Source: an uncultured Cocleimonas sp.
GTDB taxonomy: Bacteria; Pseudomonadota; Gammaproteobacteria; Thiotrichales; Thiotrichaceae
DNA: 64,000 bases
Direction of reading: 5' to 3'
NCBI RefSeq assembly: GCF_947495625.1
Contig: NZ_CANLZW010000011.1
Coordinates: 62,001 to 126,000, forward strand
Position numbers and translations under genes: made by a program. The notes under the pieces are model-generated. The model had not been told where the DNA came from. It made no database searches and was given only the letters and a program-made list of their open reading frames with translations. Positions 1-64,000 of this stretch are shown here, one piece after another (position 1 is the first letter of the stretch; each line of letters starts with the position of its first letter).

Positions 1-22
1 CCATATAGCGCGTTCAAAACGC

Positions 23-1321
23 TTATGCGTTTGCCATTTTCTGAGTAATCGCTAAAAACTTATCAACATCTTCGATTGAATGACAATGCAAAGGCGAAAC
101 TCTGATTGCGCCTTCGAGATCAAATGATTCGAGCATACGTTTTGAATACAGGCTGGTGTTCACTCTTTCAAACACGGTCACGCCTTGTTTATCGTATTCT
201 TTAACGGCAGAAGCAGGGTCTATCTTTTTAAAGTTAATCGCTAGAATCAAATCGCGTTTTGTCAGATCATCGTGATCTAAATAGACGTCGAGATTCTCCA
301 TCTCGCGCAATCCTGTAGCGCCATCCGCACCGTTCAACATTCTTGATAATAAGGCTCGCTCGTGCAGTGCAATCATCTGCATGCCTGCAGTAAATTGATT
401 ACGTCTTGTTGCTTCTTTAAGGTCTTGATCTTCTCTGGTTGCAAGACTGCAAACATAATCAATCACTTCAGTGAACATGCCGTACTGCGCTGGATCAGAA
501 CTGCCTAAGTCCCAGATATGGCTTTTCTTGCCGCTGAGTTTGTCGTGTGGCAATTCTGCCGCTCGCTCAGATAACCATGCTAACCCCATGCCTCGACAAC
601 CAAAGAATTTATACGGTGCGATATTGATGCCATCGATTGGAATATTTTTCAAATCGATGATTTCGTGAGGCGCATGCTGGACAGCATCAACAATGATATA
701 TAAATCGGGTTTGATTGCTCTGGCAGCAGCAACAATCGACTCAACATCGAGTTTTGCACCTGAAATATTCGAGGCGTAAATCACACTTAAAAGTGCAGTA
801 TTTTCATCGACTAAACTTATAACCTCATCAACATCAACACCACCAGTGACTGGGTTGCTTTTCGCGACACGCAGCTCTCGATTGGTGCGGCTAGCGTTTA
901 ACTCCATCGCATCATAGGACGAAGGGTGCTCCAGAATTGTAGTCACTATATTTGTACCAGCAACATTTTCTGTAATGACTCGCACCATATCGAACATCGC
1001 TTTGGATGCGGTGAGTGCTGTATAAACCGTGCCGCCTTCAACATTTAGCAACATTCGAAAGTCTTCCTGACCTTTATTCTGTATCCCTTGAAGGTGGACT
1101 GCCGTATCATGCATTCGATCGAGACAATCTGGGCTAGCCGAAATTTCAGCGTATCGTTCTACCGCTTTTTTCAAACGGAAAGAGCCGCCAGCATTATCAA
1201 AAAACAAACGGTGACGACCATTTAAATCGACATCAACATGGTAGAAAGAATCTTTTACATATTGCATCGTCTCATCTGAAAACAACTCGCCTGAATTTTT
1301 TTTTGAATTTTCCACCAACAT
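23..1321 (-). CDS. Class V aminotransferase-fold PLP enzyme
   Basis: A 432-residue protein of the class V aminotransferase/cysteine desulfurase superfamily. Visible family marks are the cofactor-binding aspartate region IIVDAVQHAPH near residue 215 and the likely Schiff-base lysine in IAPYKFFGCRG near 240. The sequence near residues 95-110 (VYTALTASKAMFDMV) fits the usual phosphate-binding segment. Substrate cannot be told: relatives include cysteine desulfurases, kynureninase-like and isopenicillin-epimerase-like enzymes. The ATG at 1321 has a GAAGG only one base upstream, so the in-frame GTG at 1315, at about 7 bases, may be the real start. It stands alone; the next minus-strand gene is about 300 bases upstream. 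Family confident, reaction unknown. Confidence 0.8.
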   Translation of the reverse strand: MLVENSKKNSGELFSDETMQYVKDSFYHVDVDLNGRHRLFFDNAGGSFRLKKAVERYAEISASPDCLDRMHDTAVHLQGIQNKGQEDFRMLLNVEGGTVYTALTASKAMFDMVRVITENVAGTNIVTTILEHPSSYDAMELNASRTNRELRVAKSNPVTGGVDVDEVISLVDENTALLSVIYASNISGAKLDVESIVAAARAIKPDLYIIVDAVQHAPHEIIDLKNIPIDGINIAPYKFFGCRGMGLAWLSERAAELPHDKLSGKKSHIWDLGSSDPAQYGMFTEVIDYVCSLATREDQDLKEATRRNQFTAGMQMIALHERALLSRMLNGADGATGLREMENLDVYLDHDDLTKRDLILAINFKKIDPASAVKEYDKQGVTVFERVNTSLYSKRMLESFDLEGAIRVSPLHCHSIEDVDKFLAITQKMANA

Positions 1322-1360
1322 ACCTTCTAAACCGTTACATTAATCAAGAATAAACTATTT

Positions 1361-1392
1361 GACACACCCCCCTACTTTTAGCCCTTTTCTTA
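1361..1392 (+). repeat. Dispersed C6-TACTTTTAG element, copy 1
   Basis: Core CACCCCCCTACTTTTAG at 1365-1381, followed by a CCCTTTT stretch. It lies between two minus-strand genes, so it reads against both and cannot be their terminator in this orientation. Confidence 0.85.
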
Positions 1393-1507
1393 AAAAAGGC
1401 AAATAATTAAATATTGTGTATAGATGTAGTAATAATTGATTAGACGTGTGAAGCCTGATTAAGGCGATCATTAGCGCTGTAACTTAGATGCTTTAACATA
1501 TATAACG

Positions 1508-1549
1508 CACTTCACTGCTACCAATCAGAATATTGGTAGCAGTGAAGTG
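1508..1549. repeat. 18-bp perfect inverted repeat downstream of the sensor gene
   Basis: Arms 1508-1525 and 1532-1549 are exact reverse complements around a 6-base loop. It lies about 70 bases beyond the stop of the minus-strand Cache-domain gene. A strong RNA hairpin is expected, but no clear U-tract follows on the minus strand, so it could be an mRNA-stabilising hairpin or a factor-assisted terminator rather than a classical intrinsic terminator. Confidence 0.7.
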
Positions 1550-1617
1550 AAACTGAACTAGAGAGAAAATAGTGCAAAACTAGTGAGAAAATAATCGCTA
1601 CTGAGCAGGATAAATTC

Positions 1618-2829
1618 TTATATCGAGCAGACCTCACCCTCATAAACATCCATCACCGACTTTAGTTCATCATGGATATATTGAAGTTCTTCGTCTTTTA
1701 ATTCTGACAGAAATTCGGGTGTTTTTCTGGATTGCAGTTTCATCAATATCTGGTTAATTTCAAGACAACCGCGCAGTGCAATTTCTTCGATTAATTTATC
1801 CATTTCGACTTTATCAATCTGACCTTCGACTACAGTGCTTTCAGCGGTAGTATTTTCGATGCCTATTAGCTCATCGTTAGCGCCGAACCAGAAATCCAGA
1901 CCTTTCTCTAAAAAGTCATCGAAGGTTAGATAATGGGTACCATCACAGGAGAAGTTAAGTCCCACAAAGCCATTAACCAGATTCAAAGAACCAGAGCGTA
2001 AATACACCGTATCATCCGCAAATCTCAATGCGAAAAACTGTTTAAAAGTATTACACACATCGGGCTTGGGTACGATATTTCGCTCAAAATAGGGGCGTTT
2101 TGGATAGGCCAGACACACTTCAGAGTTAGATAATTCATCCATGGTAAGAATACGGTAGGTATATGGATCATCAACGTGCCATACCGTTACACGGCTGCTA
2201 GAGTAATGAATCTGACAGTGATAAACACCATGCTCTGTCATCAACTCTTCGAGTATCGTCATGACTTCTTCAAGACGCTTATCCATCTCGCTTTCAGCTC
2301 GCGACTGCATAAACAAACCACCGCGAATCGCTGGGTCACCTTTGATCTGCCGCCATTTTCGTGGCTCTTCATAAATCTTATCGTTGCGTGGCAATTCGCG
2401 CAGGTCGTAATCTACGCCGAGAAAACCAAGGCGTTCACCTTCGTCATTACGAATAATTTGTACGGCGGTTAGCGAGGGGCGTTTTTGGTTTTTACTGATG
2501 TAAGCACTGGATAATTCAAAATCATCACCATCTCTGACAGAAAACAGGTTTACCAAATAAGGTCGCTTTGATCTATCACGCCCCAGATGCTCTGTAATTG
2601 CACCTTCGTGTTTAACGGTGTTACTTATTTGAATGCCATCTTTATCAAGCACATAGATGTATTTGCAATAAGGCAGACTTTTCTTCGCCAAGGTCAAAAA
2701 ATCATTTAAACGTTCAGGCTTACCCATGTAAGGCACAAGGTCACTCGCCAGATCAGATAGCAAGCCCCCGATTAATTTACTCAGGTGTTTACGTTGTTCT
2801 TTAACTGATTTTTGAACGATAGAATCCAT
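1618..2829 (-). CDS. Cache/PDC sensor-domain protein without an output domain
   Basis: A 403-residue protein whose first half resembles a PDC/dCache sensor: a helical N-terminus (to about residue 50) then the segment CKYIYVLDKDGIQISNT near residue 55 and GERLGFLGVDYDLREL near 130, which are typical of Cache small-molecule sensors. No signal peptide or membrane segment is evident, unlike most Cache receptors, and no HAMP, kinase, GGDEF or methyl-accepting region follows. The C-terminal half (WHVDDPYTYRILTMDEL, then YLTFDDFLEKGLDFWFG) is not recognised. It is probably a soluble ligand-binding regulator, but the partner is not visible nearby. An 18-bp hairpin lies beyond its stop. Confidence 0.65.
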   Translation of the reverse strand: MDSIVQKSVKEQRKHLSKLIGGLLSDLASDLVPYMGKPERLNDFLTLAKKSLPYCKYIYVLDKDGIQISNTVKHEGAITEHLGRDRSKRPYLVNLFSVRDGDDFELSSAYISKNQKRPSLTAVQIIRNDEGERLGFLGVDYDLRELPRNDKIYEEPRKWRQIKGDPAIRGGLFMQSRAESEMDKRLEEVMTILEELMTEHGVYHCQIHYSSSRVTVWHVDDPYTYRILTMDELSNSEVCLAYPKRPYFERNIVPKPDVCNTFKQFFALRFADDTVYLRSGSLNLVNGFVGLNFSCDGTHYLTFDDFLEKGLDFWFGANDELIGIENTTAESTVVEGQIDKVEMDKLIEEIALRGCLEINQILMKLQSRKTPEFLSELKDEELQYIHDELKSVMDVYEGEVCSI

Positions 2830-2987
2830 TGATTAAAGTCCGATTTTGAATTTTATTGTGGTTGAGAATACCACTTTAGAAAAGCTCATGATAATTTTAT
2901 GCTGAAATTCAGGGAACAAATTGATATTTGAATTTGTCTGATTGCAACATTATTATATTTTTATAATTAACTTTTTGGGAGAAAATC

Positions 2988-4076
2988 ATGAATCAATCCA
3001 TGAGTAAAAATATTTCACTCATTCTATTAAGCAGCCTAAGTGTTATTGCAGGAACTGTGCTAGCAGCAAACAGCAATCAAACTGATCAAGGCAATCAATA
3101 TTCAAACACTCAACAAAATAACACATCAAGGCCCGCACAGATAAAATGGCTGGGAATCTCGCTCGGGCAAATTTCGCCTGCACTTCGCAGCCAATTAAGC
3201 TCTCAACTCAAAGACGGAATGGGCGTAATGATTACGGGCGTACAAGCAAATTCACCGGCAGAGAAATCGGGGTTGAAAGCATTTGATATTTTAACGCGTT
3301 TTAATAAAACGAATGTATCAAACAGTCAGCAAGTTTTTGACCTGGTGCAGCAAAGCAGTGCTGGTGACAAAATCACGCTTGAATATATTCGTGCGGGTAA
3401 AAATCAAACGGCTTCGGCTGAAATTGGATCACGCGAGGTTAATCAGCAACAAAACTGGAATGGACCATTTCAGGGATGGCCGAATGGAAATAGATTTGGA
3501 GCTTGGCCAAACTTTAATTCTAACTTTAATAATGACCCGTTCTGGAATTCGCAACCACGCTGGAATGATCCATTTTTTCAAAACTTTAACAGGAATTTTC
3601 AGACGCCTTTTAACAACTTCCCTAGTATGCCGAGCTTTCCCGACTTTCCTAAAGATTTCGGAAAAAACTTTAATGGTAAAAATGGCGCTAACGTACAAAG
3701 TTTTTCCCAATCAGAATCTTTAACTATGGAAACGCTCAAAAATGGAAAAATTCATATCGAGTTCAAATCCAAAGATACTGATAATGATGAGAAAAGATTC
3801 GTATTTGAGGGAAAGCGTGATCAAATCATCAAGGATATTCAACAACAAAAAGATCTGCCCGAAGCGCAAAAACAGAAACTAATAAACGCAATTAACGGAA
3901 ATTTTTCCTATTCCTTTAATAGTTTTAATTCGAATAGCTTAAACAATAGTTCGCAGGGTAGTTTGTTGCCACAAATACCGAGCGGGCCATTTTCAGCACC
4001 TCTCGCTCAACCTCCTTCGCAGCTACTTGATCAGCAACTAGAGAAGCAGACACCGCCAAAAAGGTTAAACTACTGA
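2988..4076 (+). CDS. Exported PDZ-domain protein with Asn/Phe/Pro-rich linker
   Basis: A 362-residue protein. A signal peptide covers about residues 1-27 (ISLILLSSLSVIAGTVLA). A Q/N-rich spacer leads to a PDZ domain at about 50-145, with GVMITGVQANSPAEKSGL typical of the DegP/DegQ carboxylate-binding loop. No HtrA protease domain is present. Residues about 150-230 are low-complexity and rich in N, F, W and P, with repeated NFN, FNNxP and WNDPF patterns. A charged helical segment follows at 240-300, then a Ser/Asn/Pro/Gln tail. The start is supported by GGGAG seven bases upstream. It is probably a periplasmic scaffold or adaptor for unfolded proteins; partners are unknown. Confidence 0.75.
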   Translation: MNQSMSKNISLILLSSLSVIAGTVLAANSNQTDQGNQYSNTQQNNTSRPAQIKWLGISLGQISPALRSQLSSQLKDGMGVMITGVQANSPAEKSGLKAFDILTRFNKTNVSNSQQVFDLVQQSSAGDKITLEYIRAGKNQTASAEIGSREVNQQQNWNGPFQGWPNGNRFGAWPNFNSNFNNDPFWNSQPRWNDPFFQNFNRNFQTPFNNFPSMPSFPDFPKDFGKNFNGKNGANVQSFSQSESLTMETLKNGKIHIEFKSKDTDNDEKRFVFEGKRDQIIKDIQQQKDLPEAQKQKLINAINGNFSYSFNSFNSNSLNNSSQGSLLPQIPSGPFSAPLAQPPSQLLDQQLEKQTPPKRLNY

Positions 4077-4124
4077 GTTTTAACTGTTTAGGCTATTATC
4101 CACATAACATTTTAAAATATAGAT

Positions 4125-4172
4125 ATGAATGTGTCAGAGAAATAAGCCAACTATTTACTTTGACACATTCAT
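4125..4172. repeat. 12-bp perfect inverted repeat in the PDZ-gene 3' region
   Basis: Arms 4125-4136 (ATGAATGTGTCA) and 4161-4172 are exact reverse complements with a 24-base loop. It lies 49 bases after the PDZ gene and 28 bases before the next start. It could be a terminator with a weak T-tract or an operator for the downstream gene. Confidence 0.55.
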
Positions 4173-4200
4173 CATTTAACCATTATCTAGCGAGACAAAC

Positions 4201-4629
4201 ATGACGACAAAACATATGACTAAAGCTCTAATACTTCCATTTTTACTCGCTTTCTCTGTACTAGCACAAGCCAATGAAGTCGAAATTGTTGATGTAAAAG
4301 CACACCAGGCAGCAAATAAAACCTGGACCTTTGCAGTGACTCTTAAACATGAGGATGCCGGCTGGAATCATTACGCCAACGAATGGCAAGTAATCGCACC
4401 CGATGACAAAATTTTAGCAACGCGCACGCTATATCACCCTCATGTTGACGAACAGCCATTTACACGTAATACATCGGGCGTAGAAATCCCCGCAGATATA
4501 ACAACAGTGCGCGTTATTGCCCGCGATACTGTCCACGGGCATTCTAAAACAGCAATGCAGGTAAACCTGAAAACCAAAGAAGTTAAACCTGTAATGCTGG
4601 CACTTAAAAGAACTAAAAAGAAGAGCTAG
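4201..4629 (+). CDS. Small periplasmic protein of unknown function
   Basis: A 142-residue protein with a clear Sec signal peptide (about residues 1-24, ending VLAQA-NEVE). The mature part looks like an all-beta domain: alternating hydrophobic strands such as TWTFAVTLKH and TTVRVIARDTVHG, with several His and Trp residues (GWNHYANEWQV, LYHPHVDEQPF). The histidines could bind a metal, which is only a guess. The C-terminus is lysine-rich. I do not recognise the family. It ends exactly where the convergent membrane-protein gene ends. Confidence 0.7.
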   Translation: MTTKHMTKALILPFLLAFSVLAQANEVEIVDVKAHQAANKTWTFAVTLKHEDAGWNHYANEWQVIAPDDKILATRTLYHPHVDEQPFTRNTSGVEIPADITTVRVIARDTVHGHSKTAMQVNLKTKEVKPVMLALKRTKKKS

Positions 4630-5151
4630 CTAAGTCTTTTCAGTTGCAGTTTTAATCACTGCTTCAGGTAGCGTGATATCTACAACTTTGCTTGTTTGAT
4701 AATCAAGGTATACCTTTCTTACAATTAAATAGAGTTGATAGGCCACTATCACAAGTGTTATCGCAATATAAAAGCTATGTAAAAGCCATAGTGATTTCCA
4801 GTTGGTTCCAAAAATCATAATAAGAGAAGCGATAAACCCATAAGAAACTGCACCGTGCAAAAACAATAAAAGACTTGTCGGATTTATACGATTTGATAAA
4901 ACCATTATTCCTCCTATCAAGCCTGATGCGCCGCCGGAAAATAGTAGAAACTGAACCACTACCTGACTGAGTGTTGTATGCTGAAAACCACTCGTAACCA
5001 GCGAGCCAAATCCATAAAATAATAAGACCGTTGCGAATAGGCCCAGCGGCAAGATTGGGTAAATAAACACAACAATCATTAGAGTCTTAAAAGACTTAAT
5101 ATTGATGTTTTTTATCATAAATTTTTCGGACATCTTTAATTTTTCGGACAT
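4630..5151 (-). CDS. Multi-pass membrane protein of unknown function
   Basis: About 173 residues from the preferred start ATG at 5151, which has GAGGA nine bases upstream. An in-frame ATG at 5202 has no comparable ribosome site. The first two six-residue units, MSEKLK and MSEKFM, come from an 18-base tandem duplication (5120-5133 and 5138-5151). Four hydrophobic segments follow (for example TLMIVVFIYPILPLGLFATVLLF written in part: VVFIYPILPLGLFATVL), and the tail is charged. No catalytic motif is visible and the family is not recognised. Confidence 0.6.
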   Translation of the reverse strand: MSEKLKMSEKFMIKNINIKSFKTLMIVVFIYPILPLGLFATVLLFYGFGSLVTSGFQHTTLSQVVVQFLLFSGGASGLIGGIMVLSNRINPTSLLLFLHGAVSYGFIASLIMIFGTNWKSLWLLHSFYIAITLVIVAYQLYLIVRKVYLDYQTSKVVDITLPEAVIKTATEKT

Positions 5152-5321
5152 TTCTAATTCCTCATTTCTGATCAAAATTTTGTGATTCAGTGACCGCATC
5201 ATAAATAACTAAAATGCAGTCAAACTGATACTTATGTGGTGATACTGTGCAGTTGATCTACTATGTAAGCTAAGTGTTTAGCTATGTGTTTAAGCTAACT
5301 ACATTATGAAAAATGCTAACT

Positions 5322-6323
5322 CTATGCCTGTTGAAAATGACTGAGTAATGGGCACTTCTGTGGAAGTTTCATTGCTGCTCTCCGCCCTTCTCTTCTATGC
5401 TCAATAGGCATTAATTCTTCTCTATAATCTAAATCAGCAGGAAGCTTCACATTCCACACTAATCCTAAATTCATGAGCCTATTCAAAACCCACCAGCCAG
5501 GGTCAGATTGGTTTTGATAAAGCCCCAACATCGCAGACCTGGGAAACGCATGATGATTGTTATGCCATGACTCACCCATCGTAAGTAAACCAGCGAAGCG
5601 AACATTGTGACCTTGAACAGCGGCACCATTGACATGCCAATCTCGCTCGCCTTCGTTGTGCGCGAAATAGCCGACTAACCAGTGACCTGTTATGGAAACG
5701 ACGATGCGTGCTGAAATCCCCCACACGACCCAAGACACGCCACCAAAGTAGAATAAGACGATTGCCCAGGGGAGTTGCTGGAGCATCCAGGTGTTTTCCA
5801 TGAAGCGATAGATACGATCTTGCTTTAAATCATCTTCTGGCAAAAACTCAGGTGCATGATCCAGTTTCAAATCGCAATGCAATTGCCACCACGCATCTTT
5901 GATGATGCCGCTGCCATGACGTAAATAAGCATGGCACCGCGGTTTACGTTGCGCCCAATCTCTGAGGTCATGCTGATGGGTCATTCCCAACGGGCCTGCC
6001 ATACCCACCAACACGCCAAGGTGAACAAAGAAATACTCCAGCCATTTCGGGCATTCGTAACTGCGGTGAATGAGGCGTCGGTGCATCCCTAATGAATGAC
6101 CTAGGCAAACTGTGGTAGCCGTAAATACTATAAAAACAGCTAAAGCAGAGAGGGAGAAAAAGTATGCGCCACCCACAACCGCTATGAATAAATGAGAGGT
6201 ATACCAGAGTGATTTTGCAGGCGCCCACAGTACTTGCCCAAACTCACCATTTGTAAATGAGTTTTCGGCCATGCGTGGGCTTTCTTTATGCGCTTTCTTT
6301 TTTAGTTTTGTTTGATTTTTCAT
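5322..6323 (-). CDS. Membrane fatty-acid (acyl-CoA) desaturase
   Basis: A 333-residue integral membrane di-iron desaturase. The three histidine clusters are visible: HSLGMH at residues 76-81 (running into HRRLIH), HQHDLRDW at 116-123 and HNNHH at 254-258. Hydrophobic stretches flank them. The HNNHH box with GESWHNNHHAFP is typical of the acyl-CoA delta-9 type, which inserts a cis double bond using oxygen and an electron donor. It is the last gene of a three-gene minus-strand operon with a second desaturase 13 bases upstream and a DCC-family protein before that. Position specificity is unknown. Confidence 0.88.
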   Translation of the reverse strand: MKNQTKLKKKAHKESPRMAENSFTNGEFGQVLWAPAKSLWYTSHLFIAVVGGAYFFSLSALAVFIVFTATTVCLGHSLGMHRRLIHRSYECPKWLEYFFVHLGVLVGMAGPLGMTHQHDLRDWAQRKPRCHAYLRHGSGIIKDAWWQLHCDLKLDHAPEFLPEDDLKQDRIYRFMENTWMLQQLPWAIVLFYFGGVSWVVWGISARIVVSITGHWLVGYFAHNEGERDWHVNGAAVQGHNVRFAGLLTMGESWHNNHHAFPRSAMLGLYQNQSDPGWWVLNRLMNLGLVWNVKLPADLDYREELMPIEHRREGRRAAMKLPQKCPLLSHFQQA

Positions 6324-6336
6324 TGTTTATCCTCAG

Positions 6337-7134
6337 TTAAATGACAGTTTTGTAATTGATTAAACCCGCGCTATCTAAACGCTCGGCAAGCTGGGGCAAG
6401 TGACAGGTAGGTATCGCGGGGTAGTTGTGATGCTCAAGATGAAACAACATGTTGTAAGCAAGTGGGCTCAACCAACGTGATCGAAGTGTTCTTGAGCCAT
6501 ATTGAGAATCTTCCTCTTCACAATCATGATGCACACTCCATACGGTAAACATCGGTGATATGGCATGTGATAACAGCATCAACACCGTATGAATTTTTAG
6601 CGCATCGATATCCCACCAAAACCACACGGCAGTCATCCATAAGACATTTAGAGCAATTTCAAATTTGATCCAGAAGTTCTGTTTAAGGCTTTTTTTAGCG
6701 CTTCGGCTTAATGCTTCTTTATGCAATTTAAGGGTAAATAAAGGCGCTTGTAACAACATGTTCCAAAAGCCTAATTTAGCGATATAGCCTTCTACATCGT
6801 TTTCTTCCAAACAATGGCGATGGTGTTGCATGTGTGTGACTTGCGTGGCACGCATTGATGTCATCATGAAAACACTCAGTAATAACATCACGACATCTGT
6901 CGCGGTTCTAGAAAGCCCCAGGCAATAATGAAACGCATTATGCGAAACGCGTAAACAGGTCAGAAAAAAGTAGGCGGCAGCAAATAGCATCAACACCGTG
7001 TGCTGATTAGCCGCTGCCCACATTTCTAAAATAAACCAGGGCAATGGCAATGAAATTTCTTTGGCAATTTCCCATGGCTTGTATTTGACGAGGTCTTGCC
7101 ACTCATGCGTTTTTAATATTCTGTCGGTGCTCAT
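6337..7134 (-). CDS. Second fatty-acid desaturase family protein
   Basis: A 265-residue membrane protein with the FA_desaturase histidine boxes: HNAFH at residues 65-69, HMQHHRH at 101-107 and HLEHHNYP near 233. At least four hydrophobic segments surround them. The third box (HxxHH followed by NYP) is of the kind seen in lipid desaturases and hydroxylases that act on complex lipids or carotenoids, so its substrate may differ from that of its neighbour. It overlaps the upstream DCC gene by four bases and is probably cotranscribed with it. No repeat element or terminator interrupts the three genes. Confidence 0.85.
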   Translation of the reverse strand: MSTDRILKTHEWQDLVKYKPWEIAKEISLPLPWFILEMWAAANQHTVLMLFAAAYFFLTCLRVSHNAFHYCLGLSRTATDVVMLLLSVFMMTSMRATQVTHMQHHRHCLEENDVEGYIAKLGFWNMLLQAPLFTLKLHKEALSRSAKKSLKQNFWIKFEIALNVLWMTAVWFWWDIDALKIHTVLMLLSHAISPMFTVWSVHHDCEEEDSQYGSRTLRSRWLSPLAYNMLFHLEHHNYPAIPTCHLPQLAERLDSAGLINYKTVI

Positions 7135-7529
7135 TTGCGTCTCACAGAAAAACTCATTCGATGTTTAGCGAGAAATTCATAGAATTTTTCTAACAGCGGA
7201 TGAGTCTTGGGCAACTTACGAATCAATCCCGAGATCATTCGGTAATACGGTATTTTGTCCCAAAGTGTGAGCATCGCTTCCAGCCCTACTTGATGAACAC
7301 CGCTACCATCTTTAATGTGGATGAGTCTCATTGCATCTTCGTAGTTGATGCATTCTTCATTAAGTACAGCAGCGTTATTACTGATATCAACCCAGTCGAT
7401 CTCTTCGTTTTTATTAGATTCCTTATTAGACATGAGCATTTGATAACGCTTCACTTCGCGCCGGCATAATGGACATGCGCCATCATAAAAAACGCGAATG
7501 GTTGAACTAGATATTGTCATTACTATCAC
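7131..7529 (-). CDS. DCC-family thiol-disulfide oxidoreductase (DUF393)
   Basis: A 132-residue protein with the DUF393 hallmark FYDGACPLCRREVKRYQ near the N-terminus. The CxxC pair is C19/C22. The LMSNKESNKNEEIDWVDIS region and the helix-rich C-terminus also suit the family. Such proteins are predicted thiol-disulfide oxidoreductases; they often sit next to membrane desaturases or lipid genes. It is the first gene of the desaturase operon, overlapping the next gene by four bases (ATGA), which suggests a role in redox maintenance or in delivering electrons for desaturation. That role is inference from context. Confidence 0.8.
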   Translation of the reverse strand: MIVMTISSSTIRVFYDGACPLCRREVKRYQMLMSNKESNKNEEIDWVDISNNAAVLNEECINYEDAMRLIHIKDGSGVHQVGLEAMLTLWDKIPYYRMISGLIRKLPKTHPLLEKFYEFLAKHRMSFSVRRK

Positions 7530-7817
7530 CTGTTTTGTTTCACTTGATCGTCGAATGACTCAAACAATAATCAAAACCTGGGAGTGATACTTCTGTTCGG
7601 ATAATTCAGGAACACAAAGTTAAAATTCAATATAATAATCAGCTAGTTAAATAATTACAGAATGATAATATGGGAATACAGGAAGGAGTTTTTTTAATCT
7701 CTAGTAGTCACTAAAGCCACAAGTTTTGATATTAGGGCTTAGAAACCTTGGCGAACGACTCTACTAAAAAGTAAACTATTGAAAATATAACGCATTCGAA
7801 AAGTATAAGGATAGAAA

Positions 7818-8135
7818 ATGGATAAAAACGAAGAACGAGCTAATCTAGCGTTAAAAGAATTTATTCGTTATTCATCCAGCCCTTGGCGCATCGTCTGGAC
7901 GAATTTTGTCGCAGGTATTTTTAGGGGGTTGGGAGCGATTATTGGCGCATCGGTATTTATCGCATTTCTTATCTGGGTGCTAACTTTATTTGTCGATGCG
8001 CCACTAGTTGGCGAATATGCCCAGAATGTTAAAGATGCAGTTATGGGTTACGTAAACGATACCAATTATAATGACGAGTTTAGCCGTATTGGGGATACTT
8101 TAGACAAAATAGAAGGTGGTCTTAACGACAAATAA
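7818..8135 (+). CDS. DUF5665-type small membrane protein
   Basis: A 105-residue protein. The N-terminal segment EFIRYSSSPWRIVWTNFVAG followed by a glycine-rich hydrophobic helix (about residues 35-62) matches the DUF5665 pattern. The C-terminal 40 residues are soluble and acidic. Function is not known. The start is supported by AAGGA eight bases upstream. A copy of the dispersed C6-TACTT element begins right at its stop codon. Confidence 0.7.
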   Translation: MDKNEERANLALKEFIRYSSSPWRIVWTNFVAGIFRGLGAIIGASVFIAFLIWVLTLFVDAPLVGEYAQNVKDAVMGYVNDTNYNDEFSRIGDTLDKIEGGLNDK

Positions 8136-8167
8136 AGTCACCCCCCTACTTTTAGGTCTTTTTTAAC
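8136..8167 (+). repeat. Dispersed C6-TACTTTTAG element, copy 2
   Basis: Begins at the DUF5665 stop codon: AGTCACCCCCCTACTTTTAG followed by GTC and a six-T tract. It lies between convergent genes and could end the plus-strand transcript. A short CCTA/TAGG stem is possible. Confidence 0.85.
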
Positions 8168-8171
8168 GTTA

Positions 8172-8453
8172 TCAGCCAGATGCTTTGATTAGAGAACGTT
8201 TGCTATTGCGGGTTCGTTGATCAGCTACTTCACTCGCATACTTAGCCTTGAAATCATCACCAACCCAGAATGATTTATTCGCTTCTTCTTCGGCCTGTTC
8301 TTTGCTAATCCCAATATCCCTCAGCATATTCTCATCCAGTTTTAATAAAGATTTTCTGCTTCTGTAACGCTGCTTGTAAAGGTTTAGCTGTTTCGTGTTT
8401 TGCTCTAATAACTGTGAGCAAATACCTTTAAATAGCTTGAATGATAATTTCAT
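8172..8453 (-). CDS. DUF1127-domain small basic protein
   Basis: A 93-residue protein with the DUF1127 signature: RYRSRKSLLKLDENMLRDIGIS (given here in part as LLKLDENMLRDIGIS) followed by EEANKSFW. Short DUF1127 proteins elsewhere affect phosphate, carbon or RNA metabolism, but the function of this one is not known. It is divergently transcribed from a MocR-type regulator 224 bases away, and the shared region holds ATCTGTCA repeats, so MocR control is likely. The start has GGAG-like AGGAG upstream (minus strand). Confidence 0.8.
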   Translation of the reverse strand: MKLSFKLFKGICSQLLEQNTKQLNLYKQRYRSRKSLLKLDENMLRDIGISKEQAEEEANKSFWVGDDFKAKYASEVADQRTRNSKRSLIKASG

Positions 8454-8544
8454 TGGTTTTCTCCTATCTCTATTTGCGTATGACTAAAATAAGAATAGGG
8501 ATAAGAAGGATTACATTACAGATTCACATTTATACCTTTTTTGT

Positions 8545-8629
8545 CGTGACAGATAGAAATTAAGTGATCTGTCACGTGCCGAAAACCATAATCTGTACTG
8601 TTCTATTTATAGTAATTGTAAATCTGTCA
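8545..8629. promoter_or_regulatory. Candidate MocR operator: repeated ATCTGTCA sites
   Basis: In the 224-base divergent region, CGTGACAGAT (8545-8554) and its exact reverse complement (8567-8576) form a 10-bp inverted repeat with a 12-base spacer. The half-site recurs directly as ATCTGTAC (8591-8598) and ATCTGTCA (8622-8629). MocR/GabR-type regulators are known to bind repeated half-sites near their own promoters, which fits this position. Confidence 0.55.
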
Positions 8630-8677
8630 TGCTCATGTGATATTTGAATCCATTAAAAAATACAGAACGGTTCAACC

Positions 8678-10093
8678 ATGAAGCTATACGAGCAGTTTTC
8701 TTCAGAAATCAAAGTTAAAATTGAGCATGGCTATTATCAGCCAGGGCAAAAGCTACCCTCAATTCGGGATATGAGTACCAGCCGTGGTGTTAGTATTTCT
8801 ACCGTTCAAGAAGCCTACCGCCTGCTTGAAGATACTGGCATGGTAATGAGCAGACCCAAATCTGGTTATTACGTTCAGCAACAACAAAACACCGATTTAT
8901 TGCCTGATATTAGCCGTCCCGAGCAAAAGCCTGTCGATGTCGCACACTGGGATGAAGTACTAACCCTGACGACCACCGAAAGTCATCATAACTTTGTCGC
9001 CTTTGGTGGTGGCGCACCAGATATCACCTTAAAAACACTCAAACCTTTACAGCGTATTCATGCCGACCTGTCACGTCAGCAGCCTCGATGTTTATTTGAA
9101 AACGCCAAAGGCAATGGCCTAGAAGAATTAAGAGAACAGATTGTTCGGTTGATGCAAAACTCTGGCTGTTATCTTCACCCAGATGACATTGTCATCACTA
9201 CAGGTTGTCAGGAGGCGTTATCCCTAAGCCTGAAAGCGATCAGCAAGCCCGGGGATATTATTGCGATTGATTCACCCAGCTTTTATGGCTCGATGCAAGC
9301 CATCCAGTCGAACGGTTTAAAGGTCATAGAAATACCAACACATCCTGAAACCGGAATCAGCATGACTGCGTTAGAGATGGCATTAGAACAATGGCCGATT
9401 AAAGCGATTCAGTTGATACCAACGTCTAATAATCCTCTGGGCTATATCATGCCGGACAAGAATAAACGTAAACTATTAGAACTTGCTTCGCGTTATGATT
9501 TTGCCATTATCGAGGATGATATTTTCGGTGATCTTGTGTATCAAACGCCACGACCCAAAACCATTAAATCCTTTGACACCGAAGGGCGCGTTTTAATGTG
9601 CTCATCGTTTTCCAAAACTGTCGCTCCCGGTTTACGCATCGGCTGGGTAGCTGCCGGACGCTATGGCAAGCTTTTGACCCATTTGAAATTTATAACTTCC
9701 CTCGGCTCCACTGCTTTACCACAACTGGCACTGTCACAATTTATACAACAAGGCTATTTCGAGAAACATTTAAGAACCGCTAGAACTCAATACCAGCGCG
9801 GCCGTGATTGCATGATTCACTGGGTACAACAGTATTTCCCAGAAGGGACTAAAATGACCTACCCTCAAGGTGGGGTTGGTTTATGGGTGGAGTTGCCAGG
9901 CGATATTGATACGCTTGAGTTAAATAAAAAATTACTGGCGTTTAATACTGGGATTGCACCAGGCACCTTATTTTCAGCGTCGGATAAATACCGAAACTGC
10001 TTGCGATTGAATTATGCGACCGTACCTGACGATAGAATAAAATCGGCAGTTAAAACGATTGGAGAGCAAGCTAAACTAATGCTGGATACATAG
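8678..10093 (+). CDS. MocR/GabR-type GntR regulator with aminotransferase domain
   Basis: A 471-residue protein. A GntR winged helix occupies about residues 1-70 (GYYQPGQKLPSIRDMSTSRG, then STVQEAYRLLEDTGMV). An aminotransferase class I/II-fold domain follows from about 100. Its markers are NPLGYIMPDKNKRKLLELA, IIEDDIFGDLVY, and CSSFSKTVAPGLRIGW with the PLP lysine. MocR proteins use bound PLP as a sensor and rarely act as true aminotransferases. The likely target is the divergent DUF1127 gene and its own promoter. It is followed by a copy of the dispersed element between convergent genes. Confidence 0.9.
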   Translation: MKLYEQFSSEIKVKIEHGYYQPGQKLPSIRDMSTSRGVSISTVQEAYRLLEDTGMVMSRPKSGYYVQQQQNTDLLPDISRPEQKPVDVAHWDEVLTLTTTESHHNFVAFGGGAPDITLKTLKPLQRIHADLSRQQPRCLFENAKGNGLEELREQIVRLMQNSGCYLHPDDIVITTGCQEALSLSLKAISKPGDIIAIDSPSFYGSMQAIQSNGLKVIEIPTHPETGISMTALEMALEQWPIKAIQLIPTSNNPLGYIMPDKNKRKLLELASRYDFAIIEDDIFGDLVYQTPRPKTIKSFDTEGRVLMCSSFSKTVAPGLRIGWVAAGRYGKLLTHLKFITSLGSTALPQLALSQFIQQGYFEKHLRTARTQYQRGRDCMIHWVQQYFPEGTKMTYPQGGVGLWVELPGDIDTLELNKKLLAFNTGIAPGTLFSASDKYRNCLRLNYATVPDDRIKSAVKTIGEQAKLMLDT

Positions 10094-10132
10094 TAACAGT
10101 CAGTAAAATCAGGGAACTGCTCTACTTGAATT

Positions 10133-10164
10133 CACACCCCCCTACTTTTAGCCACTTTTTTAAA
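10133..10164 (+). repeat. Dispersed C6-TACTTTTAG element, copy 3
   Basis: CACACCCCCCTACTTTTAG followed by CCAC and a six-T tract, between the convergent mocR-like and tauE-like genes. Confidence 0.85.
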
Positions 10165-10211
10165 TAAGAAACCTAAGTTTCCGTATTCACACATTCAAGT
10201 TTCTAATATTA

Positions 10212-10985
10212 CTAAAAATTCCTGGATATAAATTGCACAATAAAAACGATACCAAGAAGCAATAAAACTGACCAAATAACCTTTTGGAAAGTTTGAGCAT
10301 TGAGCTTTCCTGAGAACCAGGTACCAACCAAAGTAGCGAACAAAGCTACCGGCATCATTACAAAGAAAAGTCCGATAACTCTCGGGGTAACAAGCCCTGC
10401 GCCAAAGTAGCCAAATGGAATGAAAATTCCACTTAACAAAAAGAAGCTATGAATCGTGCCCTTAAACTGTGCTGGCGACCAGCCTCGTAAGCTGCCGTAT
10501 ATGCCAAACACAATGCCGCGAAACGCATAGGCTCCACCGAGCACACCTGCCAGAAGTCCGAAGAAATAACTCCAGCCATTTGATTTCAACTGAATCTTTT
10601 TTGCCGGAGATAAAAACCAGATTGCCATGATAATAAGTACGCATCCCAGAAGACTTTTTACGAGTTCATTATCGGTTACTCCCAGTAGCAATATACCAAA
10701 TGGAAATCCCAGTAGAGCCATACTGGCTGTTCGTTTTAAGGAGCCGAATTGAACGTGTGCCCGATCTTTCCATAGGGCCACAAATGACATTAACGTAGAA
10801 ATGAAAAGTATAAACGGAACCGCTTCACTGATATCAATCATCAGTGATAACAGCGGAACAGCAATGACACCATCACCAAAGCCTATTGCCGCTCTGGTAA
10901 ACAAAGCCAACAATACGATTAAAGCCATCCAGAAGACATTTGGGTCAGCGATAACGAGGTTAATTGAAGAGAGAATATAATCCAT
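10212..10985 (-). CDS. TauE/SafE-family anion exporter
   Basis: A 257-residue integral membrane protein with about eight hydrophobic segments. The N-terminal ALFTRAAIGFGDGVIAVPLL and the internal repeat GLLAGVLGGAYAFRGI fit the TauE/SafE/DUF81 family. Members export sulfite, sulfoacetate or other organic anions, or act as permeases of related compounds. It is the last gene of the minus-strand cassette, 43 bases after the NIPSNAP gene. This suggests removal of an anionic by-product of the pathway; sulfite is a candidate, but the sequence alone cannot say. Confidence 0.85.
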   Translation of the reverse strand: MDYILSSINLVIADPNVFWMALIVLLALFTRAAIGFGDGVIAVPLLSLMIDISEAVPFILFISTLMSFVALWKDRAHVQFGSLKRTASMALLGFPFGILLLGVTDNELVKSLLGCVLIIMAIWFLSPAKKIQLKSNGWSYFFGLLAGVLGGAYAFRGIVFGIYGSLRGWSPAQFKGTIHSFFLLSGIFIPFGYFGAGLVTPRVIGLFFVMMPVALFATLVGTWFSGKLNAQTFQKVIWSVLLLLGIVFIVQFISRNF

Positions 10986-11028
10986 ATTTTTATTTAAGCC
11001 TCGTAGATAGCTAAACCATCAAACGCAT

Positions 11029-11364
11029 TTATTCAGCAATGCTGTTTTTGCCACCGATAGGACTAAAGTCCGCAGGGATTAATATTTTATTCTCGATATG
11101 ACTGACTAAAGGTCGCATTTGAACTGCGTACTTGAGCCATTCTTCACTTGCTTGTAATTTAGCGCGTCGACTATAACGATCATCCATAGAGTCATAACCC
11201 CACATATGAACAATTTGATTTAATGGCCCGATATCTGTGTAAAAGTAACCAACCATATTTCCTAAAATACGGATTTGAACATCTTTGCCTAATTCTTCGT
11301 AAAGCTTAAGGAATGGCTTAACATTGCCATTTTTCAAGGTGTATATTCTTTCATCAATAAACAT
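11029..11364 (-). CDS. NIPSNAP-family protein
   Basis: A 111-residue protein with the ferredoxin-like NIPSNAP pattern: MFIDERIYTLKNGNVKPFLK at the start, then GYFYTDIGPLNQIVHMWGYD and the RRAKLQASEEWLKYA helix. Small NIPSNAP proteins often accompany catabolic enzymes in bacteria; a biochemical role is mostly unproven. It sits between the hydratase beta gene (93 bases upstream) and the TauE/SafE exporter. A five-unit 12-base tandem repeat lies directly in front of it. Confidence 0.85.
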   Translation of the reverse strand: MFIDERIYTLKNGNVKPFLKLYEELGKDVQIRILGNMVGYFYTDIGPLNQIVHMWGYDSMDDRYSRRAKLQASEEWLKYAVQMRPLVSHIENKILIPADFSPIGGKNSIAE

Positions 11365-11389
11365 CTCAAGATCTCATTATTTGTTTAGT

Positions 11390-11449
11390 TACTTTGCTAA
11401 GTACTTTGCTAAGTACTTTGCTAAGTACTTTGTTAGGTACTCTGTTAGA
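11390..11449. repeat. 12-base tandem repeat, five units
   Basis: Units start at 11390, 11402, 11414, 11426 and 11438. The first three are identical TACTTTGCTAAG; the last two diverge (TACTTTGTTAGG, TACTCTGTTAGA). The array fills most of the gap between the hydratase beta gene and the NIPSNAP gene, so unit number would change the spacing in the operon leader. Confidence 0.9.
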
Positions 11450-11457
11450 TAAATTGA

Positions 11458-12147
11458 TTAGATTAATTCGTCACTGCGATCATCGGTTTCACCATATCGG
11501 CTTAATGCAGGCTTCTTTAAACCTTCATAAAGCTTATCCAGCTTTTTATTAATCTTTTTACCTTCCTGTTCAAATAAACTATTTCCTTTAAGGTCACTAT
11601 CTACGATAAAAGGACCAAAGTTTTCAACCTCAAAAACCCACATCGCCTGAGCATTGCCGAGCTCTTTAAACCATTCAACCTGTCGGACTTTTTTGATGCC
11701 TCTACCAAGTAAAGCACCTGTTCCATACCCTACCGTTGTTAGGTAAACGGCACCTGCTGGAACATATAGTTCTTTATATTGTTCACTTGACATACCACCT
11801 TTGCCAATAATGACTTTAGCACCCGATTTATTAAACCAGCCTGTCATCCACTTAGCGAATCGAAAACTTGCCGTAGCAGTTACACCACCTACATTATAAG
11901 TTCCATCTGGTTCTATAGCCGCGGCAGGTGAACAATGGAAATTCACATTACTTAGTGCAGGGAGGTCTAAGGGTATGTCATAGCCTTCTTCTAATACGCG
12001 CTTATATACACCTTCTCTGCCGGTATATATGATTCCATCGAGATAAACGATGGTGCCGATTTCCAGCTTTTCTAAATCTTCTTGTTTTACCGGAACTTGA
12101 AGTCTGACTTCTTTAAATTCACCATTCTCATTAGCTTTGCTAGTCAT
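11458..12147 (-). CDS. Class I fumarase/tartrate dehydratase-type hydratase, beta subunit
   Basis: About 229 residues from ATG 12147, which directly follows the alpha stop (TAATATG) and has GGGAG ahead; an upstream in-frame start at 12174 would overlap alpha more. The Fumerase_C fold is suggested by GTIVYLDGIIYTGREGVYKR near residue 33 and the segments SPAAAIEPDGTYNVGGVTA and VIIGKGGMSSEQYKEL. It pairs with the alpha subunit to form a [4Fe-4S] hydro-lyase. The sequence departs from textbook fumarase (no GTPKALS-type entry), so a substituted fumarate or tartrate-like substrate is possible. Confidence 0.82.
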   Translation of the reverse strand: MTSKANENGEFKEVRLQVPVKQEDLEKLEIGTIVYLDGIIYTGREGVYKRVLEEGYDIPLDLPALSNVNFHCSPAAAIEPDGTYNVGGVTATASFRFAKWMTGWFNKSGAKVIIGKGGMSSEQYKELYVPAGAVYLTTVGYGTGALLGRGIKKVRQVEWFKELGNAQAMWVFEVENFGPFIVDSDLKGNSLFEQEGKKINKKLDKLYEGLKKPALSRYGETDDRSDELI

Positions 12148-12148
12148 A

Positions 12149-13084
12149 TTACTGCTCCCATCCAGTTGTCTCACGTCTCATATAAGGCGTGAACCAGTTT
12201 GGATCTGTTCGATAAGTTACTTTGCCATCTGCATGTATTCGCGCAGTTGCACGTCTTGATGATAGGCAGAACATATGCACACTCATCGGCATTCCGCCAG
12301 TGTGGGTGTAACCGACTTCGATGTGACAATCAGCAACCATCGATGCACCGACAAAACCCTGTGCTCCCATACCAATCTCGTTACCCAGGGTTTTTAATTC
12401 TTCTTCAAGTTTGGCAATCTCTGGATCTGGATTGGCTTCTCCCACAGTGCGCAAACAAGCCGCCTGTTTACCCAAAACCATCGTGGTATCTTTTGAACCG
12501 CCAAGACCTATTCCTACGACAGCAGGCTGACAAGCTAAACCACGTTTACCAAATGAAACCATGGTATCGAGGAAAAAACGCTTGATACCATCAATGCCAT
12601 CACCGGGGAAAAGCATTCTGTAATCTGTGCCAAATAACCCACCCTTATGTACCGTGGTAATATCGATCCAATCTACATCGGGCTCGAAACTCCAATCTAT
12701 TTCTGGTGAGTTAATACCGACATTATTATTGTGATCGGTTCTCCACAACGGATGTACACGATTAGGACGTAGCGGAATATCATGTGTTGCCTGCGCTGTT
12801 GCTTCTCGTAATGCTCTCTCTATGCCTATAGGTCCGCCTTCAAATTTAGCGTCATTTCCTATTTTTACGTAATAACGTGGCAGTCCGGAATCGGCACACA
12901 TTGGGCGTCTATCTTCGGTAGCGGCATCCCAGTTTTCCATCATGGTCTTGAGGACAAACTTGGATAAGCCATCTTCCTTTTGCACCATGAACTCGATGCC
13001 CTTTCGATAATCCTGCGGAATATCGATGGCCGCTTTACCCATAATTTGGTAAGCGGTATCTTGTATTGTTTTGTTAGAAATCAT
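12149..13084 (-). CDS. Class I fumarase/tartrate dehydratase-type hydratase, alpha subunit
   Basis: A 311-residue subunit of a two-part [4Fe-4S] hydro-lyase. Three cysteines fit cluster ligands: C63 in RRPMCADSGLP, C185 in RGLACQPAVVGIGLGGS and C273 in HMFCLSSRRATARI. GIGLGGSKDTTMVLGK is the typical glycine-rich stretch of the family. The reaction is reversible addition of water across a C=C of a dicarboxylate. It is placed 82 bases after the SDH-like flavoprotein gene, so dehydrogenation followed by hydration is the likely sequence of steps. Whether the substrate is fumarate itself or an analogue is open. Confidence 0.87.
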   Translation of the reverse strand: MISNKTIQDTAYQIMGKAAIDIPQDYRKGIEFMVQKEDGLSKFVLKTMMENWDAATEDRRPMCADSGLPRYYVKIGNDAKFEGGPIGIERALREATAQATHDIPLRPNRVHPLWRTDHNNNVGINSPEIDWSFEPDVDWIDITTVHKGGLFGTDYRMLFPGDGIDGIKRFFLDTMVSFGKRGLACQPAVVGIGLGGSKDTTMVLGKQAACLRTVGEANPDPEIAKLEEELKTLGNEIGMGAQGFVGASMVADCHIEVGYTHTGGMPMSVHMFCLSSRRATARIHADGKVTYRTDPNWFTPYMRRETTGWEQ

Positions 13085-13166
13085 CGTGTGGTCTCTCTTT
13101 ATATTCTGTTTAATGCTCTGTTTTTAATATTCTGTTTTGATACTCAATTTTTTAAAGATTACGCTC

Positions 13167-14918
13167 TTAATGCTTAACTTCGGGAGCAGTTTCTGAATAA
13201 TCATCAATCAGTGATTCACCAGGCTTAATGATGGAAAAATTAACAGGTGTATGAGTAACGCCGAAGTTGCCCGATTGATTGCGTGCCACGGTGAAATACG
13301 AGTCTTCCATCGTTCCAGGCTCTGGAAAATCTTCTCGACAATGCGCTCCACGTGAGTTTTCACGAGACAAGGCAGCTGCCGCAATCACAAGTGAAATCTC
13401 GGTTAAGTTATATAAATTTAACCAGTCATGCCATGTCGGATTAAACACGGTATTTTCTGCACCGATGCCATTTTCGAGTAATTCAGTCTGTAATGCTTCC
13501 ACTCTAGAAATGCCTTTTTGGATTCCTTCTGCAGTCCGCATAACACCCACATCTTCCCACATGATATCCATGAGCTTTTCACGTAGATCATTCACATTTA
13601 CTCCACCAACTGGTGACGTAAATGGCAGAAGTGCTCGGTCAATCTCTGCTTGAATGAAGTCTTCATTGGGATCTTGAAGCTCAGTTATATCTGAAACATA
13701 CTCAGCCATCGCTTCGCCAGAAACACCACCGTAAACGGTAGAGTTGGCTACACCATTACCACCCAGACGATTTGCTCCGTGAATTCCACCAGCGTCTTCA
13801 CCGGCCACAAACAATCCCGGCAATTCTGTCTTGGTATCGGTATCACAAATTAAACCACCCATGAAGTAATGCGCAGTAGGAACGACTTCAACCAAGCCAC
13901 CCGCAAGATCAAAACCACAATCAGCACATCGCTTTACCATACCTTTGAATTTTTTCTTTACGTCTTCTACTCCAAGATGACTCATGGCGATATACACACC
14001 ACCATTTGGAGTTGTATTACCTTTACGCATCTCAGCATAGATACCACGACTTACAATATCTCTAGTGGCGCGTTCACCACGCTCGTCGTAATCAAACATG
14101 AATCGCTCTTTATTGCCATTAAGCAAATAACCGCCAGCACCACGCAGTCCTTCTTCCAATACTGTGCCTGTCATGCGAGTATCTTTACCCGCCAGCAATC
14201 CTGTTGGATGAAATTGCACCATTTCCATATCACGCAACGGCAAGCCAAGACGTAAAGCCATCGCTAAACCATCCATGCTTTTTTCACCAGAAGGGGTGTA
14301 GTAACGATACATTGTTGGTCCACCACCAGTTGCAAGTAATACCGCTTTAGCACGAACGAACTTCATTTTGCCATCACGCATATTGACCATCAGCACACCA
14401 GCAAGTGCATCACCTTTTTTATTAGGCACTAAAGCTAACGCTCTGTATTCTTCAAGACGATCTATTGGAAGCGCTAAAACTTGCTCCATCAAACGGTTGA
14501 TAATTTCGATCCCGGTAAGGTCGCCTTTATGAACTGTTCGGTCGGCGGTCTGTCCGGCGAATGCTTTATGATGTAGTGATCCATCATCTTCTCTATCGAA
14601 GAAGCAACCTATTTCATTTTCAAGTTCTTGAACTCTGGTTACCGCTGTTTCACATAATTTCCATGCTAGATCTTGATCAGGTAACCATTTACCACCAGCG
14701 ATGGTATCCATAAAATGGCGTTCAACAGAATCATCGTCACTCATCGCAACGTTGTAGCCACCCTGAACCATACGAGTGCAACCACATTTACCCATTAAAC
14801 CTTTAACGGCAACGCTGATCTTTAGATCTGGGTTAGCTTTGTATGCATGTAATGCAGCCAATAAGCCAGCTCCACCTGAGCCTAAAATTAAAATATCAGT
14901 ATCGTTTGTTTCTATCAT
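13167..14918 (-). CDS. SDH/fumarate reductase-like flavoprotein lacking the covalent-FAD histidine
   Basis: About 583 residues from ATG 14918, next to the stop of the preceding anchor gene; upstream in-frame starts would run into that gene. The Rossmann motif LILGSGGAGLLAALHA is at residues 9-24. Where SDH has SHTVAAQGG with the FAD-linked His, this has GCTRMVQGG (46-54), with Cys at the His position. Active-site marks are otherwise retained: QFHPTG (235-240), PTAHYFMGG (347-355) and GANRLGGNG. The usual RGEGG reads RGAGG (259-263). FAD is therefore probably non-covalent, which changes the redox potential. This is more likely a specialised dicarboxylate dehydrogenase/reductase than housekeeping SdhA. 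Confidence 0.85.
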   Translation of the reverse strand: MIETNDTDILILGSGGAGLLAALHAYKANPDLKISVAVKGLMGKCGCTRMVQGGYNVAMSDDDSVERHFMDTIAGGKWLPDQDLAWKLCETAVTRVQELENEIGCFFDREDDGSLHHKAFAGQTADRTVHKGDLTGIEIINRLMEQVLALPIDRLEEYRALALVPNKKGDALAGVLMVNMRDGKMKFVRAKAVLLATGGGPTMYRYYTPSGEKSMDGLAMALRLGLPLRDMEMVQFHPTGLLAGKDTRMTGTVLEEGLRGAGGYLLNGNKERFMFDYDERGERATRDIVSRGIYAEMRKGNTTPNGGVYIAMSHLGVEDVKKKFKGMVKRCADCGFDLAGGLVEVVPTAHYFMGGLICDTDTKTELPGLFVAGEDAGGIHGANRLGGNGVANSTVYGGVSGEAMAEYVSDITELQDPNEDFIQAEIDRALLPFTSPVGGVNVNDLREKLMDIMWEDVGVMRTAEGIQKGISRVEALQTELLENGIGAENTVFNPTWHDWLNLYNLTEISLVIAAAALSRENSRGAHCREDFPEPGTMEDSYFTVARNQSGNFGVTHTPVNFSIIKPGESLIDDYSETAPEVKH

Positions 14919-14920
14919 GA

Positions 14921-15262
14921 TCAAATCGCTCTCAATAAGAAGACTAAAGCCACAAAAAATGCGAATGCAACTGCAACAGCGGCGAATGTTTTCTGCCCGG
15001 GCTTCCAAGGCAAAAACTCAAGTGCAAGTAATCTCAGACCACCAAATAAATGGACGGCTAACAAAAACACTAATCCGAATTCGGCAAATTTAACGATTGG
15101 CTGTTCTGCCCAGTGCAACATACTATCCAGTGATTCAGGCTCATTCAGCGCCAGACTTAGAATATAAAAATGTGCGGGAAGAAATAATGCAAGCGCAACA
15201 CCCGATATGCGATGAAGAATATAGGCGTACCAGAGAGGTTGATTTCTATGTGGTTTAATCAT
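14921..15262 (-). CDS. SDH-like membrane anchor (cytochrome b type), second subunit
   Basis: A 113-residue protein with three transmembrane helices. The HRISGVALALFLPAHFYIL segment (from about residue 18) is the SdhC signature, and H in HLFGGLRLL near 71 suits a haem b ligand. It overlaps the first anchor gene by four bases and ends three bases before the flavoprotein start, so translation is probably coupled. It would pass electrons between the iron-sulfur subunit and the quinone pool. Confidence 0.8.
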   Translation of the reverse strand: MIKPHRNQPLWYAYILHRISGVALALFLPAHFYILSLALNEPESLDSMLHWAEQPIVKFAEFGLVFLLAVHLFGGLRLLALEFLPWKPGQKTFAAVAVAFAFFVALVFLLRAI

Positions 15263-15591
15263 GACAATACCACCGCGTAAACTGCTTTGCTGCCAAGGCC
15301 CAATAACAAAATAACAATCGCAGTGGTTATCCAGTTAAGACGTGCGCCTGTTACCCCTAGCCATTCATAAATGACCACTCTTAAACCTATTGCTGCATGG
15401 ATTGATAACGCCACCACAAATAAGCCGTAAATCAACCCCCAAAAAAAACTACCTTGAGTGCGACCGAGTATTTCACCAGCAGTAAGACCGCCCTGAATGG
15501 CGTAAATCATCACACCCAAATGGAGTAGCACTAATGGCGCCATCAGCATCGCGGTTAATCGTTGGGCAATATATAATTTAATACTTAGCAC
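15259..15591 (-). CDS. SDH-like membrane anchor, first subunit
   Basis: A 110-residue, three-helix membrane protein. IAQRLTAMLMAPLVLLHLGV near the N-terminus and LSIHAAIGLRVVIYEWLG near 75 give paired histidines consistent with a b-type haem and quinone site. It starts two bases after the iron-sulfur gene and overlaps the next anchor gene by four bases. The order B-C-D-A differs from the common C-D-A-B order of housekeeping SDH operons. Confidence 0.8.
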   Translation of the reverse strand: MLSIKLYIAQRLTAMLMAPLVLLHLGVMIYAIQGGLTAGEILGRTQGSFFWGLIYGLFVVALSIHAAIGLRVVIYEWLGVTGARLNWITTAIVILLLGLGSKAVYAVVLS

Positions 15592-15593
15592 TA

Positions 15594-16325
15594 TTACATC
15601 TCCCCTTTTAGTGTTGCTATTGCTGCCACTTTTTTCAGACCAGCAATTGAACGAGTAGGATTGAGGGTATTAGGACAATAGGTAGTACAACCTTGTTGAG
15701 AATGACAAGACTGACAACCACCTTCGCTAGTGACAGCCTTCAGACGCTCAATTTTTCCGCCATCTCGAACATCATTGACTAAGGTCCAGGCTCTATTGAG
15801 CGCAGCAGGGCCTAAATAACTTGAATCATTTTCTACAACATCACAGGATGCGTAACACACGCCGCAGTTAATACATTCGATGCCTGCATTTGCTTCACGA
15901 CGTGCTTTTTCATTAGGAGAGATAAGCTGAACTTGATCATCACGGGTTTTGGTTGGAATAAAATGGCCTTTAGCTTTGGTCCATTTTTCAAAAAACTCAT
16001 TTAAGTCACAGGCGAGATCTTTAATAACAGGCATGTTTCTTAGGGGTTCTATAGTGATGGTTTTATCGCCATCCATAACTTTTGAAACATGCGTACGACA
16101 TGTCCAACGTGGCTTGCCGTTGACTGTCATCGCACAAGAACCACACATACCAACACGACACGCAAACCGGTATGACAGATCAGGTTCTAGATTGCGCTGA
16201 ATCCAGGTCACTACATCTAGTACAGTTTGGCTTTCCTTGGCGGGTACTTCGTACTCTTTAAGAGCGCTATTCGAATTATCACCCCGACTAAGCAATACCT
16301 TTATCGTTTTACCTTCATTAGCCAC
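15594..16325 (-). CDS. SDH/fumarate reductase-like iron-sulfur subunit
   Basis: A 243-residue protein with the full SdhB cysteine set. The [2Fe-2S] ligands are C56, C61, C64 and C76 in ACRVGMCGSC...C. The second group is CINCGVCYASC (151-161) and the third CQSCHSQQGCTTYC (204-217), for the [4Fe-4S] and [3Fe-4S] sites. It is the first gene of the SDH-like operon, with a 270-base upstream region that separates it from the LysR gene and probably holds the promoter. Confidence 0.88.
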   Translation of the reverse strand: MANEGKTIKVLLSRGDNSNSALKEYEVPAKESQTVLDVVTWIQRNLEPDLSYRFACRVGMCGSCAMTVNGKPRWTCRTHVSKVMDGDKTITIEPLRNMPVIKDLACDLNEFFEKWTKAKGHFIPTKTRDDQVQLISPNEKARREANAGIECINCGVCYASCDVVENDSSYLGPAALNRAWTLVNDVRDGGKIERLKAVTSEGGCQSCHSQQGCTTYCPNTLNPTRSIAGLKKVAAIATLKGEM

Positions 16326-16407
16326 TTAATCTCTCCGTTTTATCTCGAGTTATTCCTGGATCTATTTCTAGCTTTATATCTCGCGTAAAAACAAGCAGGA
16401 AAACCTG

Positions 16408-16440
16408 TTGTTATTGATAGTAAGAACGATTTAATAACAA
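16408..16440. promoter_or_regulatory. Possible regulator site in the SDH-like operon promoter
   Basis: TTGTTATT (16408-16415) and its exact reverse complement AATAACAA (16433-16440) lie about 85-115 bases upstream of the iron-sulfur gene, with a 17-base spacer. Position and symmetry would suit the adjacent LysR protein, but the region is AT-rich and the match to a T-N11-A box is weak. Confidence 0.35.
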
Positions 16441-16594
16441 AAGAAACTCTTGATCAAACGAATAAAACTGTAGATTTTATTAAGTAATAGTTTATTTAAA
16501 ATAGCTCATTTGCAAATGTACCGAATGACTCAGAATTCTAAAATCATGACTAAATAATAGTAAAATATATTTAAAAAAATTTTGAAAATAAGAG

Positions 16595-17515
16595 TTAGCT
16601 TTTAGTCGATTGAGAAGGGTCTAACAATGCTTTGGTGACCCCCGACTCTTGAACGATCTGAATGAGTTTTTCCCATAGTAACTCTATGAGCAAATGCTTA
16701 CTGGTGTCTCGACGATAGAGAACACCCAACACTCTTTTAAAAGAACTATCCTCAAGTGGAATGATATTAAGATGCTCATGTTCTGGTTTTGAACAGCAAT
16801 TCAACGGAATAATAGATACACCAAGGTTATTCATAACCATTGCTGCAGTAGCCTCTAATGTATCGAGTTCCATGGTTTCATGAACATGAATATTATTTTC
16901 AATCAACCAATGATCAATATCCTTTCCGACCCAGGCTTTTCGCGCATAGCGTATAAAAGATTGAGTCCGTAAGATCTCCATTGGGTCTGTCATGGTAATT
17001 TCTTTAGAGGCCAAAACCACAAAAGGTTCTTCGGTAAAAGGACGCCAGATCAAATGCTCATAAATAGTGGGAGGTTCTGTCATAACTGCCACGTCAAGAA
17101 ACCCTCTATCGACTTGCGCATATAAATCATCAGACAAACCCGGATAGATGCGGATGTGCAATTTATCGTGATCATCCTGTAATGTTTTAATCGCCCTTGG
17201 CATAATGCCAGTGGTAGTGGTTGGCACTGTTCCCACTGTGAGGTTTTCTAAAGTATCTAGCTCGCCTTCTAAGGAAGGTTTTAATTCTTCGTAATGTTTG
17301 ATCAGCTTCAACGCCTTGGGGATCAAGGCATATCCGGCAGGATTCAATACCGGAGGGCGCTTGGTACGATCAAATAGAGGCATATCAAGCTCGTCCTCTA
17401 AAGCCTTCATTTGTTGGCTCACGGCGGCAGGTGTTAAGTAAACAGCTTCGGCTGCTTTAGCAAAAGTTCCAAGTTCAGCAATTGCTATAAGGGTTTTAAA
17501 ACGACGAACACCCAT
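16595..17515 (-). CDS. LysR-family transcriptional regulator
   Basis: A 306-residue regulator. The N-terminal helix-turn-helix (FKTLIAIAELGTFAKAAEAV, then LTPAAVSQQMKALEDELDMP) is a clear LysR match. The effector domain from about residue 90 has the substrate-binding pattern (LTVGTVPTTTTGIMPRAI). It lies between the TPP-enzyme gene and the SDH-like operon on the same strand. It probably controls one or both in response to the imported carboxylate. A dispersed element separates it from the TPP-enzyme gene. Confidence 0.9.
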   Translation of the reverse strand: MGVRRFKTLIAIAELGTFAKAAEAVYLTPAAVSQQMKALEDELDMPLFDRTKRPPVLNPAGYALIPKALKLIKHYEELKPSLEGELDTLENLTVGTVPTTTTGIMPRAIKTLQDDHDKLHIRIYPGLSDDLYAQVDRGFLDVAVMTEPPTIYEHLIWRPFTEEPFVVLASKEITMTDPMEILRTQSFIRYARKAWVGKDIDHWLIENNIHVHETMELDTLEATAAMVMNNLGVSIIPLNCCSKPEHEHLNIIPLEDSSFKRVLGVLYRRDTSKHLLIELLWEKLIQIVQESGVTKALLDPSQSTKS

Positions 17516-17602
17516 CAGTGTATACCAGAATTATAGTTAAGAGGACCTTTATCATAGGACATAAATAACCACTTTATATCAATTAAATATTAATCAATAT
17601 AT

Positions 17603-17636
17603 AAAGGTCACCCCCCTACTTACAGGCACTTTTTTA
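17603..17636 (+). repeat. Dispersed element, copy 4
   Basis: AAAGGTCACCCCCCTACTTA then CAGGCAC and a six-T tract. It lies between two minus-strand genes (TPP enzyme and LysR), reading opposite to both. Confidence 0.85.
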
Positions 17637-17637
17637 A

Positions 17638-19263
17638 TTAGTGACCACTTCCAGAAGGCGCTGGTAATCCTTCAATTCGCACATTAACACAGGCGGGCAG
17701 TCCGCTATCAATCGCTCGTTTTAACGCTGCATCCAGGTCAAATGGGTCTGTCACATATTCACCGTGACCACCTAAACCTTCTACAGCTATATCGTAGCGT
17801 GTTTCATCAAGCTCACAGCCAATCAGGCGATCTTCACCATATTCTCTGAGCTGAAGTTGCACCTCAGCATTCCATTTGGCATCGTGTCCTATCACCGCTA
17901 CCAGTGGAAGTTTATTACGCACGGCTGTTTCAAATTCGCTGAAATGAAAACCTGCAGTACCATCGCCCATCAATATAAAAACAGTAGAATCAGAATGACT
18001 CGCTTTCGCGCCAATCGCATAGCAAATACCGCCACCAATAGCACCGGAAATGCCATTAATAATTCGCTTAGGAGCGGACAAGAATGCCTGTGACCACTGG
18101 CCAAATTCACCGCCATCGCAAACTAAAATTGCATTTTCTATGCCTGACATTGCTCGCTGCACAGAGGCACACAAAGAGGCAGGATGAATCAAATCAGACA
18201 CGATATCGTCAGTATCTTCGCCGCGATCTGCAATGACATTTGTGACTCTTGCCATCCACCTTTGTCTTGCAGATGACGGCTCCATCTGACAACAACTCAG
18301 TGATTCAGCGAGACTTTTAACGTTAGTAATTTCAGCCAGAACAATTCGTTCACCTAGAGCCTGTCGCGCACGTTCAAGCATTTGCGTTTCAGGATCAACC
18401 ACCAGGACACGACACTCTTCTCCAAATGAATTGGCTTTAGCAAAACTCAAGGTAAAATCAACAGACTTGCCCAAAATCAGCACAACATCTGATTCAACTA
18501 ACACATTACTAAAATCGCCTAACGAAGGATCTTTGAGTCCACGTGGACTTTCCATACTTACAACAGGCATAGATAATGCCGACGACAGTTTAGAATGTAA
18601 TTCGCCGATCCTTGTTTCAGTCAATGCAGGACCTGTAATAATGAGTGGGCGTTCTGCGTTTTCTAACTCATTTTTAATCTGCTCAACAAGTGCATCTGAT
18701 GGTGTTTCTCTATCAGGGGAGTATTCGCTAATGCCGCTTAACTTTGATGTGTCCACTTCCTGTTCAAGCAAATCCTGAGGCAGAGCTAAATGCACAGGAC
18801 CAGGACGGCCTGAGCGCGCTGCTTTAATCAAAGCACTAAGGTCATCTGGAATCGTTTCAACAGAAACGGAACGTTTAGATAACTTGGTTAGCGGAGTAGC
18901 AATTGCTACCTGATCAAGCTCTTGAAAGGCGCCCATGCCATCTTTAGAAATAGGTGAATCACCACTGATTAATATCACCGAGCTCTCAGCACAAGTCGCT
19001 GAATACAACGGCGCCAAGCCATTTGCAAAACCCGGGGCTGCTGGCAATAAAGCCACCCCTATTTCATTATTCAATTGTGACCAGGCATCTGCCATAAAAA
19101 CTGCAGCAGCCTCATGCCTTACGTGTATTAAGCGAATACCTACATCTATGATTGCATCAAAAATAGGCATGATTTGATTGCCAGATAAAGTAAAGATTGT
19201 CTTTACGCCAGCCTCAGCCAAACCTTCAGCAACAAGATTTGCTCCGCGTTTATTTTTCGTCAT
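17638..19263 (-). CDS. Thiamine-pyrophosphate enzyme, acetolactate synthase/decarboxylase-like
   Basis: A 541-residue three-domain TPP enzyme. The N-terminal domain has the catalytic glutamate in IHVRHEAAAVFMADAW (near 50). The central domain spans about 190-320. The C-terminal TPP-binding motif begins GDGTAGFHFSEFETA near 428 and ends at KWN. The family covers acetolactate synthase, oxalyl-CoA decarboxylase, benzoylformate decarboxylase and sulfoacetaldehyde acetyltransferase; the substrate cannot be decided by eye. It follows tctA by 61 bases and is probably cotranscribed with tctCBA. A 2-oxo acid made from the imported compound is the likely substrate. Confidence 0.82.
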   Translation of the reverse strand: MTKNKRGANLVAEGLAEAGVKTIFTLSGNQIMPIFDAIIDVGIRLIHVRHEAAAVFMADAWSQLNNEIGVALLPAAPGFANGLAPLYSATCAESSVILISGDSPISKDGMGAFQELDQVAIATPLTKLSKRSVSVETIPDDLSALIKAARSGRPGPVHLALPQDLLEQEVDTSKLSGISEYSPDRETPSDALVEQIKNELENAERPLIITGPALTETRIGELHSKLSSALSMPVVSMESPRGLKDPSLGDFSNVLVESDVVLILGKSVDFTLSFAKANSFGEECRVLVVDPETQMLERARQALGERIVLAEITNVKSLAESLSCCQMEPSSARQRWMARVTNVIADRGEDTDDIVSDLIHPASLCASVQRAMSGIENAILVCDGGEFGQWSQAFLSAPKRIINGISGAIGGGICYAIGAKASHSDSTVFILMGDGTAGFHFSEFETAVRNKLPLVAVIGHDAKWNAEVQLQLREYGEDRLIGCELDETRYDIAVEGLGGHGEYVTDPFDLDAALKRAIDSGLPACVNVRIEGLPAPSGSGH

Positions 19264-19324
19264 TTTGTCTTGTCTCAGATGTATTTAAAACAGATAGTTG
19301 TAAGAAGCTTCTTTTAAAAACCCC

Positions 19325-20836
19325 TTATTCTTGATTACCGTGTTCTACCGCTTCAGCCTTTTTCTTGCCCATACCAGAACGAATAATCGCAACGATAGTT
19401 ATGATCGTAAGCGTCCAGAAGAACCAGGTAATTGGGCCTCTAACGAGTATTTCAGCAGATCCACCAGACATTAGCATCGACTGCCTAAAGTTATCCTCCA
19501 GCAGCGGCCCAAGGATAAAGGCAATAAGAAATGGCGCCGCAGGTATGCCTTTGCACAACATGACATAACCCAACCAACCCATCGCAAACATAACGCCAAC
19601 GTCAAAAATATTGTTATTTACCGCGTAACAACCGTAAACACAAAGCACCATCACCGCAGGAAACAAAATCCCTCTGGGAATATCAGCGACATAACTAAAG
19701 GCACGAATAGCTACCGAACCTATCAAGAACAAAAACACCGAGCTAATGATTAACCCCATGAACAATCCATAGATGATATCCGGACTATTCAAAAACATCA
19801 TGGGTCCAGGCTGCAAGTTATGCACCATGAAAGCGCCAATGATTACCGCAGTGATAACATCACCCGGGATACCTAATGCTAAAAGTGGAATTAGTGTTGC
19901 CCCTGCAACTCCGTTGTTTCCGGACTCAGATGCTGCAACTCCTTCGATTTCACCTTTACCAAAGTTCTCCTTATTAGGAGATTTACGTCTTGCCTCGCTA
20001 TAAGATAAAAATGCTGAAGGTGCTGCACCAATTCCCGGAATACTACCTAGAAAAACGCCGATAAAACTACCTCTTACAATCGTTTTAAAACAACGCTTAT
20101 ATTCAGCAAACGTCACCCACTCTTTGCCGAGATTTTGCGTTTCACCTTCTTTCGATTTGGGATTCCAAACCATTGCTAATATTTCAGGTATTGCAAATAA
20201 ACCAATCAGCACAGCAATGAAGTTTAATCCACCCATCAGGTTAGGATCGTTAAGTGTAAATCGATTGGTGCCGTAGACTAAATCGAGCCCTATTGTGGCG
20301 AGTATCAATCCAAACAGAGCACTGACAATGCCCTTCAGCAAGCTATCACCTGAAACACCCGCAATAATTGTTAGCGAGAATAAAATCAGGGTAAAAAACT
20401 CTGGAGGCCCAAACTTTAAAGCAAAAGCAGCTAACCAACCGGCAAACAGTATTAGCGCCAGATTTGAGATTAGATCTGCGGTGCAAGAAGCCCATAACGC
20501 CATTCCCAAGGCTTTGCCCGCTTGCCCATTTTTAACCATCGGGTGTCCATCCAGAATGGTCGCACTAGAGGCAGGAGTGCCTGGCGTTTTTATCAAAATA
20601 GCAGGAATACTGCCGCCAAAAATACCCCCTTTATAAACGCCCAACAACAATAAAATACCTGTAATGGGTTGCATTGCAAAAGTAAAAGGGAGTGTCAATG
20701 CAACTGCCATTGTTGCCGACAATCCTGGAATAGCCCCAGCTATAACACCTATTAAAACGCCCCCAGCCAAAGCAAATACACTTTCAAAATTCGCAACTAA
20801 CTCAAAACCCGCTGCAAGGTTTTCTAACAATGTCAT
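19325..20836 (-). CDS. tctA: Tripartite tricarboxylate transporter, large permease TctA (system 1)
   Basis: A 503-residue membrane protein with about 11-12 helices. The family segments GVLIGVIAGAIPGLSATMAV at the N-terminus, FGGSIPAILIKTPGTPAS near 75, and GIPGDVITAVIIGAFMVHNL near 330 are clear. It forms the membrane channel with TctB and uses TctC as periplasmic receptor. It overlaps tctB by four bases. The gene order C-B-A and the following TPP enzyme suggest a substrate-specific import and degradation unit. Confidence 0.92.
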   Translation of the reverse strand: MTLLENLAAGFELVANFESVFALAGGVLIGVIAGAIPGLSATMAVALTLPFTFAMQPITGILLLLGVYKGGIFGGSIPAILIKTPGTPASSATILDGHPMVKNGQAGKALGMALWASCTADLISNLALILFAGWLAAFALKFGPPEFFTLILFSLTIIAGVSGDSLLKGIVSALFGLILATIGLDLVYGTNRFTLNDPNLMGGLNFIAVLIGLFAIPEILAMVWNPKSKEGETQNLGKEWVTFAEYKRCFKTIVRGSFIGVFLGSIPGIGAAPSAFLSYSEARRKSPNKENFGKGEIEGVAASESGNNGVAGATLIPLLALGIPGDVITAVIIGAFMVHNLQPGPMMFLNSPDIIYGLFMGLIISSVFLFLIGSVAIRAFSYVADIPRGILFPAVMVLCVYGCYAVNNNIFDVGVMFAMGWLGYVMLCKGIPAAPFLIAFILGPLLEDNFRQSMLMSGGSAEILVRGPITWFFWTLTIITIVAIIRSGMGKKKAEAVEHGNQE

Positions 20837-21312
20837 GGCAACCTCAAAAACTCACCTTGAGGAATAGCCATACCTGCAACATGAGCAAAAAACATATATA
20901 AAACAAGCGGAATAATTACCGCTGAAATGAGCGCTGTTCGAGGATGAGATGTTTTGATCAATATCGCCAATGCGACAAACGAAATCATTGACGTCCAAAC
21001 TAGCCCCAACCAAGGAATCGCAGCGACATAAACAGCCATTAATACAGCTAACAGTGCAATACGCTTATAACATCCCTTAGTTGGCAAAAGCTCTGCAACA
21101 CTATCCTTAACAGCACTCCTTCCAGAAATCATCAGAGCAATACCGGTGATTCCTAAAAGAATACTCAGTACTTCAGGCCAGAACACAGGAGATAGCACTA
21201 TGTTCGTCACATTAGAAGGCGCAGTAACGCCATAAGGAATTGCCACAAAAATCAGAAATAAAGATAGAATTAGCGAAGCTAAGCCCGTACTAAAATAAGA
21301 GTTGTTTAACAT
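20833..21312 (-). CDS. tctB: Tripartite tricarboxylate transporter, small permease TctB (system 1)
   Basis: About 159 residues from ATG 21312, preceded by AAAGGG; the longer reading to 21363 would run into the intercistronic hairpin and lacks a ribosome site. Four hydrophobic helices are visible (GLASLILSLFLIFVAIPYG first). SRPAVKD-type polarity follows helix two, as is usual for the family. It lies 69 bases after tctC and overlaps tctA by four bases. Confidence 0.85.
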   Translation of the reverse strand: MLNNSYFSTGLASLILSLFLIFVAIPYGVTAPSNVTNIVLSPVFWPEVLSILLGITGIALMISGRSAVKDSVAELLPTKGCYKRIALLAVLMAVYVAAIPWLGLVWTSMISFVALAILIKTSHPRTALISAVIIPLVLYMFFAHVAGMAIPQGEFLRLP

Positions 21313-21343
21313 TACAAAACCCTTTAAAAAGATCCTAAAGAAA

Positions 21344-21369
21344 ACAGCCTTGAAGATTTTCAAGGCTGT
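21344..21369 (-). promoter_or_regulatory. Intercistronic hairpin between tctC and tctB (system 1)
   Basis: Perfect 11-bp arms 21344-21354 (ACAGCCTTGAA) and 21359-21369 with a four-base loop, just after the tctC stop on the minus strand. A hairpin here can stabilise the upstream mRNA or partly terminate, giving more binding protein than permease. The other two transporter operons have the same arrangement. Confidence 0.75.
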
Positions 21370-21380
21370 ATATGGGTTTC

Positions 21381-22391
21381 TTAACCTTCGACCCTCATGC
21401 CTAGCTCATCAACTAAAGCTTTGAACTGTTTATACTGAGCATTTATAAAACTCTTTGATTCTTCCGGACTCATTAAACGGATAACTGAACCGCGCGCTTC
21501 CATTTTCTCTTTAAATTCCTTATTAGAAGTCGCTGTTGCTAGCCATTTACCCCAGGATGCTGCGATATCATCAGGCAAATCATCAGGTCCAGCAATACCG
21601 GTCCAGCCAACTAATTGCTCTAAAGCGGGCTTACCTAAATCTTTTGATGTTGGCGCATCAAAACCAGCCACTGGTTCTGCAGTAGTTACCAGCAATGGCT
21701 TAAGCTGCTTATTTTTTACAAAACTCGCTAAACTGGAAGAGTTACTGCAAAGGAAAGTCGCAGTTCCAGTAAGTACCGCCGTTGCTGCTCCTCCACCGCC
21801 TTTCATAGGAATGTGAGTAGCCTGTTTTACCGGGTTTTCTAAACCGAATTCCTTTAATACCATTGCGGCTGCTAGATGTAATAAGCTACCTACACCAGAA
21901 GAACTGTAGCTAACACTTCCGGGCTTGGCTTTTGCTTGAGCCACCAAGTCTTCCATTGAATTAATGTCACTATCCGCTTTTACAGCACATGCAACCGGAT
22001 TAATTTCGTAAACCCCTACAAAGCGAAAATCTTCCAGTTTGTATGGCAATGTTGCTTTCATAGCAGGGTTTACTGTGTGAGTACCCACTCGTGCAAATAA
22101 TAAGGTATAACCATCTGCTTTCGCATTTTGTACCGCAACTGAGCCAATCGCACCGCCAGCTCCAGCCTTATTGACCATAACCAATGGTTTTCCAACTTCT
22201 TTACTTAGTGGCTCAGAAATAGTACGCGCAGAAATATCAGTTGCTCCACCAGGTCCGTAAGGAATAATCATATTAACGGGGCGCGATGGATAATCAGCAG
22301 CTATAACGCTACTGCTTAGTAATACGGCACTCATAGCAGCCGCAATGATAAGCTTGGGTTTGTTATTTTTTGCGATCCTTGGTATGTACAT
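21381..22391 (-). CDS. tctC: Tripartite tricarboxylate transporter binding protein TctC (system 1)
   Basis: A 336-residue periplasmic receptor. A signal peptide runs to about residue 32 (AAAMSAVLLSSSVIA). The mature start DYPSRPVNMIIPYGPGGATD is the canonical TctC/BugE motif, and GAGGAIGSVAVQNAKADGYTL is the second ligand loop. Ligands of this family are carboxylates, including citrate, tartrate-like, aromatic and sulfonated acids. It is the first gene of the minus-strand operon and faces the divergent pyruvate kinase gene across a 636-base gap. Confidence 0.92.
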   Translation of the reverse strand: MYIPRIAKNNKPKLIIAAAMSAVLLSSSVIAADYPSRPVNMIIPYGPGGATDISARTISEPLSKEVGKPLVMVNKAGAGGAIGSVAVQNAKADGYTLLFARVGTHTVNPAMKATLPYKLEDFRFVGVYEINPVACAVKADSDINSMEDLVAQAKAKPGSVSYSSSGVGSLLHLAAAMVLKEFGLENPVKQATHIPMKGGGGAATAVLTGTATFLCSNSSSLASFVKNKQLKPLLVTTAEPVAGFDAPTSKDLGKPALEQLVGWTGIAGPDDLPDDIAASWGKWLATATSNKEFKEKMEARGSVIRLMSPEESKSFINAQYKQFKALVDELGMRVEG

Positions 22392-23027
22392 TTAACACTC
22401 CTCTAAATTTATTATTTATAAATACCAGCGATACGGAATTACAAAAAGCAGCCGATACCTATTCATTTATTACTGCAATCTCCAACTGACATTTGTGATT
22501 ACAGATGATGTAGTCTTTCATAAACATAATTTAATGAAAGCGAATAATTATTAACAATTAGTTAAGCAAAGCTTATTTAAATAATTAGTAGAACGGACTA
22601 GTACAAGCTTGAAGTAAAGGTCACCCCCCTACTTTTAGGAGGTTTTTTATTTAAAAAATGAAATCTTATTTTTAGGCAACGTAAAATAGATCTTGTTTGT
22701 ACCTAATCCAAACTTTCACTAAACACTAATTATTGCTTACTACAGGATAACTCTAGTACAAAAGAGATATAAAGAAATGTCGATAATACAAAATCTTTTC
22801 ATTCATCTTTGATATTCATATGCCGCTCCACTAGCTTGACATTTTTCCTGAGCAGTAAATTCAGACAGAAGAAATAACCAAAAAAGAATGAGTTAGATTC
22901 AATACATATATTCGATGTATATAAAAATATAAGTTATTATTCGCAACTAGGAACCGAGCACAAACTCAGAATCAATATCTCTACTGGGCTAGGTCGGTTA
23001 AATGAAATTTGCAGGGAAAAATAAGTA
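22392..23027. other. 636-base divergent intergenic region (tctC / pyk)
   Basis: An AT-rich gap holding the promoters of tctC and pyk. It contains one dispersed element at 22616-22651. I see no ORF, tRNA or riboswitch-like structure, and no phased TTGTAA array of the type found upstream of the uronate genes. Confidence 0.6.
22616..22651 (+). repeat. Dispersed element, copy 5
   Basis: AAAGGTCACCCCCCTACTTT then TAGGAGG and a six-T tract. It sits between divergent genes, where no transcript from either neighbour should need a terminator. Confidence 0.85.
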
Positions 23028-24479
23028 ATGACTGAATCTCCATTTAAACTCGATCGACGCACAAAAATTGTCGCTACACTGGGGCCATCCTCAAGCGATG
23101 AAGCCTCTATACGAAGTTTATTAGACGCAGGAGTGAGTGTTTTCAGGCTAAACTTTAGTCACGGAACTCATGAACAGCAAAAAGCCAGATTAGATTGCAT
23201 TCGCAAGTTAGAAAAAGACGTGGGCAGACCCATAGGTATCTTAGCTGATCTTCAAGGACCGAAGCTAAGAATTGGTACTTTTTCAGAAGACAATGTGGAG
23301 TTAGCCGTTGGACAAACGTTTACTCTCTATCTTGATGAACACAGAGGAGATAGCACAGGCGTCAGACTGCCACATCCTGAAGTTTTCGCTGCACAAAAAG
23401 TCGGCGAAGAACTATTGGTCGATGATGGTAAAATCCGTTTACGCATCACCGAACATAGTGATACCAAGATGGTTACAGAAGTCATTGTTGGCGGCATAAT
23501 CTCTGAACGTAAAGGCGTGAATGTCCCCGGTGTATCTCTACCAATCAGCCCACTGACGAAAAAGGACCGTATTGATCTTAAATATGCATTAGAGATTGGG
23601 GTTGAATGGGTTGCTTTATCTTTTGTTCAACGTGTCGAAGATCTGATTGAAGCCCGTGAGTTGATCGGCGGAAAAGCAGGTTTACTGGCGAAATTAGAAA
23701 AACCTTCTGTGCTAGACGATCTTGAAAATATTGTTAAACACTCTGATGCCATAATGGTAGCAAGAGGGGATTTGGGCGTTGAGCTACCTCCGGAACGTGT
23801 TCCTTCTATTCAGAAACGAATTGTCCAAGTGGCTAGATCTCAAGGTAAGCCAGTCATTGTTGCGACCCAAATGCTTGAGTCTATGATTCATCACCCAATT
23901 CCTACCAGAGCTGAAGCTTCGGATGTTGCCACTGCGATTTATGATGGGGTTGATGCGGTGATGTTATCTGCCGAGACCGCAGCGGGAAGTTATCCTGAAG
24001 AAGCCGTTGCAGTAATGGGCCGCATTATTAGCGAAACTGAAAGTGATAATAATTACCGTAAGATGTTACAGATATACCCTCTTATAGGGGAAATATCTGA
24101 TGCCGACGCTATTGCAATTGCGGCGTCTCAAATCGCTAAAGATAGAGAATGTGTTGCTGTTGTAACTTATACAAGTACAGGATCGACTGCCTTTCGTGCT
24201 GCTCGTAATCGTGGTGTTGTTCCAATATTAGGTTTAACACCTTCTGATCATGTCGCACGAAAGTTATCGCTGGTTTGGGGTGTTTATTCCATTCAGACAA
24301 AAGACGTTTCTTCCTTCTCTGAAATGGTTGGTAAATCAGTACGCATGGCGAAAAGAAAAGGCATTGCAGATACAGGTGACAGGTTAGTGGTTATTGCAGG
24401 CGTTCCATTTGGCACACCAGGATCAACCAATACTATTCGTTTAGCACAAGTATCGGATGAGCATGATAAAACCGAATAA
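23028..24479 (+). CDS. pyk: Pyruvate kinase
   Basis: A 483-residue enzyme converting phosphoenolpyruvate and ADP to pyruvate and ATP. N-terminal RTKIVATLGPSSSDEASI and VFRLNFSHGTHEQQ, the PIGILADLQGPKLRIG loop, the active-site signature IMVARGDLGVELPPERVP and MLSAETAAGSYPEEAVAVM are all present. The C-terminal allosteric domain extends from about 350 (ECVAVVTYTSTGSTAFRAA). It lies alone between two Tct operons, and would take the glycerate-side carbon from KDPG cleavage to pyruvate. A strong terminator follows. Confidence 0.96.
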   Translation: MTESPFKLDRRTKIVATLGPSSSDEASIRSLLDAGVSVFRLNFSHGTHEQQKARLDCIRKLEKDVGRPIGILADLQGPKLRIGTFSEDNVELAVGQTFTLYLDEHRGDSTGVRLPHPEVFAAQKVGEELLVDDGKIRLRITEHSDTKMVTEVIVGGIISERKGVNVPGVSLPISPLTKKDRIDLKYALEIGVEWVALSFVQRVEDLIEARELIGGKAGLLAKLEKPSVLDDLENIVKHSDAIMVARGDLGVELPPERVPSIQKRIVQVARSQGKPVIVATQMLESMIHHPIPTRAEASDVATAIYDGVDAVMLSAETAAGSYPEEAVAVMGRIISETESDNNYRKMLQIYPLIGEISDADAIAIAASQIAKDRECVAVVTYTSTGSTAFRAARNRGVVPILGLTPSDHVARKLSLVWGVYSIQTKDVSSFSEMVGKSVRMAKRKGIADTGDRLVVIAGVPFGTPGSTNTIRLAQVSDEHDKTE

Positions 24480-24534
24480 TCGGACTTTAGTGGTTCACGA
24501 ATCACAATAAAGTCGTTAGATGATTTTAGTATTG

Positions 24535-24569
24535 AAAATGAGCCGAATTAATTTCGGCTCATTTTTATT
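24535..24569 (+). terminator. Intrinsic terminator after pyk
   Basis: Perfect 13-bp stem, arms 24535-24547 and 24553-24565, five-base loop, T-rich right flank and A-rich left flank. It can act in both directions, ending pyk and possibly the convergent tctA transcript. Confidence 0.9.
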
Positions 24570-24616
24570 GGGCGTAGATATTTTATTGAAAGCAGGATTT
24601 ATCCAGAGAACCGAAT

Positions 24617-24651
24617 AAAAGGTCACCCCCCTACTTTTAGTGATATTTTTA
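24617..24651 (+). repeat. Dispersed element, copy 6
   Basis: AAAGGTCACCCCCCTACTTT then TAGTGATA and a five-T tract, between convergent pyk and tctA. pyk already has a strong hairpin terminator 50 bases earlier, so the element is redundant for termination here. Confidence 0.85.
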
Positions 24652-24672
24652 CAGAGCCAGGCACACCTAAAA

Positions 24673-26172
24673 CTAAGGCGTTTGTGGTTTCCAGTACTTG
24701 CTTTTCAGCGACTTGATTATAGGTATCAACCAGACCAATATGGTTAAGACGCCAAGCGTTGCTGCAATGGGTCTTGAGAAGAATGCCAATAACTCGCCAT
24801 CCGCTTTAATCATTGATGATAAGAACATTTCCTCAAGCATAGAGCCTAATACAATACCCAGAATAGTTGGCGCAATCGGAAAACCATTCTCTTCCATAAT
24901 ATAAGCTAAAACACCCATTGCTAACATGATAACGACTCCAAATACTGAGTTTGTTATCGCAAAAGAACCCACTAAACAGAAAATTAAAATAGCCGGCATT
25001 AACATGCGAGCAGGAATTTTAAGCAACTGCGATGAGAGTCGAATAGCGAGATAGCCTAAAGGCAATAGCAATAAATTAGCCACAAAGAACGCAATGAAAA
25101 CAGCATTTAGCAACTGTGGATTTTCCTGAAAAATCATCGGCCCGGGATTCATGCCCTTCATATAAAGCACACCTATCGCAATCGCAGTAACAGAATCACC
25201 CGGTATACCAAATACCAGTGCAGGGACCCAGGCACCAGCTAAGCCGGCATTATTTGCAGAACCCGCATCAACCAAGCCTTCTACATGACCCGTTCCGTAT
25301 TTTTCTTTCTCTTTCGATGTGCGTTTTGAAACACCATAAGAAACCCATGCAGCGATATCTGCACCTGCACCTGGAAGAACTCCGGTCACAGCTCCAATTG
25401 AGCTTCCTCTAAAAACGTTAAATTTGTATTTATATAAAACGCCTCCAACCCCTTTAAATAGATTGCTAAGTGATTGCACTGGCACTTTAGGCCGAGAGTT
25501 ATTTTTGGCTGCCACAAAACGAAGCACTTCAGAAATAGCAAACATACCAATCATGGCAGGAATAAAGCTCACTCCTGACAACATCTCTGTACTGCCGAAA
25601 GTGAAACGAGGATGCCCAGAGATAAGATCAATACCAATAGTGGCAATGAACAAGCCAATCAATAAAGATACAAAACCTTTTAATGTTGAACCACTAGAGA
25701 CGACAACAGCGCTAGATAGACCCAAACAAGCCAACCAAAAATATTCGTAGGAAGAAAACTTGAAAGCAAATTCGGCCAATGCAGAAGTCGCCATCATCAG
25801 CACCACTGCACCGATGAGACCACCGATAATAGAAGTGGTTAAACCTACACCCAATGCTAACTGTGCCTTGCCTTTTCGGGTCATGGCGAATGCTTCATCG
25901 CAATAGGCGGCGGAGGCAGGTGTCCCGGGAATACGGAGCAACGCGCCGGGAATATCGCCGGCAAAAATTGCTGTGGCAACAGTCGTTACAATGGCTGCAA
26001 TCGCAGGCACTGGATCCATAAAGAAGGTTACAGGAATAAGAAGTGCGGTTGCCATGGTGGCAGTTAGACCCGGAATTGACCCAACAACTAATCCAAAAGC
26101 AGCGGCACCGACCATTACCATTAACACATAAGGGTCAAAAATTAATGAGAGTCCGCCAATAAACGCATCCAT
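24673..26172 (-). CDS. tctA: Tripartite tricarboxylate transporter, large permease TctA (system 2)
   Basis: A 499-residue membrane protein homologous to the first TctA. Family marks are GLVVGSIPGLTATMATALLI, IFAGDIPGALLRIPGTPASA and FGIPGDSVTAIAIGVLYM. It differs enough from system 1 that the two are not a recent duplication. It follows tctB by ten bases. Clustering with KduD and uronate genes suggests an acidic sugar or related carboxylate as ligand, but this is inference. Confidence 0.92.
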   Translation of the reverse strand: MDAFIGGLSLIFDPYVLMVMVGAAAFGLVVGSIPGLTATMATALLIPVTFFMDPVPAIAAIVTTVATAIFAGDIPGALLRIPGTPASAAYCDEAFAMTRKGKAQLALGVGLTTSIIGGLIGAVVLMMATSALAEFAFKFSSYEYFWLACLGLSSAVVVSSGSTLKGFVSLLIGLFIATIGIDLISGHPRFTFGSTEMLSGVSFIPAMIGMFAISEVLRFVAAKNNSRPKVPVQSLSNLFKGVGGVLYKYKFNVFRGSSIGAVTGVLPGAGADIAAWVSYGVSKRTSKEKEKYGTGHVEGLVDAGSANNAGLAGAWVPALVFGIPGDSVTAIAIGVLYMKGMNPGPMIFQENPQLLNAVFIAFFVANLLLLPLGYLAIRLSSQLLKIPARMLMPAILIFCLVGSFAITNSVFGVVIMLAMGVLAYIMEENGFPIAPTILGIVLGSMLEEMFLSSMIKADGELLAFFSRPIAATLGVLTILVWLIPIIKSLKSKYWKPQTP

Positions 26173-26182
26173 AAATAATTCT

Positions 26183-26680
26183 CTAAAAACCGAGTGGGCC
26201 GATAGGTAATGGCACTAAAAGCCATACACCAAATAATAGTTTACTCACACCTGTCATAAACAGTGCGGCAATAAATGAGGCGACAACACCATTTTGAAGT
26301 CGTAGAAACAATACAAGTAAAATCGAAAACGCCGTTATTACAAACCCCAATGCATCTACAAAGAAGATGTAAAACAGTATGCTTATAATTACGACGAAAA
26401 AGTTGATAACCGAACGAGGCTTTTCACGCCATCCAGCAATCGTTAGTAAGTTGGGTTCTTTGCTTATAGCTTCTTCTATTGGGCTAGAAGCTGTACGTTG
26501 CTTATATCCACTAACGACTAAAAGGCAACCACAAATAATTAAACCAACACCAATTAATACGGGAAAATCTGAGGCACCGAAACGTTGTCCGTGCAAAGCA
26601 GGAAAAGTTCGGGTGTAGATGATTTCTGCGATAGCAAAAACAATCAAGAAAATGCCAAATACTGCATCATTAAATTTCAT
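26183..26680 (-). CDS. tctB: Tripartite tricarboxylate transporter, small permease TctB (system 2)
   Basis: A 165-residue protein with four hydrophobic helices. Helix one (FGIFLIVFAIAEIIYTRTFP) and the helix near 95-140 (SVINFFVVIISILFYIFFVD) fit TctB. The SDFPVLIGVGLIICG segment after helix one is typical. It lies between the binding protein (92-base gap with hairpin) and tctA. Confidence 0.85.
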   Translation of the reverse strand: MKFNDAVFGIFLIVFAIAEIIYTRTFPALHGQRFGASDFPVLIGVGLIICGCLLVVSGYKQRTASSPIEEAISKEPNLLTIAGWREKPRSVINFFVVIISILFYIFFVDALGFVITAFSILLVLFLRLQNGVVASFIAALFMTGVSKLLFGVWLLVPLPIGPLGF

Positions 26681-26718
26681 TGAATGCTTGGCTCCTGAAT
26701 ATGGTGAGAATAATGAAA

Positions 26719-26757
26719 GTACCTCTATTACTGATTGTTATCTAGCAATAGAGGTAC
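26719..26757 (-). promoter_or_regulatory. Intercistronic hairpin between tctC and tctB (system 2)
   Basis: Perfect 11-bp arms 26719-26729 (GTACCTCTATT) and 26747-26757, immediately after the tctC stop, loop 17 bases. It is followed on the minus strand by a T-rich stretch, so partial termination or 3'-end protection of the binding-protein mRNA is likely. Confidence 0.75.
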
Positions 26758-26772
26758 CTTTGAACCTGAAAC

Positions 26773-27759
26773 TTACTTAGCAAGACCAACAGCCTTCATC
26801 ACAACACCAAGTGACTCATCGCTTTTCTTCATCCAGCTTTTAAAGTCATCGCCCGCTTTATATGTCATTCCAAAGCCACGACCATCCATAAACTTTTTGA
26901 AATCATCTGAATGCCAAACTTTGTTCATTGCAGCACTTAGCACATCTGTTTCAGCTTTAGGTAAACCAGCTGGAGCAACAATACCGCGCCATGATGCCAT
27001 TTCCCACTCAGGACCACCCACTTCTTGCAAAGTAGGAACATCAGGGAAAGCAGCTAGACGCTCTGAAGACATAACGCCGATTGCTTTAACTTTACCTGCA
27101 GATAACAAACCAGATGCTTCTACGATTGAACAGGTAACCACATCAACCCCTTCAGCAACTAGCTCTTGAAGACCACCCGCAGAACCTTTAGAAGGAACCC
27201 ATGGAATTGCAGACTGATCTAAACCAGACTTGTTTAACATACCTGCAAGAGCAAGATGCCAGATACCACCTTGACCAGTACCCGAAGCTTTGTGCTTTCC
27301 TGAGCTAGCTTTAGCTGCGCCTATAACTTCACTTGCGTCTTTCCAGGGTGAATCAGCACGCACAATCACGCCAGCTGGGTCGGTATTGTAAAGCGCAATA
27401 GGTGTGTACTTTTCATATGTTAGATCGGTTAAACCTGCCCAATGCATCATGCCTGTTTCTACCGTTGCTACACCGATGGTATATCCGTCTGGTTTAGCAT
27501 TTGCAATCGCAGAGTGACCTACTACTCCACCACCACCTGTGCGGTTAACTACATTAACAGGCTTGCCTAACTCTTTTTGTAACAAACTACCAATAATACG
27601 ACCTGTTGCATCAGTTCCACCACCCGCTCCCCAAGGAACGATTAACGTAATTGGACGTTCTGGGTAATTTGCCATAGCAGGCGCTGTAATAGCTGCCAAT
27701 AAGGTTGTCGCGGCTACGATACATGCTGTTGCGCGAATGATTTTATTAAATGATTTCAT
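26773..27759 (-). CDS. tctC: Tripartite tricarboxylate transporter binding protein TctC (system 2)
   Basis: A 328-residue periplasmic receptor. The signal peptide ends near residue 30 (TTLLAAITAPAMA-NYPERP). ITLIVPWGAGGGTDATGR and GGGVVGHSAIANAKPDGYTI are the two ligand loops of the family. It is the promoter-proximal gene of its operon and is divergent from kduD. The intergenic region contains four phased TTACAA sites, so it probably belongs to the uronate regulon. Confidence 0.92.
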   Translation of the reverse strand: MKSFNKIIRATACIVAATTLLAAITAPAMANYPERPITLIVPWGAGGGTDATGRIIGSLLQKELGKPVNVVNRTGGGGVVGHSAIANAKPDGYTIGVATVETGMMHWAGLTDLTYEKYTPIALYNTDPAGVIVRADSPWKDASEVIGAAKASSGKHKASGTGQGGIWHLALAGMLNKSGLDQSAIPWVPSKGSAGGLQELVAEGVDVVTCSIVEASGLLSAGKVKAIGVMSSERLAAFPDVPTLQEVGGPEWEMASWRGIVAPAGLPKAETDVLSAAMNKVWHSDDFKKFMDGRGFGMTYKAGDDFKSWMKKSDESLGVVMKAVGLAK

Positions 27760-27789
27760 GAATATTCCTCCGGTGGTTTTCTATTATAA

Positions 27790-27828
27790 TTACAAACAAT
27801 TTACAACTTATTTACAAATAATTACAAT
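27790..27828. promoter_or_regulatory. Phased TTACAA array, tctC/kduD promoter region
   Basis: TTACAA begins at 27790, 27801, 27812 and 27822, spacings 11, 11 and 10 bases, so all face one side of the helix. It lies 30-70 bases upstream of tctC and about 140-170 upstream of kduD. Similar arrays occur in the two other divergent promoter regions of the uronate island. The likely binder is the GntR/FCD protein encoded at 34349. Confidence 0.65.
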
Positions 27829-27963
27829 ATACTATTTATTGAGCTTTTACACCTATTAATAAGTTTTCAAACCATATAAAAATTAATCATTCAGCATTTT
27901 TTCATTAAAAAATGAATGACATTAGTGATAATAAAAACCTTCCAATACATGGAGAAGCAAACG

Positions 27964-28728
27964 ATGAAAACCACATTTGATTTAAGCGGACAAACTGCAC
28001 TAGTCACTGGATGTAAACGTGGAATAGGTAAAGCCATGGCAATAGCTCTGGCAGAAGCAGGTGCAAATATTATAGGTGTCAGTGCAAGTCTCGAGGCAGA
28101 AGGTAGTGATGTTGAACAAGCGGTTACAGCATTAGGGAGAACTTTTTCTGCCTATGCATGCGACTTCTCTGATCGCGAAGCACTTAAAGCGTTTGCCAAT
28201 CAAATCAAATCGGATGGTCATGAGCCGGATATTTTAGTGAACAATGCAGGTACCATAAAAAGAGCACCGGCAACTGAGCATGAAGATGATATTTGGGACG
28301 AGGTATTAGAAGTGAATCTCTCCGCTCAATTTGTACTGAGTCGTGAAATTGGCCGAGACATGATCAAACGAGGTCATGGCAAGATCATTTTCACCGCGTC
28401 TCTACTGACTTTCCAGGGTGGCATCACTGTTCCTGGCTATGCGGCATCAAAAGGAGGGATTGGCCAATTAACCAAAGCTCTGGCGAATGAGTGGGCATCA
28501 AAAGGCATAAATGTGAATGCCATTGCACCGGGTTATATCGCTACTGATAACACACAAGCATTACAGGATGATTCCGAACGCTCTAAATCTATTCTAGAAC
28601 GTATTCCTGCAGGACGGTGGGGAAAGCCTGAAGATTTCGCAGGGCCTATTGTTTTCCTTGCTTCGTCAGCATCAAATTATGTTCATGGAACAATTTTGAC
28701 CGTAGACGGTGGCTGGATGGGACGTTAA
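27964..28728 (+). CDS. kduD: 2-dehydro-3-deoxy-D-gluconate 5-dehydrogenase-like SDR
   Basis: About 254 residues from ATG 27964, which has GGAGAAG upstream; a non-ATG extension to 27916 has none. It is a classical SDR: VTGCKRGIGKAMA (cofactor loop), NNAGTIKRAP, catalytic S in FTASLLTFQGG, and YAASK (Y and K). PGYIATDNTQAL and SNYVHGTILTVDGGWMGR closely fit KduD. The enzyme interconverts 2-keto-3-deoxygluconate and 2,5-diketo-3-deoxygluconate in catabolism of unsaturated uronates. It is divergent from tctC system 2. Confidence 0.88.
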   Translation: MKTTFDLSGQTALVTGCKRGIGKAMAIALAEAGANIIGVSASLEAEGSDVEQAVTALGRTFSAYACDFSDREALKAFANQIKSDGHEPDILVNNAGTIKRAPATEHEDDIWDEVLEVNLSAQFVLSREIGRDMIKRGHGKIIFTASLLTFQGGITVPGYAASKGGIGQLTKALANEWASKGINVNAIAPGYIATDNTQALQDDSERSKSILERIPAGRWGKPEDFAGPIVFLASSASNYVHGTILTVDGGWMGR

Positions 28729-28772
28729 CCCACAATTAAAGTTTGAGGCGAACAGGGACTAAACTTATCAAC

Positions 28773-29684
28773 CTAAGTTGCCCCATCCCGCTTTACTTTG
28801 ATTTTTAAACGTCTTTCACGGTACCAGATAATAAGTCCTGAGATAATAATAACGAGCGCGCCCAGAATGGTAAATTCATCAGGCACTTCATCATAAAATA
28901 TGAAGCCTAAAATGGTCATATAGATAATAAAACTATAAGAATAAGGCATCAAAACAGAAGCCTCTGCATGCTTATGCGCACGAGTCAGCAACTCGTGCCC
29001 TGCCCATGAAGCAAAACCCACCCATGTCATCAACATCAACGCTTTCAAGGTAACCGGCTGCCATAACCATATAGCAAAGGGCAGAAAAGTAAGCGTACCG
29101 ACTAAACCGGTAAAAAACTGCAACACATGAGGTCGTACTTTAGCCGCAAGCTTTCGAGTGATAATCGAATAAATAGCCATTGCTATTGCAGCAAACAGGA
29201 CCAGAAAAGATGCCCAATGAAAGCTCTCATTGAAAGGAGATACAATAATAACAACGCCAACAAAACCCATAAAAATAGCGAACCAACGCCAAGGCCCAAC
29301 ACGCTCACCTAAAATAGGCCCTGAGATCAAACTAACAAAAATAGGAACCGTAAACAGAATGGCTGAATACATACTCAAGGTTAAATACTTCAGCGAGTAA
29401 AAAACACAGGCTGTAACACTAGCCAGCATTGCACCACGAAAGACTAACAGCCAAAAGTGATCTTTAATCTCATTTTTATCAAACCCTCGAAACGAAATTT
29501 CAGTAGCGCCAATCGCCAATTGAAAACCATAGCGAATAAACGCCAACTGAAAAGCCGGATACCCTAATAACACCAACCACTTGGTTGTTCCATCCGTCAA
29601 AGAAAAGAACAAATAGGCTATTAATATTAATAAAATACCGAAATTAACTCTATCCGGTATTTGCGGCGCTGAAACAACTTTCAT
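28773..29684 (-). CDS. EamA/DMT-family permease
   Basis: A 303-residue membrane protein with ten hydrophobic helices in two EamA repeats (first ILLILIAYLFFSLTDGTTKW; second from about residue 150, LVLFAAIAMAIYSIITRKLA). DMT permeases export or import small metabolites; specificity cannot be read. Its start overlaps the stop of the dehydrogenase gene by one base (TAATG), so the two are translationally coupled. Confidence 0.85.
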   Translation of the reverse strand: MKVVSAPQIPDRVNFGILLILIAYLFFSLTDGTTKWLVLLGYPAFQLAFIRYGFQLAIGATEISFRGFDKNEIKDHFWLLVFRGAMLASVTACVFYSLKYLTLSMYSAILFTVPIFVSLISGPILGERVGPWRWFAIFMGFVGVVIIVSPFNESFHWASFLVLFAAIAMAIYSIITRKLAAKVRPHVLQFFTGLVGTLTFLPFAIWLWQPVTLKALMLMTWVGFASWAGHELLTRAHKHAEASVLMPYSYSFIIYMTILGFIFYDEVPDEFTILGALVIIISGLIIWYRERRLKIKVKRDGAT

Positions 29685-30586
29685 TACTTTTTATCACTCG
29701 AATTAGCAAATGAGGTCTGATAAAAATCGACCATCTTTGGCACCAGATCTTCTCCCTGACCATTATCTATCGCTGCTTGCAAAGCAGCCAAAGATGAAGG
29801 TGCAATTGCCGGCGTGACACCTGCATCTTCTGCCATCTTTTTATAATAACCGACATCTTTTGCCGCATTTTTTATAGAAAACTCTAATACTTCGGGATTT
29901 CCATCCACAGCATAGGCTTTGATGAAATCCATGATGCCGGAATTTGCAGGCCCGACTGACAGAACATCATAGACCGTCTGACGAGGAATTTTAGCAACAT
30001 CTGACAAGGCAAAAACTTCTGAGACCATATTTGCAGTTGTCATTGCGATGAAATTATTAAACAGCTTTATAGTGTGACCTGCGCCAGATCCGCCTAGATA
30101 GAAGACGTTTTCTCCCACTTCCTGCAACACTGGCTTAACCCGCTTAAACGCATCTTCATTGCCTGCCGTCATGATATTCAGCAAACCCTGTTTCGCATGA
30201 GCAGGGGTACGACCAAGTGGCGCATCTAGATAGTCTCCTCCAGCGGCCGCAACTTCTGCAGCTAACGTTCGAGTACTTTCAGGCAAAGAGGTACCAAAAT
30301 CTATGACGATAGCACCTGATTTTAATCCGGCGATAACACCTTCATCCCCTCGCATACGACTTTCGACTTGTTCACTGGTTCCCATACATAGCATCACCAC
30401 ATCAGAATTTTCTGCTACTTCACGCGCACTGAATACTTCAGTTGCACCACGTGAAACCGCTGCATCAACATTGGTACGCGAGTGATTTGCCATAACAACG
30501 AGCGCATAACCTTTTTCTTGAAATCGCTCTACCATTGCTGATCCCATCAAGCCTAAGCCGATGAATCCTATTACAGGTTTTGTCAT
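29684..30586 (-). CDS. Beta-hydroxyacid dehydrogenase, GarR/tartronate semialdehyde reductase-like
   Basis: A 300-residue NAD(P)-dependent enzyme. GFIGLGLMGSAMVERFQEKG at the start is the cofactor motif, DAPLGRTPAHAKQGLLNIM (near 120) is the substrate region and GAGHTIKLFNNFIAM carries the catalytic lysine near 170. The family includes 3-hydroxyisobutyrate dehydrogenase and tartronate semialdehyde reductase. Next to uronate genes, a GarR-like role in glycerate formation or succinic-semialdehyde-type reduction is plausible. It is the first gene of a two-gene operon with the EamA permease. Confidence 0.87.
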   Translation of the reverse strand: MTKPVIGFIGLGLMGSAMVERFQEKGYALVVMANHSRTNVDAAVSRGATEVFSAREVAENSDVVMLCMGTSEQVESRMRGDEGVIAGLKSGAIVIDFGTSLPESTRTLAAEVAAAGGDYLDAPLGRTPAHAKQGLLNIMTAGNEDAFKRVKPVLQEVGENVFYLGGSGAGHTIKLFNNFIAMTTANMVSEVFALSDVAKIPRQTVYDVLSVGPANSGIMDFIKAYAVDGNPEVLEFSIKNAAKDVGYYKKMAEDAGVTPAIAPSSLAALQAAIDNGQGEDLVPKMVDFYQTSFANSSDKK

Positions 30587-30719
30587 ATTTTTTGCCTCTA
30601 TTTGCCTCTAAATAATAATTAGCGTTTCATGATAGTTTTTATGATCAGCGTTTCTTACGACCAATGTTTAAAAGTGAATGTTTGGTGAAGAATGCATTAT
30701 TAATCCTCAAATAACGATT

Positions 30720-30752
30720 AAAGGTCACCCCCCTACTTTTAGCCCCTTTTTC
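30720..30752 (+). repeat. Dispersed element, copy 7
   Basis: AAAGGTCACCCCCCTACTTT then TAGCCCC and a five-T tract. It is between minus-strand genes and on the opposite strand to both. Confidence 0.85.
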
Positions 30753-30960
30753 GTTTTTAGACTTTAAAAACTATGAATAACAGACAGCCGAATTCATTAA
30801 TGATACGGATCGAATTTATTGGGATAACCTAAATACACTTGAGAATTAATCAAAAATTGGAATAGCGAGATAATTTCTTCATCTCTTTTCATCTAACATT
30901 CATTAAACAGTCTGATCTAACCACACAAATGTAGAATCTGTGCTTAAGAAATAATCCAAA

Positions 30961-30992
30961 CACACCCCCCTACTTATAGGGGGGGTTTATAA
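30961..30992 (+). repeat. Dispersed element, copy 8, with full C-run/G-run hairpin
   Basis: CACACCCCCCTACTTATAGG followed by five more Gs. CCCCCCTA (30965-30972) pairs perfectly with TAGGGGGG (30977-30984) around a CTTA loop. Most copies keep only the inner CCTA/TAGG part of this stem. Confidence 0.85.
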
Positions 30993-31041
30993 AAATGGTT
31001 TTTGAGTTATTTTCGCCAAACTTTCTTGATTAATTAAACGG

Positions 31042-32352
31042 CTATTTAATCGAGCCGGGCATCAGTTGATTCGGCAACCATAGTGCTATCTCTGGAAATA
31101 AGATGATCAACAATAAGATAAGCAACATTGGAATTAAAATGATAACCACTTCCTTAAGGACCTTCACAACATTCATTCCACCAATGGAGGCAGATATCAG
31201 CAGACAGAGACCATAAGGCGGCGTCACCAAACCAAAGGCAAGCGATATGATACCTATAATCGCAAATACAATCGGTGATATATCAGCTTGAAGAGCGACA
31301 GGTAAAAGAACAGTACCGAGAATGATGATGGTTGGAATGGCATCAATAAATAAACCAAAGAACAAAAAGAGGAATGCAATGACCAAGGATGTACCGATTG
31401 TCCCAAGCTCCATATTTGTCATTACTGAAATAATAAGACGTGGCACATTATAATAAGCGAGCAACCAACCAAAAACGGATGCCGTACCTATCGCAAATAA
31501 AGAAATTGATGCGAATCGCCCAGTATCATAAAGGATTGTGCCTACTTCACGTGGTGAAACCGTTCTGTATACCACCATACCTAAAAACAGAGAGTAGAAG
31601 GCTGCAATAATGGCACTTTCGGTTGGTGTAACGATACCCGCAACGATTCCATAAATAACAAAGACCGGCGTTAGCATGGCTAATGCTGCCCCCTTAAATG
31701 CTTTAAAGGCCGTACCAAAAGTTGGCTTCATCGCGATAGGGTAATTGTAAACTTTGGCGTAACCATAAACTGTCGCCATCAAAGCGAAACCAATCATTAA
31801 ACCGGGAATAGCACCTGCCAAAAACAGTGCACCGACAGAAACCTGCATCACTCCACCCCAAACAATCATCAGAATACTAGGGGGAATGATTACACCCATC
31901 ACCGATGAACAGGCAGTAATTGCAATCGCAAAACGGGGGTCGTAACCCTCTTTGACCATTGAAGGAATGAGAATTTTTCCACAGCCTGCAGCATCCGCAG
32001 TCGAAGAGCCAGATATACCTGCGAACAACATCGAAACAGCCACATTTACATGCCCCAAACCACCGGGCATCCACCCTGTTAAAACTCTGGCTAGATCAAT
32101 TAATTTATCAGTGATTTTACCCGAGTTCATTAAATTAGCGGCCAGTAAAAAGAAGGGTACGGCTAACAGAATAAATGAGTTATACGACTGAAACATACGG
32201 TCGATAATTATGAATGGGGTCAGCCTGATATCAAGCAGCACCACCGGAATGGTTGCGATACCCAATGCAAAAGCAACGGGTACACGAAGGATGACTAGTA
32301 ATAAAAAACCGCCAACTAATAAGGCACATGCTACGCCAGTAGTAAGAATCAT
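31042..32352 (-). CDS. dctM: TRAP transporter large permease DctM
   Basis: A 436-residue membrane protein with about 12 helices. Family marks are VPFFLLAANLMNSGKITDKL near 65, ISGSSTADAAGCGKILIPSM near 120 and VITACSSVMGVIIPPSILMI (written within limits as ITACSSVMGVIIPPSILM). It forms the TRAP translocation channel with DctQ, overlapping dctQ by one base. Position beside kdgK, uxuA and eda suggests import of a hexuronate or aldonate. Confidence 0.92.
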   Translation of the reverse strand: MILTTGVACALLVGGFLLLVILRVPVAFALGIATIPVVLLDIRLTPFIIIDRMFQSYNSFILLAVPFFLLAANLMNSGKITDKLIDLARVLTGWMPGGLGHVNVAVSMLFAGISGSSTADAAGCGKILIPSMVKEGYDPRFAIAITACSSVMGVIIPPSILMIVWGGVMQVSVGALFLAGAIPGLMIGFALMATVYGYAKVYNYPIAMKPTFGTAFKAFKGAALAMLTPVFVIYGIVAGIVTPTESAIIAAFYSLFLGMVVYRTVSPREVGTILYDTGRFASISLFAIGTASVFGWLLAYYNVPRLIISVMTNMELGTIGTSLVIAFLFLFFGLFIDAIPTIIILGTVLLPVALQADISPIVFAIIGIISLAFGLVTPPYGLCLLISASIGGMNVVKVLKEVVIILIPMLLILLLIILFPEIALWLPNQLMPGSIK

Positions 32353-32843
32353 TAGATTGCCCTTTTGTTAGCTTTGTATTGCTGAAAAGCTTCAGCAAAA
32401 CGGAATAAAGAAAAAACACCCCAGAGTAATCCTGCGAGTGGAACTGTAATGTGTGTGACCATTAGATTCGCATTCATCATTACAGAGTGTTGAATGCCGC
32501 CGAATTTTGCATAGTCGATGCCATACCAGGCAAATAGAAACCCAAACCCACCGACTAATACCAATACGATTGATTTCTGTATAAACAATATCAGTGGATT
32601 AGCACTATCTGGCAACACCTGAACGTCAAAATGTGTACCTTCCCATACGGCCAATACCGAACCGATCATAACCACCCAGACAAAGATAAAAGTGGCCAGC
32701 TCTTCAGTCCAAAGAAAAACAGGAATAATGCCGGTGTAACGAGCAATTACCTGCATTGCCACAGGAATCACTAGTGACCCCACCAATACCGCTAAAATAA
32801 TTCTTAGTCCGGTACAGAAAGCTTCTAAACTGCGTTTGATCAT
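32352..32843 (-). CDS. dctQ: TRAP transporter small permease DctQ
   Basis: A 163-residue protein with four hydrophobic helices. VFLWTEELATFIFVWVVMIG near residue 40 is the DctQ core and LPLAGLLWGVFSLFRF-like polarity marks the last helix. It stabilises DctM and contacts the binding protein. It is separated from dctP by 124 bases that hold a hairpin. Confidence 0.88.
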   Translation of the reverse strand: MIKRSLEAFCTGLRIILAVLVGSLVIPVAMQVIARYTGIIPVFLWTEELATFIFVWVVMIGSVLAVWEGTHFDVQVLPDSANPLILFIQKSIVLVLVGGFGFLFAWYGIDYAKFGGIQHSVMMNANLMVTHITVPLAGLLWGVFSLFRFAEAFQQYKANKRAI

Positions 32844-32883
32844 GATTGACCCTCAAAGGGCAGATGAGAATGAAAAATAGAAG

Positions 32884-32914
32884 CATCTCTAAGGTCGATA
32901 AAACCTCAGAGATG
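32884..32914 (-). promoter_or_regulatory. Intercistronic hairpin between dctP and dctQ
   Basis: Arms 32884-32895 (CATCTCTAAGGT) and 32903-32914 pair over 12 positions; the one non-Watson-Crick position becomes G-U in the minus-strand mRNA. A T-rich run follows on the minus strand. It is the third transporter operon here with a hairpin directly after the binding-protein gene. Confidence 0.7.
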
Positions 32915-32967
32915 TTCTAACTGATGCATCTAAAATTACTTATTTCTACTTTTTTAATAATTGTTAA

Positions 32968-33966
32968 TTACTTAGTTGCGCGAATTGCACCAAGTAATTC
33001 GGTTGCATTGATACCCGCTGCAAATTTATCCTGCACTGGCTTAACCATGTCTAGAAGCTTCTCACGACCTTCAAATTCAGAAACTTTGATCTGACTTGCG
33101 TCAACCATTTCTTTCAGCTTGATACCATCTTCACGTGACTCTAGCTCACGACCAAATGCACCCGCTTCTTTACCTGCTTTTTTGATTGCAACTTGTAGTT
33201 TTTCTGGAAGTTTACGGAAACTCTTACCACTAAATACGATAGGGCGTACAGTGATTGTATGAGAGGTTAAAGTAACGTTTGGCGCAACTTCGTAAAACTT
33301 TAAATTCTGGATACTGGCTGCTTCGTTCTCAAAACCGTTAATAACACCTGTTTGAATTGCATTGTAAACTTCGTTATAAGCGATAGCAGAAGGTGAAGCA
33401 CCGATAGCATCAAAAATCTGAGCTTGTATTGGAGCACCCATTACGCGCATCTTATGGCCTTCTAATTCCTTCATGTTCATAATTGGCTTGCTTGATAATA
33501 GGTTACGTGTTCCACCGCCAGCATAACCAACAATAACGATATCTGCTTTTTCAGATAACTCTTTCTCAAGAGGAGCAAGAATGTCGCTAGATAAAACAGT
33601 ATTCCAGTGATCTAAGTCACGAAACAAAAAAGGCATATCCATTAACGGAATAGATGGTGCAAATCTTGCCATATTCGAAGGTGCTAAAATGGTGTAGTCA
33701 ATTGCAACACCTTGATTTAAGAAAGTGACATAGTCCTTTTCTACACCCAACTCACCATTTAAACGTAAGTCAAACTTCACATCTCCGTCGTAATATTCAT
33801 TGACCAGATCAGCAAATTTAACCATTGTTTTAGTAAATGTATGCTTGTCATCGAACATACTGGCACCACGTAATGTCTGTGCAGAAACAGATGTAACGAT
33901 AGTTGAAAGTACCACGCCGACTAAAGCAGTTTTAAGAATTGTTTTTACTTGTTTTTTAAAAATCAT
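32968..33966 (-). CDS. dctP: TRAP transporter periplasmic binding protein DctP
   Basis: A 332-residue receptor with a signal peptide to about residue 29 (VVLSTIVTSVSA). HTFTKTMVKFADLVNEYYDG, the ligand-arginine region GHKMRVMGAPIQAQIFDAIG and the strand-exchange region NAIQTGVINGFENEAASI are typical. The conserved arginine in MRVMG would bind a substrate carboxylate. TRAP receptors with uronate neighbours usually bind hexuronates or aldonates. The operon promoter faces the GntR gene and carries phased TTGTAA sites. Confidence 0.92.
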   Translation of the reverse strand: MIFKKQVKTILKTALVGVVLSTIVTSVSAQTLRGASMFDDKHTFTKTMVKFADLVNEYYDGDVKFDLRLNGELGVEKDYVTFLNQGVAIDYTILAPSNMARFAPSIPLMDMPFLFRDLDHWNTVLSSDILAPLEKELSEKADIVIVGYAGGGTRNLLSSKPIMNMKELEGHKMRVMGAPIQAQIFDAIGASPSAIAYNEVYNAIQTGVINGFENEAASIQNLKFYEVAPNVTLTSHTITVRPIVFSGKSFRKLPEKLQVAIKKAGKEAGAFGRELESREDGIKLKEMVDASQIKVSEFEGREKLLDMVKPVQDKFAAGINATELLGAIRATK

Positions 33967-34050
33967 AATTTCTCCTTGGATGATTTGGACTAAATCAACA
34001 GTTAAAAAAACTCAACACCATTGATGTCTCAGCGTAACTATAGTAATAAT

Positions 34051-34098
34051 TTGTAAAATGTAAATAAATAATTTGTAATTAATTGTAAACAGTTGCAC
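34051..34098. promoter_or_regulatory. Phased TTGTAA array upstream of dctP
   Basis: TTGTAA begins at 34051, 34073 and 34083, with a degenerate TTGCAC at 34093. Spacings of 22, 10 and 10 bases keep the sites on one helix face; the missing site at about 34062 is replaced by AAATAA. The position, 85-130 bases upstream of dctP, suits a repressor or activator operator. Confidence 0.6.
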
Positions 34099-34287
34099 AT
34101 ACAAATTATAACGACCAAATATTTTCAACTTGAAAAATAGATATATTATTGATTTAAAAGTATTTAATTTGTTTTATATCGCGTTTTCAATGCAACATAC
34201 ATATAGCATTAAGTTCTAAGAGACACTATAAAACGCAATCGAAACCCGCATTTAGAACCAATAAATCCTTAATTTACACACTTTTAT

Positions 34288-34328
34288 TTACAAATATTTT
34301 ACAAATAACTATACTCATTGCTTTACAA
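34288..34328. promoter_or_regulatory. TTACAA sites upstream of gntR
   Basis: TTACAA begins at 34288 and 34299 (11 apart) and again at 34323, ending 20 bases before the gntR start. This would allow autoregulation. Confidence 0.5.
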
Positions 34329-34348
34329 CCTCATTTAAAGGCGAAAGT

Positions 34349-35083
34349 ATGAGTGAGCAATCATTAACTTTTAAAGACAGTTCTTTGTCTGATAGTGTTT
34401 ATGAAGAATTAATACAGCTGATCGTACAAGGTGAGTTTGGAATTGGAAAAAAGCTCCCTACAGAACATGTCCTCAGTGAAAGATTAAACGTTTCTCGCCC
34501 TATACTCAGACGAGCACTTAAGCAATTGCGCAATGATGATGTCATCGTTTCACGTCAGGGCTCAGGATCGTTTGTTAAAAGACGCCCGGAATTAGCCGTA
34601 CTTGATTTTGCTCCAATAGGTTCTATCGCAGACATTCAGCGAACATTTGAATTTAGAGCTGCAGTAGAAGGAGAAGCTGCATATCACTGCGCGATCAGAA
34701 GAACCGAAGAAGAACTTTTACAAATTCAAACAGCAATACAAATGCTCGACGACTGCATTAAAAATAATGAATTAGGTTCAGATGCTGACGTAGTATTTCA
34801 CGAAGCCATTTGCAGAGCCTCACACAATCATTACTTTACTGCTGCACGCAATTCAATGAAACCCAACATTTTAACGGGAATAAATTTAACCCGGAATTTA
34901 TCGCTACTTAAACCAAAAACACGATTAGAGTTGGTGCAACAAGAGCATTATCAAATTGTTGATGCTATCGAGCGCAAGGATGGACCAGCTGCTCGCGAAG
35001 CTATGCGAGCGCATATCGACAATGCTCGTATGCGAGTATTCGAAGGGAACCCATCCAATAAAAGTGTATTAGACGAAAATTAA
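34349..35083 (+). CDS. FadR-subfamily GntR regulator (FCD domain)
   Basis: A 244-residue regulator. The winged helix spans about residues 10-78 (GKKLPTEHVLSERLNVSRPI, then QGSGSFVKRR). The all-helical FCD domain follows, with metal/ligand residues in the DVVFHEAICRASHNHYF segment, EHYQIVDAIERKD and MRAHIDNAR (Asp and three His). It opens the plus-strand operon with kdgK (33-42 bases) and uxuA. It is the best candidate to bind the phased TTGTAA arrays, with a uronate or KDG-type effector. It resembles UxuR/ExuR-type control, but the specific name is not assigned. Confidence 0.9.
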   Translation: MSEQSLTFKDSSLSDSVYEELIQLIVQGEFGIGKKLPTEHVLSERLNVSRPILRRALKQLRNDDVIVSRQGSGSFVKRRPELAVLDFAPIGSIADIQRTFEFRAAVEGEAAYHCAIRRTEEELLQIQTAIQMLDDCIKNNELGSDADVVFHEAICRASHNHYFTAARNSMKPNILTGINLTRNLSLLKPKTRLELVQQEHYQIVDAIERKDGPAAREAMRAHIDNARMRVFEGNPSNKSVLDEN

Positions 35084-35125
35084 TGCGCAATAATTAATAC
35101 ACAACAATTTAAGAGATTGCTTTAT

Positions 35126-36040
35126 ATGAAGTCACTATTAGGTATCGGCGAATGTATGCTGGAACTGTCATCAGTCCAAGATAACCTCTGGCAACAAAAA
35201 TTTGCCGGAGACGTATTCAATACGCTTTGGTATGCGAAAGCACTCGCGTCAGAGGATATTTCCATTCGTTTTTTTACTGCGATTGGAGATGATCATAGCT
35301 CGGAAGAAATGATTACATTCATCAAAGGCTCTGGCGTTTTATGTGACAATATTCCAAGAATTAAAAATGGGGTTCCTGGCTTATATCGTATACATCTAGA
35401 TGGTGCAGAACGATCATTTAGTTACTGGCGCGACACTTCAGCGGCAAAGCAGATGATGAAGCAAGCTGAACTTCTTTGGGCGCAAGTAGCCGATGCCGAC
35501 ATCGTATATTTATCAGGGATTACCATGGCTATCTTGCCAGATGAAGACGCTGAAACGCTCATCGCTGGTTTACGTTCTGCGCTTAAACCTGATGCAATTA
35601 TTGCCTTCGACCCCAATATTCGTCCTCGTTTATGGGCAAGCGAAGAAAGAATGAAAGATGTCATTACGAGAACGGCTGCTATCTCAGATCTTATCCTTCC
35701 GAGTTTTGAAGATGAACAAGTCACCTTTGGTGATAAAACTCCAATGGAAACAGCAGAACGCTATCAAGCGCTTGGCGTTAAACAGATTGTTGTTAAGAAT
35801 GCAGAAAGTGAAACCTTATTTGTCGAAGGCGAGAAAGTTGAATACTTTCCTGTAAAAGAAATTGAAGGCATTACTGATACCACCGCTGCGGGCGACTCAT
35901 TTAATGGTGCCTATTTTGCTGAATACATGCGCTCAGGCGATATTGCAAAATCTATATCACTCGCTCAAAAATGTGCCGGTACTGTCATCTGTGAAAAGGG
36001 TGCTTTGATTCCTTTTGAGACTGTTCAGGCTAACGTTTGA
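35126..36040 (+). CDS. kdgK: 2-dehydro-3-deoxygluconokinase (PfkB family)
   Basis: About 304 residues from ATG 35126 with AAGAGA upstream; a TTG extension to 35117 is less likely. PfkB marks: N-terminal GECMLELSS and FAGDVFNTLWYAKALAS, and the C-terminal signature DTTAAGDSFNGAYFAEYM with catalytic Asp. The GDVFNTLWYA form is typical of KDG kinases. It phosphorylates 2-keto-3-deoxygluconate to KDPG, feeding the aldolase at 39506. It lies between gntR and uxuA in one operon. Confidence 0.9.
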   Translation: MKSLLGIGECMLELSSVQDNLWQQKFAGDVFNTLWYAKALASEDISIRFFTAIGDDHSSEEMITFIKGSGVLCDNIPRIKNGVPGLYRIHLDGAERSFSYWRDTSAAKQMMKQAELLWAQVADADIVYLSGITMAILPDEDAETLIAGLRSALKPDAIIAFDPNIRPRLWASEERMKDVITRTAAISDLILPSFEDEQVTFGDKTPMETAERYQALGVKQIVVKNAESETLFVEGEKVEYFPVKEIEGITDTTAAGDSFNGAYFAEYMRSGDIAKSISLAQKCAGTVICEKGALIPFETVQANV

Positions 36041-36098
36041 ATCACACTCTACATAACTATTTATAAGACTCTATACACAACTTAAGACAAGGCAAAAC

Positions 36099-37268
36099 AT
36101 GAAACGAACATGGCGTTGGTTTGGTAAAAATGACCCTATCTCTCTTGAAAATATTAAACAAGCGGGAACTCAGGGTATTGTCAGTGCACTTCATGATTAT
36201 CCCGCGGGGAAAACGTGGCTTAAAGAAGATATTCTAGAACACAGACAACAGATTGAATCTGCAGGTTTAACCTGGGATGTCTGTGAATCGATCTGGATGA
36301 GCGATGAGATAAAACTCAAAGGCGCCTCAGCAACAGAAGAAGTAACAGCCTGGAAAGAAACACTCAAGAACCTTGGTGAAGCTGGTATCAAAACAGTCTG
36401 CTATAACTTTATGCCAGTCGTTGATTGGACTCGTACTGACCTGGAGCATTCGCTTACCGGCAAAGGCATTGCGTTACGCTTTGATATGATCGATTTCGTC
36501 GCATACGATGTTTTTGTGTTGAAACGCCCTAATGCTCATCAGGACTATGAAGAATCGACTGTATCCCTAGCGAAACAAAGACTCGCCGAAAAGTCTGTCG
36601 AAGAAATAGCGCAACTGGAAAAGAATATCATTGCAGGTTTACCGGGTGGTGCAGAAAGTCATGGTGGCGGTGAATTCTCAAAACGCATCGCAAATTTTGA
36701 CAGCTTAAGTGACAACGATATGCGTGATAATTTAGTCTCATTTCTTGAAGCTGTCATTCCAACTGCCGAAAAATATGGAATAACATTGGCGATTCACCCT
36801 GATGATCCACCGTTTCCCCTATTTGGTTTACCACGAATTGTATCTACAGAAAATGATCTGGATTACCTATTCGAGACAGTACCAAGCCCCGCGAACGGAC
36901 TCACGTTTTGTGTTGGCTCCTTTGGCTCTCGTCCCGACAATGATTTGGTTAAAATGGCAGGCAAATACGCAGATCGTATTCATTTCACCCATCTTAGAAA
37001 TGTGATTCGTAACAAGGACGGTTCGTTCTATGAGGCAGAACATTTAGAAGGTGATCTGGACATGATCGCTATTATCAGAGCTTTGCTAACTGCTGAGTCG
37101 CACGAGTCCAGAACGTCTGAAATATTTATGAGACCTGATCACGGACATTTACTCGAATTTGAAAAAGATTCTAAAGTTAATCCGGGTTATTCGTATTTAG
37201 GCCGCCTAAAAGGCATGTCGGAGCTTCGTGGCGTTATGCAAACCGTAGAGCATTTTACTGCCGCATAA
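36099..37268 (+). CDS. uxuA: Mannonate dehydratase
   Basis: A 389-residue enzyme that dehydrates D-mannonate to 2-keto-3-deoxygluconate. The start MKRTWRWFGKNDPISLENIK is the UxuA signature. Further family segments are GTQGIVSALHDYPAGKTW, LAIHPDDPPFPLFGLPRIVS with metal/substrate histidine, FCVGSFGSRPDNDL and IHFTHLRNV. Length matches E. coli UxuA. It is the third gene of the gntR-kdgK-uxuA operon. A bulged hairpin with T-tract follows. Confidence 0.95.
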   Translation: MKRTWRWFGKNDPISLENIKQAGTQGIVSALHDYPAGKTWLKEDILEHRQQIESAGLTWDVCESIWMSDEIKLKGASATEEVTAWKETLKNLGEAGIKTVCYNFMPVVDWTRTDLEHSLTGKGIALRFDMIDFVAYDVFVLKRPNAHQDYEESTVSLAKQRLAEKSVEEIAQLEKNIIAGLPGGAESHGGGEFSKRIANFDSLSDNDMRDNLVSFLEAVIPTAEKYGITLAIHPDDPPFPLFGLPRIVSTENDLDYLFETVPSPANGLTFCVGSFGSRPDNDLVKMAGKYADRIHFTHLRNVIRNKDGSFYEAEHLEGDLDMIAIIRALLTAESHESRTSEIFMRPDHGHLLEFEKDSKVNPGYSYLGRLKGMSELRGVMQTVEHFTAA

Positions 37269-37278
37269 AATCCTAATT

Positions 37279-37307
37279 CAGATCACTGAAAAATAGTGTC
37301 TGTTTTT
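37279..37307 (+). terminator. Terminator after uxuA
   Basis: CAGATCACT (37279-37287) pairs with AGTGTCTG (37295-37302) with one bulged T, followed by TTTTT. It lies between convergent uxuA and the SMP-30 gene. Confidence 0.65.
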
Positions 37308-37311
37308 ACGT

Positions 37312-38214
37312 TTAGCTTGCTGAGAAATTCATTCTTGGTAATTCTATACCCGTAACACCTGGCACTTTTAACGCAAATAAACCACCAGCATTGGGCTGGT
37401 GTGTACCTTCCGTAATATCCTCACCCAGTGATGTCACATACAATATATCCATATCTGAGCCACCAAAAGCTATGCGAGTTGGCTTTTCAACAGGGAACTC
37501 AATCTTCATATCGACTTTTCCCTCAGGTGTAATACGCACCAATTCCCAGCCACTAATTCCCGCCATCCAGTAGCACCCATCTGCATCGATAGCCGCACCA
37601 TCCGGTCTTCCATCTAATTCTTTGGTATCAAGAAATACTCGCTTGTTAGACCAAACGCCGTCATCCAAATCATAGTCGTACGCCCAGATAGTTTGAACAG
37701 CAGCAAACGAATCTGAAACATAAGCAGTATCTCCATTTGGTGAAAACGCCATGCCATTGATAATATGAAAACCACTCATAACCGCATTAACCTCAAGCTC
37801 ACTGCTTAATGAATACATCGTGCCGGAAGGGTCATTGACGTGATCACCATTGGTGCGCATTGTTCCTGCATAAAAGCGCCCTTTTAAGTCAACGCTACCA
37901 TCATTAAATCGTTGATTAATCGATGAAACATTTGGTCCACTCAATAGTAATTTATGTTCAGTATCGGGGAAAAACTCATAGAATCCGGAAGTCAGGGCTA
38001 ACACCAGAGACGCTCGACCTGTCAGGGCAAAACAACCCAAGGCTTCACCCATATCCCAGCTTTTATTTGTATTATTAGCGGGATCAAAACAATGTAGAAC
38101 ACCTGCAGAGATATCAACCCAATATAGAACTTGTTGCTGTGAACACCAGATAGCACCTTCGCCAATCTGAGCCTTAGCATCTAAAACACAATCAATCGGC
38201 AATGACATCTTCAT
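37312..38214 (-). CDS. SMP-30/gluconolactonase-family lactonase
   Basis: A 300-residue beta-propeller lactonase. The Ca-binding Glu is in AQIGEGAIWCSQQQVLYWVD (near residue 19), the Asn/Asp sites in INQRFNDGSVDLKGRFYAGT and NGMAFSPNGDTAYVSDS, and the later Asp in DGRPDGAAIDADGCYW. It would open an aldono- or uronolactone to the free acid before dehydration. It is convergent with uxuA and divergent from the SDR at 38565, sharing a promoter region with phased TTGTAA sites. Confidence 0.88.
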   Translation of the reverse strand: MKMSLPIDCVLDAKAQIGEGAIWCSQQQVLYWVDISAGVLHCFDPANNTNKSWDMGEALGCFALTGRASLVLALTSGFYEFFPDTEHKLLLSGPNVSSINQRFNDGSVDLKGRFYAGTMRTNGDHVNDPSGTMYSLSSELEVNAVMSGFHIINGMAFSPNGDTAYVSDSFAAVQTIWAYDYDLDDGVWSNKRVFLDTKELDGRPDGAAIDADGCYWMAGISGWELVRITPEGKVDMKIEFPVEKPTRIAFGGSDMDILYVTSLGEDITEGTHQPNAGGLFALKVPGVTGIELPRMNFSAS

Positions 38215-38564
38215 AGGTCTCGTCTCTTAATATCTTAAAAATAAGTCAACGTTTTAAATTACTGTTCGCAAACCTTTCGGCAAAGTGATTTTAGTCGACG
38301 ATTCTTTTATACCGCCTTTTTATAAAGCTGTCACCATTTTGTAATTAATTTGTAAATGTTGTTGTAAATATTTGCATTTTACTCAAACCGCACTAGAATA
38401 TAATGATCAACAAATTTGAATAATAATAAATTAATACAATCGGTACAGTTGCCTGCTTCAAAAGAAGGACCTGAATCAAAACACTATAACTAGCTTTATC
38501 AAATATAAATCCCGAGCTTAGTTAATTTAAATAGTCATACGAACAAGACGAATAGGAGTCAGAA
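38215..38564. other. 350-base divergent promoter region (lactonase / SDR)
   Basis: AT-rich, no ORF. It contains the third phased TTGTAA array at 38339-38377 and a good ribosome site (AGGAG) before the SDR start. Confidence 0.6.
38339..38377. promoter_or_regulatory. Phased TTGTAA array, lactonase/SDR promoter region
   Basis: TTGTAA begins at 38339, 38350 and 38362, with a degenerate TTGCAT at 38372. Spacings are 11, 12 and 10 bases, close to one helical turn each. Like the dctP array, it ends in a TTGCA variant. Confidence 0.62.
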
Positions 38565-39311
38565 ATGAATATGAAAGGAAAAACAGCAATCGTAACAGGC
38601 GGCGGACGTGACATCGGACGTGCATGTGTGATGCGTTTAGCAGAAGCCGGAGCAAATGTAGTAATCAACTACCACAGTAGTAGCGAAGGTGCTGACTCTG
38701 CCGTATCAGAAATTGAAGCTGCAGGCGGAAAAGCAATTGCCATCCAGGGCGACATGACAAATCAGGCAGATGTTGACGCTTTGGTTGCTAAAACCGTTGA
38801 AACATTCGGCAGCATTGATTCATTAATCCACGTAACAGGTGGTTTAGTTGCTCGTAAGACAACTGAAGAATCAACACTTGAACATTGGAACACGGTAATG
38901 TCTTTAAACTTAACGTCTTTATTCATGACCGTTAAAGCGTGTACACCTCACATGGGTGAAGGTAGCTCAATCGTTACGTTTGCTTCTCAAGCAGGCCGTG
39001 ATGGTGGTGGCCCTGGTGCTACAGCTTATGCTGCATCTAAAGGTGCAGTAATGACTTACACACGTGGTCTGGCAAAAGAGTTAGGACCAAAAATTCGCGT
39101 AAATTCATTATGCCCGGGCATGATCGATACAGATTTCCACAACATCTTTACCAAAGATGAAGTACGCCAACACGTTGCTAATATCACGCCACTAAAACGT
39201 GAAGGTACTTCTGAAGAAGTCGCCAACCTAACTGTATTTTTAGCCTCAGATGAAGCGTCTTTCATGACTGGAAATAACGTTGATATCAATGGCGGCATTT
39301 CTTTCTCTTAA
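38565..39311 (+). CDS. SDR oxidoreductase, candidate uronate/DEH reductase
   Basis: A 248-residue classical [23 protein letters not shown] (cofactor loop), VTGG in place of the usual [15 protein letters not shown] with catalytic Ser, and [18 protein letters not shown]. The C-terminus [19 protein letters not shown] is standard. Sequence alone does not give the substrate. Context suggests reduction of a keto-uronate, such as fructuronate to mannonate, or 4-deoxy-hexoseulose uronate to KDG, either of which would fill a gap in the pathway. It has AGGAG seven bases upstream. Confidence 0.8.
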
Positions 39312-39345
39312 TACGAAAATTAAGAAAATATAGCATTAAAGTTAA

Positions 39346-39406
39346 GAGGGGGGGGGATCTAGAGTGATATACAACACTCACCCCCCTACTTATAGGCGCT
39401 TTTTTA
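39346..39406 (+). repeat. Dispersed element, copy 9, with upstream pairing G-run
   Basis: The element is ACTCACCCCCCTACTTATAGG-like at 39377-39397 followed by CGC and a six-T tract. Just upstream, a nine-G run (39346-39354) can pair with the C-run, and GAGTG (39360-39364) pairs exactly with CACTC (39375-39379), giving a compound hairpin. It follows the SDR gene in the same direction. Confidence 0.75.
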
Positions 39407-39505
39407 TCCATCTCATACAAACCTCATTCTTCGATTTAATATCATTTCAGTTAGATTGGTCAGAAAAGACAATAGAAACATCAATTCATATTAAGGTAGA
39501 ATCTT

Positions 39506-40147
39506 ATGAGTAATAATTCATTATCACCACAAGAGATAATGTCTCTCTCCCCAATCATTCCTGTGATTGAAATTGATGATGTTTCACAATCGATTAATCT
39601 GGCAAATGCCCTCATAGCTGGTGGCATCAACGTTTTAGAGATTACTCTACGAACAGCCGCAGCTATCGATGCGATAAGCCTGTTGGCTAAAGAAGTTCCA
39701 TCAGCAGTTGTTGGAGCTGGTACTGTATTAAATCCCACAGATCTTGCAAAAGTCCGAGATGCTGGCGCTTCATTCGCTATCAGCCCAGGCTGTACTGACT
39801 CATTATTACAAAGTGCAAAAGACATTAACTTCCCACTTATTCCGGGCGTTTCAACAGGCTCAGAAATAATGAATGGACTTGATTTAGGTTACACGCACTT
39901 CAAGCTATTCCCAGCAACTAGCGTTGGTGGAATACCCTTATTGAAATCATTTTCTGGCCCATTCCAGCAAGCAAAATTCTGTCCAACGGGTGGCATCAAT
40001 GAAGACAATTATTTAGATTTCCTAGCACTAGATAACGTACTCTGCGCTGGTGGTAGCTGGGTTGTTCCAACTCAATTAGTGAGATCAGGTGACTTTAATA
40101 AAATCACTGAAATAACCGCATCTGCTTTAGCTAAATTGAAAAATTAG
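39506..40147 (+). CDS. eda: KDPG/KHG aldolase
   Basis: A 213-residue class I aldolase that splits KDPG to pyruvate and glyceraldehyde 3-phosphate. PVIEIDDVSQSINLANALIAG begins the barrel (quoted from PVIEI); the catalytic Glu is in NVLEITLRT, and the Schiff-base Lys in THFKLFPATSVGG. AVVGAGTVLNP and KFCPTGGIN are phosphate/substrate loops. It completes the route from KDG to central metabolism. The dispersed element copy 10 begins right at its stop. Confidence 0.93.
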   Translation: MSNNSLSPQEIMSLSPIIPVIEIDDVSQSINLANALIAGGINVLEITLRTAAAIDAISLLAKEVPSAVVGAGTVLNPTDLAKVRDAGASFAISPGCTDSLLQSAKDINFPLIPGVSTGSEIMNGLDLGYTHFKLFPATSVGGIPLLKSFSGPFQQAKFCPTGGINEDNYLDFLALDNVLCAGGSWVVPTQLVRSGDFNKITEITASALAKLKN

Positions 40148-40180
40148 AAGGTCACCCCCTACTTATAAGGTATTTTTTCT
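40148..40180 (+). repeat. Dispersed element, copy 10
   Basis: AAGGTCACCCCCTACTTATA then AGGTA and a six-T tract, starting at the eda stop codon. It has five Cs instead of six. Confidence 0.8.
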
Positions 40181-40249
40181 CCACGAGTAGGTCTCATTTA
40201 AAAACCTGCTAGCCGTTTTACTATCTGTAATAACTGCTATCATGATTCC

Positions 40250-40780
40250 ATGCATCAATTACTACTCAACCGCGACATTTATGACGAAGTGATGGAAAAG
40301 CGCCTTCCAGAGGCTCGACGCTTTGTCTGGATCGTGACTGCGGATATCAAAGATTTACATCTGGATTCAGGACATGGATTCGAACCACTATTGGCTCTTT
40401 TATCCCGCTTGGTAGAAAGCGGCGTTGGTGTTCGCTTAATACATGCCAAAGAACCCGGACCACGTTTCAGAAAACACTTCGATGATTATCCTGAGCTATT
40501 TAAAAGTGAATTGTTTGATCGTATTCTTTGCCCACGCGTGCACACTAAAGCCATTATCATCGATGGTGTAGGTGCATTTGTCGGCAGTGCAAATCTAACC
40601 GGTGCCGGACTCGGTGCTAAACATAAAGACAGCCGAAACTTTGAAGCGGGATTCTGGTTTGAAGATCGCGAACAACTGGCAGAATTAATGGCTTGGGTCG
40701 ATTCACTTTATTTAGGAGAACAATGCGGCAATTGCCGTAGACGCGAATACTGCCCAGATCCTATTGATGAGATGAACTAA
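40250..40780 (+). CDS. Single-HKD phospholipase D-like protein with C-terminal Cys cluster
   Basis: A 176-residue protein. The HKD motif reads VHTKAIIIDGVGAFVGSANLTGAG (starting near residue 103), with His, Lys and the GSxN that supports phosphodiester cleavage. A single HKD implies a dimeric active site, as in Nuc-type endonucleases. The C-terminus has CGNCRRREYC (CxxCx5C), a possible metal or zinc site. No signal peptide is apparent, so it is probably cytoplasmic and could act on nucleic acid or lipid. It stands alone. Confidence 0.75.
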   Translation: MHQLLLNRDIYDEVMEKRLPEARRFVWIVTADIKDLHLDSGHGFEPLLALLSRLVESGVGVRLIHAKEPGPRFRKHFDDYPELFKSELFDRILCPRVHTKAIIIDGVGAFVGSANLTGAGLGAKHKDSRNFEAGFWFEDREQLAELMAWVDSLYLGEQCGNCRRREYCPDPIDEMN

Positions 40781-40829
40781 AACCGAGAAAAGTGATCTAC
40801 ACAGATCTCATATTAAAATCGGCTTATTG

Positions 40830-40860
40830 AAAAAAGTCGCTGAAAGTGGGGAGGTGACCT
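40830..40860 (-). repeat. Decayed reverse-strand copy of the dispersed element
   Basis: Read on the minus strand it gives AGGTCACCTCCCCACTTTCA then GCGACTTTTTT. The flanking AGGTCAC and the ACTTTTTT tail match other copies, while the C-run and TAG are mutated. It is the only reverse-oriented single copy I found. Confidence 0.6.
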
Positions 40861-41066
40861 GAAAAATCATTAACCTTGTGTTGATTTACCCTTACTGATT
40901 ATCAGATTAAAGATGTAAATCAGCAAAACATGCTGGATAATGATCACTTACTCTCTAAATTAATACTCCTAAGATAATTAAGGGGTATATAATAAAGTGT
41001 AGTCCCCCTCCCCCTCAATTTTTATCTAATTGCTCTATTACACTATTCTTTTAAGGAAGTCGCTCC

Positions 41067-41882
41067 ATGCAACAACTCACACCCGCCGGACAAAACATTG
41101 TTAATGATTTAGCCCAGCGCTACAACATCAGCCAGGAAGCAGTTATTCATATGCTTATAGCCGTCAACCAAGGTGGTGGCTCCATGGCCCAATTTAATTC
41201 CCCAGAACTCGGCGGATCAGGACAGTGGATGCGAGGCGGCATGACCATGGTCGGCGACATGTTCAATAACGGCTTAAAATCAACTGTTGATAATCTCTGT
41301 AATGAACTTTCAAATGCGCTAGTTAATACGCAAATGTTCCCGCCAGCACCTATTGGTTCAAAATCTAGCAACCAGTGGTGGCCTGCGGATCTTGGCTCTC
41401 CATTTAGTAGCGGCTCTCAAAATAATATTCGTTATGCGGTATTTCCTAACAGGCTTGCTATACAGCTTAACGGAGAAGTTACTGTGTATGACACGCTGGA
41501 TAACAATATTGGTGGTGTCAGCCAGCAACAAGGTGGAGATACTTCTCTCACCTTTAGCAGTCAGTATGGAACAATAGCTGTAAATAGCTTACCGATTATT
41601 TCTGGTCCGGGTTTAGCTCCTCAAAAGCAAACAAATTTTGTAGAAGCAGCTCCGATGAATAACCAGAATAATAATGCTACTAATGTAAATACTAATAATA
41701 ACGACGTGCCTGCTCCAATGCCCGAGCCCGCAGCTAACAATCTAAATAACTTATCTGTGGACAACGCTTCAACAGATGGAATTATCACGTTGATTGAAAA
41801 GATAGCGAAATTACACGAATCTGGCGCATTGACTGATGAAGAATTCAATACGAAGAAAAGTGAGCTTCTCGGGCGTATATAA
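41067..41882 (+). CDS. SHOCT-domain protein
   Basis: A 271-residue protein. The C-terminal SHOCT motif is clear: IEKIAKLHESGALTDEEFNT then KKSELLGRI (residues about 240-271). The N-terminal segment (VNDLAQRYNISQEAVIHML) looks like a small helical domain. A beta-rich middle is followed by an Asn-rich linker (about 190-225). SHOCT domains are short oligomerisation modules; the function is otherwise unknown. It is preceded by AAGGAAG and followed by the palindrome at 41931. Confidence 0.75.
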   Translation: MQQLTPAGQNIVNDLAQRYNISQEAVIHMLIAVNQGGGSMAQFNSPELGGSGQWMRGGMTMVGDMFNNGLKSTVDNLCNELSNALVNTQMFPPAPIGSKSSNQWWPADLGSPFSSGSQNNIRYAVFPNRLAIQLNGEVTVYDTLDNNIGGVSQQQGGDTSLTFSSQYGTIAVNSLPIISGPGLAPQKQTNFVEAAPMNNQNNNATNVNTNNNDVPAPMPEPAANNLNNLSVDNASTDGIITLIEKIAKLHESGALTDEEFNTKKSELLGRI

Positions 41883-41930
41883 ATCTCCGATTTATATATA
41901 CAGTTACGCAGAATAATTCTTAATACTAAT

Positions 41931-41961
41931 AAACCTAGTGAGATTAAATCTCACTAGGTTT
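41931..41961. promoter_or_regulatory. Perfect 31-base palindrome before glutathione peroxidase
   Basis: Arms 41931-41945 (AAACCTAGTGAGATT) and 41947-41961 are exact reverse complements around a single A. It ends 15 bases before the gpx ATG and just upstream of the AAGG ribosome site. It could be an operator, a translational hairpin or a terminator for the SHOCT gene; a weak T-run (TTT) makes the last less likely. Confidence 0.7.
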
Positions 41962-41976
41962 CCACAAGGCTTTACT

Positions 41977-42468
41977 ATGAGTTTTTACGATTTAAGCATC
42001 AATGATCCTGCTGGTAATCCGATCAACATGTCAGAATTCAAAGGTAAAGCTGTGCTGATCGTAAATACCGCCACCAAATGCGGGCTCACGCCTCAATTCG
42101 ATGGACTAGAGTCTCTGTATCAAAAGTACAAAGATAAAGGCTTAGTAGTTTTAGGATTCCCGTGTAATCAATTCTTAAATCAATCGCCAGAAAGCAATGA
42201 AACAGTTGTTGATGTATGCAGAATTAATCACGGTGTAACCTTCCCATTGACTGAAAAGATTGATGTTAACGGCAGTGATGCTGATCCGATATTTGTCTAC
42301 CTGAAAAAAGAACTCGGTGGGATGCTGGGCAGTACGATTAAATGGAATTTTACCAAGTTTCTAATTGCGCCCGATGGTAAACCATACAAACGCTTTAGCC
42401 CTAAGACTGAGCCAGAGGATCTGGAAGCAGATATTGTTGAAGTATTGAAAATGGTTGTGAAGGATTAA
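41977..42468 (+). CDS. Glutathione peroxidase family thiol peroxidase
   Basis: About 163 residues from ATG 41977; the longer frame would translate the palindrome. The peroxidatic cysteine is C35 in NTATKCGLTPQFDGL (Cys, not selenocysteine). The second motif GFPCNQFLNQSP and the third KWNFTKFLI supply the Gln, Trp and Asn of the catalytic tetrad. No signal peptide, so cytoplasmic. It reduces hydroperoxides using glutathione or thioredoxin. Confidence 0.92.
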   Translation: MSFYDLSINDPAGNPINMSEFKGKAVLIVNTATKCGLTPQFDGLESLYQKYKDKGLVVLGFPCNQFLNQSPESNETVVDVCRINHGVTFPLTEKIDVNGSDADPIFVYLKKELGGMLGSTIKWNFTKFLIAPDGKPYKRFSPKTEPEDLEADIVEVLKMVVKD

Positions 42469-42528
42469 TCCACTTTTTTATTACATAGTTTAAATCTGCT
42501 CCTTTAATAAGCAGAGGAATAAAAAACC

Positions 42529-43398
42529 ATGAATACAACGGTTTTAGCTGAAGGCAAAAACAGCTTTCCCATGTTACAAATCGATAACAATTACGCCACC
42601 GCATTGATCTCGCTATATGGCGCACAGGTATTATCGTTTAAACCAAAGTCGCAAATGCGAGAAATGTTGTTTGTCAGTGATAATGCCTATTATGAAAAAG
42701 GTAAAGCAATCAAAGGCGGCATTCCTATCTGTTGGCCATGGTTTGGAGATGACCCTGAAAACTTAGGTCGAACAGCGCATGGTTTTGCCCGAAACACGCT
42801 TTGGCATCATGAGAGCACAACATCAACAACAAGCGGTGAAACACAAGTTACCTTATGTTTAAACGATACAGAGACAACTCAAAAACTCTGGCCGCATGCA
42901 TTCAAACTCACTCTGCTTGTTACAATTGGAAAAACACTGAGTCTATCATTGCAAACAACAAACACGGGTAATGACGCATTTACTATTACTCAGGCTCTAC
43001 ATACTTACTTTGCCATTGGTGATATCAAACAAACACATGTTGCCGGTCTAGACAAAGTCCATTACATAGATAAAACGGTTAAGTCAGATACGCCTATAGA
43101 ACAGATGGGTGATGTTATTGTCGATCAAGAAGTGGATCGTATTTATACGGATGCGCCATCTGAAATCACCTTGTGTGATGAAAAAAATCAGCAAATCAAA
43201 ATTCGATCTAGCGGCAGTAAAACCACAGTAGTCTGGAATCCTTGGGCAGAGGGTGCAGCCAAAATGGGAGATTTAAGCGATGATGGCTATCAATACTTTA
43301 TTTGTGTTGAGACTGCCAATGCGGCATCAGATACTATTCAAATTGCGCCTCAAGAGTCATTTAAAATTGAAGTTGAATACACTGTTATCCCAAAATAG
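42529..43398 (+). CDS. D-hexose-6-phosphate mutarotase-like aldose epimerase
   Basis: A 289-residue galactose mutarotase-fold protein of the YeaD group. GGIPICWPWFGDDPEN near residue 64 is the group signature; HGFARNTLWH gives a sugar-binding histidine and ALHTYFAIGDI the second. FICVETANAA supplies the catalytic Glu region. It interconverts hexose-phosphate anomers. It is 60 bases after gpx and could share its transcript. Confidence 0.88.
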   Translation: MNTTVLAEGKNSFPMLQIDNNYATALISLYGAQVLSFKPKSQMREMLFVSDNAYYEKGKAIKGGIPICWPWFGDDPENLGRTAHGFARNTLWHHESTTSTTSGETQVTLCLNDTETTQKLWPHAFKLTLLVTIGKTLSLSLQTTNTGNDAFTITQALHTYFAIGDIKQTHVAGLDKVHYIDKTVKSDTPIEQMGDVIVDQEVDRIYTDAPSEITLCDEKNQQIKIRSSGSKTTVVWNPWAEGAAKMGDLSDDGYQYFICVETANAASDTIQIAPQESFKIEVEYTVIPK

Positions 43399-43456
43399 AC
43401 CTATCAGTCATAAATTTACAGTCAGTATTCTAAATGGGTAACACAACTTTTTGTAA

Positions 43457-43488
43457 TGACACCCCCCTACTTATAGGCACTTTTTTAA
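43457..43488 (+). repeat. Dispersed element, copy 11
   Basis: GACACCCCCCTACTTATAGG then CAC and a six-T tract, between convergent genes. Confidence 0.85.
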
Positions 43489-43531
43489 ACCATAACGATA
43501 ACCACAGCACTTCGATCAACAGATGGTAGCA

Positions 43532-44434
43532 TTACAAGTCTTTATCTATCTGAGTTAATTCACTCATTATTATTTGGTATTGCTCACGGCTCAGTAAATT
43601 ATCTAAATTGCTTGTCAGTGCTCCAATCTGTTTGCCAATTTTATCCAGTTCTGAATTTAGTAATGGACCTGAACCTTTTCTCGCTTGTTGTAGTTTTTCA
43701 CCAGCTTTTTTAAGCAAATTACTCAGCTTTTGCTTTCCAGCTTGGTCAGGCTTGCTATTATTTAATGCGCCAATCTCTTTCTGTAACTGGTGAATTTTAT
43801 TTACTGCTGAAGGATTAGCCACTTTTTTAGCTTCTTCCAGATAACTCAGCGTCAGCTTTATTTCTTCTTTGGCATTCTCATTATCATGGCTAACAAATAG
43901 CTCATGTTCCGCATAGTCAAAATGTAAGCGCGCATCTAGGATATATTTGTAAGACTCACTTGCTGACGATGCTTCATTCCATTGCTCTTTCATAGATTGG
44001 AGTTCATGTTCGACTAATGCAGTGCTACGATGCCATAAACGAGACAGTGTGCTTTCATTTTCATCCGTAGCATTACTCAGTTGCATTTCTAATTCTGCTA
44101 TTTCAGCCGACAGCTTTTTCGCTTCACTATTGCTTTTAGCATTCTTGCCAATTTGAGAACTATCCAGCCACTTTTTGGCTTCCTGTAAATTCTGTTTCAC
44201 TGACTCAAGATCACCTTGCTGGTAATGCTGCTGTGCCTGTTCCAGACTCTGTTGTGCCTTGGATATTGGATGACTGACTGGACTTGAAGCATCAATACTC
44301 AGGCTATTTGCTTCTTGATTAGTCTTTTGCTCTGCCGAAACAGAAGCACACCCCAATATAACTAGCAAAAATATAGAAAAGATTAAGCCAGCTTGCTGCT
44401 CTGATGAATGAGAATTTATCTTAAAAAAGCTCAT
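43532..44434 (-). CDS. Coiled-coil lipoprotein-like envelope protein, unknown
   Basis: A 300-residue protein. An N-terminal hydrophobic helix ends FLLVILGCASVSA, a possible lipobox with Cys near residue 29. The rest is Gln/Glu/Lys-rich and helical, with repeat-like segments (AQQSLEQAQQHYQQGDLESV, then EAKKWLDSSQ; ARLHFDYAEHELFVSHDNEN). This pattern resembles TPR-like or coiled-coil periplasmic proteins. I do not recognise the family. It stands alone between convergent and divergent neighbours. Confidence 0.6.
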   Translation of the reverse strand: MSFFKINSHSSEQQAGLIFSIFLLVILGCASVSAEQKTNQEANSLSIDASSPVSHPISKAQQSLEQAQQHYQQGDLESVKQNLQEAKKWLDSSQIGKNAKSNSEAKKLSAEIAELEMQLSNATDENESTLSRLWHRSTALVEHELQSMKEQWNEASSASESYKYILDARLHFDYAEHELFVSHDNENAKEEIKLTLSYLEEAKKVANPSAVNKIHQLQKEIGALNNSKPDQAGKQKLSNLLKKAGEKLQQARKGSGPLLNSELDKIGKQIGALTSNLDNLLSREQYQIIMSELTQIDKDL

Positions 44435-44654
44435 TTTTAACCCCGTTTGAAAATTGATGTTTACTGGATTTCACTTAATAGCGATCTACCAGAAAAAGAA
44501 AAGCAGTATAATATAAACAGAGAGGGCTTATTAAAGAAACAAGAGATACTTTAACCACTGTTGAAAGGTATAAATAGATACTAACCTGCCCTTGGATTTA
44601 ACTCTTTAGCTATACAAACACATTGGAATCCGGAATTCTCGAGGTTATCTCGCT

Positions 44655-45008
44655 TTGGTGAATAATTTGAAAAAAAATGAAAAGAAGATAGAAAGTGCAA
44701 TTGTGAAAGCATTAAACAGTGTTTGTGAAACGCTAAAGCATGAATCAAAGGGGTTTACTTGGTTAACTCATTTTGTGGATTACGCTAACTTTCCAAAAAG
44801 TCTAAAACTTGTATTTGTATTTGATACAAACCAAAGCTTAGAAGTCGCTAAAAACGAAGCTCTATTTAAAAAAATCTTTGAGCTAACCGAAACTCGTCTT
44901 AGCAGCGAAGGGGTTTATGTTAAGCGTCTCGATAAAGCAGTATTCTTTGACACCGAAGAAAACGGTGCTGACTTTAATGATTCGAGTTGGTGTAGAAAAT
45001 ATTCGTAA
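44655..45008 (+). CDS. Conserved small protein of the type often annotated Fis-family
   Basis: A 117-residue soluble protein. AIVKALNSVCETLKHESKGF then TWLTHFVDYANFPKSLKLVF (residues about 17-55) matches a gammaproteobacterial family labelled Fis-like in databases, though no Fis helix-turn-helix is evident here. LVFVFDTNQSLEVAKNEALF suggests an alpha/beta fold. Function unknown. Starts are TTG 44655 or GTG 44658 with GAGG at 44641. Confidence 0.65.
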   Translation: MVNNLKKNEKKIESAIVKALNSVCETLKHESKGFTWLTHFVDYANFPKSLKLVFVFDTNQSLEVAKNEALFKKIFELTETRLSSEGVYVKRLDKAVFFDTEENGADFNDSSWCRKYS

Positions 45009-45049
45009 ATAGGCTGTAACAGCATTATTTCTCCCTCTAAATGTGTTTT

Positions 45050-45084
45050 AAGGTCACCCCCCCTACTTAGAGGCACTTTTTTTT
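45050..45084 (+). repeat. Dispersed element, copy 12
   Basis: AAGGTCACCCCCCCTACTTA then GAGGCAC and an eight-T tract, with seven Cs. Between convergent genes. Confidence 0.85.
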
Positions 45085-45213
45085 GCTTTGCTTTATAAAG
45101 CTTTGAAGGTGAGTCCCTGTAACAACAGGCTTGATAACAGTAATATTCGAAAGGATGAGGCTTTTATTATTTCAAATAAAAACCTCATAAAAGGTAGTCA
45201 GGGTAATAAAGAA

Positions 45214-48141
45214 TTAATAGTTTGGAACAGTCGTTAACCGTGTAGATATTTTATGCTCAACACCGTTAACATCAGTGATCAAATAATTCGTGACGATTAC
45301 ACTGGTACAAAAATTACTGCTAGGAAATGGCGGCGCTTCGGTGTTGTTATTTCCTGTGAAGCAGTTTGAATTAAGAAAGGCCTCAGAAACCCAATCTTCA
45401 AGCACACCACCAAATAAGTTGGCGTTTGTTAGGGTCAAAGGCAAGATGGATTGGTAATTTGAACTACAAGATGCTATTTGTTGACCGTTATCATAATACG
45501 TTTCACTAATAGCACCGGTTGAAAAATCAGAAGCACTTAATGAAAAAGGCTTAGTCGTTTCGCCTTCACATAGTACGCTAAAACCAACATCTCTTTGAAT
45601 ATCAACCGCTTTTATTGATGAGACACCTTCAATCAATGATAAATCCTGATCGATAGATCCGCTAAAACCACTTTCTTCTGTAACTGTAAGGGAGGAAACA
45701 TTAGGAATACCTGCGAGGTTAGGAAGGATAGAAATTTCTGAATTGGTTAATGGTGTGATGGGTTGTAAATTTTCACCTGTTGGTCCTGGATTTGGGTTAT
45801 TAGTGCCTGATACCAGCTCTAGGCTTATATCGATAGCAGTATCAGTTTTTTCAACGTTAACAGCTTTGGTGAGATCGTTATAACCATCGGCTTTAGCAAT
45901 GATTGTATATTTACCTGGGGCTAAATATAATCGTGCATTTCCGTTAGCATCTGTAGAGCCAAAAGCGATAGGAAATGAGCCATCTTCAGCTTTTATATCA
46001 AGAGAAATGTTAGGAATTTCCGCTTGTGAGTCCTTATCTGTCGTAACAGCCATAATATTAGGAATAATAAATGCGTAGCTGTAATCGCTTTCTACCGACA
46101 CTTTACTTGCCTGATGTGTGAAGAGAATTTTTTCTCCTTCGACTTTGTAATAGGTCTTGCCTGTAGGAAAGTTTTGAAAAACCAATGGACTATAATCTGC
46201 AATGTTTCCACTTAAATACTCGTCATAATCAACAGATGTAGCATTTGGTTTAACGCTTACCGCATAGTTATATGAATCGGTTTTCAATTTACCATTGGCA
46301 GATGACAATGAAATTTCTATTATCGGCTTGAAAGGTTCAGGAAATCTATGCGTAACTTTTACTTCTCTACCCTGTTCGATCTCCTTTGCCATGGATAGCG
46401 CATTGGCAGCATTGACTATAGGAATTGGGTAAGTAAGTGATGACGTATCCTCATTAAAAGGACTCACATATCTTTCACTAGCGGAAGAAGTCGCACTATT
46501 AATTAATATTGATTTTACATTAGCAGCAGTCAGTTTCTGATCAACAGCTAAAATGAGTGATGCAACACCTGTAACTAATGGAGCAGAGGCTGATGTACCT
46601 GAAAATGCTCTACTCGTATTACCTCCATACTCATCACTCGTATAATATTCGTCAGTATCCTGAAATGATTCAATAATATTTCTGTCATTTTTAGTGCTTT
46701 TATAAGCCGTGGGTGCGGCAATATCAATACTCTCACCGTAGTTAGAATAGTATGGCAGTCTATTATCGTTAACATGTGCAGCGACAAAAAGTACGTTGTC
46801 TTTTTTTGCTAATTCAACATCGCCATCCTTTTCATGATAATGCAAAGCAGGATTCCCATGCAGACCATCTACACCAAAAACCCCCTTACTATTACCTGCA
46901 CCGTTGCCTATTCCATTACCTGCAGAAAAAACGAATAGCTTGTCTGAAAATTCTGTAGCTAATTTTCTGAAATCACTCGTTTGAGCTAAAGATATCCTAT
47001 TCATTTCTTCAACACTATCTGCATCGCTGGGATCAAAACGTGTTGGAATACCCCTTGGCAACAGAGACAATGATACGTTTGATAGCAAAATATCATCTCG
47101 TGATATCAATTGACTTAAATCGAAATATCCCCCTTTTCCTGCTATCAATTGGTTGGTCCAGTTAATTCCCGATATTCCTTTATTGTTATTGCTTATTGCG
47201 CCGATTGCTCCTGCGACACCTGTTCCATGAGATATCTCAACGGAATCAGATGTTGCTTTAGTCGCTTCTTTAAATCGACCTCTTAAATCTTCATGCTGCG
47301 TATGAAAACTTGCAGAACCATCCACAATCCCGATATAGAAATCACTATTGCCTGTGGATATATCCCAGGCATTTTCCATACCCATATGTTCTAAATGCCA
47401 ATTATCCCCAGCATCATCAAAAGCACTGCCATCATTAGGAGTCTTTTCTGCTAGGCGACTAAAATCCTTACCTTCAAATACTCTAGAGTCAACACTACCG
47501 ATTCCTGCGATTGCTTTTATGGTATTTATATCAGTCTGAGACTGCACAAGGGTTTCATCAAATTCAACCAGTAAACCGCGTACTTCATCAAAATCGATAA
47601 TATTGAAACCTTGATAATTACTAACGATTGCTTTGATAGCTGATTCGCTTAGTGTCTCGGAATAAACCCACGCTTGATTTAATACTATCCCAATTTGCTT
47701 TGATAACTCCTGAGTAGCGTCATAGCCTTCTAATTTTGAATTATCAAAAGGGAAGTATTTTTCTATTGAAAATTGGGTTTCTAGTGTTTCCCCAGTTGCA
47801 GATGTAGCACTTAATTTATAGGTACCAGAGACTGCAGGCGTCAATAACACAGACTTGCCATCAATAGATGCGTTCAACTTTAGATCAGATGCAGCAGGTT
47901 CGATCATAACCCGCCAGGAATAATCTGTTATCACTGTATCAGTATTATCCTCAATACTGATCTTAAGCTCTTCGTTTAGAGAGGGAGAAGCGCTATATAC
48001 GATAGTAGTTTTGGCGAGGCTTTCAATCGCAGGAGAATTGGTAGTCGGTTCAGACGTAGAATTTGAACTTGAACCGCCACCTCCACAGCCCGTTAATCCA
48101 TACAGCAAACTCGATACAACTATAAATACACGCAACTTCAT
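45214..48141 (-). CDS. S8 subtilisin-like serine protease lipoprotein
   Basis: About 975 residues from ATG 48141, which has GGAG upstream; an in-frame TTG at 48165 is less likely. A lipobox LTGCGGGGSSS marks a lipoprotein. The catalytic triad is Asp in YIGIVDGSASFH (about 274), His in SHGTGVAGAIGA (about 305) and Ser in FSGTSASAPLVTG (about 517), with the oxyanion Asn in VFSAGNGIGNG. An N-terminal region of about 240 residues may be a pro-domain. Downstream are beta-sandwich repeats, including a carboxypeptidase-regulatory-like segment (NARLYLAPGKYTIIAKADGY). It probably acts at the cell surface on proteins. Confidence 0.88.
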   Translation of the reverse strand: MKLRVFIVVSSLLYGLTGCGGGGSSSNSTSEPTTNSPAIESLAKTTIVYSASPSLNEELKISIEDNTDTVITDYSWRVMIEPAASDLKLNASIDGKSVLLTPAVSGTYKLSATSATGETLETQFSIEKYFPFDNSKLEGYDATQELSKQIGIVLNQAWVYSETLSESAIKAIVSNYQGFNIIDFDEVRGLLVEFDETLVQSQTDINTIKAIAGIGSVDSRVFEGKDFSRLAEKTPNDGSAFDDAGDNWHLEHMGMENAWDISTGNSDFYIGIVDGSASFHTQHEDLRGRFKEATKATSDSVEISHGTGVAGAIGAISNNNKGISGINWTNQLIAGKGGYFDLSQLISRDDILLSNVSLSLLPRGIPTRFDPSDADSVEEMNRISLAQTSDFRKLATEFSDKLFVFSAGNGIGNGAGNSKGVFGVDGLHGNPALHYHEKDGDVELAKKDNVLFVAAHVNDNRLPYYSNYGESIDIAAPTAYKSTKNDRNIIESFQDTDEYYTSDEYGGNTSRAFSGTSASAPLVTGVASLILAVDQKLTAANVKSILINSATSSASERYVSPFNEDTSSLTYPIPIVNAANALSMAKEIEQGREVKVTHRFPEPFKPIIEISLSSANGKLKTDSYNYAVSVKPNATSVDYDEYLSGNIADYSPLVFQNFPTGKTYYKVEGEKILFTHQASKVSVESDYSYAFIIPNIMAVTTDKDSQAEIPNISLDIKAEDGSFPIAFGSTDANGNARLYLAPGKYTIIAKADGYNDLTKAVNVEKTDTAIDISLELVSGTNNPNPGPTGENLQPITPLTNSEISILPNLAGIPNVSSLTVTEESGFSGSIDQDLSLIEGVSSIKAVDIQRDVGFSVLCEGETTKPFSLSASDFSTGAISETYYDNGQQIASCSSNYQSILPLTLTNANLFGGVLEDWVSEAFLNSNCFTGNNNTEAPPFPSSNFCTSVIVTNYLITDVNGVEHKISTRLTTVPNY

Positions 48142-48289
48142 GGTGATTCTCCAAAGGTGTAGCACCTTGTTATTTTTCGAAAGTGCTTACGAACTTACTA
48201 GAATTCTAAGATAGATATGTAAAATAATGGTTAATAGGCTGTAAAACGAATGTAAAAGTATCGTTTCTACCTGTTTTATAATATGTTTT

Positions 48290-48323
48290 AAAGTCCCCCC
48301 CCCTACTTATAAGGCTTTTTTAC
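48290..48323 (+). repeat. Dispersed element, copy 13
   Basis: AAAGT followed by nine Cs, TACTTATAAGGC and a six-T tract. The usual A before the C-run has become C. It lies between divergent genes. Confidence 0.8.
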
Positions 48324-48394
48324 CATCTGCTTATTCACTCATCTAGTTTATTTACTATTTTAAATTTCGTCCTGAATGATGATTAAATGTGAAG

Positions 48395-48425
48395 AATGAA
48401 TCCGATTGACCATCAACTTGCGTAA
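48395..48425 (+). promoter_or_regulatory. Candidate ECF promoter upstream of the sigma gene
   Basis: AATGAATCCG (48395-48404), 12 bases, then CTTGCGTAA (48417-48425). The same two blocks with the same 12-base spacing occur at 49941-49971 upstream of the DUF4331 gene. TGAATCC and CGTAA would be the -35 and -10 elements. Confidence 0.65.
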
Positions 48426-48464
48426 TGTGAAATATATGTTAACTCTTTAATAAAAGGCATTATT

Positions 48465-49178
48465 TTGAATAACGCAATTATGACAAATTCAATCTCTTCA
48501 CTAGCTAAAAAAGATAGTGGACGAACCATAATGTCTCCTATACTGTATCTTGATGAAGACTTATATGATTCTCAGGAGATTTTAATGGGGCAAGAACAAG
48601 ACCCCTTATCAGCATTACTCGCGCGTATTGAAAAACGTGACGAGGCAGCGATGGGAGAACTATACGATTCTACGGTGAAGCGTGTTTATGGGTTGGCGAT
48701 GAAAATCGTGATTAAACCTGAGCTTGCAGAAGAAGTTGTGGGTGATGTGTTTATGCAAGTCTGGAATAAAACCAAGACTTTTGATGAAAACAAGTCAACT
48801 CCAATATCGTGGATATTGATGATGTGTCGAAGCCGCGCTTTAGACAAATTGCGTCGTGAGCGACCTCAACTGAATAACAATACTTTTGAGTTAGATCAGA
48901 ATATGACTCAAGACCCAGATACGGTGACACCTTATACAGAATTACAAGGTATCGATGTATCCAGCCGTATTCATGAAGCTTTGCAGTTATTAAATGAAAA
49001 GCAGCGTCTGGTGATTACTCTGGCCTTTTATGAAGACATGACTCAAACAGAAATAAGCGAACATACTGGCGAACCGATTGGAACCGTTAAATCGAATATT
49101 CGCCGAGCCCAGCTGATTTTAAGAGAAACCTTATCCCGCGATGATTTTGCAAATGGAGGGATTTATGGCAAAGCATGA
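48465..49178 (+). CDS. ECF-type RNA polymerase sigma factor
   Basis: A 237-residue sigma factor. Region 2 reads LYDSTVKRVYGLAMKIVIKP then EEVVGDVFMQVWNK and ISWILMMCRSRALDKLR. Region 4 has LNEKQRLVITLAFYEDMTQT then EISEHTGEPIGTVKSNIRRA. A 45-residue N-terminal extension precedes region 2. The TTG at 48465 has AAAAGG seven bases upstream; ATG 48480 is an alternative. It overlaps the next gene, a cupin anti-sigma candidate, by 14 bases. It probably drives its own operon and the DUF4331 gene through the shared motif. Confidence 0.92.
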   Translation: MNNAIMTNSISSLAKKDSGRTIMSPILYLDEDLYDSQEILMGQEQDPLSALLARIEKRDEAAMGELYDSTVKRVYGLAMKIVIKPELAEEVVGDVFMQVWNKTKTFDENKSTPISWILMMCRSRALDKLRRERPQLNNNTFELDQNMTQDPDTVTPYTELQGIDVSSRIHEALQLLNEKQRLVITLAFYEDMTQTEISEHTGEPIGTVKSNIRRAQLILRETLSRDDFANGGIYGKA

Positions 49179-49671
49179 CACTAAAAACAATGTCCTTGAT
49201 GACGACGTTCTAGAAATGTTGGCTGAGGCACATGAACCTGTCGAGATTGATGACAGCGTGGTATTGCGCATGCGTAATAACCTGATGGCAAATATCACTG
49301 GTAATAAATCAGCAACGGCTGAAACAGTTACTGATGAAAAAGCAGACGTTGATTTTGATATAGTCCCTGCTTCTGATGAAGACGGATGGATTGAAGCTTT
49401 CCCTGGTGGCAGTTTTAAAGTGCTTCACGGAGATTTGAGTAAGCCTTCATCACTATTGTCTTACCTTATCAAATTAGAGCCTGGCTTTAATATGGACGGT
49501 CACGGCCACCCGTTTGATGAAGAAACATTGATGCTTGAAGGTGATTTAACCTTGGGAGACATTCATCTAAAAGCGGGTGATTTTCACTTTGCTGCAGCGG
49601 GTGTAACGCACGGTAAAGTCAGCACAAAAAATGGCTGCATGGCATTTATGCGGGGCGCATTACCCATCTAA
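49165..49671 (+). CDS. ChrR-like cupin, candidate anti-sigma factor
   Basis: About 168 residues from ATG 49165, with GGAGGG upstream. The C-terminal cupin has metal-type residues in MDGHGHPFDEETLMLEGDL and FAAAGVTHG (two His, Glu, His). The N-terminal 70 residues are acidic and helical but contain no H-x3-C-x2-C zinc motif, unlike the ChrR anti-sigma domain. Overlap with the sigma gene suggests it senses a redox or small-molecule signal and controls sigma activity by a variant mechanism. Confidence 0.8.
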   Translation: MAKHDTKNNVLDDDVLEMLAEAHEPVEIDDSVVLRMRNNLMANITGNKSATAETVTDEKADVDFDIVPASDEDGWIEAFPGGSFKVLHGDLSKPSSLLSYLIKLEPGFNMDGHGHPFDEETLMLEGDLTLGDIHLKAGDFHFAAAGVTHGKVSTKNGCMAFMRGALPI

Positions 49672-49713
49672 ATCATTCAATGTAATTCTATATTTACATA
49701 TTTGTACGTACTA

Positions 49714-49750
49714 AAAAGCCACAGTTTCTTTTTTAATGACTGTGGCTTTT
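49714..49750 (+). terminator. Intrinsic terminator after the cupin gene
   Basis: Perfect 12-bp stem AAAAGCCACAGT (49714-49725) with 49739-49750, loop 13 bases, ending in TTTT. Confidence 0.88.
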
Positions 49751-49940
49751 GTATTTCTGGCTGATCTTATTTTTCTCTAGCGATAATCTATTTCTAATCA
49801 AGCTCTCATCAATTTCTAACCAAACTCTTATCTATTCACTTTTCATTACTGCTGACTTGTTGCAAAAACAAACTGCCAATACTTTTCTAGATTCACAAAA
49901 CTGCCTCCTATCAAGACGTTTCTAATTCTTTATAAAAATA

Positions 49941-49971
49941 AATGAATCCGTTTTTTCTTTTGCTTGCGTAA
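49941..49971 (+). promoter_or_regulatory. Candidate ECF promoter upstream of the DUF4331 gene
   Basis: AATGAATCCG (49941-49950), 12 bases, then CTTGCGTAA (49963-49971). Both blocks and the spacing are identical to the motif in front of the sigma gene. It lies about 90 bases before the start codon. Confidence 0.65.
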
Positions 49972-50062
49972 GCCTCATTAACAAACGAACAAAGATCACA
50001 ATAGAAGTTTGTTTAGCTGGTTAAAGAAGCATTCATTCATTTAGTAACACAAGGAGAACAAC

Positions 50063-51559
50063 ATGAAATCATTACCCATTTCTACTAAAAAGACGCTACT
50101 AGCAGCATTTGTAGCTGCCACCTGCACTGCCACTGTAACTACTGCATCAGCATCTAGTCACCGTGAAGCGCCATTCATTACCGCTAACCCAAAAGTCGAC
50201 GCGACTGATTTCTATATGTTCAGAAGTTACGAATCTGGCAGAGAGGGCTACGTCACATTGGTTGCAAACTACAATCCATTACAAGACCCATACGGCGGAC
50301 CTAACTATTTTAGTTTATCACCAGAAGCGCTTTATGAAATTCATGTTGATAACAACGGCGATGCAGTTGAAGACATTACTTTCCAGTTTAACTTCAACAA
50401 TATGCTGGGCAATGAAGGCAATGGAATTACGCTACCCATTAACGGCAAAGATATTGCAGTTCCATTAAAGAATGTCGGCGCAGTCACTTCTGCTGATAGT
50501 AGTGCGCTGAATTTTAAAGAAACCTACAATATCACAATGGTAAAAGGCGATCGCCGAACTGGAACAAAATCAGCGGTGATAGCGGCAAGTTCAGGTGACG
50601 ATACCTTCACTAAACCTTTTGATAACGTAGGTGAAAAAACGTTTGGAGTTGAGTCTTACGACACTTACGCAAAAACATTTATCCATGACATCACGCTATC
50701 AGCCTGTCCAACTGGCTCACAAGATGGACGTGTGTTCGTTGGTCAACGCAAAGACTCTTTCGCCGTTAACCTCGGTGAAATTTTTGACCTGGTAAACACC
50801 GATCCCTTAGGTGCAACTGATGGAGAATCGGATGATCTTGCTGATAAAAACGTTACAACATTAGCGCTTGAAATGCCTATCGCTTGTTTAACCGGCGGCA
50901 ATGAGAATGGAATTATTGGTTCATGGACTACAGCAAGTTTGCCGCAAGTACGCGTCCTTGATCCAACACCCACATTCAATCAACCAGCAGTCAATGGCGG
51001 AGCCTGGACACAAGTTTCAAGATTAAGTATGCCATTAGTTAATGAAGTGGTCATTGGTCTACCTGACAAGAATCGATTTAACTCAAGCGAACCAAAAGAT
51101 GATGGTCAGTTTGCCGACTATGTAACGAACCTTGCCTTACCCGCATTGCTTGAAGCATTGTTTGGTGTACCAGCACCTACCGTTGAAAATCGCCCTGACT
51201 TAGTGGCTACTTTCTTAACCGGTTTTACTGGAGTAAATGCGAATGGTTCGCTGGCTGAAATGCAACGCTTGAACACAAATATCGCACCAACGGCTAAAGC
51301 CGATCAAAGTAACTTTGGTGTGGTTGCCGGTGACAATGCAGGCTTCCCAAATGGTCGTCGCCCCGGTGATGACACCGTCGATGCCGCATTACGCGTATCA
51401 ATGGGCTTACTTTGTCACTTACCTCTAGGTTTGTGTGATCCGGCGGATGCTCCAGCAGGTGAAGCACCTATTACAGACGGCGTCGCACAAAATGCAACTC
51501 AGTTTGACGCAGTATTCCCATATCTAACTACACCAATTCCTGGTTCAACTAACCAATAA
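50063..51559 (+). CDS. DUF4331 exported protein
   Basis: A 498-residue secreted protein. The signal peptide ends at about residue 30 (TATVTTASA-SSHREAP). SSHREAPFITANPKVDATDFY is the DUF4331 hallmark, with an HxE pattern. The rest is beta-rich, with NxD/GDD loops (RRPGDDTVDAALRVSMGLLC) and several Cys that could form periplasmic disulfides. The family is often associated with ECF sigma factors and redox stress, and its function is unknown. The ECF-type promoter motif upstream links it to the sigma pair. Confidence 0.85.
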   Translation: MKSLPISTKKTLLAAFVAATCTATVTTASASSHREAPFITANPKVDATDFYMFRSYESGREGYVTLVANYNPLQDPYGGPNYFSLSPEALYEIHVDNNGDAVEDITFQFNFNNMLGNEGNGITLPINGKDIAVPLKNVGAVTSADSSALNFKETYNITMVKGDRRTGTKSAVIAASSGDDTFTKPFDNVGEKTFGVESYDTYAKTFIHDITLSACPTGSQDGRVFVGQRKDSFAVNLGEIFDLVNTDPLGATDGESDDLADKNVTTLALEMPIACLTGGNENGIIGSWTTASLPQVRVLDPTPTFNQPAVNGGAWTQVSRLSMPLVNEVVIGLPDKNRFNSSEPKDDGQFADYVTNLALPALLEALFGVPAPTVENRPDLVATFLTGFTGVNANGSLAEMQRLNTNIAPTAKADQSNFGVVAGDNAGFPNGRRPGDDTVDAALRVSMGLLCHLPLGLCDPADAPAGEAPITDGVAQNATQFDAVFPYLTTPIPGSTNQ

Positions 51560-51579
51560 TCTAACCATAGGAGTCAAAA

Positions 51580-51840
51580 ATGAAAATCAAATTAATCACG
51601 ATTGGCATCGTTTCTCTGTTAGGTTTGAACGCTTGTAATCACGGTAGTTCTAGTAGCAACGATAACCCAGCGCAAACCAACGTTGAATCTTTTACAGATC
51701 AAAACTCGAACAGTCAGTCATTAGTTATAGCTGATGGTGGCCTGCTTAAAAGTGACCTCAATGCATTATTTGGAAATGCAGATGATGAACCAAAAGCAGT
51801 TGAAGATGGCGATTCTGTACAAGATGTAATAGATCGTTAA
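51580..51840 (+). CDS. Small lipoprotein after the DUF4331 gene
   Basis: An 86-residue protein with a lipobox SLLGLNACNHGSSS, Cys at about residue 19. The remainder is acidic and Ser/Asn-rich (residues 20-86), with no recognised domain. AGGAG lies upstream and it is only 20 bases after the DUF4331 stop, so it is probably cotranscribed and may be its membrane-bound partner. Confidence 0.7.
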   Translation: MKIKLITIGIVSLLGLNACNHGSSSSNDNPAQTNVESFTDQNSNSQSLVIADGGLLKSDLNALFGNADDEPKAVEDGDSVQDVIDR

Positions 51841-51867
51841 TAATATTTTAATTTAAAAGAAAACAGT

Positions 51868-51900
51868 AACGCGAGGCCTTATGGGTTTCGCGTTTCTCAT
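51868..51900 (+). terminator. Weak terminator after the lipoprotein gene
   Basis: AACGCGA (51868-51874) pairs with TCGCGTT (51888-51894), 13-base loop, then TCTCATT. The stem is short. Confidence 0.45.
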
Positions 51901-52022
51901 TATCATTTAAGACTCTTCATATCAGGCTTAGGCTCACAAAGGACTACATTTAGTTCAGAATACAGAACATAAAATATAGAATGGTTAGTGCTGGCAACAT
52001 CAAAACAGAACCCGATGATGTT

Positions 52023-52058
52023 GTGATGTAGTGATGTAGTGATGTAGTGATGTAGTGA
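52023..52058. repeat. 8-base tandem repeat GTGATGTA
   Basis: Four perfect GTGATGTA units (52023-52054) plus a partial GTGA. Non-coding. Confidence 0.9.
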
Positions 52059-52108
52059 CACAATTACAAAAGTACTTAAATTGATCGAATATTTATTTTT
52101 GATTGTAT

Positions 52109-52140
52109 AAAGATCACCCCCCTACTTTGGAGCACTTTAT
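52109..52140 (+). repeat. Dispersed element, copy 14
   Basis: AAAGATCACCCCCCTACTTT then GGAGCACTTTATAA. The T-tract is shortened. Between convergent genes. Confidence 0.8.
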
Positions 52141-52171
52141 AAAAAATAAGCATACTACCTGAAGTTACTTA

Positions 52172-52798
52172 CTAATGTTCAACAGTACTCAACATATACC
52201 TCACCATACTTTCTACAGACTCAGTTGAATGAATGGTATTTCCACCTTTCATTATCATATCTCCATGTCCTGCGATAACATGTTTTACCAACGTTGCCAC
52301 CCCTTGTTTCTTCCTTTCCGCCCATGCAGTTTTATCACCTAGCTGTGGTGTATTGTTCCTTCCCGTATTATGACAACTAAAGCAGTTTTGCGCATAAAGC
52401 TGTAAACCATTTCTGATTTGCATGGAGCGCTTAACTCGCTGCTGCATCTCAGGTGATTTGTTGATATCTTCATCTGATACAGTACTTAACATGTAATCCA
52501 GCATTTTCCCAATTTGAAAACGCGACTCACCAGCGCCCCCACCTTTTGGCAACATAAAACCTTTACCTGCAATAATGCTATCAATTAAAGCTTCTCTGCC
52601 AAGTTTTATTCTTTCTTCCCATTGCGACTTATTGCCAAGTATCGGCGCGCCTTTTTCTCCATTTTCATGACAGCTATAACAGAGTTGCTTGTACATCATT
52701 TTGCCATCATCAAGATGCTTTTGCTTTTCATCTGCGATTACAATAACAGGCAGATATAAAATAAGTGTTAATAAATAGAACAAATGTTTATTATTCAT
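52172..52798 (-). CDS. Dihaem class I cytochrome c (c5-like)
   Basis: A 208-residue periplasmic electron carrier. The signal peptide ends near residue 22. Two CxxCH motifs are present: CYSCH at 40-44 and CFSCH at 139-143. Candidate Met ligands are M82 (FMLPKGGG) and the MIMKGG Met near the C-terminus. The two halves repeat the fold (ENGEKGAPILGNKSQWEERI, and NTGRNNTPQLGDKTAWAERK). It could serve a terminal oxidase or a sulfur-oxidation enzyme; no partner lies adjacent. Confidence 0.88.
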   Translation of the reverse strand: MNNKHLFYLLTLILYLPVIVIADEKQKHLDDGKMMYKQLCYSCHENGEKGAPILGNKSQWEERIKLGREALIDSIIAGKGFMLPKGGGAGESRFQIGKMLDYMLSTVSDEDINKSPEMQQRVKRSMQIRNGLQLYAQNCFSCHNTGRNNTPQLGDKTAWAERKKQGVATLVKHVIAGHGDMIMKGGNTIHSTESVESMVRYMLSTVEH

Positions 52799-53010
52799 TC
52801 GTAGACTCCCTATATTTACGTATAAATACTAAAAAAATATGAATTCCTATTTCTTTAATATACCTGATAAATTCGCTTTTCATCCCTACCTCAAATGATA
52901 CAAACGAAGTTCTTGATGTATGTCATCAAAATTTGCCGTTTAATACTTTTAGTATCAATGTTAAGTTAGATTACTGTAAGTAAATCTCTGATATATCAAA
53001 GGATAATTTA

Positions 53011-56000
53011 ATGCGTTTAATCTTCATTAGCTTATGTTTAGTTTTAACATCTGTATTACAAGCTAACTCGTCCGAAAATATTCCGAAAAAACATATTCCG
53101 ATTTCGATGGGAATCAACCTGAATGAACCACAAAGTCAGGTAAGCATCGTTACTCATGCACAAATCATGGGCGATCTAGCAAAGTCGTTTCGACCTTTTG
53201 ATGAAAGTATTTTTAATCGTGTAAAAGAGTTATTAGAAACAAAAGGTGTGGGTGCTGTCGACTTTGTTTCTCAAGACCCTCAACTTAAGAATATTTTTGT
53301 TGATGAATACATGGATCATGAAAATGGCCACCTATACACCATTAACCGCGATCTATCTGATGATAGAAAAGAACAGGACTCTTTTTCACTAGCGCCTTAC
53401 AAAGAGCTTAATGATTTCAAGATCAGAGCCTTAGTCAATCGTTTCGCCCAGAAAAGATATCGCAGATTTACCGAATTCGGAATTACCGTCAATAAAGACA
53501 AAACGGTCATTTTAAAAAAAGGCAGTTACGTCTACACCACGGGCTTAGAGTCAGCAATAGTCGGTGATGTTCCTAACGGGATTTATCCGCTTTATTACAA
53601 AGGGGATGTCGAAGTAGCCGTCGAAGGCTTTGCGACTGCAGTGGATTGTCCTGAAAAATACGAAACTGCAAACCAGTGTTTAGATATTCAAATTCCAGAA
53701 ACACCTTCAGCAGATGGAATCAAACTAACGTTTACGGCGAATAGTGATACCTACTTGAGAGATTTCCACCTAATACTTCCTACTGTGAACCATGAGGATG
53801 TGCTCAATGGGGAAATCGTATTTAATCCTGATTATCTGGAATACATTAAACCTTTTTCCACATTCAGAGTGATGAATATGATGATTTCATCACCCAAAGC
53901 GCCGTTTGAGTGTGTCACTACCTATGTCAAAACTACTGACGTTTATGCAAAACCCAAACAAGCTTTAGAAGCTGAATATTTAACACATGAAGTAAAAATT
54001 CGTCTATTGGAAATAATCGAAGAAGCTGATTTACCTTTAGCTACTAACGAATCACTCAAACTAGAACCTATCCTTAAAACCTTTAAAGAATTTAAGAATG
54101 ACGACAATGAAATATTTTACACCGAAGATGAAATAGAAAAGATTGAGCCAATTCTAATTAAGCTATTAGCTCAGGATGATTTTCTTAACATCATGACGCT
54201 GGATTACAGAATAGAACAAAATAAAGAAGCACTGGAACCACTTAAAGAAAAACTTGCGGTACTAAGACAGAAGTCACGGGAGTACAACTGGAACTATGTT
54301 TACCCCAATGAGGATTACGGCAATTGTTTAATGAAATTTGCGCGAACACCAGAGAACCGTGCGCAAATGAATGACCAGTTTTGGGGCAACTCTTATATTA
54401 CACCCGAAGAAAGATGGAGAGGTTTACCCTACGAAGTCATAGTAGCGCTAATCAATAAAACTAAAGCTCATGTTTGGGTAAATATACCGCATAACGCGTC
54501 GATCGATTATGTAGCAGACATGTCTAAGTACTTTAAAGAAAATTTAAATAAGGACTCAAAAATATTTGTTGAGCTAAGCAATGAGGTATGGAACGGCGGA
54601 TTCGCCAGCCAAAAGTATTTTACTGGCTTAGCCAAATTTCGTTATGAATATTATATCACCGAGTTTTTAGATCAGTTTGAACATTATTTAAAGACTTCCG
54701 ATGACAGAGTCGTTACTTATCGAAATCTGAGAAAAGGCTACTTAACTCACTTCAACCATTATAAAAAAGAAATTACTAAAGAATTGGAAGCGTTTAAATC
54801 TTGCAAAAAAACATCTGAATTTACTAAGTTAATAAACGGACTTACGCTCGCAAACAAAGGCGAAACTATTAGCAATATCGAAAAATTCATCGCAAATGAT
54901 TACGAGAACTATGATTCAACATTCAATAAAAACATTGAATTTAAGCTTGAAGAAAACGGTGTAAATGTCGATAAAATCGCTCTTACCTTTTTATATGATC
55001 AAAGTCAGTCAGACTGTGAAACCTTTGCAGAAAACGATTATCTGGGTGACGATGAGTTTATTCAAAAGATCAAATACAAAAAAGGTAATTTCTTCGAAAA
55101 GCTTGCTTTAGAAATCCCCCATTTAAATGCTTACTGGTTAGGTTATACCGGTGCAGCCAAGGGGAAACTAACGATTCAGGTTGAAGACAAAGAAGGCAAC
55201 TACAAAGATACACTTGTCGATAGATTCAAATACACAAAAGAAAATAAAAATGAGCTACATAGCCCAGATTTGGTGTATCACTACTCCGGCAACGAGGTTC
55301 GCGACCTGCAACAAAAGCTTTTTGAAGAGTTTAAACAAGGCTGGAATAAAAGAATATTTAGCAGACGCCCTTTTGATTTCAATATGAACGCCAAAGTTTA
55401 CGTATTGAAAAATCTGGATAGAGCTTATCAAACAATGGCTCAAATGGCGTATGTCGATAGACTTGATCAAATCGCTAAAATCTGGATTGATTCTGGCATT
55501 AATGAGAAAAACCTAATCTTCACCCTGGCCACCAAGCAAAATAACCCGAACCTAACGCAATCCATGCTGGAATATGCGGTTAAACACAAGTCCATAGACA
55601 GAGTTGATGCCATCGCAACACCCGCTTACTTTTTTGGATGCTTTGGCGACCTCAAAGTAAAAGATGAAGTCATCAAACCGTATAAGTTTGGTCCCTGCAA
55701 AGGTATTTCAAAAGGCGTGCTAAATGCTAAAACTCCAGAAGAGATTATCGATATTCTGAAAGATCCTAAAAACCCAAAAGGATTAGAAGCGATCAGAGGC
55801 GAGATGATTGCTCATAAAGACGTTATTAATAAAACCGATAAAAGAATCCAGCTTCTGGCTTATGAAGGCGGTCATCATTTAGCTTTGGCTAACCTTGGTA
55901 GAAACCAAAGAAAATATTTTGATCATCACCCAGAGTTAAAAGTAGAAAAACTTGCTCTCTTTAAAGATGCGATTGAAAGCGTAGGAATGGGAGAAATCAC

Positions 56001-56205
56001 CGAAGACTTATATAAAGTCTGGCTAGAAGAAGACGGTAAACAGTTTAATAACTTTTATATGCCACAATCTTTTCATGAATGGGGTAGCTTAGGTCTTAGT
56101 CTTTCCCTTTCTGATATGAAAACCCCAAGATATCTGGCGGCAGCTGAATATGCGCGTATTTATGAAGAAAAGGAATTAAAACAAAAAGAGTTGAAAAAAA
56201 AGTAG
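53011..56205 (+). CDS. Large secreted clan-A-glycosidase-like protein with insertions
   Basis: A 1,064-residue protein with a signal peptide (about 1-19). ELSNEVWNGG at 521-530 is the Asn-Glu acid/base motif of clan GH-A folds, and the Glu at 952 in LLAYEGGHH is a candidate nucleophile. ITPEERWRGLPYEVIVALIN and WVNIPHNASIDYVADMSKYF resemble secreted glycosidase-like proteins often called cellulose-binding. Charged, coiled-coil-like stretches interrupt the fold at about 300-455 and about 535-810, making it far longer than relatives I know of. The sequence is rich in Lys, Glu and Asp. The substrate is unknown. Confidence 0.65.
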   Translation: MRLIFISLCLVLTSVLQANSSENIPKKHIPISMGINLNEPQSQVSIVTHAQIMGDLAKSFRPFDESIFNRVKELLETKGVGAVDFVSQDPQLKNIFVDEYMDHENGHLYTINRDLSDDRKEQDSFSLAPYKELNDFKIRALVNRFAQKRYRRFTEFGITVNKDKTVILKKGSYVYTTGLESAIVGDVPNGIYPLYYKGDVEVAVEGFATAVDCPEKYETANQCLDIQIPETPSADGIKLTFTANSDTYLRDFHLILPTVNHEDVLNGEIVFNPDYLEYIKPFSTFRVMNMMISSPKAPFECVTTYVKTTDVYAKPKQALEAEYLTHEVKIRLLEIIEEADLPLATNESLKLEPILKTFKEFKNDDNEIFYTEDEIEKIEPILIKLLAQDDFLNIMTLDYRIEQNKEALEPLKEKLAVLRQKSREYNWNYVYPNEDYGNCLMKFARTPENRAQMNDQFWGNSYITPEERWRGLPYEVIVALINKTKAHVWVNIPHNASIDYVADMSKYFKENLNKDSKIFVELSNEVWNGGFASQKYFTGLAKFRYEYYITEFLDQFEHYLKTSDDRVVTYRNLRKGYLTHFNHYKKEITKELEAFKSCKKTSEFTKLINGLTLANKGETISNIEKFIANDYENYDSTFNKNIEFKLEENGVNVDKIALTFLYDQSQSDCETFAENDYLGDDEFIQKIKYKKGNFFEKLALEIPHLNAYWLGYTGAAKGKLTIQVEDKEGNYKDTLVDRFKYTKENKNELHSPDLVYHYSGNEVRDLQQKLFEEFKQGWNKRIFSRRPFDFNMNAKVYVLKNLDRAYQTMAQMAYVDRLDQIAKIWIDSGINEKNLIFTLATKQNNPNLTQSMLEYAVKHKSIDRVDAIATPAYFFGCFGDLKVKDEVIKPYKFGPCKGISKGVLNAKTPEEIIDILKDPKNPKGLEAIRGEMIAHKDVINKTDKRIQLLAYEGGHHLALANLGRNQRKYFDHHPELKVEKLALFKDAIESVGMGEITEDLYKVWLEEDGKQFNNFYMPQSFHEWGSLGLSLSLSDMKTPRYLAAAEYARIYEEKELKQKELKKK

Positions 56206-56270
56206 AATAAAAACATAAGCACAGCAATGACTTTAAGAATATAACCTATTAATGGACTAGGGATTTTAAT

Positions 56271-56302
56271 AAATCACCCCCTTGTTATTAGGCTATTTTT
56301 AA
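56271..56302 (+). repeat. Dispersed element, copy 15, diverged
   Basis: AATCACCCCCTTGTTATTAG then GCTATTTTTAA. The C-run and centre have changed, but the TAGG-N-T-tract end remains. It follows the glycosidase-like gene on the same strand. Confidence 0.65.
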
Positions 56303-56561
56303 TACTTTTTAATAAGCCAATCCAACTTTGCCACTAAAAATCATTACGGTTTTTGAGTGATTATTGACTCATGACTTGTCGCAATAGGTAGGGGAATAAA
56401 CAGATACATCTCTTTGTGGACATTGAAAGTACTTAAATTAAAGAGTAATTTCATATATTTGTAGTGCGAGATTAGATTTATTTATGCATGCAAATAAAAT
56501 ACACATGATAATTCTTCCATAAATCCCAATGTGAAGGTCACTGTTTTGCTACAATGCCCAA

Positions 56562-56575
56562 TTGATTTTTATCAA
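56562..56575. promoter_or_regulatory. FNR/Anr-type box upstream of aprM
   Basis: TTGATTTTTATCAA exactly matches the FNR consensus TTGAT-N4-ATCAA and is centred 45 bases before the aprM start codon. It suggests oxygen-responsive control by an FNR/CRP-family protein, activation or repression depending on the transcription start. Confidence 0.6.
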
Positions 56576-56613
56576 TGTGTTGAGTTTACTACTGTTCTTT
56601 AGGAGCTATAATA

Positions 56614-57465
56614 ATGTTTATTACGACCAATCCATTCGCGCAGTTGAATGCCGAATCCCCTGAAATATTTACCCCCGGACTAATGCAAGGTTACGTCATT
56701 CTGATGATTCTTTTTGTTATCGGCGGCACCTTATTTGATGTTTGGCATAAAAAGAGTGCTAAGTACTTTTTTGAAAATGCTGAAAGTGCAAAGAAAAAAG
56801 CATCACGTCAACTAGGTAGTGCAGAGAAGCGTGGCCTTTTAGTAAAAACGATTACAAATGAAGTACTTACTTCTTCAGAATTTTCAAACCAGAAACGTAG
56901 ACTTTCACATTTAATGTCAATGTATGGTTTCATTGTTTTTGTTGTTACAACTGCAATCATGATTTTTGGTTATGCAGATGCAGGTAATAGTACGCCAGCA
57001 ATCTGGCCTATACTATGGCACCTTGGTGCACTTAGCTTAGCGGCTGGTGGTTACTGGTTCTGGTTTGCAATCCGTGTAGATGTTGCAGCAGAAGGTAAGC
57101 CTTGGAACAAAATTGCTCCTAGAGCTGACATGTTCATTTTATCATTGCTTGCAATGAGCACTTTCGCTTTACTTTGGTCTATCTCTAACGGCCTTGGTAT
57201 TTTCTTCGTGCTATTTATTCTTGCTACTACGATTTTATTTGCTGGCGTAATCTGGTCTAAATTCGCACACATGTTCTTCAAGCCAGCTGCTGCTTACCAG
57301 AAGAAACAAGTTTGGGCAGACGGTAGCCGTGAAGGTTTACCAGATATGCCTGACCTTTCTGATCCAGCTATTCATGAAAAATTCCCAGATATCCCTACAT
57401 ATATGGGTAAAAACCCACCTAATATGGGTGCTGGAATCAGACGCGAAGCTGCTAAACACTATTAA
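56614..57465 (+). CDS. aprM: Adenylylsulfate reductase membrane anchor AprM
   Basis: A 283-residue membrane protein with five to six hydrophobic helices (from GYVILMILFVIGGTLFDVWH). The segment SAKYFFENAESAKKKASRQL is cytoplasmic. ALSLAAGGYWFWFAIRVDVA and HMFFKPAAAYQKK are consistent with the QmoC/HdrE-related anchor family to which AprM belongs. AprM is thought to link AprBA to the quinone pool in sulfur-oxidising lineages that lack Qmo. It is first in the operon, with AGGAG upstream. Confidence 0.85.
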   Translation: MFITTNPFAQLNAESPEIFTPGLMQGYVILMILFVIGGTLFDVWHKKSAKYFFENAESAKKKASRQLGSAEKRGLLVKTITNEVLTSSEFSNQKRRLSHLMSMYGFIVFVVTTAIMIFGYADAGNSTPAIWPILWHLGALSLAAGGYWFWFAIRVDVAAEGKPWNKIAPRADMFILSLLAMSTFALLWSISNGLGIFFVLFILATTILFAGVIWSKFAHMFFKPAAAYQKKQVWADGSREGLPDMPDLSDPAIHEKFPDIPTYMGKNPPNMGAGIRREAAKHY

Positions 57466-57526
57466 TACTGATTGATTAGTCATTTCATTAATTATTAGTT
57501 AATTACAAATTTAAAGAGGATTTATT

Positions 57527-58009
57527 ATGCCAACTTATGTACATATGACCCGCTGTGATGGTTGTGGTGAGTGTGTTGATATCTGTCCATCAGACATCAT
57601 GCATATCGACACAGACATCAGACGTGCTTACAACATAGAGCCTGATATGTGTTGGGAGTGTTACTCTTGTGTTAAAGCTTGTCCACATAACGCTATAGAC
57701 GTTCGTGGTTACGCAGACTTCACACCGCTAGGAAGTTCTGTTCGAGTACGTCGTGATGAAGAGAAAGGTGTTATCGCCTGGAGAATCATCTTCCGTAATG
57801 GCAAGAAAGACTGGGATCTTATTGCTCCAATTACAACCAAGCCTTGGGGTTCTGGATATGACGACCTTAGAGCCGTTCCAGCACCAGAAGACAGCATGCG
57901 CAATAGCGAATTACTTTATAAAGAGCCTAAATACGTTCGTTTTGATGAAGGCGGATTGCACGATCTAAAAACCAATAAATTGGTGATGAAAGAAGGAGTT
58001 TACTACTAA
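57527..58009 (+). CDS. aprB: Adenylylsulfate reductase beta subunit
   Basis: A 160-residue ferredoxin-like subunit. Eight cysteines form two [4Fe-4S] sites: C10, C13, C16, C20 (CDGCGECVDIC) and C42, C45, C48, C52 (CWECYSCVKAC). The C-terminal tail (GGLHDLKTNKLVMKEGVYY) wraps the alpha subunit in known structures. It passes electrons between AprA FAD and AprM. Its last base overlaps the aprA start. Confidence 0.96.
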   Translation: MPTYVHMTRCDGCGECVDICPSDIMHIDTDIRRAYNIEPDMCWECYSCVKACPHNAIDVRGYADFTPLGSSVRVRRDEEKGVIAWRIIFRNGKKDWDLIAPITTKPWGSGYDDLRAVPAPEDSMRNSELLYKEPKYVRFDEGGLHDLKTNKLVMKEGVYY

Positions 58010-59922
58010 TGGCTTCATATAAGACAATTGTTGAAGACAACATCGACGTACTTGTTGTAGGTGCTGGCTTAGGTGGCACAGGTGCTGCTTTTGAAGCGAG
58101 ATACTGGGGCAAGGACAAGAAAATTATTATTGCTGAAAAAGCAAATATTGACCGCTCTGGTGCTGTAGCACAGGGTCTTTACGCGATTAACTGTTACATG
58201 GGTACGCGTTTTGGCGAGAACAACCCGGAAGATCACGTACGTTATGCACGTATGGATTTAATGGGCATGGTTCGTGAAGACTTGCTATTTGATATGGCTC
58301 GTCACGTTGATTCGGCTGTTCACCAGTTCGAAGAATGGGGACTTCCTATTATGCGTAACGAAAAGACTGGCACGTATCAACGTGAAGGTCGCTGGCAGAT
58401 TATGATTCATGGTGAGTCATACAAGCCAATCGTTGCAGAAGCAGCAAAAAAATCAGCAGACAAAGTTTATAACCGTGTTTGTGTGACTCATCTTCTAATG
58501 GATGACAATGCAGAAAACCGTGTTGGTGGTGCTGTTGGTTTTAACGTACGTACTGGTAACTACCACGTATTCAAATCAAAGACTGTTATTGTTGGTGCTG
58601 GTGGCGCGTCAAATATCTACAAGCCTCGCTCAGTAGGTGAAGGCGCTGGTCGTGTATGGTACGCACCATGGTCATCAGGTTCTGCTTATGGTCTATTGAT
58701 CGAAGCTGGCGCAAAGATGACGCAGATGGAAAACAAAATCGTTCTTGCTCGCTTTAAAGACGGTTACGGTCCTGTTGGCGCATACTTCTTACACCTTAAG
58801 ACATATACGCAAAACGGTAACGGCGAAGAATATGAATCAAAATGGTTCCCTGCGCTATCTAAGATGGTTGGTAAAGAATACTTAGATACTGAAGGTCAGC
58901 ATTTATCTCATAAGCCGATTCCTACTTGTTTACGTAATCACGCATTCATTAACGAAGTTAATGCAGGTCGTGGACCGATTTACATGGTTACAACAGAGGC
59001 ATTCCAGGATCCGCATTTAGAAGAAATCGGATGGCATAACTTCCTGGGTATGACTGTTGGTCAAGCGGTTCTTTGGGCTGCAACTGACGTTGATCCTAAA
59101 TACGAAAACCCTGAGCTAACAACTTCTGAGCCTTATGTAATGGGATCTCACGCAACTGGTTGTGGCGCTTGGTGTTCCGGCCCTGAAGATATTTCACCAG
59201 ATGAGTACTTCTGGGGTTATAACCGTATGACTACCGTACAAGGTCTATTCGGTGCGGGTGATGCAGTAGGTGGAACGCCTCACGCATTCTCATCAGGTTC
59301 TTTCACTGAAGGTCGTTTAGCGGCGAAAGCTGCTGTACAGTACATCAACGACGGTAAAGGTGATGGTATTTCTATCAACGAATCTCAGATCGAGAAGCGT
59401 AAAGAACAGATCTACCAGCCAATGGAAACCTACAAGGTTTACCGCAACCATATTACTGCTGGTACGGTTAACCCTCATTACATCAACCCTAGACAAGGTC
59501 TTGACCGTCTACAGAAAATGATGGATGAGTATTGTGGTGGTGTAACTGTTAGTTATATGACTAATGACAATCTACTAAACATCGGCCTTAAGAAGCTTGG
59601 TCTTCTCGCTGAAGATTGGGAAGGCGGAATTGCTGCTAAAGATATCCATGAGCTACTTCGCGCATGGGAGCTTAAGCACCGTATCCTGACTTCTGAAGCG
59701 GTAATGCAGCACACTCTCTTCCGCGAAGAGACTCGCTGGCCTGGTTACTACTACCGTGGTGACAAGATGAAGCTTGATGATAAAAACTGGCATGTACTTA
59801 CGGTTTCACGTCGTGATCCAAATACCGGCGAGTACACTTTAGAAAAAGCGCCGCTTTATCACATCATTGATGATAAAGAAGAAAAAGAGAAGCCTACTAA
59901 AAAGAAGAAAGCAGCTGCTTAA
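58009..59922 (+). CDS. aprA: Adenylylsulfate reductase alpha subunit
   Basis: A 637-residue FAD protein that oxidises sulfite and AMP to adenosine-5'-phosphosulfate in sulfur oxidisers (reverse in sulfate reducers). The Rossmann motif VLVVGAGLGGTGAAFEARYW is at residues 14-33. Family segments include SGAVAQGLYAINCYMG, IVGAGGASNIYKPRS, ACGACWCSGP-like (here CGAWCSGPEDISPDEYFWG) and HAFSSGSFTEGRLAAKAA. The Lys-rich C-terminus (EKPTKKKKAAA) is unusual. It ends with a strong terminator at 59950 and a second hairpin at 60017. Confidence 0.97.
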   Translation: MASYKTIVEDNIDVLVVGAGLGGTGAAFEARYWGKDKKIIIAEKANIDRSGAVAQGLYAINCYMGTRFGENNPEDHVRYARMDLMGMVREDLLFDMARHVDSAVHQFEEWGLPIMRNEKTGTYQREGRWQIMIHGESYKPIVAEAAKKSADKVYNRVCVTHLLMDDNAENRVGGAVGFNVRTGNYHVFKSKTVIVGAGGASNIYKPRSVGEGAGRVWYAPWSSGSAYGLLIEAGAKMTQMENKIVLARFKDGYGPVGAYFLHLKTYTQNGNGEEYESKWFPALSKMVGKEYLDTEGQHLSHKPIPTCLRNHAFINEVNAGRGPIYMVTTEAFQDPHLEEIGWHNFLGMTVGQAVLWAATDVDPKYENPELTTSEPYVMGSHATGCGAWCSGPEDISPDEYFWGYNRMTTVQGLFGAGDAVGGTPHAFSSGSFTEGRLAAKAAVQYINDGKGDGISINESQIEKRKEQIYQPMETYKVYRNHITAGTVNPHYINPRQGLDRLQKMMDEYCGGVTVSYMTNDNLLNIGLKKLGLLAEDWEGGIAAKDIHELLRAWELKHRILTSEAVMQHTLFREETRWPGYYYRGDKMKLDDKNWHVLTVSRRDPNTGEYTLEKAPLYHIIDDKEEKEKPTKKKKAAA

Positions 59923-59949
59923 TTCTTTCTAGTAAAACCTCAAGTAAAC

Positions 59950-59980
59950 AAAATGCCTTACTTATGTAAGGCATTTTTGT
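59950..59980 (+). terminator. Intrinsic terminator of the apr operon
   Basis: Perfect 12-bp stem AAAATGCCTTAC (59950-59961) with 59966-59977, TTAT loop, then TTTTTG. Confidence 0.92.
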
Positions 59981-60016
59981 TAAAGAAACTACTAAAACGC
60001 ACACAAAACCACAGAG

Positions 60017-60048
60017 AGACCACAAAGAATATCTTTTGGTCTTTTTTT
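60017..60048 (+). terminator. Second hairpin with T-tract after aprA
   Basis: AGACCACAAAG (60017-60027) pairs with CTTTTGGTCT (60033-60042) with one bulged C, then seven Ts. It is about 70 bases before the next gene. Confidence 0.65.
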
Positions 60049-60116
60049 ATCTTAGAGTAACCCCTATATTCGTTAGAATAACTCTAATTTAAGCCCCAAT
60101 TTTTACGGAGAACAAT

Positions 60117-60467
60117 GTGAATATCCTAGACAAAACTGATGACGAAATAATTGCAATAGCTGGCCCTTGGTGGGCTAATCTAGTTAAGTACTCCAACAAC
60201 AAAAACTACCTAATGTTCATCGAACACTTTGCTAAAGTATTGCGCCCAAGTGCCAATGAAATGGAACTTGGCAAACAATTTGCCCGTAGCGATTTAGCAC
60301 AGAACCTGAGCCCAGAGTTTGATATTTTGGGAACTATTCGCCGTGGCGAGCACATCACTGTTCTATTTAAACAAAGACATAAGAAAGTGGAAGGCGAATG
60401 GCTTGGCAGAATGGTATTGGGTTATGAAGACGATGAGATTCGTATCTTCAGTGTTTCTATTTTCTAA
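60117..60467 (+). CDS. Small cytoplasmic protein next to apr genes, unknown
   Basis: A 116-residue soluble protein, GTG start with CGGAG six bases upstream (an overlapping ATG at 60115 is stopped at once). DKTDDEIIAIAGPWWANLVK, FIEHFAKVLRPSANEMELGK and EGEWLGRMVLGYEDDEIRIF look like an alpha+beta, possibly NTF2-like fold. I do not recognise the family. A SlyD-like gene follows 51 bases later. Confidence 0.65.
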   Translation: MNILDKTDDEIIAIAGPWWANLVKYSNNKNYLMFIEHFAKVLRPSANEMELGKQFARSDLAQNLSPEFDILGTIRRGEHITVLFKQRHKKVEGEWLGRMVLGYEDDEIRIFSVSIF

Positions 60468-60518
60468 AAAAACGCTAACCCATAACCCGACATATACTCA
60501 AACCTGCTTAAGAAAACT

Positions 60519-61025
60519 ATGAAACATATTATTGAAGAAAACAAACTCGTTGAACTCAATTACGAAGTTGTCGATAAAAAATCCAATAAGCCACTGGTTA
60601 AGATTGAATACCCAATTGGCTACGTTCATGGCACCAATTCGGTTTTATCTTCAGACGTTACATCCACGCTGGCTGGTCACACAGTAGGGGACGTTATCGA
60701 AGTACCTATCGACACCAAAAAACTGTATGGAGACAGAGATGAATCTCTAGTGTTTACCGATCTCATCGAAAATGTCCCAGAGGACTATCGCGAGATTGGC
60801 ATGACAATCACCATGGAAAATGAAAAAGGTGAGGCTAAGAACTTCATAGTGACTAGAATCGATGACAAGACATTAACCGTAGATGGAAATAACCCACTCT
60901 GTGGCAGAGACGTCGTATTCAAACTTAAAGTCCTGTCAATTCGTGAAGCCACCCCAGAAGAAATCGATGTAGGCGGAAAAGTTGACGCCGACCCTGATAT
61001 GGACGAGCTTCTAAAAAATAGCTAA
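60519..61025 (+). CDS. SlyD-like FKBP peptidyl-prolyl isomerase
   Basis: A 168-residue protein of the SlyD/SlpA type. NKLVELNYEVVDKKSNKPLV, IGYVHGTNSVLSSDVTSTLA and HTVGDVIEVPIDTKKLYGDRDES (quoted in part) fit the FKBP half, and the IF insertion follows (about 80-130). NPLCGRDVVFKLKVLSIREA ends the fold. No His/Cys metal tail is present, unlike E. coli SlyD. It acts as a folding helper or isomerase. It ends near the terminator-like element copy 16. Confidence 0.85.
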   Translation: MKHIIEENKLVELNYEVVDKKSNKPLVKIEYPIGYVHGTNSVLSSDVTSTLAGHTVGDVIEVPIDTKKLYGDRDESLVFTDLIENVPEDYREIGMTITMENEKGEAKNFIVTRIDDKTLTVDGNNPLCGRDVVFKLKVLSIREATPEEIDVGGKVDADPDMDELLKNS

Positions 61026-61043
61026 CTCCCCAGATCATTCCAA

Positions 61044-61078
61044 ATAAGTCCCCCCCCTACAAATAGGGGGTTTTTTAT
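61044..61078 (+). repeat. Dispersed element, copy 16, hairpin terminator form
   Basis: AAGT then eight Cs, TACAAATAGGGGG and six Ts. CCCCCTA (61053-61059) pairs perfectly with TAGGGGG (61064-61070) around CAAA. It is a good intrinsic terminator for the SlyD gene. Confidence 0.85.
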
Positions 61079-61322
61079 GTCCGTTTTTCTTAGATTCCCC
61101 TATTCCTGCGCTATTGATTATATAAACCTCCAAATTTGCACCGGAGCTAATTGGTATGTTTTTTGCATCAATAAAATAAAGCGTTAAATCTAAACTTACA
61201 AAAAATACTAAAGTTACATTAATTCAATAAGTTACAAATACCCATTATTGAAAATGTATACACAGCATGTCTTTTTTAGTGCAGCGATCCAAAATACGCA
61301 CTTAGGATGTGCAATTTCATGG

Positions 61323-61339
61323 TCGACATTCAATGTCGA
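61323..61339. promoter_or_regulatory. 17-base palindrome before the 86-residue gene
   Basis: TCGACATT and AATGTCGA are exact reverse complements around one C, ending 14 bases before the ATG and just upstream of the AGGAGG ribosome site. The layout resembles the palindrome before glutathione peroxidase, although the sequence differs. Confidence 0.5.
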
Positions 61340-61353
61340 AATAGGAGGTTACA

Positions 61354-61614
61354 ATGCTAAGATTTACTGATTTTTCAGATTTTTGTGATTTGAGCGAAGG
61401 AGAAATCAAATCAATATCCAGCGGGGCTAACGTTCCCTATGTGGAGGCTTGCGCAATAGCTCACGAAGCTGAGGACTGTCCTGAAAGTAGCAGAGAAGTA
61501 TTAAAACTGATGCAGAAACATTTGGAACGTGTCGAAAAAAATGCAGATGGAGAAAGCTCTCGGAAAGTGCACGACGCAATCAATAGCTTTGCCTCAACCC
61601 ACAAATTCACATAA
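61354..61614 (+). CDS. 86-residue protein of unknown function
   Basis: A small soluble, mostly helical protein with an ideal AGGAGG five bases before ATG. It has three Cys (DFCDLSEGEI, EACAIAHEAEDCPESS), acidic N-terminal half and a helical C-terminal half (EVLKLMQKHLERVEKNADGE). No family is recognised. The strong ribosome site and the palindrome argue that it is a real, regulated gene. Confidence 0.6.
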   Translation: MLRFTDFSDFCDLSEGEIKSISSGANVPYVEACAIAHEAEDCPESSREVLKLMQKHLERVEKNADGESSRKVHDAINSFASTHKFT

Positions 61615-61632
61615 ATGATTGTATAACTATTT

Positions 61633-61693
61633 TGACACCCCCCTACTTATCGGCACTATTATAAAAAAAGTGCCGATAAGTAGGGGGGTGTCA
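61633..61693. repeat. Dispersed element, copy 17, as a 25-bp perfect inverted pair
   Basis: Left arm 61633-61657 begins TGACACCCCCCTACTTATCG; the right arm 61669-61693 is its exact reverse complement, with an 11-base A-rich loop. It lies between convergent genes and forms a very stable bidirectional hairpin. Confidence 0.95.
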
Positions 61694-61801
61694 TTTTAAG
61701 TTTTAGCGGCATTCTTATTGAAGAATGCTGCACACATTGATTTATGAGTTAATTAATCAGCCGTTCTTTGCGAACGACTCTATACATCTTTTATTGCTAA
61801 A

Positions 61802-64000
61802 CTATTCTGAATTAGCAATCAGCTGAACATTACCGCCAGCAGCCGTTGTATTAATACAAAGATGACGCTCTTGCGCGTAAAGGTAAGGTGACTCCGCTTC
61901 ATTGATAAAGCGAACGATTGCACCATCGCGATTCGCTAACGCAATTTTGTACTCACGAGCCATTGCAGTTTGATCATCATTCGCCGCATTGTAGGCAAAG
62001 TTAGTCAAACTTGAAATTTCAGTCAATTGTTCAGGACTAATGCCTTTCGCATTCAGAATGACGTTCGGGTGCTGCGTTAACCAATCCTGTTGTGCTTTAT
62101 TGAAGTTTTCATTACACACTAATAATGGATTACCACAATACAGCGCCTGTATTGCCTGCTGGAAAGCCACATCGGCATTTGGTGTCGCTATGATGGTTAA
62201 ACCACGCGGATTCAAACTGAGTAGATTGTCTTCACCTGTCGGACCTGGTAACGAACGCGATTCATGAAGATCTTGTCTGCAACGATTAATCAATCCTAAG
62301 TAGTCCTGCGAAATTTCAGCATCTAACGGCAACAAATGACCAAATTCTTCAAACGAACTCTTCAACAATAGCTCAACACTATTATTTAACTCAGCCGTAT
62401 CCATAATTTCCGCAGATGCAGATTGTTTATCGTTCTCGACAGTATCGATTTCATGTACCAGTCTTTTCAAGTAGAAAGGCCCACCTGCTTTAGGACCTGT
62501 GCCGGATAGACCTTCACCACCAAATGGTTGAGAACCAACGATCGCACCGATTTGATTACGATTCACATACATATTGCCAGCTTTGAGGTTATCTACAATC
62601 TGCTGAACACGAGAATCAATACGTGTGTGTAAACCAAACGTCAGACCAAAGCCTGCATTGTTTACAGCGTCTACTACCTCATCTATCTCATTAGCAGAAA
62701 AAGTTGCGACATGCAGCACAGGACCAAATATTTCACGAGAAAGGTCTTGAATACCGTTTACTTTGATCACTGTAGGCGGCACAAAGAATCCAGTTGAGGC
62801 GACATCTTTTTCGACATTCGACATTGGCGTTTGCTTTAAGATCGAAGCTTTGTTTTCTTCGATATAATCAGTAATGCCTTTGGCAGCCGTTTCATCGATC
62901 ACAGGCCCCACATCCACATTTAAATTCCATGGATTACCCATGCGCAATAAATCCATTGAACCGTAGAGCATTTCCAACGTGTGTTCCGCAATGTCTTCCT
63001 GTAAATACAATACGCGTAATGCCGAACAACGCTGACCTGCAGACTGGAATGCAGAAGCGACGATATCAGTAATTGCTTGCTCTGGAAGTGCCGAAGAATC
63101 GACGATCATCGCATTCAAACCGCCTGTTTCAGCAATCAATGGCGCACGAACATCGCTCGATTGACTCATGCTGCGTTCGATGTGTTTTGCCGTTGCGGTA
63201 GAACCAGTGAAGATCATGCCATTAATATCTGGATGACTACTCAATCCCGCACCGATGACACTACCTTGACCTGGTAAATATTGAAGTATCGCTTCAGGCA
63301 CACCCGCTTCGTGCAATAGTTGCACAGCTTTATAAGCAATTAACGAGGTTGATTCTGCAGGCTTTACCAAAACTGCATTACCCACCGCAAGCCCTGCACT
63401 AAGTTGCCCAGAAAAAATGGCTAGAGGAAAGTTCCACGGCGAAATACACGCCATCACACCACACGCTTGTTTATTAGGCGCGATATGTTCGGCTTGTGCA
63501 GCATAATAACGAAGGAAGTCTACGGCTTCGCGTAACTCGGCAATACAATCAACAATCGATTTACCCGCTTCTCGTGATAATAAAGCGAAAAACTCGCCTG
63601 CATTTTCTTCGTATAGATCAGCGGCTTTATTCAGGATTCGGCCACGCTCGATAACATCTAACTGCTGCCAAGCCGGCTGCGCTTTATGCGCGCTTTCAAC
63701 AGCGGCATCCAATTGCTCTGCATTTGCATCGGTAATCCAGCCAACCACTTCGCCTGTAGCCGGGTTAAACACATCGCGTTTAATGTGCGTTGATTTAGCG
63801 GCACCTACGACCATTGGTTCTGCAGTCCACTGCACTGTTTTAAACGGTGTTCTCATCGACTCCATTTTCTGAATATCAGCAACATCCAACCAATCAAAAC
63901 CTTTTGAATTGGTACGTTCAGGTAAAAACAAATCATCAGGCCCAGCAACGCCAGGCACAGCCTGAGCCAACCACGCTTCCGCTTTTTTCACGGGATCGGC
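61802..64000 (-). CDS. putA: PutA, C-terminal part (cut by the window end)
   Basis: At least 729 residues, still open at the window edge, so the N-terminal proline dehydrogenase part lies outside. The visible aldehyde dehydrogenase domain oxidises glutamate-gamma-semialdehyde to glutamate: the general-base Glu is in LIAETGGLNAMIVDS, catalytic Cys in SAGQRCSALRVLYL, and ACISPWNFPLAIFSGQLSAG and IFGPVLHVATF are standard. QIGAIVGSQPFGGEGLSGTG is the PutA-specific C-terminal loop. A further 200-residue tail (GPTGEDNLLSLNPRG) is typical of long PutA. Convergent with the 86-residue gene. Confidence 0.93.
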   Translation of the reverse strand, partial: ADPVKKAEAWLAQAVPGVAGPDDLFLPERTNSKGFDWLDVADIQKMESMRTPFKTVQWTAEPMVVGAAKSTHIKRDVFNPATGEVVGWITDANAEQLDAAVESAHKAQPAWQQLDVIERGRILNKAADLYEENAGEFFALLSREAGKSIVDCIAELREAVDFLRYYAAQAEHIAPNKQACGVMACISPWNFPLAIFSGQLSAGLAVGNAVLVKPAESTSLIAYKAVQLLHEAGVPEAILQYLPGQGSVIGAGLSSHPDINGMIFTGSTATAKHIERSMSQSSDVRAPLIAETGGLNAMIVDSSALPEQAITDIVASAFQSAGQRCSALRVLYLQEDIAEHTLEMLYGSMDLLRMGNPWNLNVDVGPVIDETAAKGITDYIEENKASILKQTPMSNVEKDVASTGFFVPPTVIKVNGIQDLSREIFGPVLHVATFSANEIDEVVDAVNNAGFGLTFGLHTRIDSRVQQIVDNLKAGNMYVNRNQIGAIVGSQPFGGEGLSGTGPKAGGPFYLKRLVHEIDTVENDKQSASAEIMDTAELNNSVELLLKSSFEEFGHLLPLDAEISQDYLGLINRCRQDLHESRSLPGPTGEDNLLSLNPRGLTIIATPNADVAFQQAIQALYCGNPLLVCNENFNKAQQDWLTQHPNVILNAKGISPEQLTEISSLTNFAYNAANDDQTAMAREYKIALANRDGAIVRFINEAESPYLYAQERHLCINTTAAGGNVQLIANSE

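Follow-up and report, generated by a model that had tools for sequence, protein, structure and literature searches.

The window analysed here, a stretch of 64,000 nucleotides from an uncultured Cocleimonas sp., carries the two-block sequence AATGAATCCG-N12-CTTGCGTAA twice, once before the gene of an ECF sigma factor and once before a gene of the DUF4331 family. The locus raises the question whether both sites are promoters, which sigma factor would read them and how far such a regulon might extend.

Paired sites and the operons behind them

The two sites (31 bases each, Table 1) matched the pattern with 0 mismatches and had unlike spacers, so the identical blocks at equal distance described in the initial annotation are exact. 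Even with up to 3 mismatches allowed, neither strand of the 64-kb window contained a further match (expectation 0.02), and none of 100 shuffles of the same window contained two matches. The genome-wide search that the initial annotation had proposed, with TGAATCC-N17-CGTAA, returned three forward matches and no reverse one in the whole genome (4,603,868 bases, 89 contigs), against 0 matches for the reversed pattern in the same genome. With ATGAATCC-N15-TGCGTAA and up to 2 mismatches there were 14 sites, of which 3 were exact and 11 had two mismatches, one-mismatch sites being absent; the 11 two-mismatch sites were set aside because the reversed control yielded 8 matches at this threshold, and, given the gap between them and the 3 exact sites, the genome has three clear sites. 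Looser patterns gave one extra site each, on the reverse strand at C52:22497 (TGAATCC-N17-CGTA) and at C30:32620 (TRAATCY-N15-TGCGTA).

The third site (G000:C2:113322-113350; L001:1501-1529) precedes the gene of a cytochrome P460-like probable lipoprotein. From its first base to the ATG of this gene there are 79 bases; the encoded 195-aa protein carries an apparent signal sequence, a probable lipobox and the sequence CRSCH (CxxCH heme motif), and matched Pfam Cytochrome P460 with 95.9 bits (cut-off 27).

Table 1. Positions in the window of the predicted promoters, genes and hairpins of the two operons
Feature	Coordinates	Strand	Basis
Predicted ECF promoter, sigma/cupin operon	48395..48425	+	Exact two-block match; conserved before the orthologous sigma in some relatives
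-35 TGAATCC; -10 region TGCGTA	48397-48403; 48419-48424	+	Predicted sigma/cupin promoter
ECF sigma factor, 197 aa from ATG 48585	48585..49178	+	Pfam Sigma70_r2 + Sigma70_r4_2
Putative anti-sigma, Cupin_7 domain	49165..49671	+	Pfam Cupin_7, 44 bits (cut-off 27)
Intrinsic-terminator-like hairpin, 13-bp stem, 11-nt loop	49714..49750	+	Follows the sigma/cupin operon, precedes the DUF4331 promoter
Predicted ECF promoter, DUF4331 operon	49941..49971	+	Exact two-block match; conserved before DUF4331 in relatives
-35 TGAATCC; -10 region TGCGTA	49943-49949; 49965-49970	+	Predicted DUF4331 promoter
DUF4331 protein, 498 aa, apparent signal peptide (by eye)	50063..51559	+	Pfam DUF4331, 471.6 bits (cut-off 27)
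Small probable lipoprotein, 86 aa, lipobox LNAC (by eye)	51580..51840	+	ORF, begins 20 nt after the DUF4331 gene
Terminator-like hairpin behind the lipoprotein gene	51868..51894	+	Fold of 51845-51910, -18.2 kcal/mol, z -4.1

The sigma factor showed Sigma70_r2 (48.7 bits) and Sigma70_r4_2 (48.5 bits), both above the Pfam cut-off, and scored 91.4 bits against TIGR02937 sigma70-ECF (cut-off 42.9); it has regions 2 and 4 only, as expected of an ECF sigma. Its mechanical ORF begins at TTG 48465, and we take ATG 48585 as the probable start, since AGGAG lies just upstream and many relatives (193-200 aa) begin there; the leader would then measure about 150 nt. The sigma also matched designed pentatricopeptide proteins over about 31 residues of linker; these matches were dismissed as low-complexity. 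The sigma and cupin genes share 14 nt, and the hairpin behind the pair (fold of 49700-49760: -19.5 kcal/mol, z -6.8) was missed by a simple terminator scanner because the scanner allows loops of 8 at most. A large subtilase (Peptidase_S8; probable lipoprotein by eye) is encoded on the minus strand at 45214-48165, divergent from the sigma operon.

The predicted DUF4331 promoter is A-rich upstream and T-rich in the early spacer, and the operon that it would serve is flanked on either side by terminator-like hairpins. A homologue of the small lipoprotein adjoins DUF4331 in relatives; the lipoprotein itself had no match in Pfam or NCBIfam. For the DUF4331 protein, the sequence search found no related solved structure, the scan of viral contigs no relative, and the single-protein structure prediction was unusable (pLDDT 33.0). 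In the open-licence literature (5.39 million papers), we found no mention of DUF4331 or PF14224, nor of DUF4331 together with ‘sigma factor’. Past the lipoprotein, the intergenic region contains a tandem array of TGATGTAG (5.4 copies, window 52016-52058). In the loci of nine relatives (L102, L104, L105, L107, L110, L111, L113-L115) a TPR protein is encoded after DUF4331, and six of these loci have a HupE/UreJ_2 protein there as well; neither gene lies directly downstream of the operon in the window. A GGDEF-EAL protein is encoded downstream of the DUF4331 operon in G014 (L102:1948-4200, minus strand), and its family occurs in three loci.

Conservation of the motif among relatives

The family set comprised 60 genomes, including Cocleimonas flava (G004) from the genus of the window genome (G000). 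The sigma was found in 23 of them (E <= 1e-30), DUF4331 in 19 and the cupin protein in 24 (E <= 1e-15). Sigma and DUF4331 co-occurred (15 genomes with both, 4 with DUF4331 only, 8 with the sigma only, 33 with neither; Fisher p 2.5e-5), as did cupin and DUF4331 (16 with both, 3 with DUF4331 only, 8 with the cupin only; n = 60, p 2.7e-6), although both p-values are too favourable because the genomes share ancestry. Fifteen of 17 full-length DUF4331 loci lie within about 10 kb of a sigma or cupin gene. Of the other two, G016 has the genes on another contig, and G037 carries DUF4331 without the motif upstream of it and, at the cut-offs applied, with neither sigma nor cupin. G007 has the sigma and DUF4331 with no cupin match. 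In G021 (about 490 contigs) motif and DUF4331 are present and no sigma (E <= 1e-30) or cupin (E <= 1e-15) was found. G008 likewise has the motif and DUF4331 with no sigma match, and its sigma was probably lost to an assembly gap, since a cupin fragment sits at a contig end. In C. flava DUF4331 had no match, yet the sites before the sigma and P460 genes are kept.

In other genera, too, sigma, DUF4331 and P460 genes have the motif upstream, oriented towards the gene. It was scored over 13 positions upstream of 43 genes, among them 21 of the 23 family sigmas, 17 of the 19 DUF4331 genes and the P460s (the sigmas of G040 and G049, retrieved without long flanks, were left out, as were the partial DUF4331 genes of G008 and G021, each with a TGAATCT site). 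A site of at least 11/13 was present in forward orientation in 28 of the 43 upstreams and in reverse orientation in two (the sigmas of G014 and G007), where it corresponds to the predicted promoter of a divergent DUF4331 gene. In the non-redundant set without the own genome, this score was reached in 10 of 17 sigma, 10 of 15 DUF4331 and 3 of 3 P460 upstreams, compared to 32 of 2000 random segments of the same loci, a conservative comparison because the background segments contain the target sites themselves. The other 7 of the 17 sigma upstreams (G014, G053, G025, G007, G006, G001 and G020) scored 10/13 or less, so autoregulation through a TGAATCC-type motif is not seen everywhere.

A motif-blind enumeration of 5+5-mer dyads with gaps of 10-21 placed AATCC-N16-GCGTA first, with 16 of 36 upstreams against 12 of 2000 background segments, and 20 random sets peaked at 3-4. 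These 36 upstreams exclude the three of the own genome and, among the 40 others, four near-copies (sigma_G009, DUF_G009, sigma_G059 and sigma_G056); one of them, upstream of a second G020 sigma, is additional to the 17, 15 and 3 upstreams scored above, and they end at the mechanical start, which hides the site of DUF_G023 (13/13 in the scoring of 43 genes). A variant, CCAATCC, stands before DUF4331 in G013, G028, G009, G053 and G006, and the -10 match is weaker in the first four of these. The DUF4331 and P460 sites (n = 20) exceed the sigma sites (n = 13) in A within the 12 bases before the -35 (p 8e-5) and in T in the early spacer (p 0.002), a comparison of related rows that includes the near-copies and the second G020 sigma. 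As a lead, the A-richness would fit stronger effector promoters with a UP-like A-tract. At the genus level, conservation before the sigma gene extends past the -10, with ATGTGAAATATATG in G000, G004 and G046.

How many other genes carry such sites was estimated from the pattern TRAATCY-N15-TGCGTA, which gave 45 sites in the 60 family genomes versus 18 for the reversed control. For 21 of the 45, a sigma, DUF4331 or P460 gene follows within 350 bases; the remaining 24 (by hand count, 13 overlapping a stop-free frame of at least 110 codons, 7 intergenic and 4 unclassified) are not far above chance, and the regulon is therefore probably small. Four of the 24 are leads to further members. P460 homologues were found in 4 of the 60 genomes (E <= 1e-25), in all four with an upstream site of 13/13.

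Single sites were also noted before other genes. In G020 (L143, G020:C2:94317) TGAATCT-N17-CGTA precedes a BD-FAE-type hydrolase, a probable lipoprotein, and members of a hydrolase family that includes a BD-FAE protein adjoin the sigma/cupin genes in L105, L106, L109, L110 and L111 (two of them near-copies). TAAATCC-N17-CGTA stands before similar small exported proteins in L142 (G013) and L145 (G032), the one from G013 matching DUF7282, and an exact TGAATCC-N17-CGTA (L087:2576, G016:C74:49575) before the gene of a Thioredox_DsbH (DUF255) protein that apparently has a signal peptide. The G020 hydrolase, the exported proteins of G013 and G032 and the Thioredox_DsbH protein of G016 are possible lineage-specific members of the regulon.

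Beyond the family, a profile of the cupin protein found 13 of 274 class genomes (E <= 1e-20), 12 of them outside the family. In all 12 stretches fetched from these other families a related sigma gene lies beside the cupin gene, and DUF4331 is present on 5 of the 12 (in one case with a lower score, 142.9 bits; some of the stretches are no more than short contigs). ATCC-N16-CGTA stands before 6 of the 12 sigma and 4 of the 5 DUF4331 genes, and the remaining upstreams (6 of 12 and 1 of 5, respectively) lack ATCC-N15..17-CGTA; in the background, ATCC-N15..17-CGTA occurred in 171 of 4000 random 500-base windows. Three of these genomes have an identical -35 at sigma and DUF4331, namely ACATCC (G251), TGCATCC (G139) and TGATCC (G095). 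The N16 spacer was seen at five sites (sigma_G023, sigma_G058, DUF_G025, DUF_G006 and sigma_G189, the last from another family). Since ATCC-N16-CGTA precedes sigma and DUF4331 genes in other families, the TGAATCC-N17 of the window seems to be a variant, specific to its lineage, of a promoter of the form ATCC-N16-CGTA.

The sigma factor, its cupin partner and known systems

The closest solved structures to the sigma by sequence were SigK (4nqw, 5.1e-26) and RpoE (2q1z, 1.4e-23), and the best NCBIfam model was PRK09646 (SigK; 137.7 bits, below the cut-off of 226). In the sigma tree, a branch (100/99) separated five ChrR-linked sigmas and 2q1z from 29 sigmas of the window system (17 from the family, including that of G007, where the cupin had no match, and 12 from the class) together with SigK, whose place is unsure because of its long branch. 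By its sequence, the window sigma thus appears to be separate from the ChrR-linked sigmas and to fall outside the ECF11/RpoE-ChrR grouping. A place in ECF19 with SigK does not fit either, with PRK09646 below its cut-off and a cupin protein as the partner.

The partner has 168 aa, about 45 N-terminal residues followed by the Cupin_7 domain. Against the TIGR02451 model of ChrR it reached 26.2 bits (cut-off 124.5), matching from model position 56 on, and the HxxxCxxC zinc motif was found in none of 19 aligned proteins (the window protein and 18 relatives). The pattern H-x-H-x3-E-x29-H, by contrast, is present in the cupin domain of all 19; the ligands of the window protein (H113, H115, E119 and H149) are invariant in the 18 aligned rows and have the same spacing as H141, H143, E147 and H177, given as the ChrR cupin ligands in PMC6852236. 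In the N-terminal part L11 is invariant and D14, L19 and R37 are nearly so; a structure model of the cupin protein, made with two sequences, showed two helices there at a confidence too low for use (pLDDT 36.7). Judged by these features, the partner is not a ChrR proper. According to the same paper, inhibition by ChrR needs zinc in the anti-sigma domain and the response needs the cupin domain (PMC6852236); as only the cupin domain is kept here, the part retained would by analogy be the sensing part. Gene order and family resemblance are the basis on which we regard the cupin protein as a putative anti-sigma factor. The strongest Cupin_7 match of the own genome, a canonical ChrR candidate on C53 (247 aa), was rejected, as no adjoining sigma was seen by eye among ORFs of at least 90 codons in its 3.3-kb locus.

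The known systems nearest to this arrangement are RpoE-ChrR of Rhodobacter sphaeroides (ECF11) and RpoE2-ChrR of Shewanella oneidensis. They share with the window an ECF sigma gene followed by an overlapping gene for a cupin-domain partner and an autoregulated promoter with an ATCC core and CGTA (predicted for the window); RpoE-ChrR also has equally spaced cupin ligands. Unlike ChrR, the window partner lacks the N-terminal zinc-binding residues (His, His, Cys, Cys) and is short, and the sigma lies in a separate clade. The promoters agree in part: compared to the ECF11 form TGATCC-N16-CGTA, also given for Shewanella in the available part of PMC4336711, where the start site of an RpoE2 promoter with CGTA and an ATCC core is mapped, the window has TGAATCC, and the spacer is one base longer in most family sites, N16 being found in other families. 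None of the Shewanella regulon genes named there (photolyase, cyclopropane synthase and periplasmic glutathione peroxidase; PMC4336711) follows one of the three own-genome sites. The likeness to TGATC/CGTA-type sites of ChrR-linked sigmas drawn in the initial annotation holds: ATCC-N16-CGTA precedes 4 of 5 same-class sigmas linked to ChrR proteins (above the TIGR02451 cut-off). Two points qualify the link to ChrR: the partner does not count as a ChrR proper, and in the tree the sigma stands apart.

SigK-RskA of M. tuberculosis (ECF19, 4nqw), in which RskA is membrane-bound, offers the closest solved sigma and the best NCBIfam model, and differs in that the window partner is a cupin protein. 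RskA is described as a class I anti-sigma without a zinc motif, and about 44% of the class I anti-sigma domains of the studied set as non-zinc-binding, without Hx3Cx2C (PMC7406223). The window partner resembles these zinc-less proteins in lacking Hx3Cx2C, but its N-terminal part, for which the fold model is that of low confidence mentioned above, is no longer than about 45 residues and continues into a ChrR-like cupin.

Reader of the sites and a proposed circuit

Very probably, both sites in the window are promoters read by the ECF sigma encoded at 48585-49178, with a third promoter driving the P460-like probable lipoprotein; that transcription starts at the sites and that this sigma reads them, we infer from the comparisons of sequence above. 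Autoregulation and the membership of DUF4331 and the lipoprotein in the regulon, both proposed in the initial annotation, are supported by the same two-block site before both genes in several genera, its constant orientation, the absence of dyad symmetry, the terminator-like hairpins that bound the DUF4331 operon, the linkage and the co-occurrence.

The sites might be true ECF promoters and yet be read by another ECF sigma of the genome, or by several, which we consider unlikely. The own genome yielded 17 candidates for the sigma query, although only one passed E 1e-30; the second sigma of G020 (L117:13568-14142, G020:C78; Sigma70_r2 and r4_2) has a TAAATCT-N17-CGTA site of its own, and G021 carries the motif without a detected cognate sigma. 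Against such a reader, several genera have the motif upstream of the gene for the window sigma itself; sigma and DUF4331 genes adjoin each other or occur in the same genomes; and C. flava retains the sigma site without a DUF4331 match. The second sigma gene of G020 lies a few kilobases from a DUF4331 operon.

It is more improbable still that the blocks are a classical transcription-factor site common to both operons and no promoter. Two separated conserved blocks can also be half-sites, and the genus-level conservation beyond the -10 of the sigma gene (G000, G004 and G046) would suit an operator; however, the blocks are neither inverted nor direct repeats of each other, the sites face the downstream gene, and CGTA with the ATCC core matches the promoters of ChrR-linked sigmas and of Shewanella RpoE2 (PMC4336711). 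The neighbour families annotated among those common to at least five loci (TPR, HupE/UreJ_2, hydrolase and ABC transporter) contain no DNA-binding regulator other than the sigma. A chance match or a copied intergenic segment, which the presence of just two copies within the window might suggest, is highly improbable with 0.02 window matches expected, differing spacers and flanks, and a motif that recurs before orthologous genes of other genera.

With the window sigma as the reader, the sigma would transcribe its own operon, including the cupin regulator, in a positive feedback, and separately the DUF4331-lipoprotein operon, while the promoter elsewhere in the genome would drive the cytochrome P460-like probable lipoprotein. 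The cytoplasmic cupin protein would hold the sigma through its short N-terminal part (about 45 residues) until a metal-dependent or oxidative signal at the ChrR-like cupin site freed it, and the freed sigma would increase its own amount along with those of a few exported proteins. By analogy with ChrR, singlet oxygen or an organic peroxide might act as the signal. The comparison with related bacteria shows that the proposed circuit is old. A circuit of this kind, with a sigma, a cupin protein without the zinc motif and DUF4331, was not found in the open-licence literature searched.

More tentatively, the locus may belong to a stress circuit widespread among gammaproteobacteria. Its ECF sigma would be under the control of a ChrR-type cupin sensor that carries a minimal, zinc-free pair of helices in place of the zinc anti-sigma domain; its conserved core output would be the exported DUF4331 protein, which would then serve envelope defence, and the signal would have to act on the cupin site alone. 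DUF4331, a family of unknown function, would thereby gain a regulator and partners (the small lipoprotein and cytochrome P460), which give hints for functional tests, and the predicted promoter can be searched for in further genomes to extend the regulon. The cupin protein would be a naturally occurring ChrR-like sensor that lacks the zinc anti-sigma domain, and its comparison with ChrR could help to show which of the ChrR metal sites senses.
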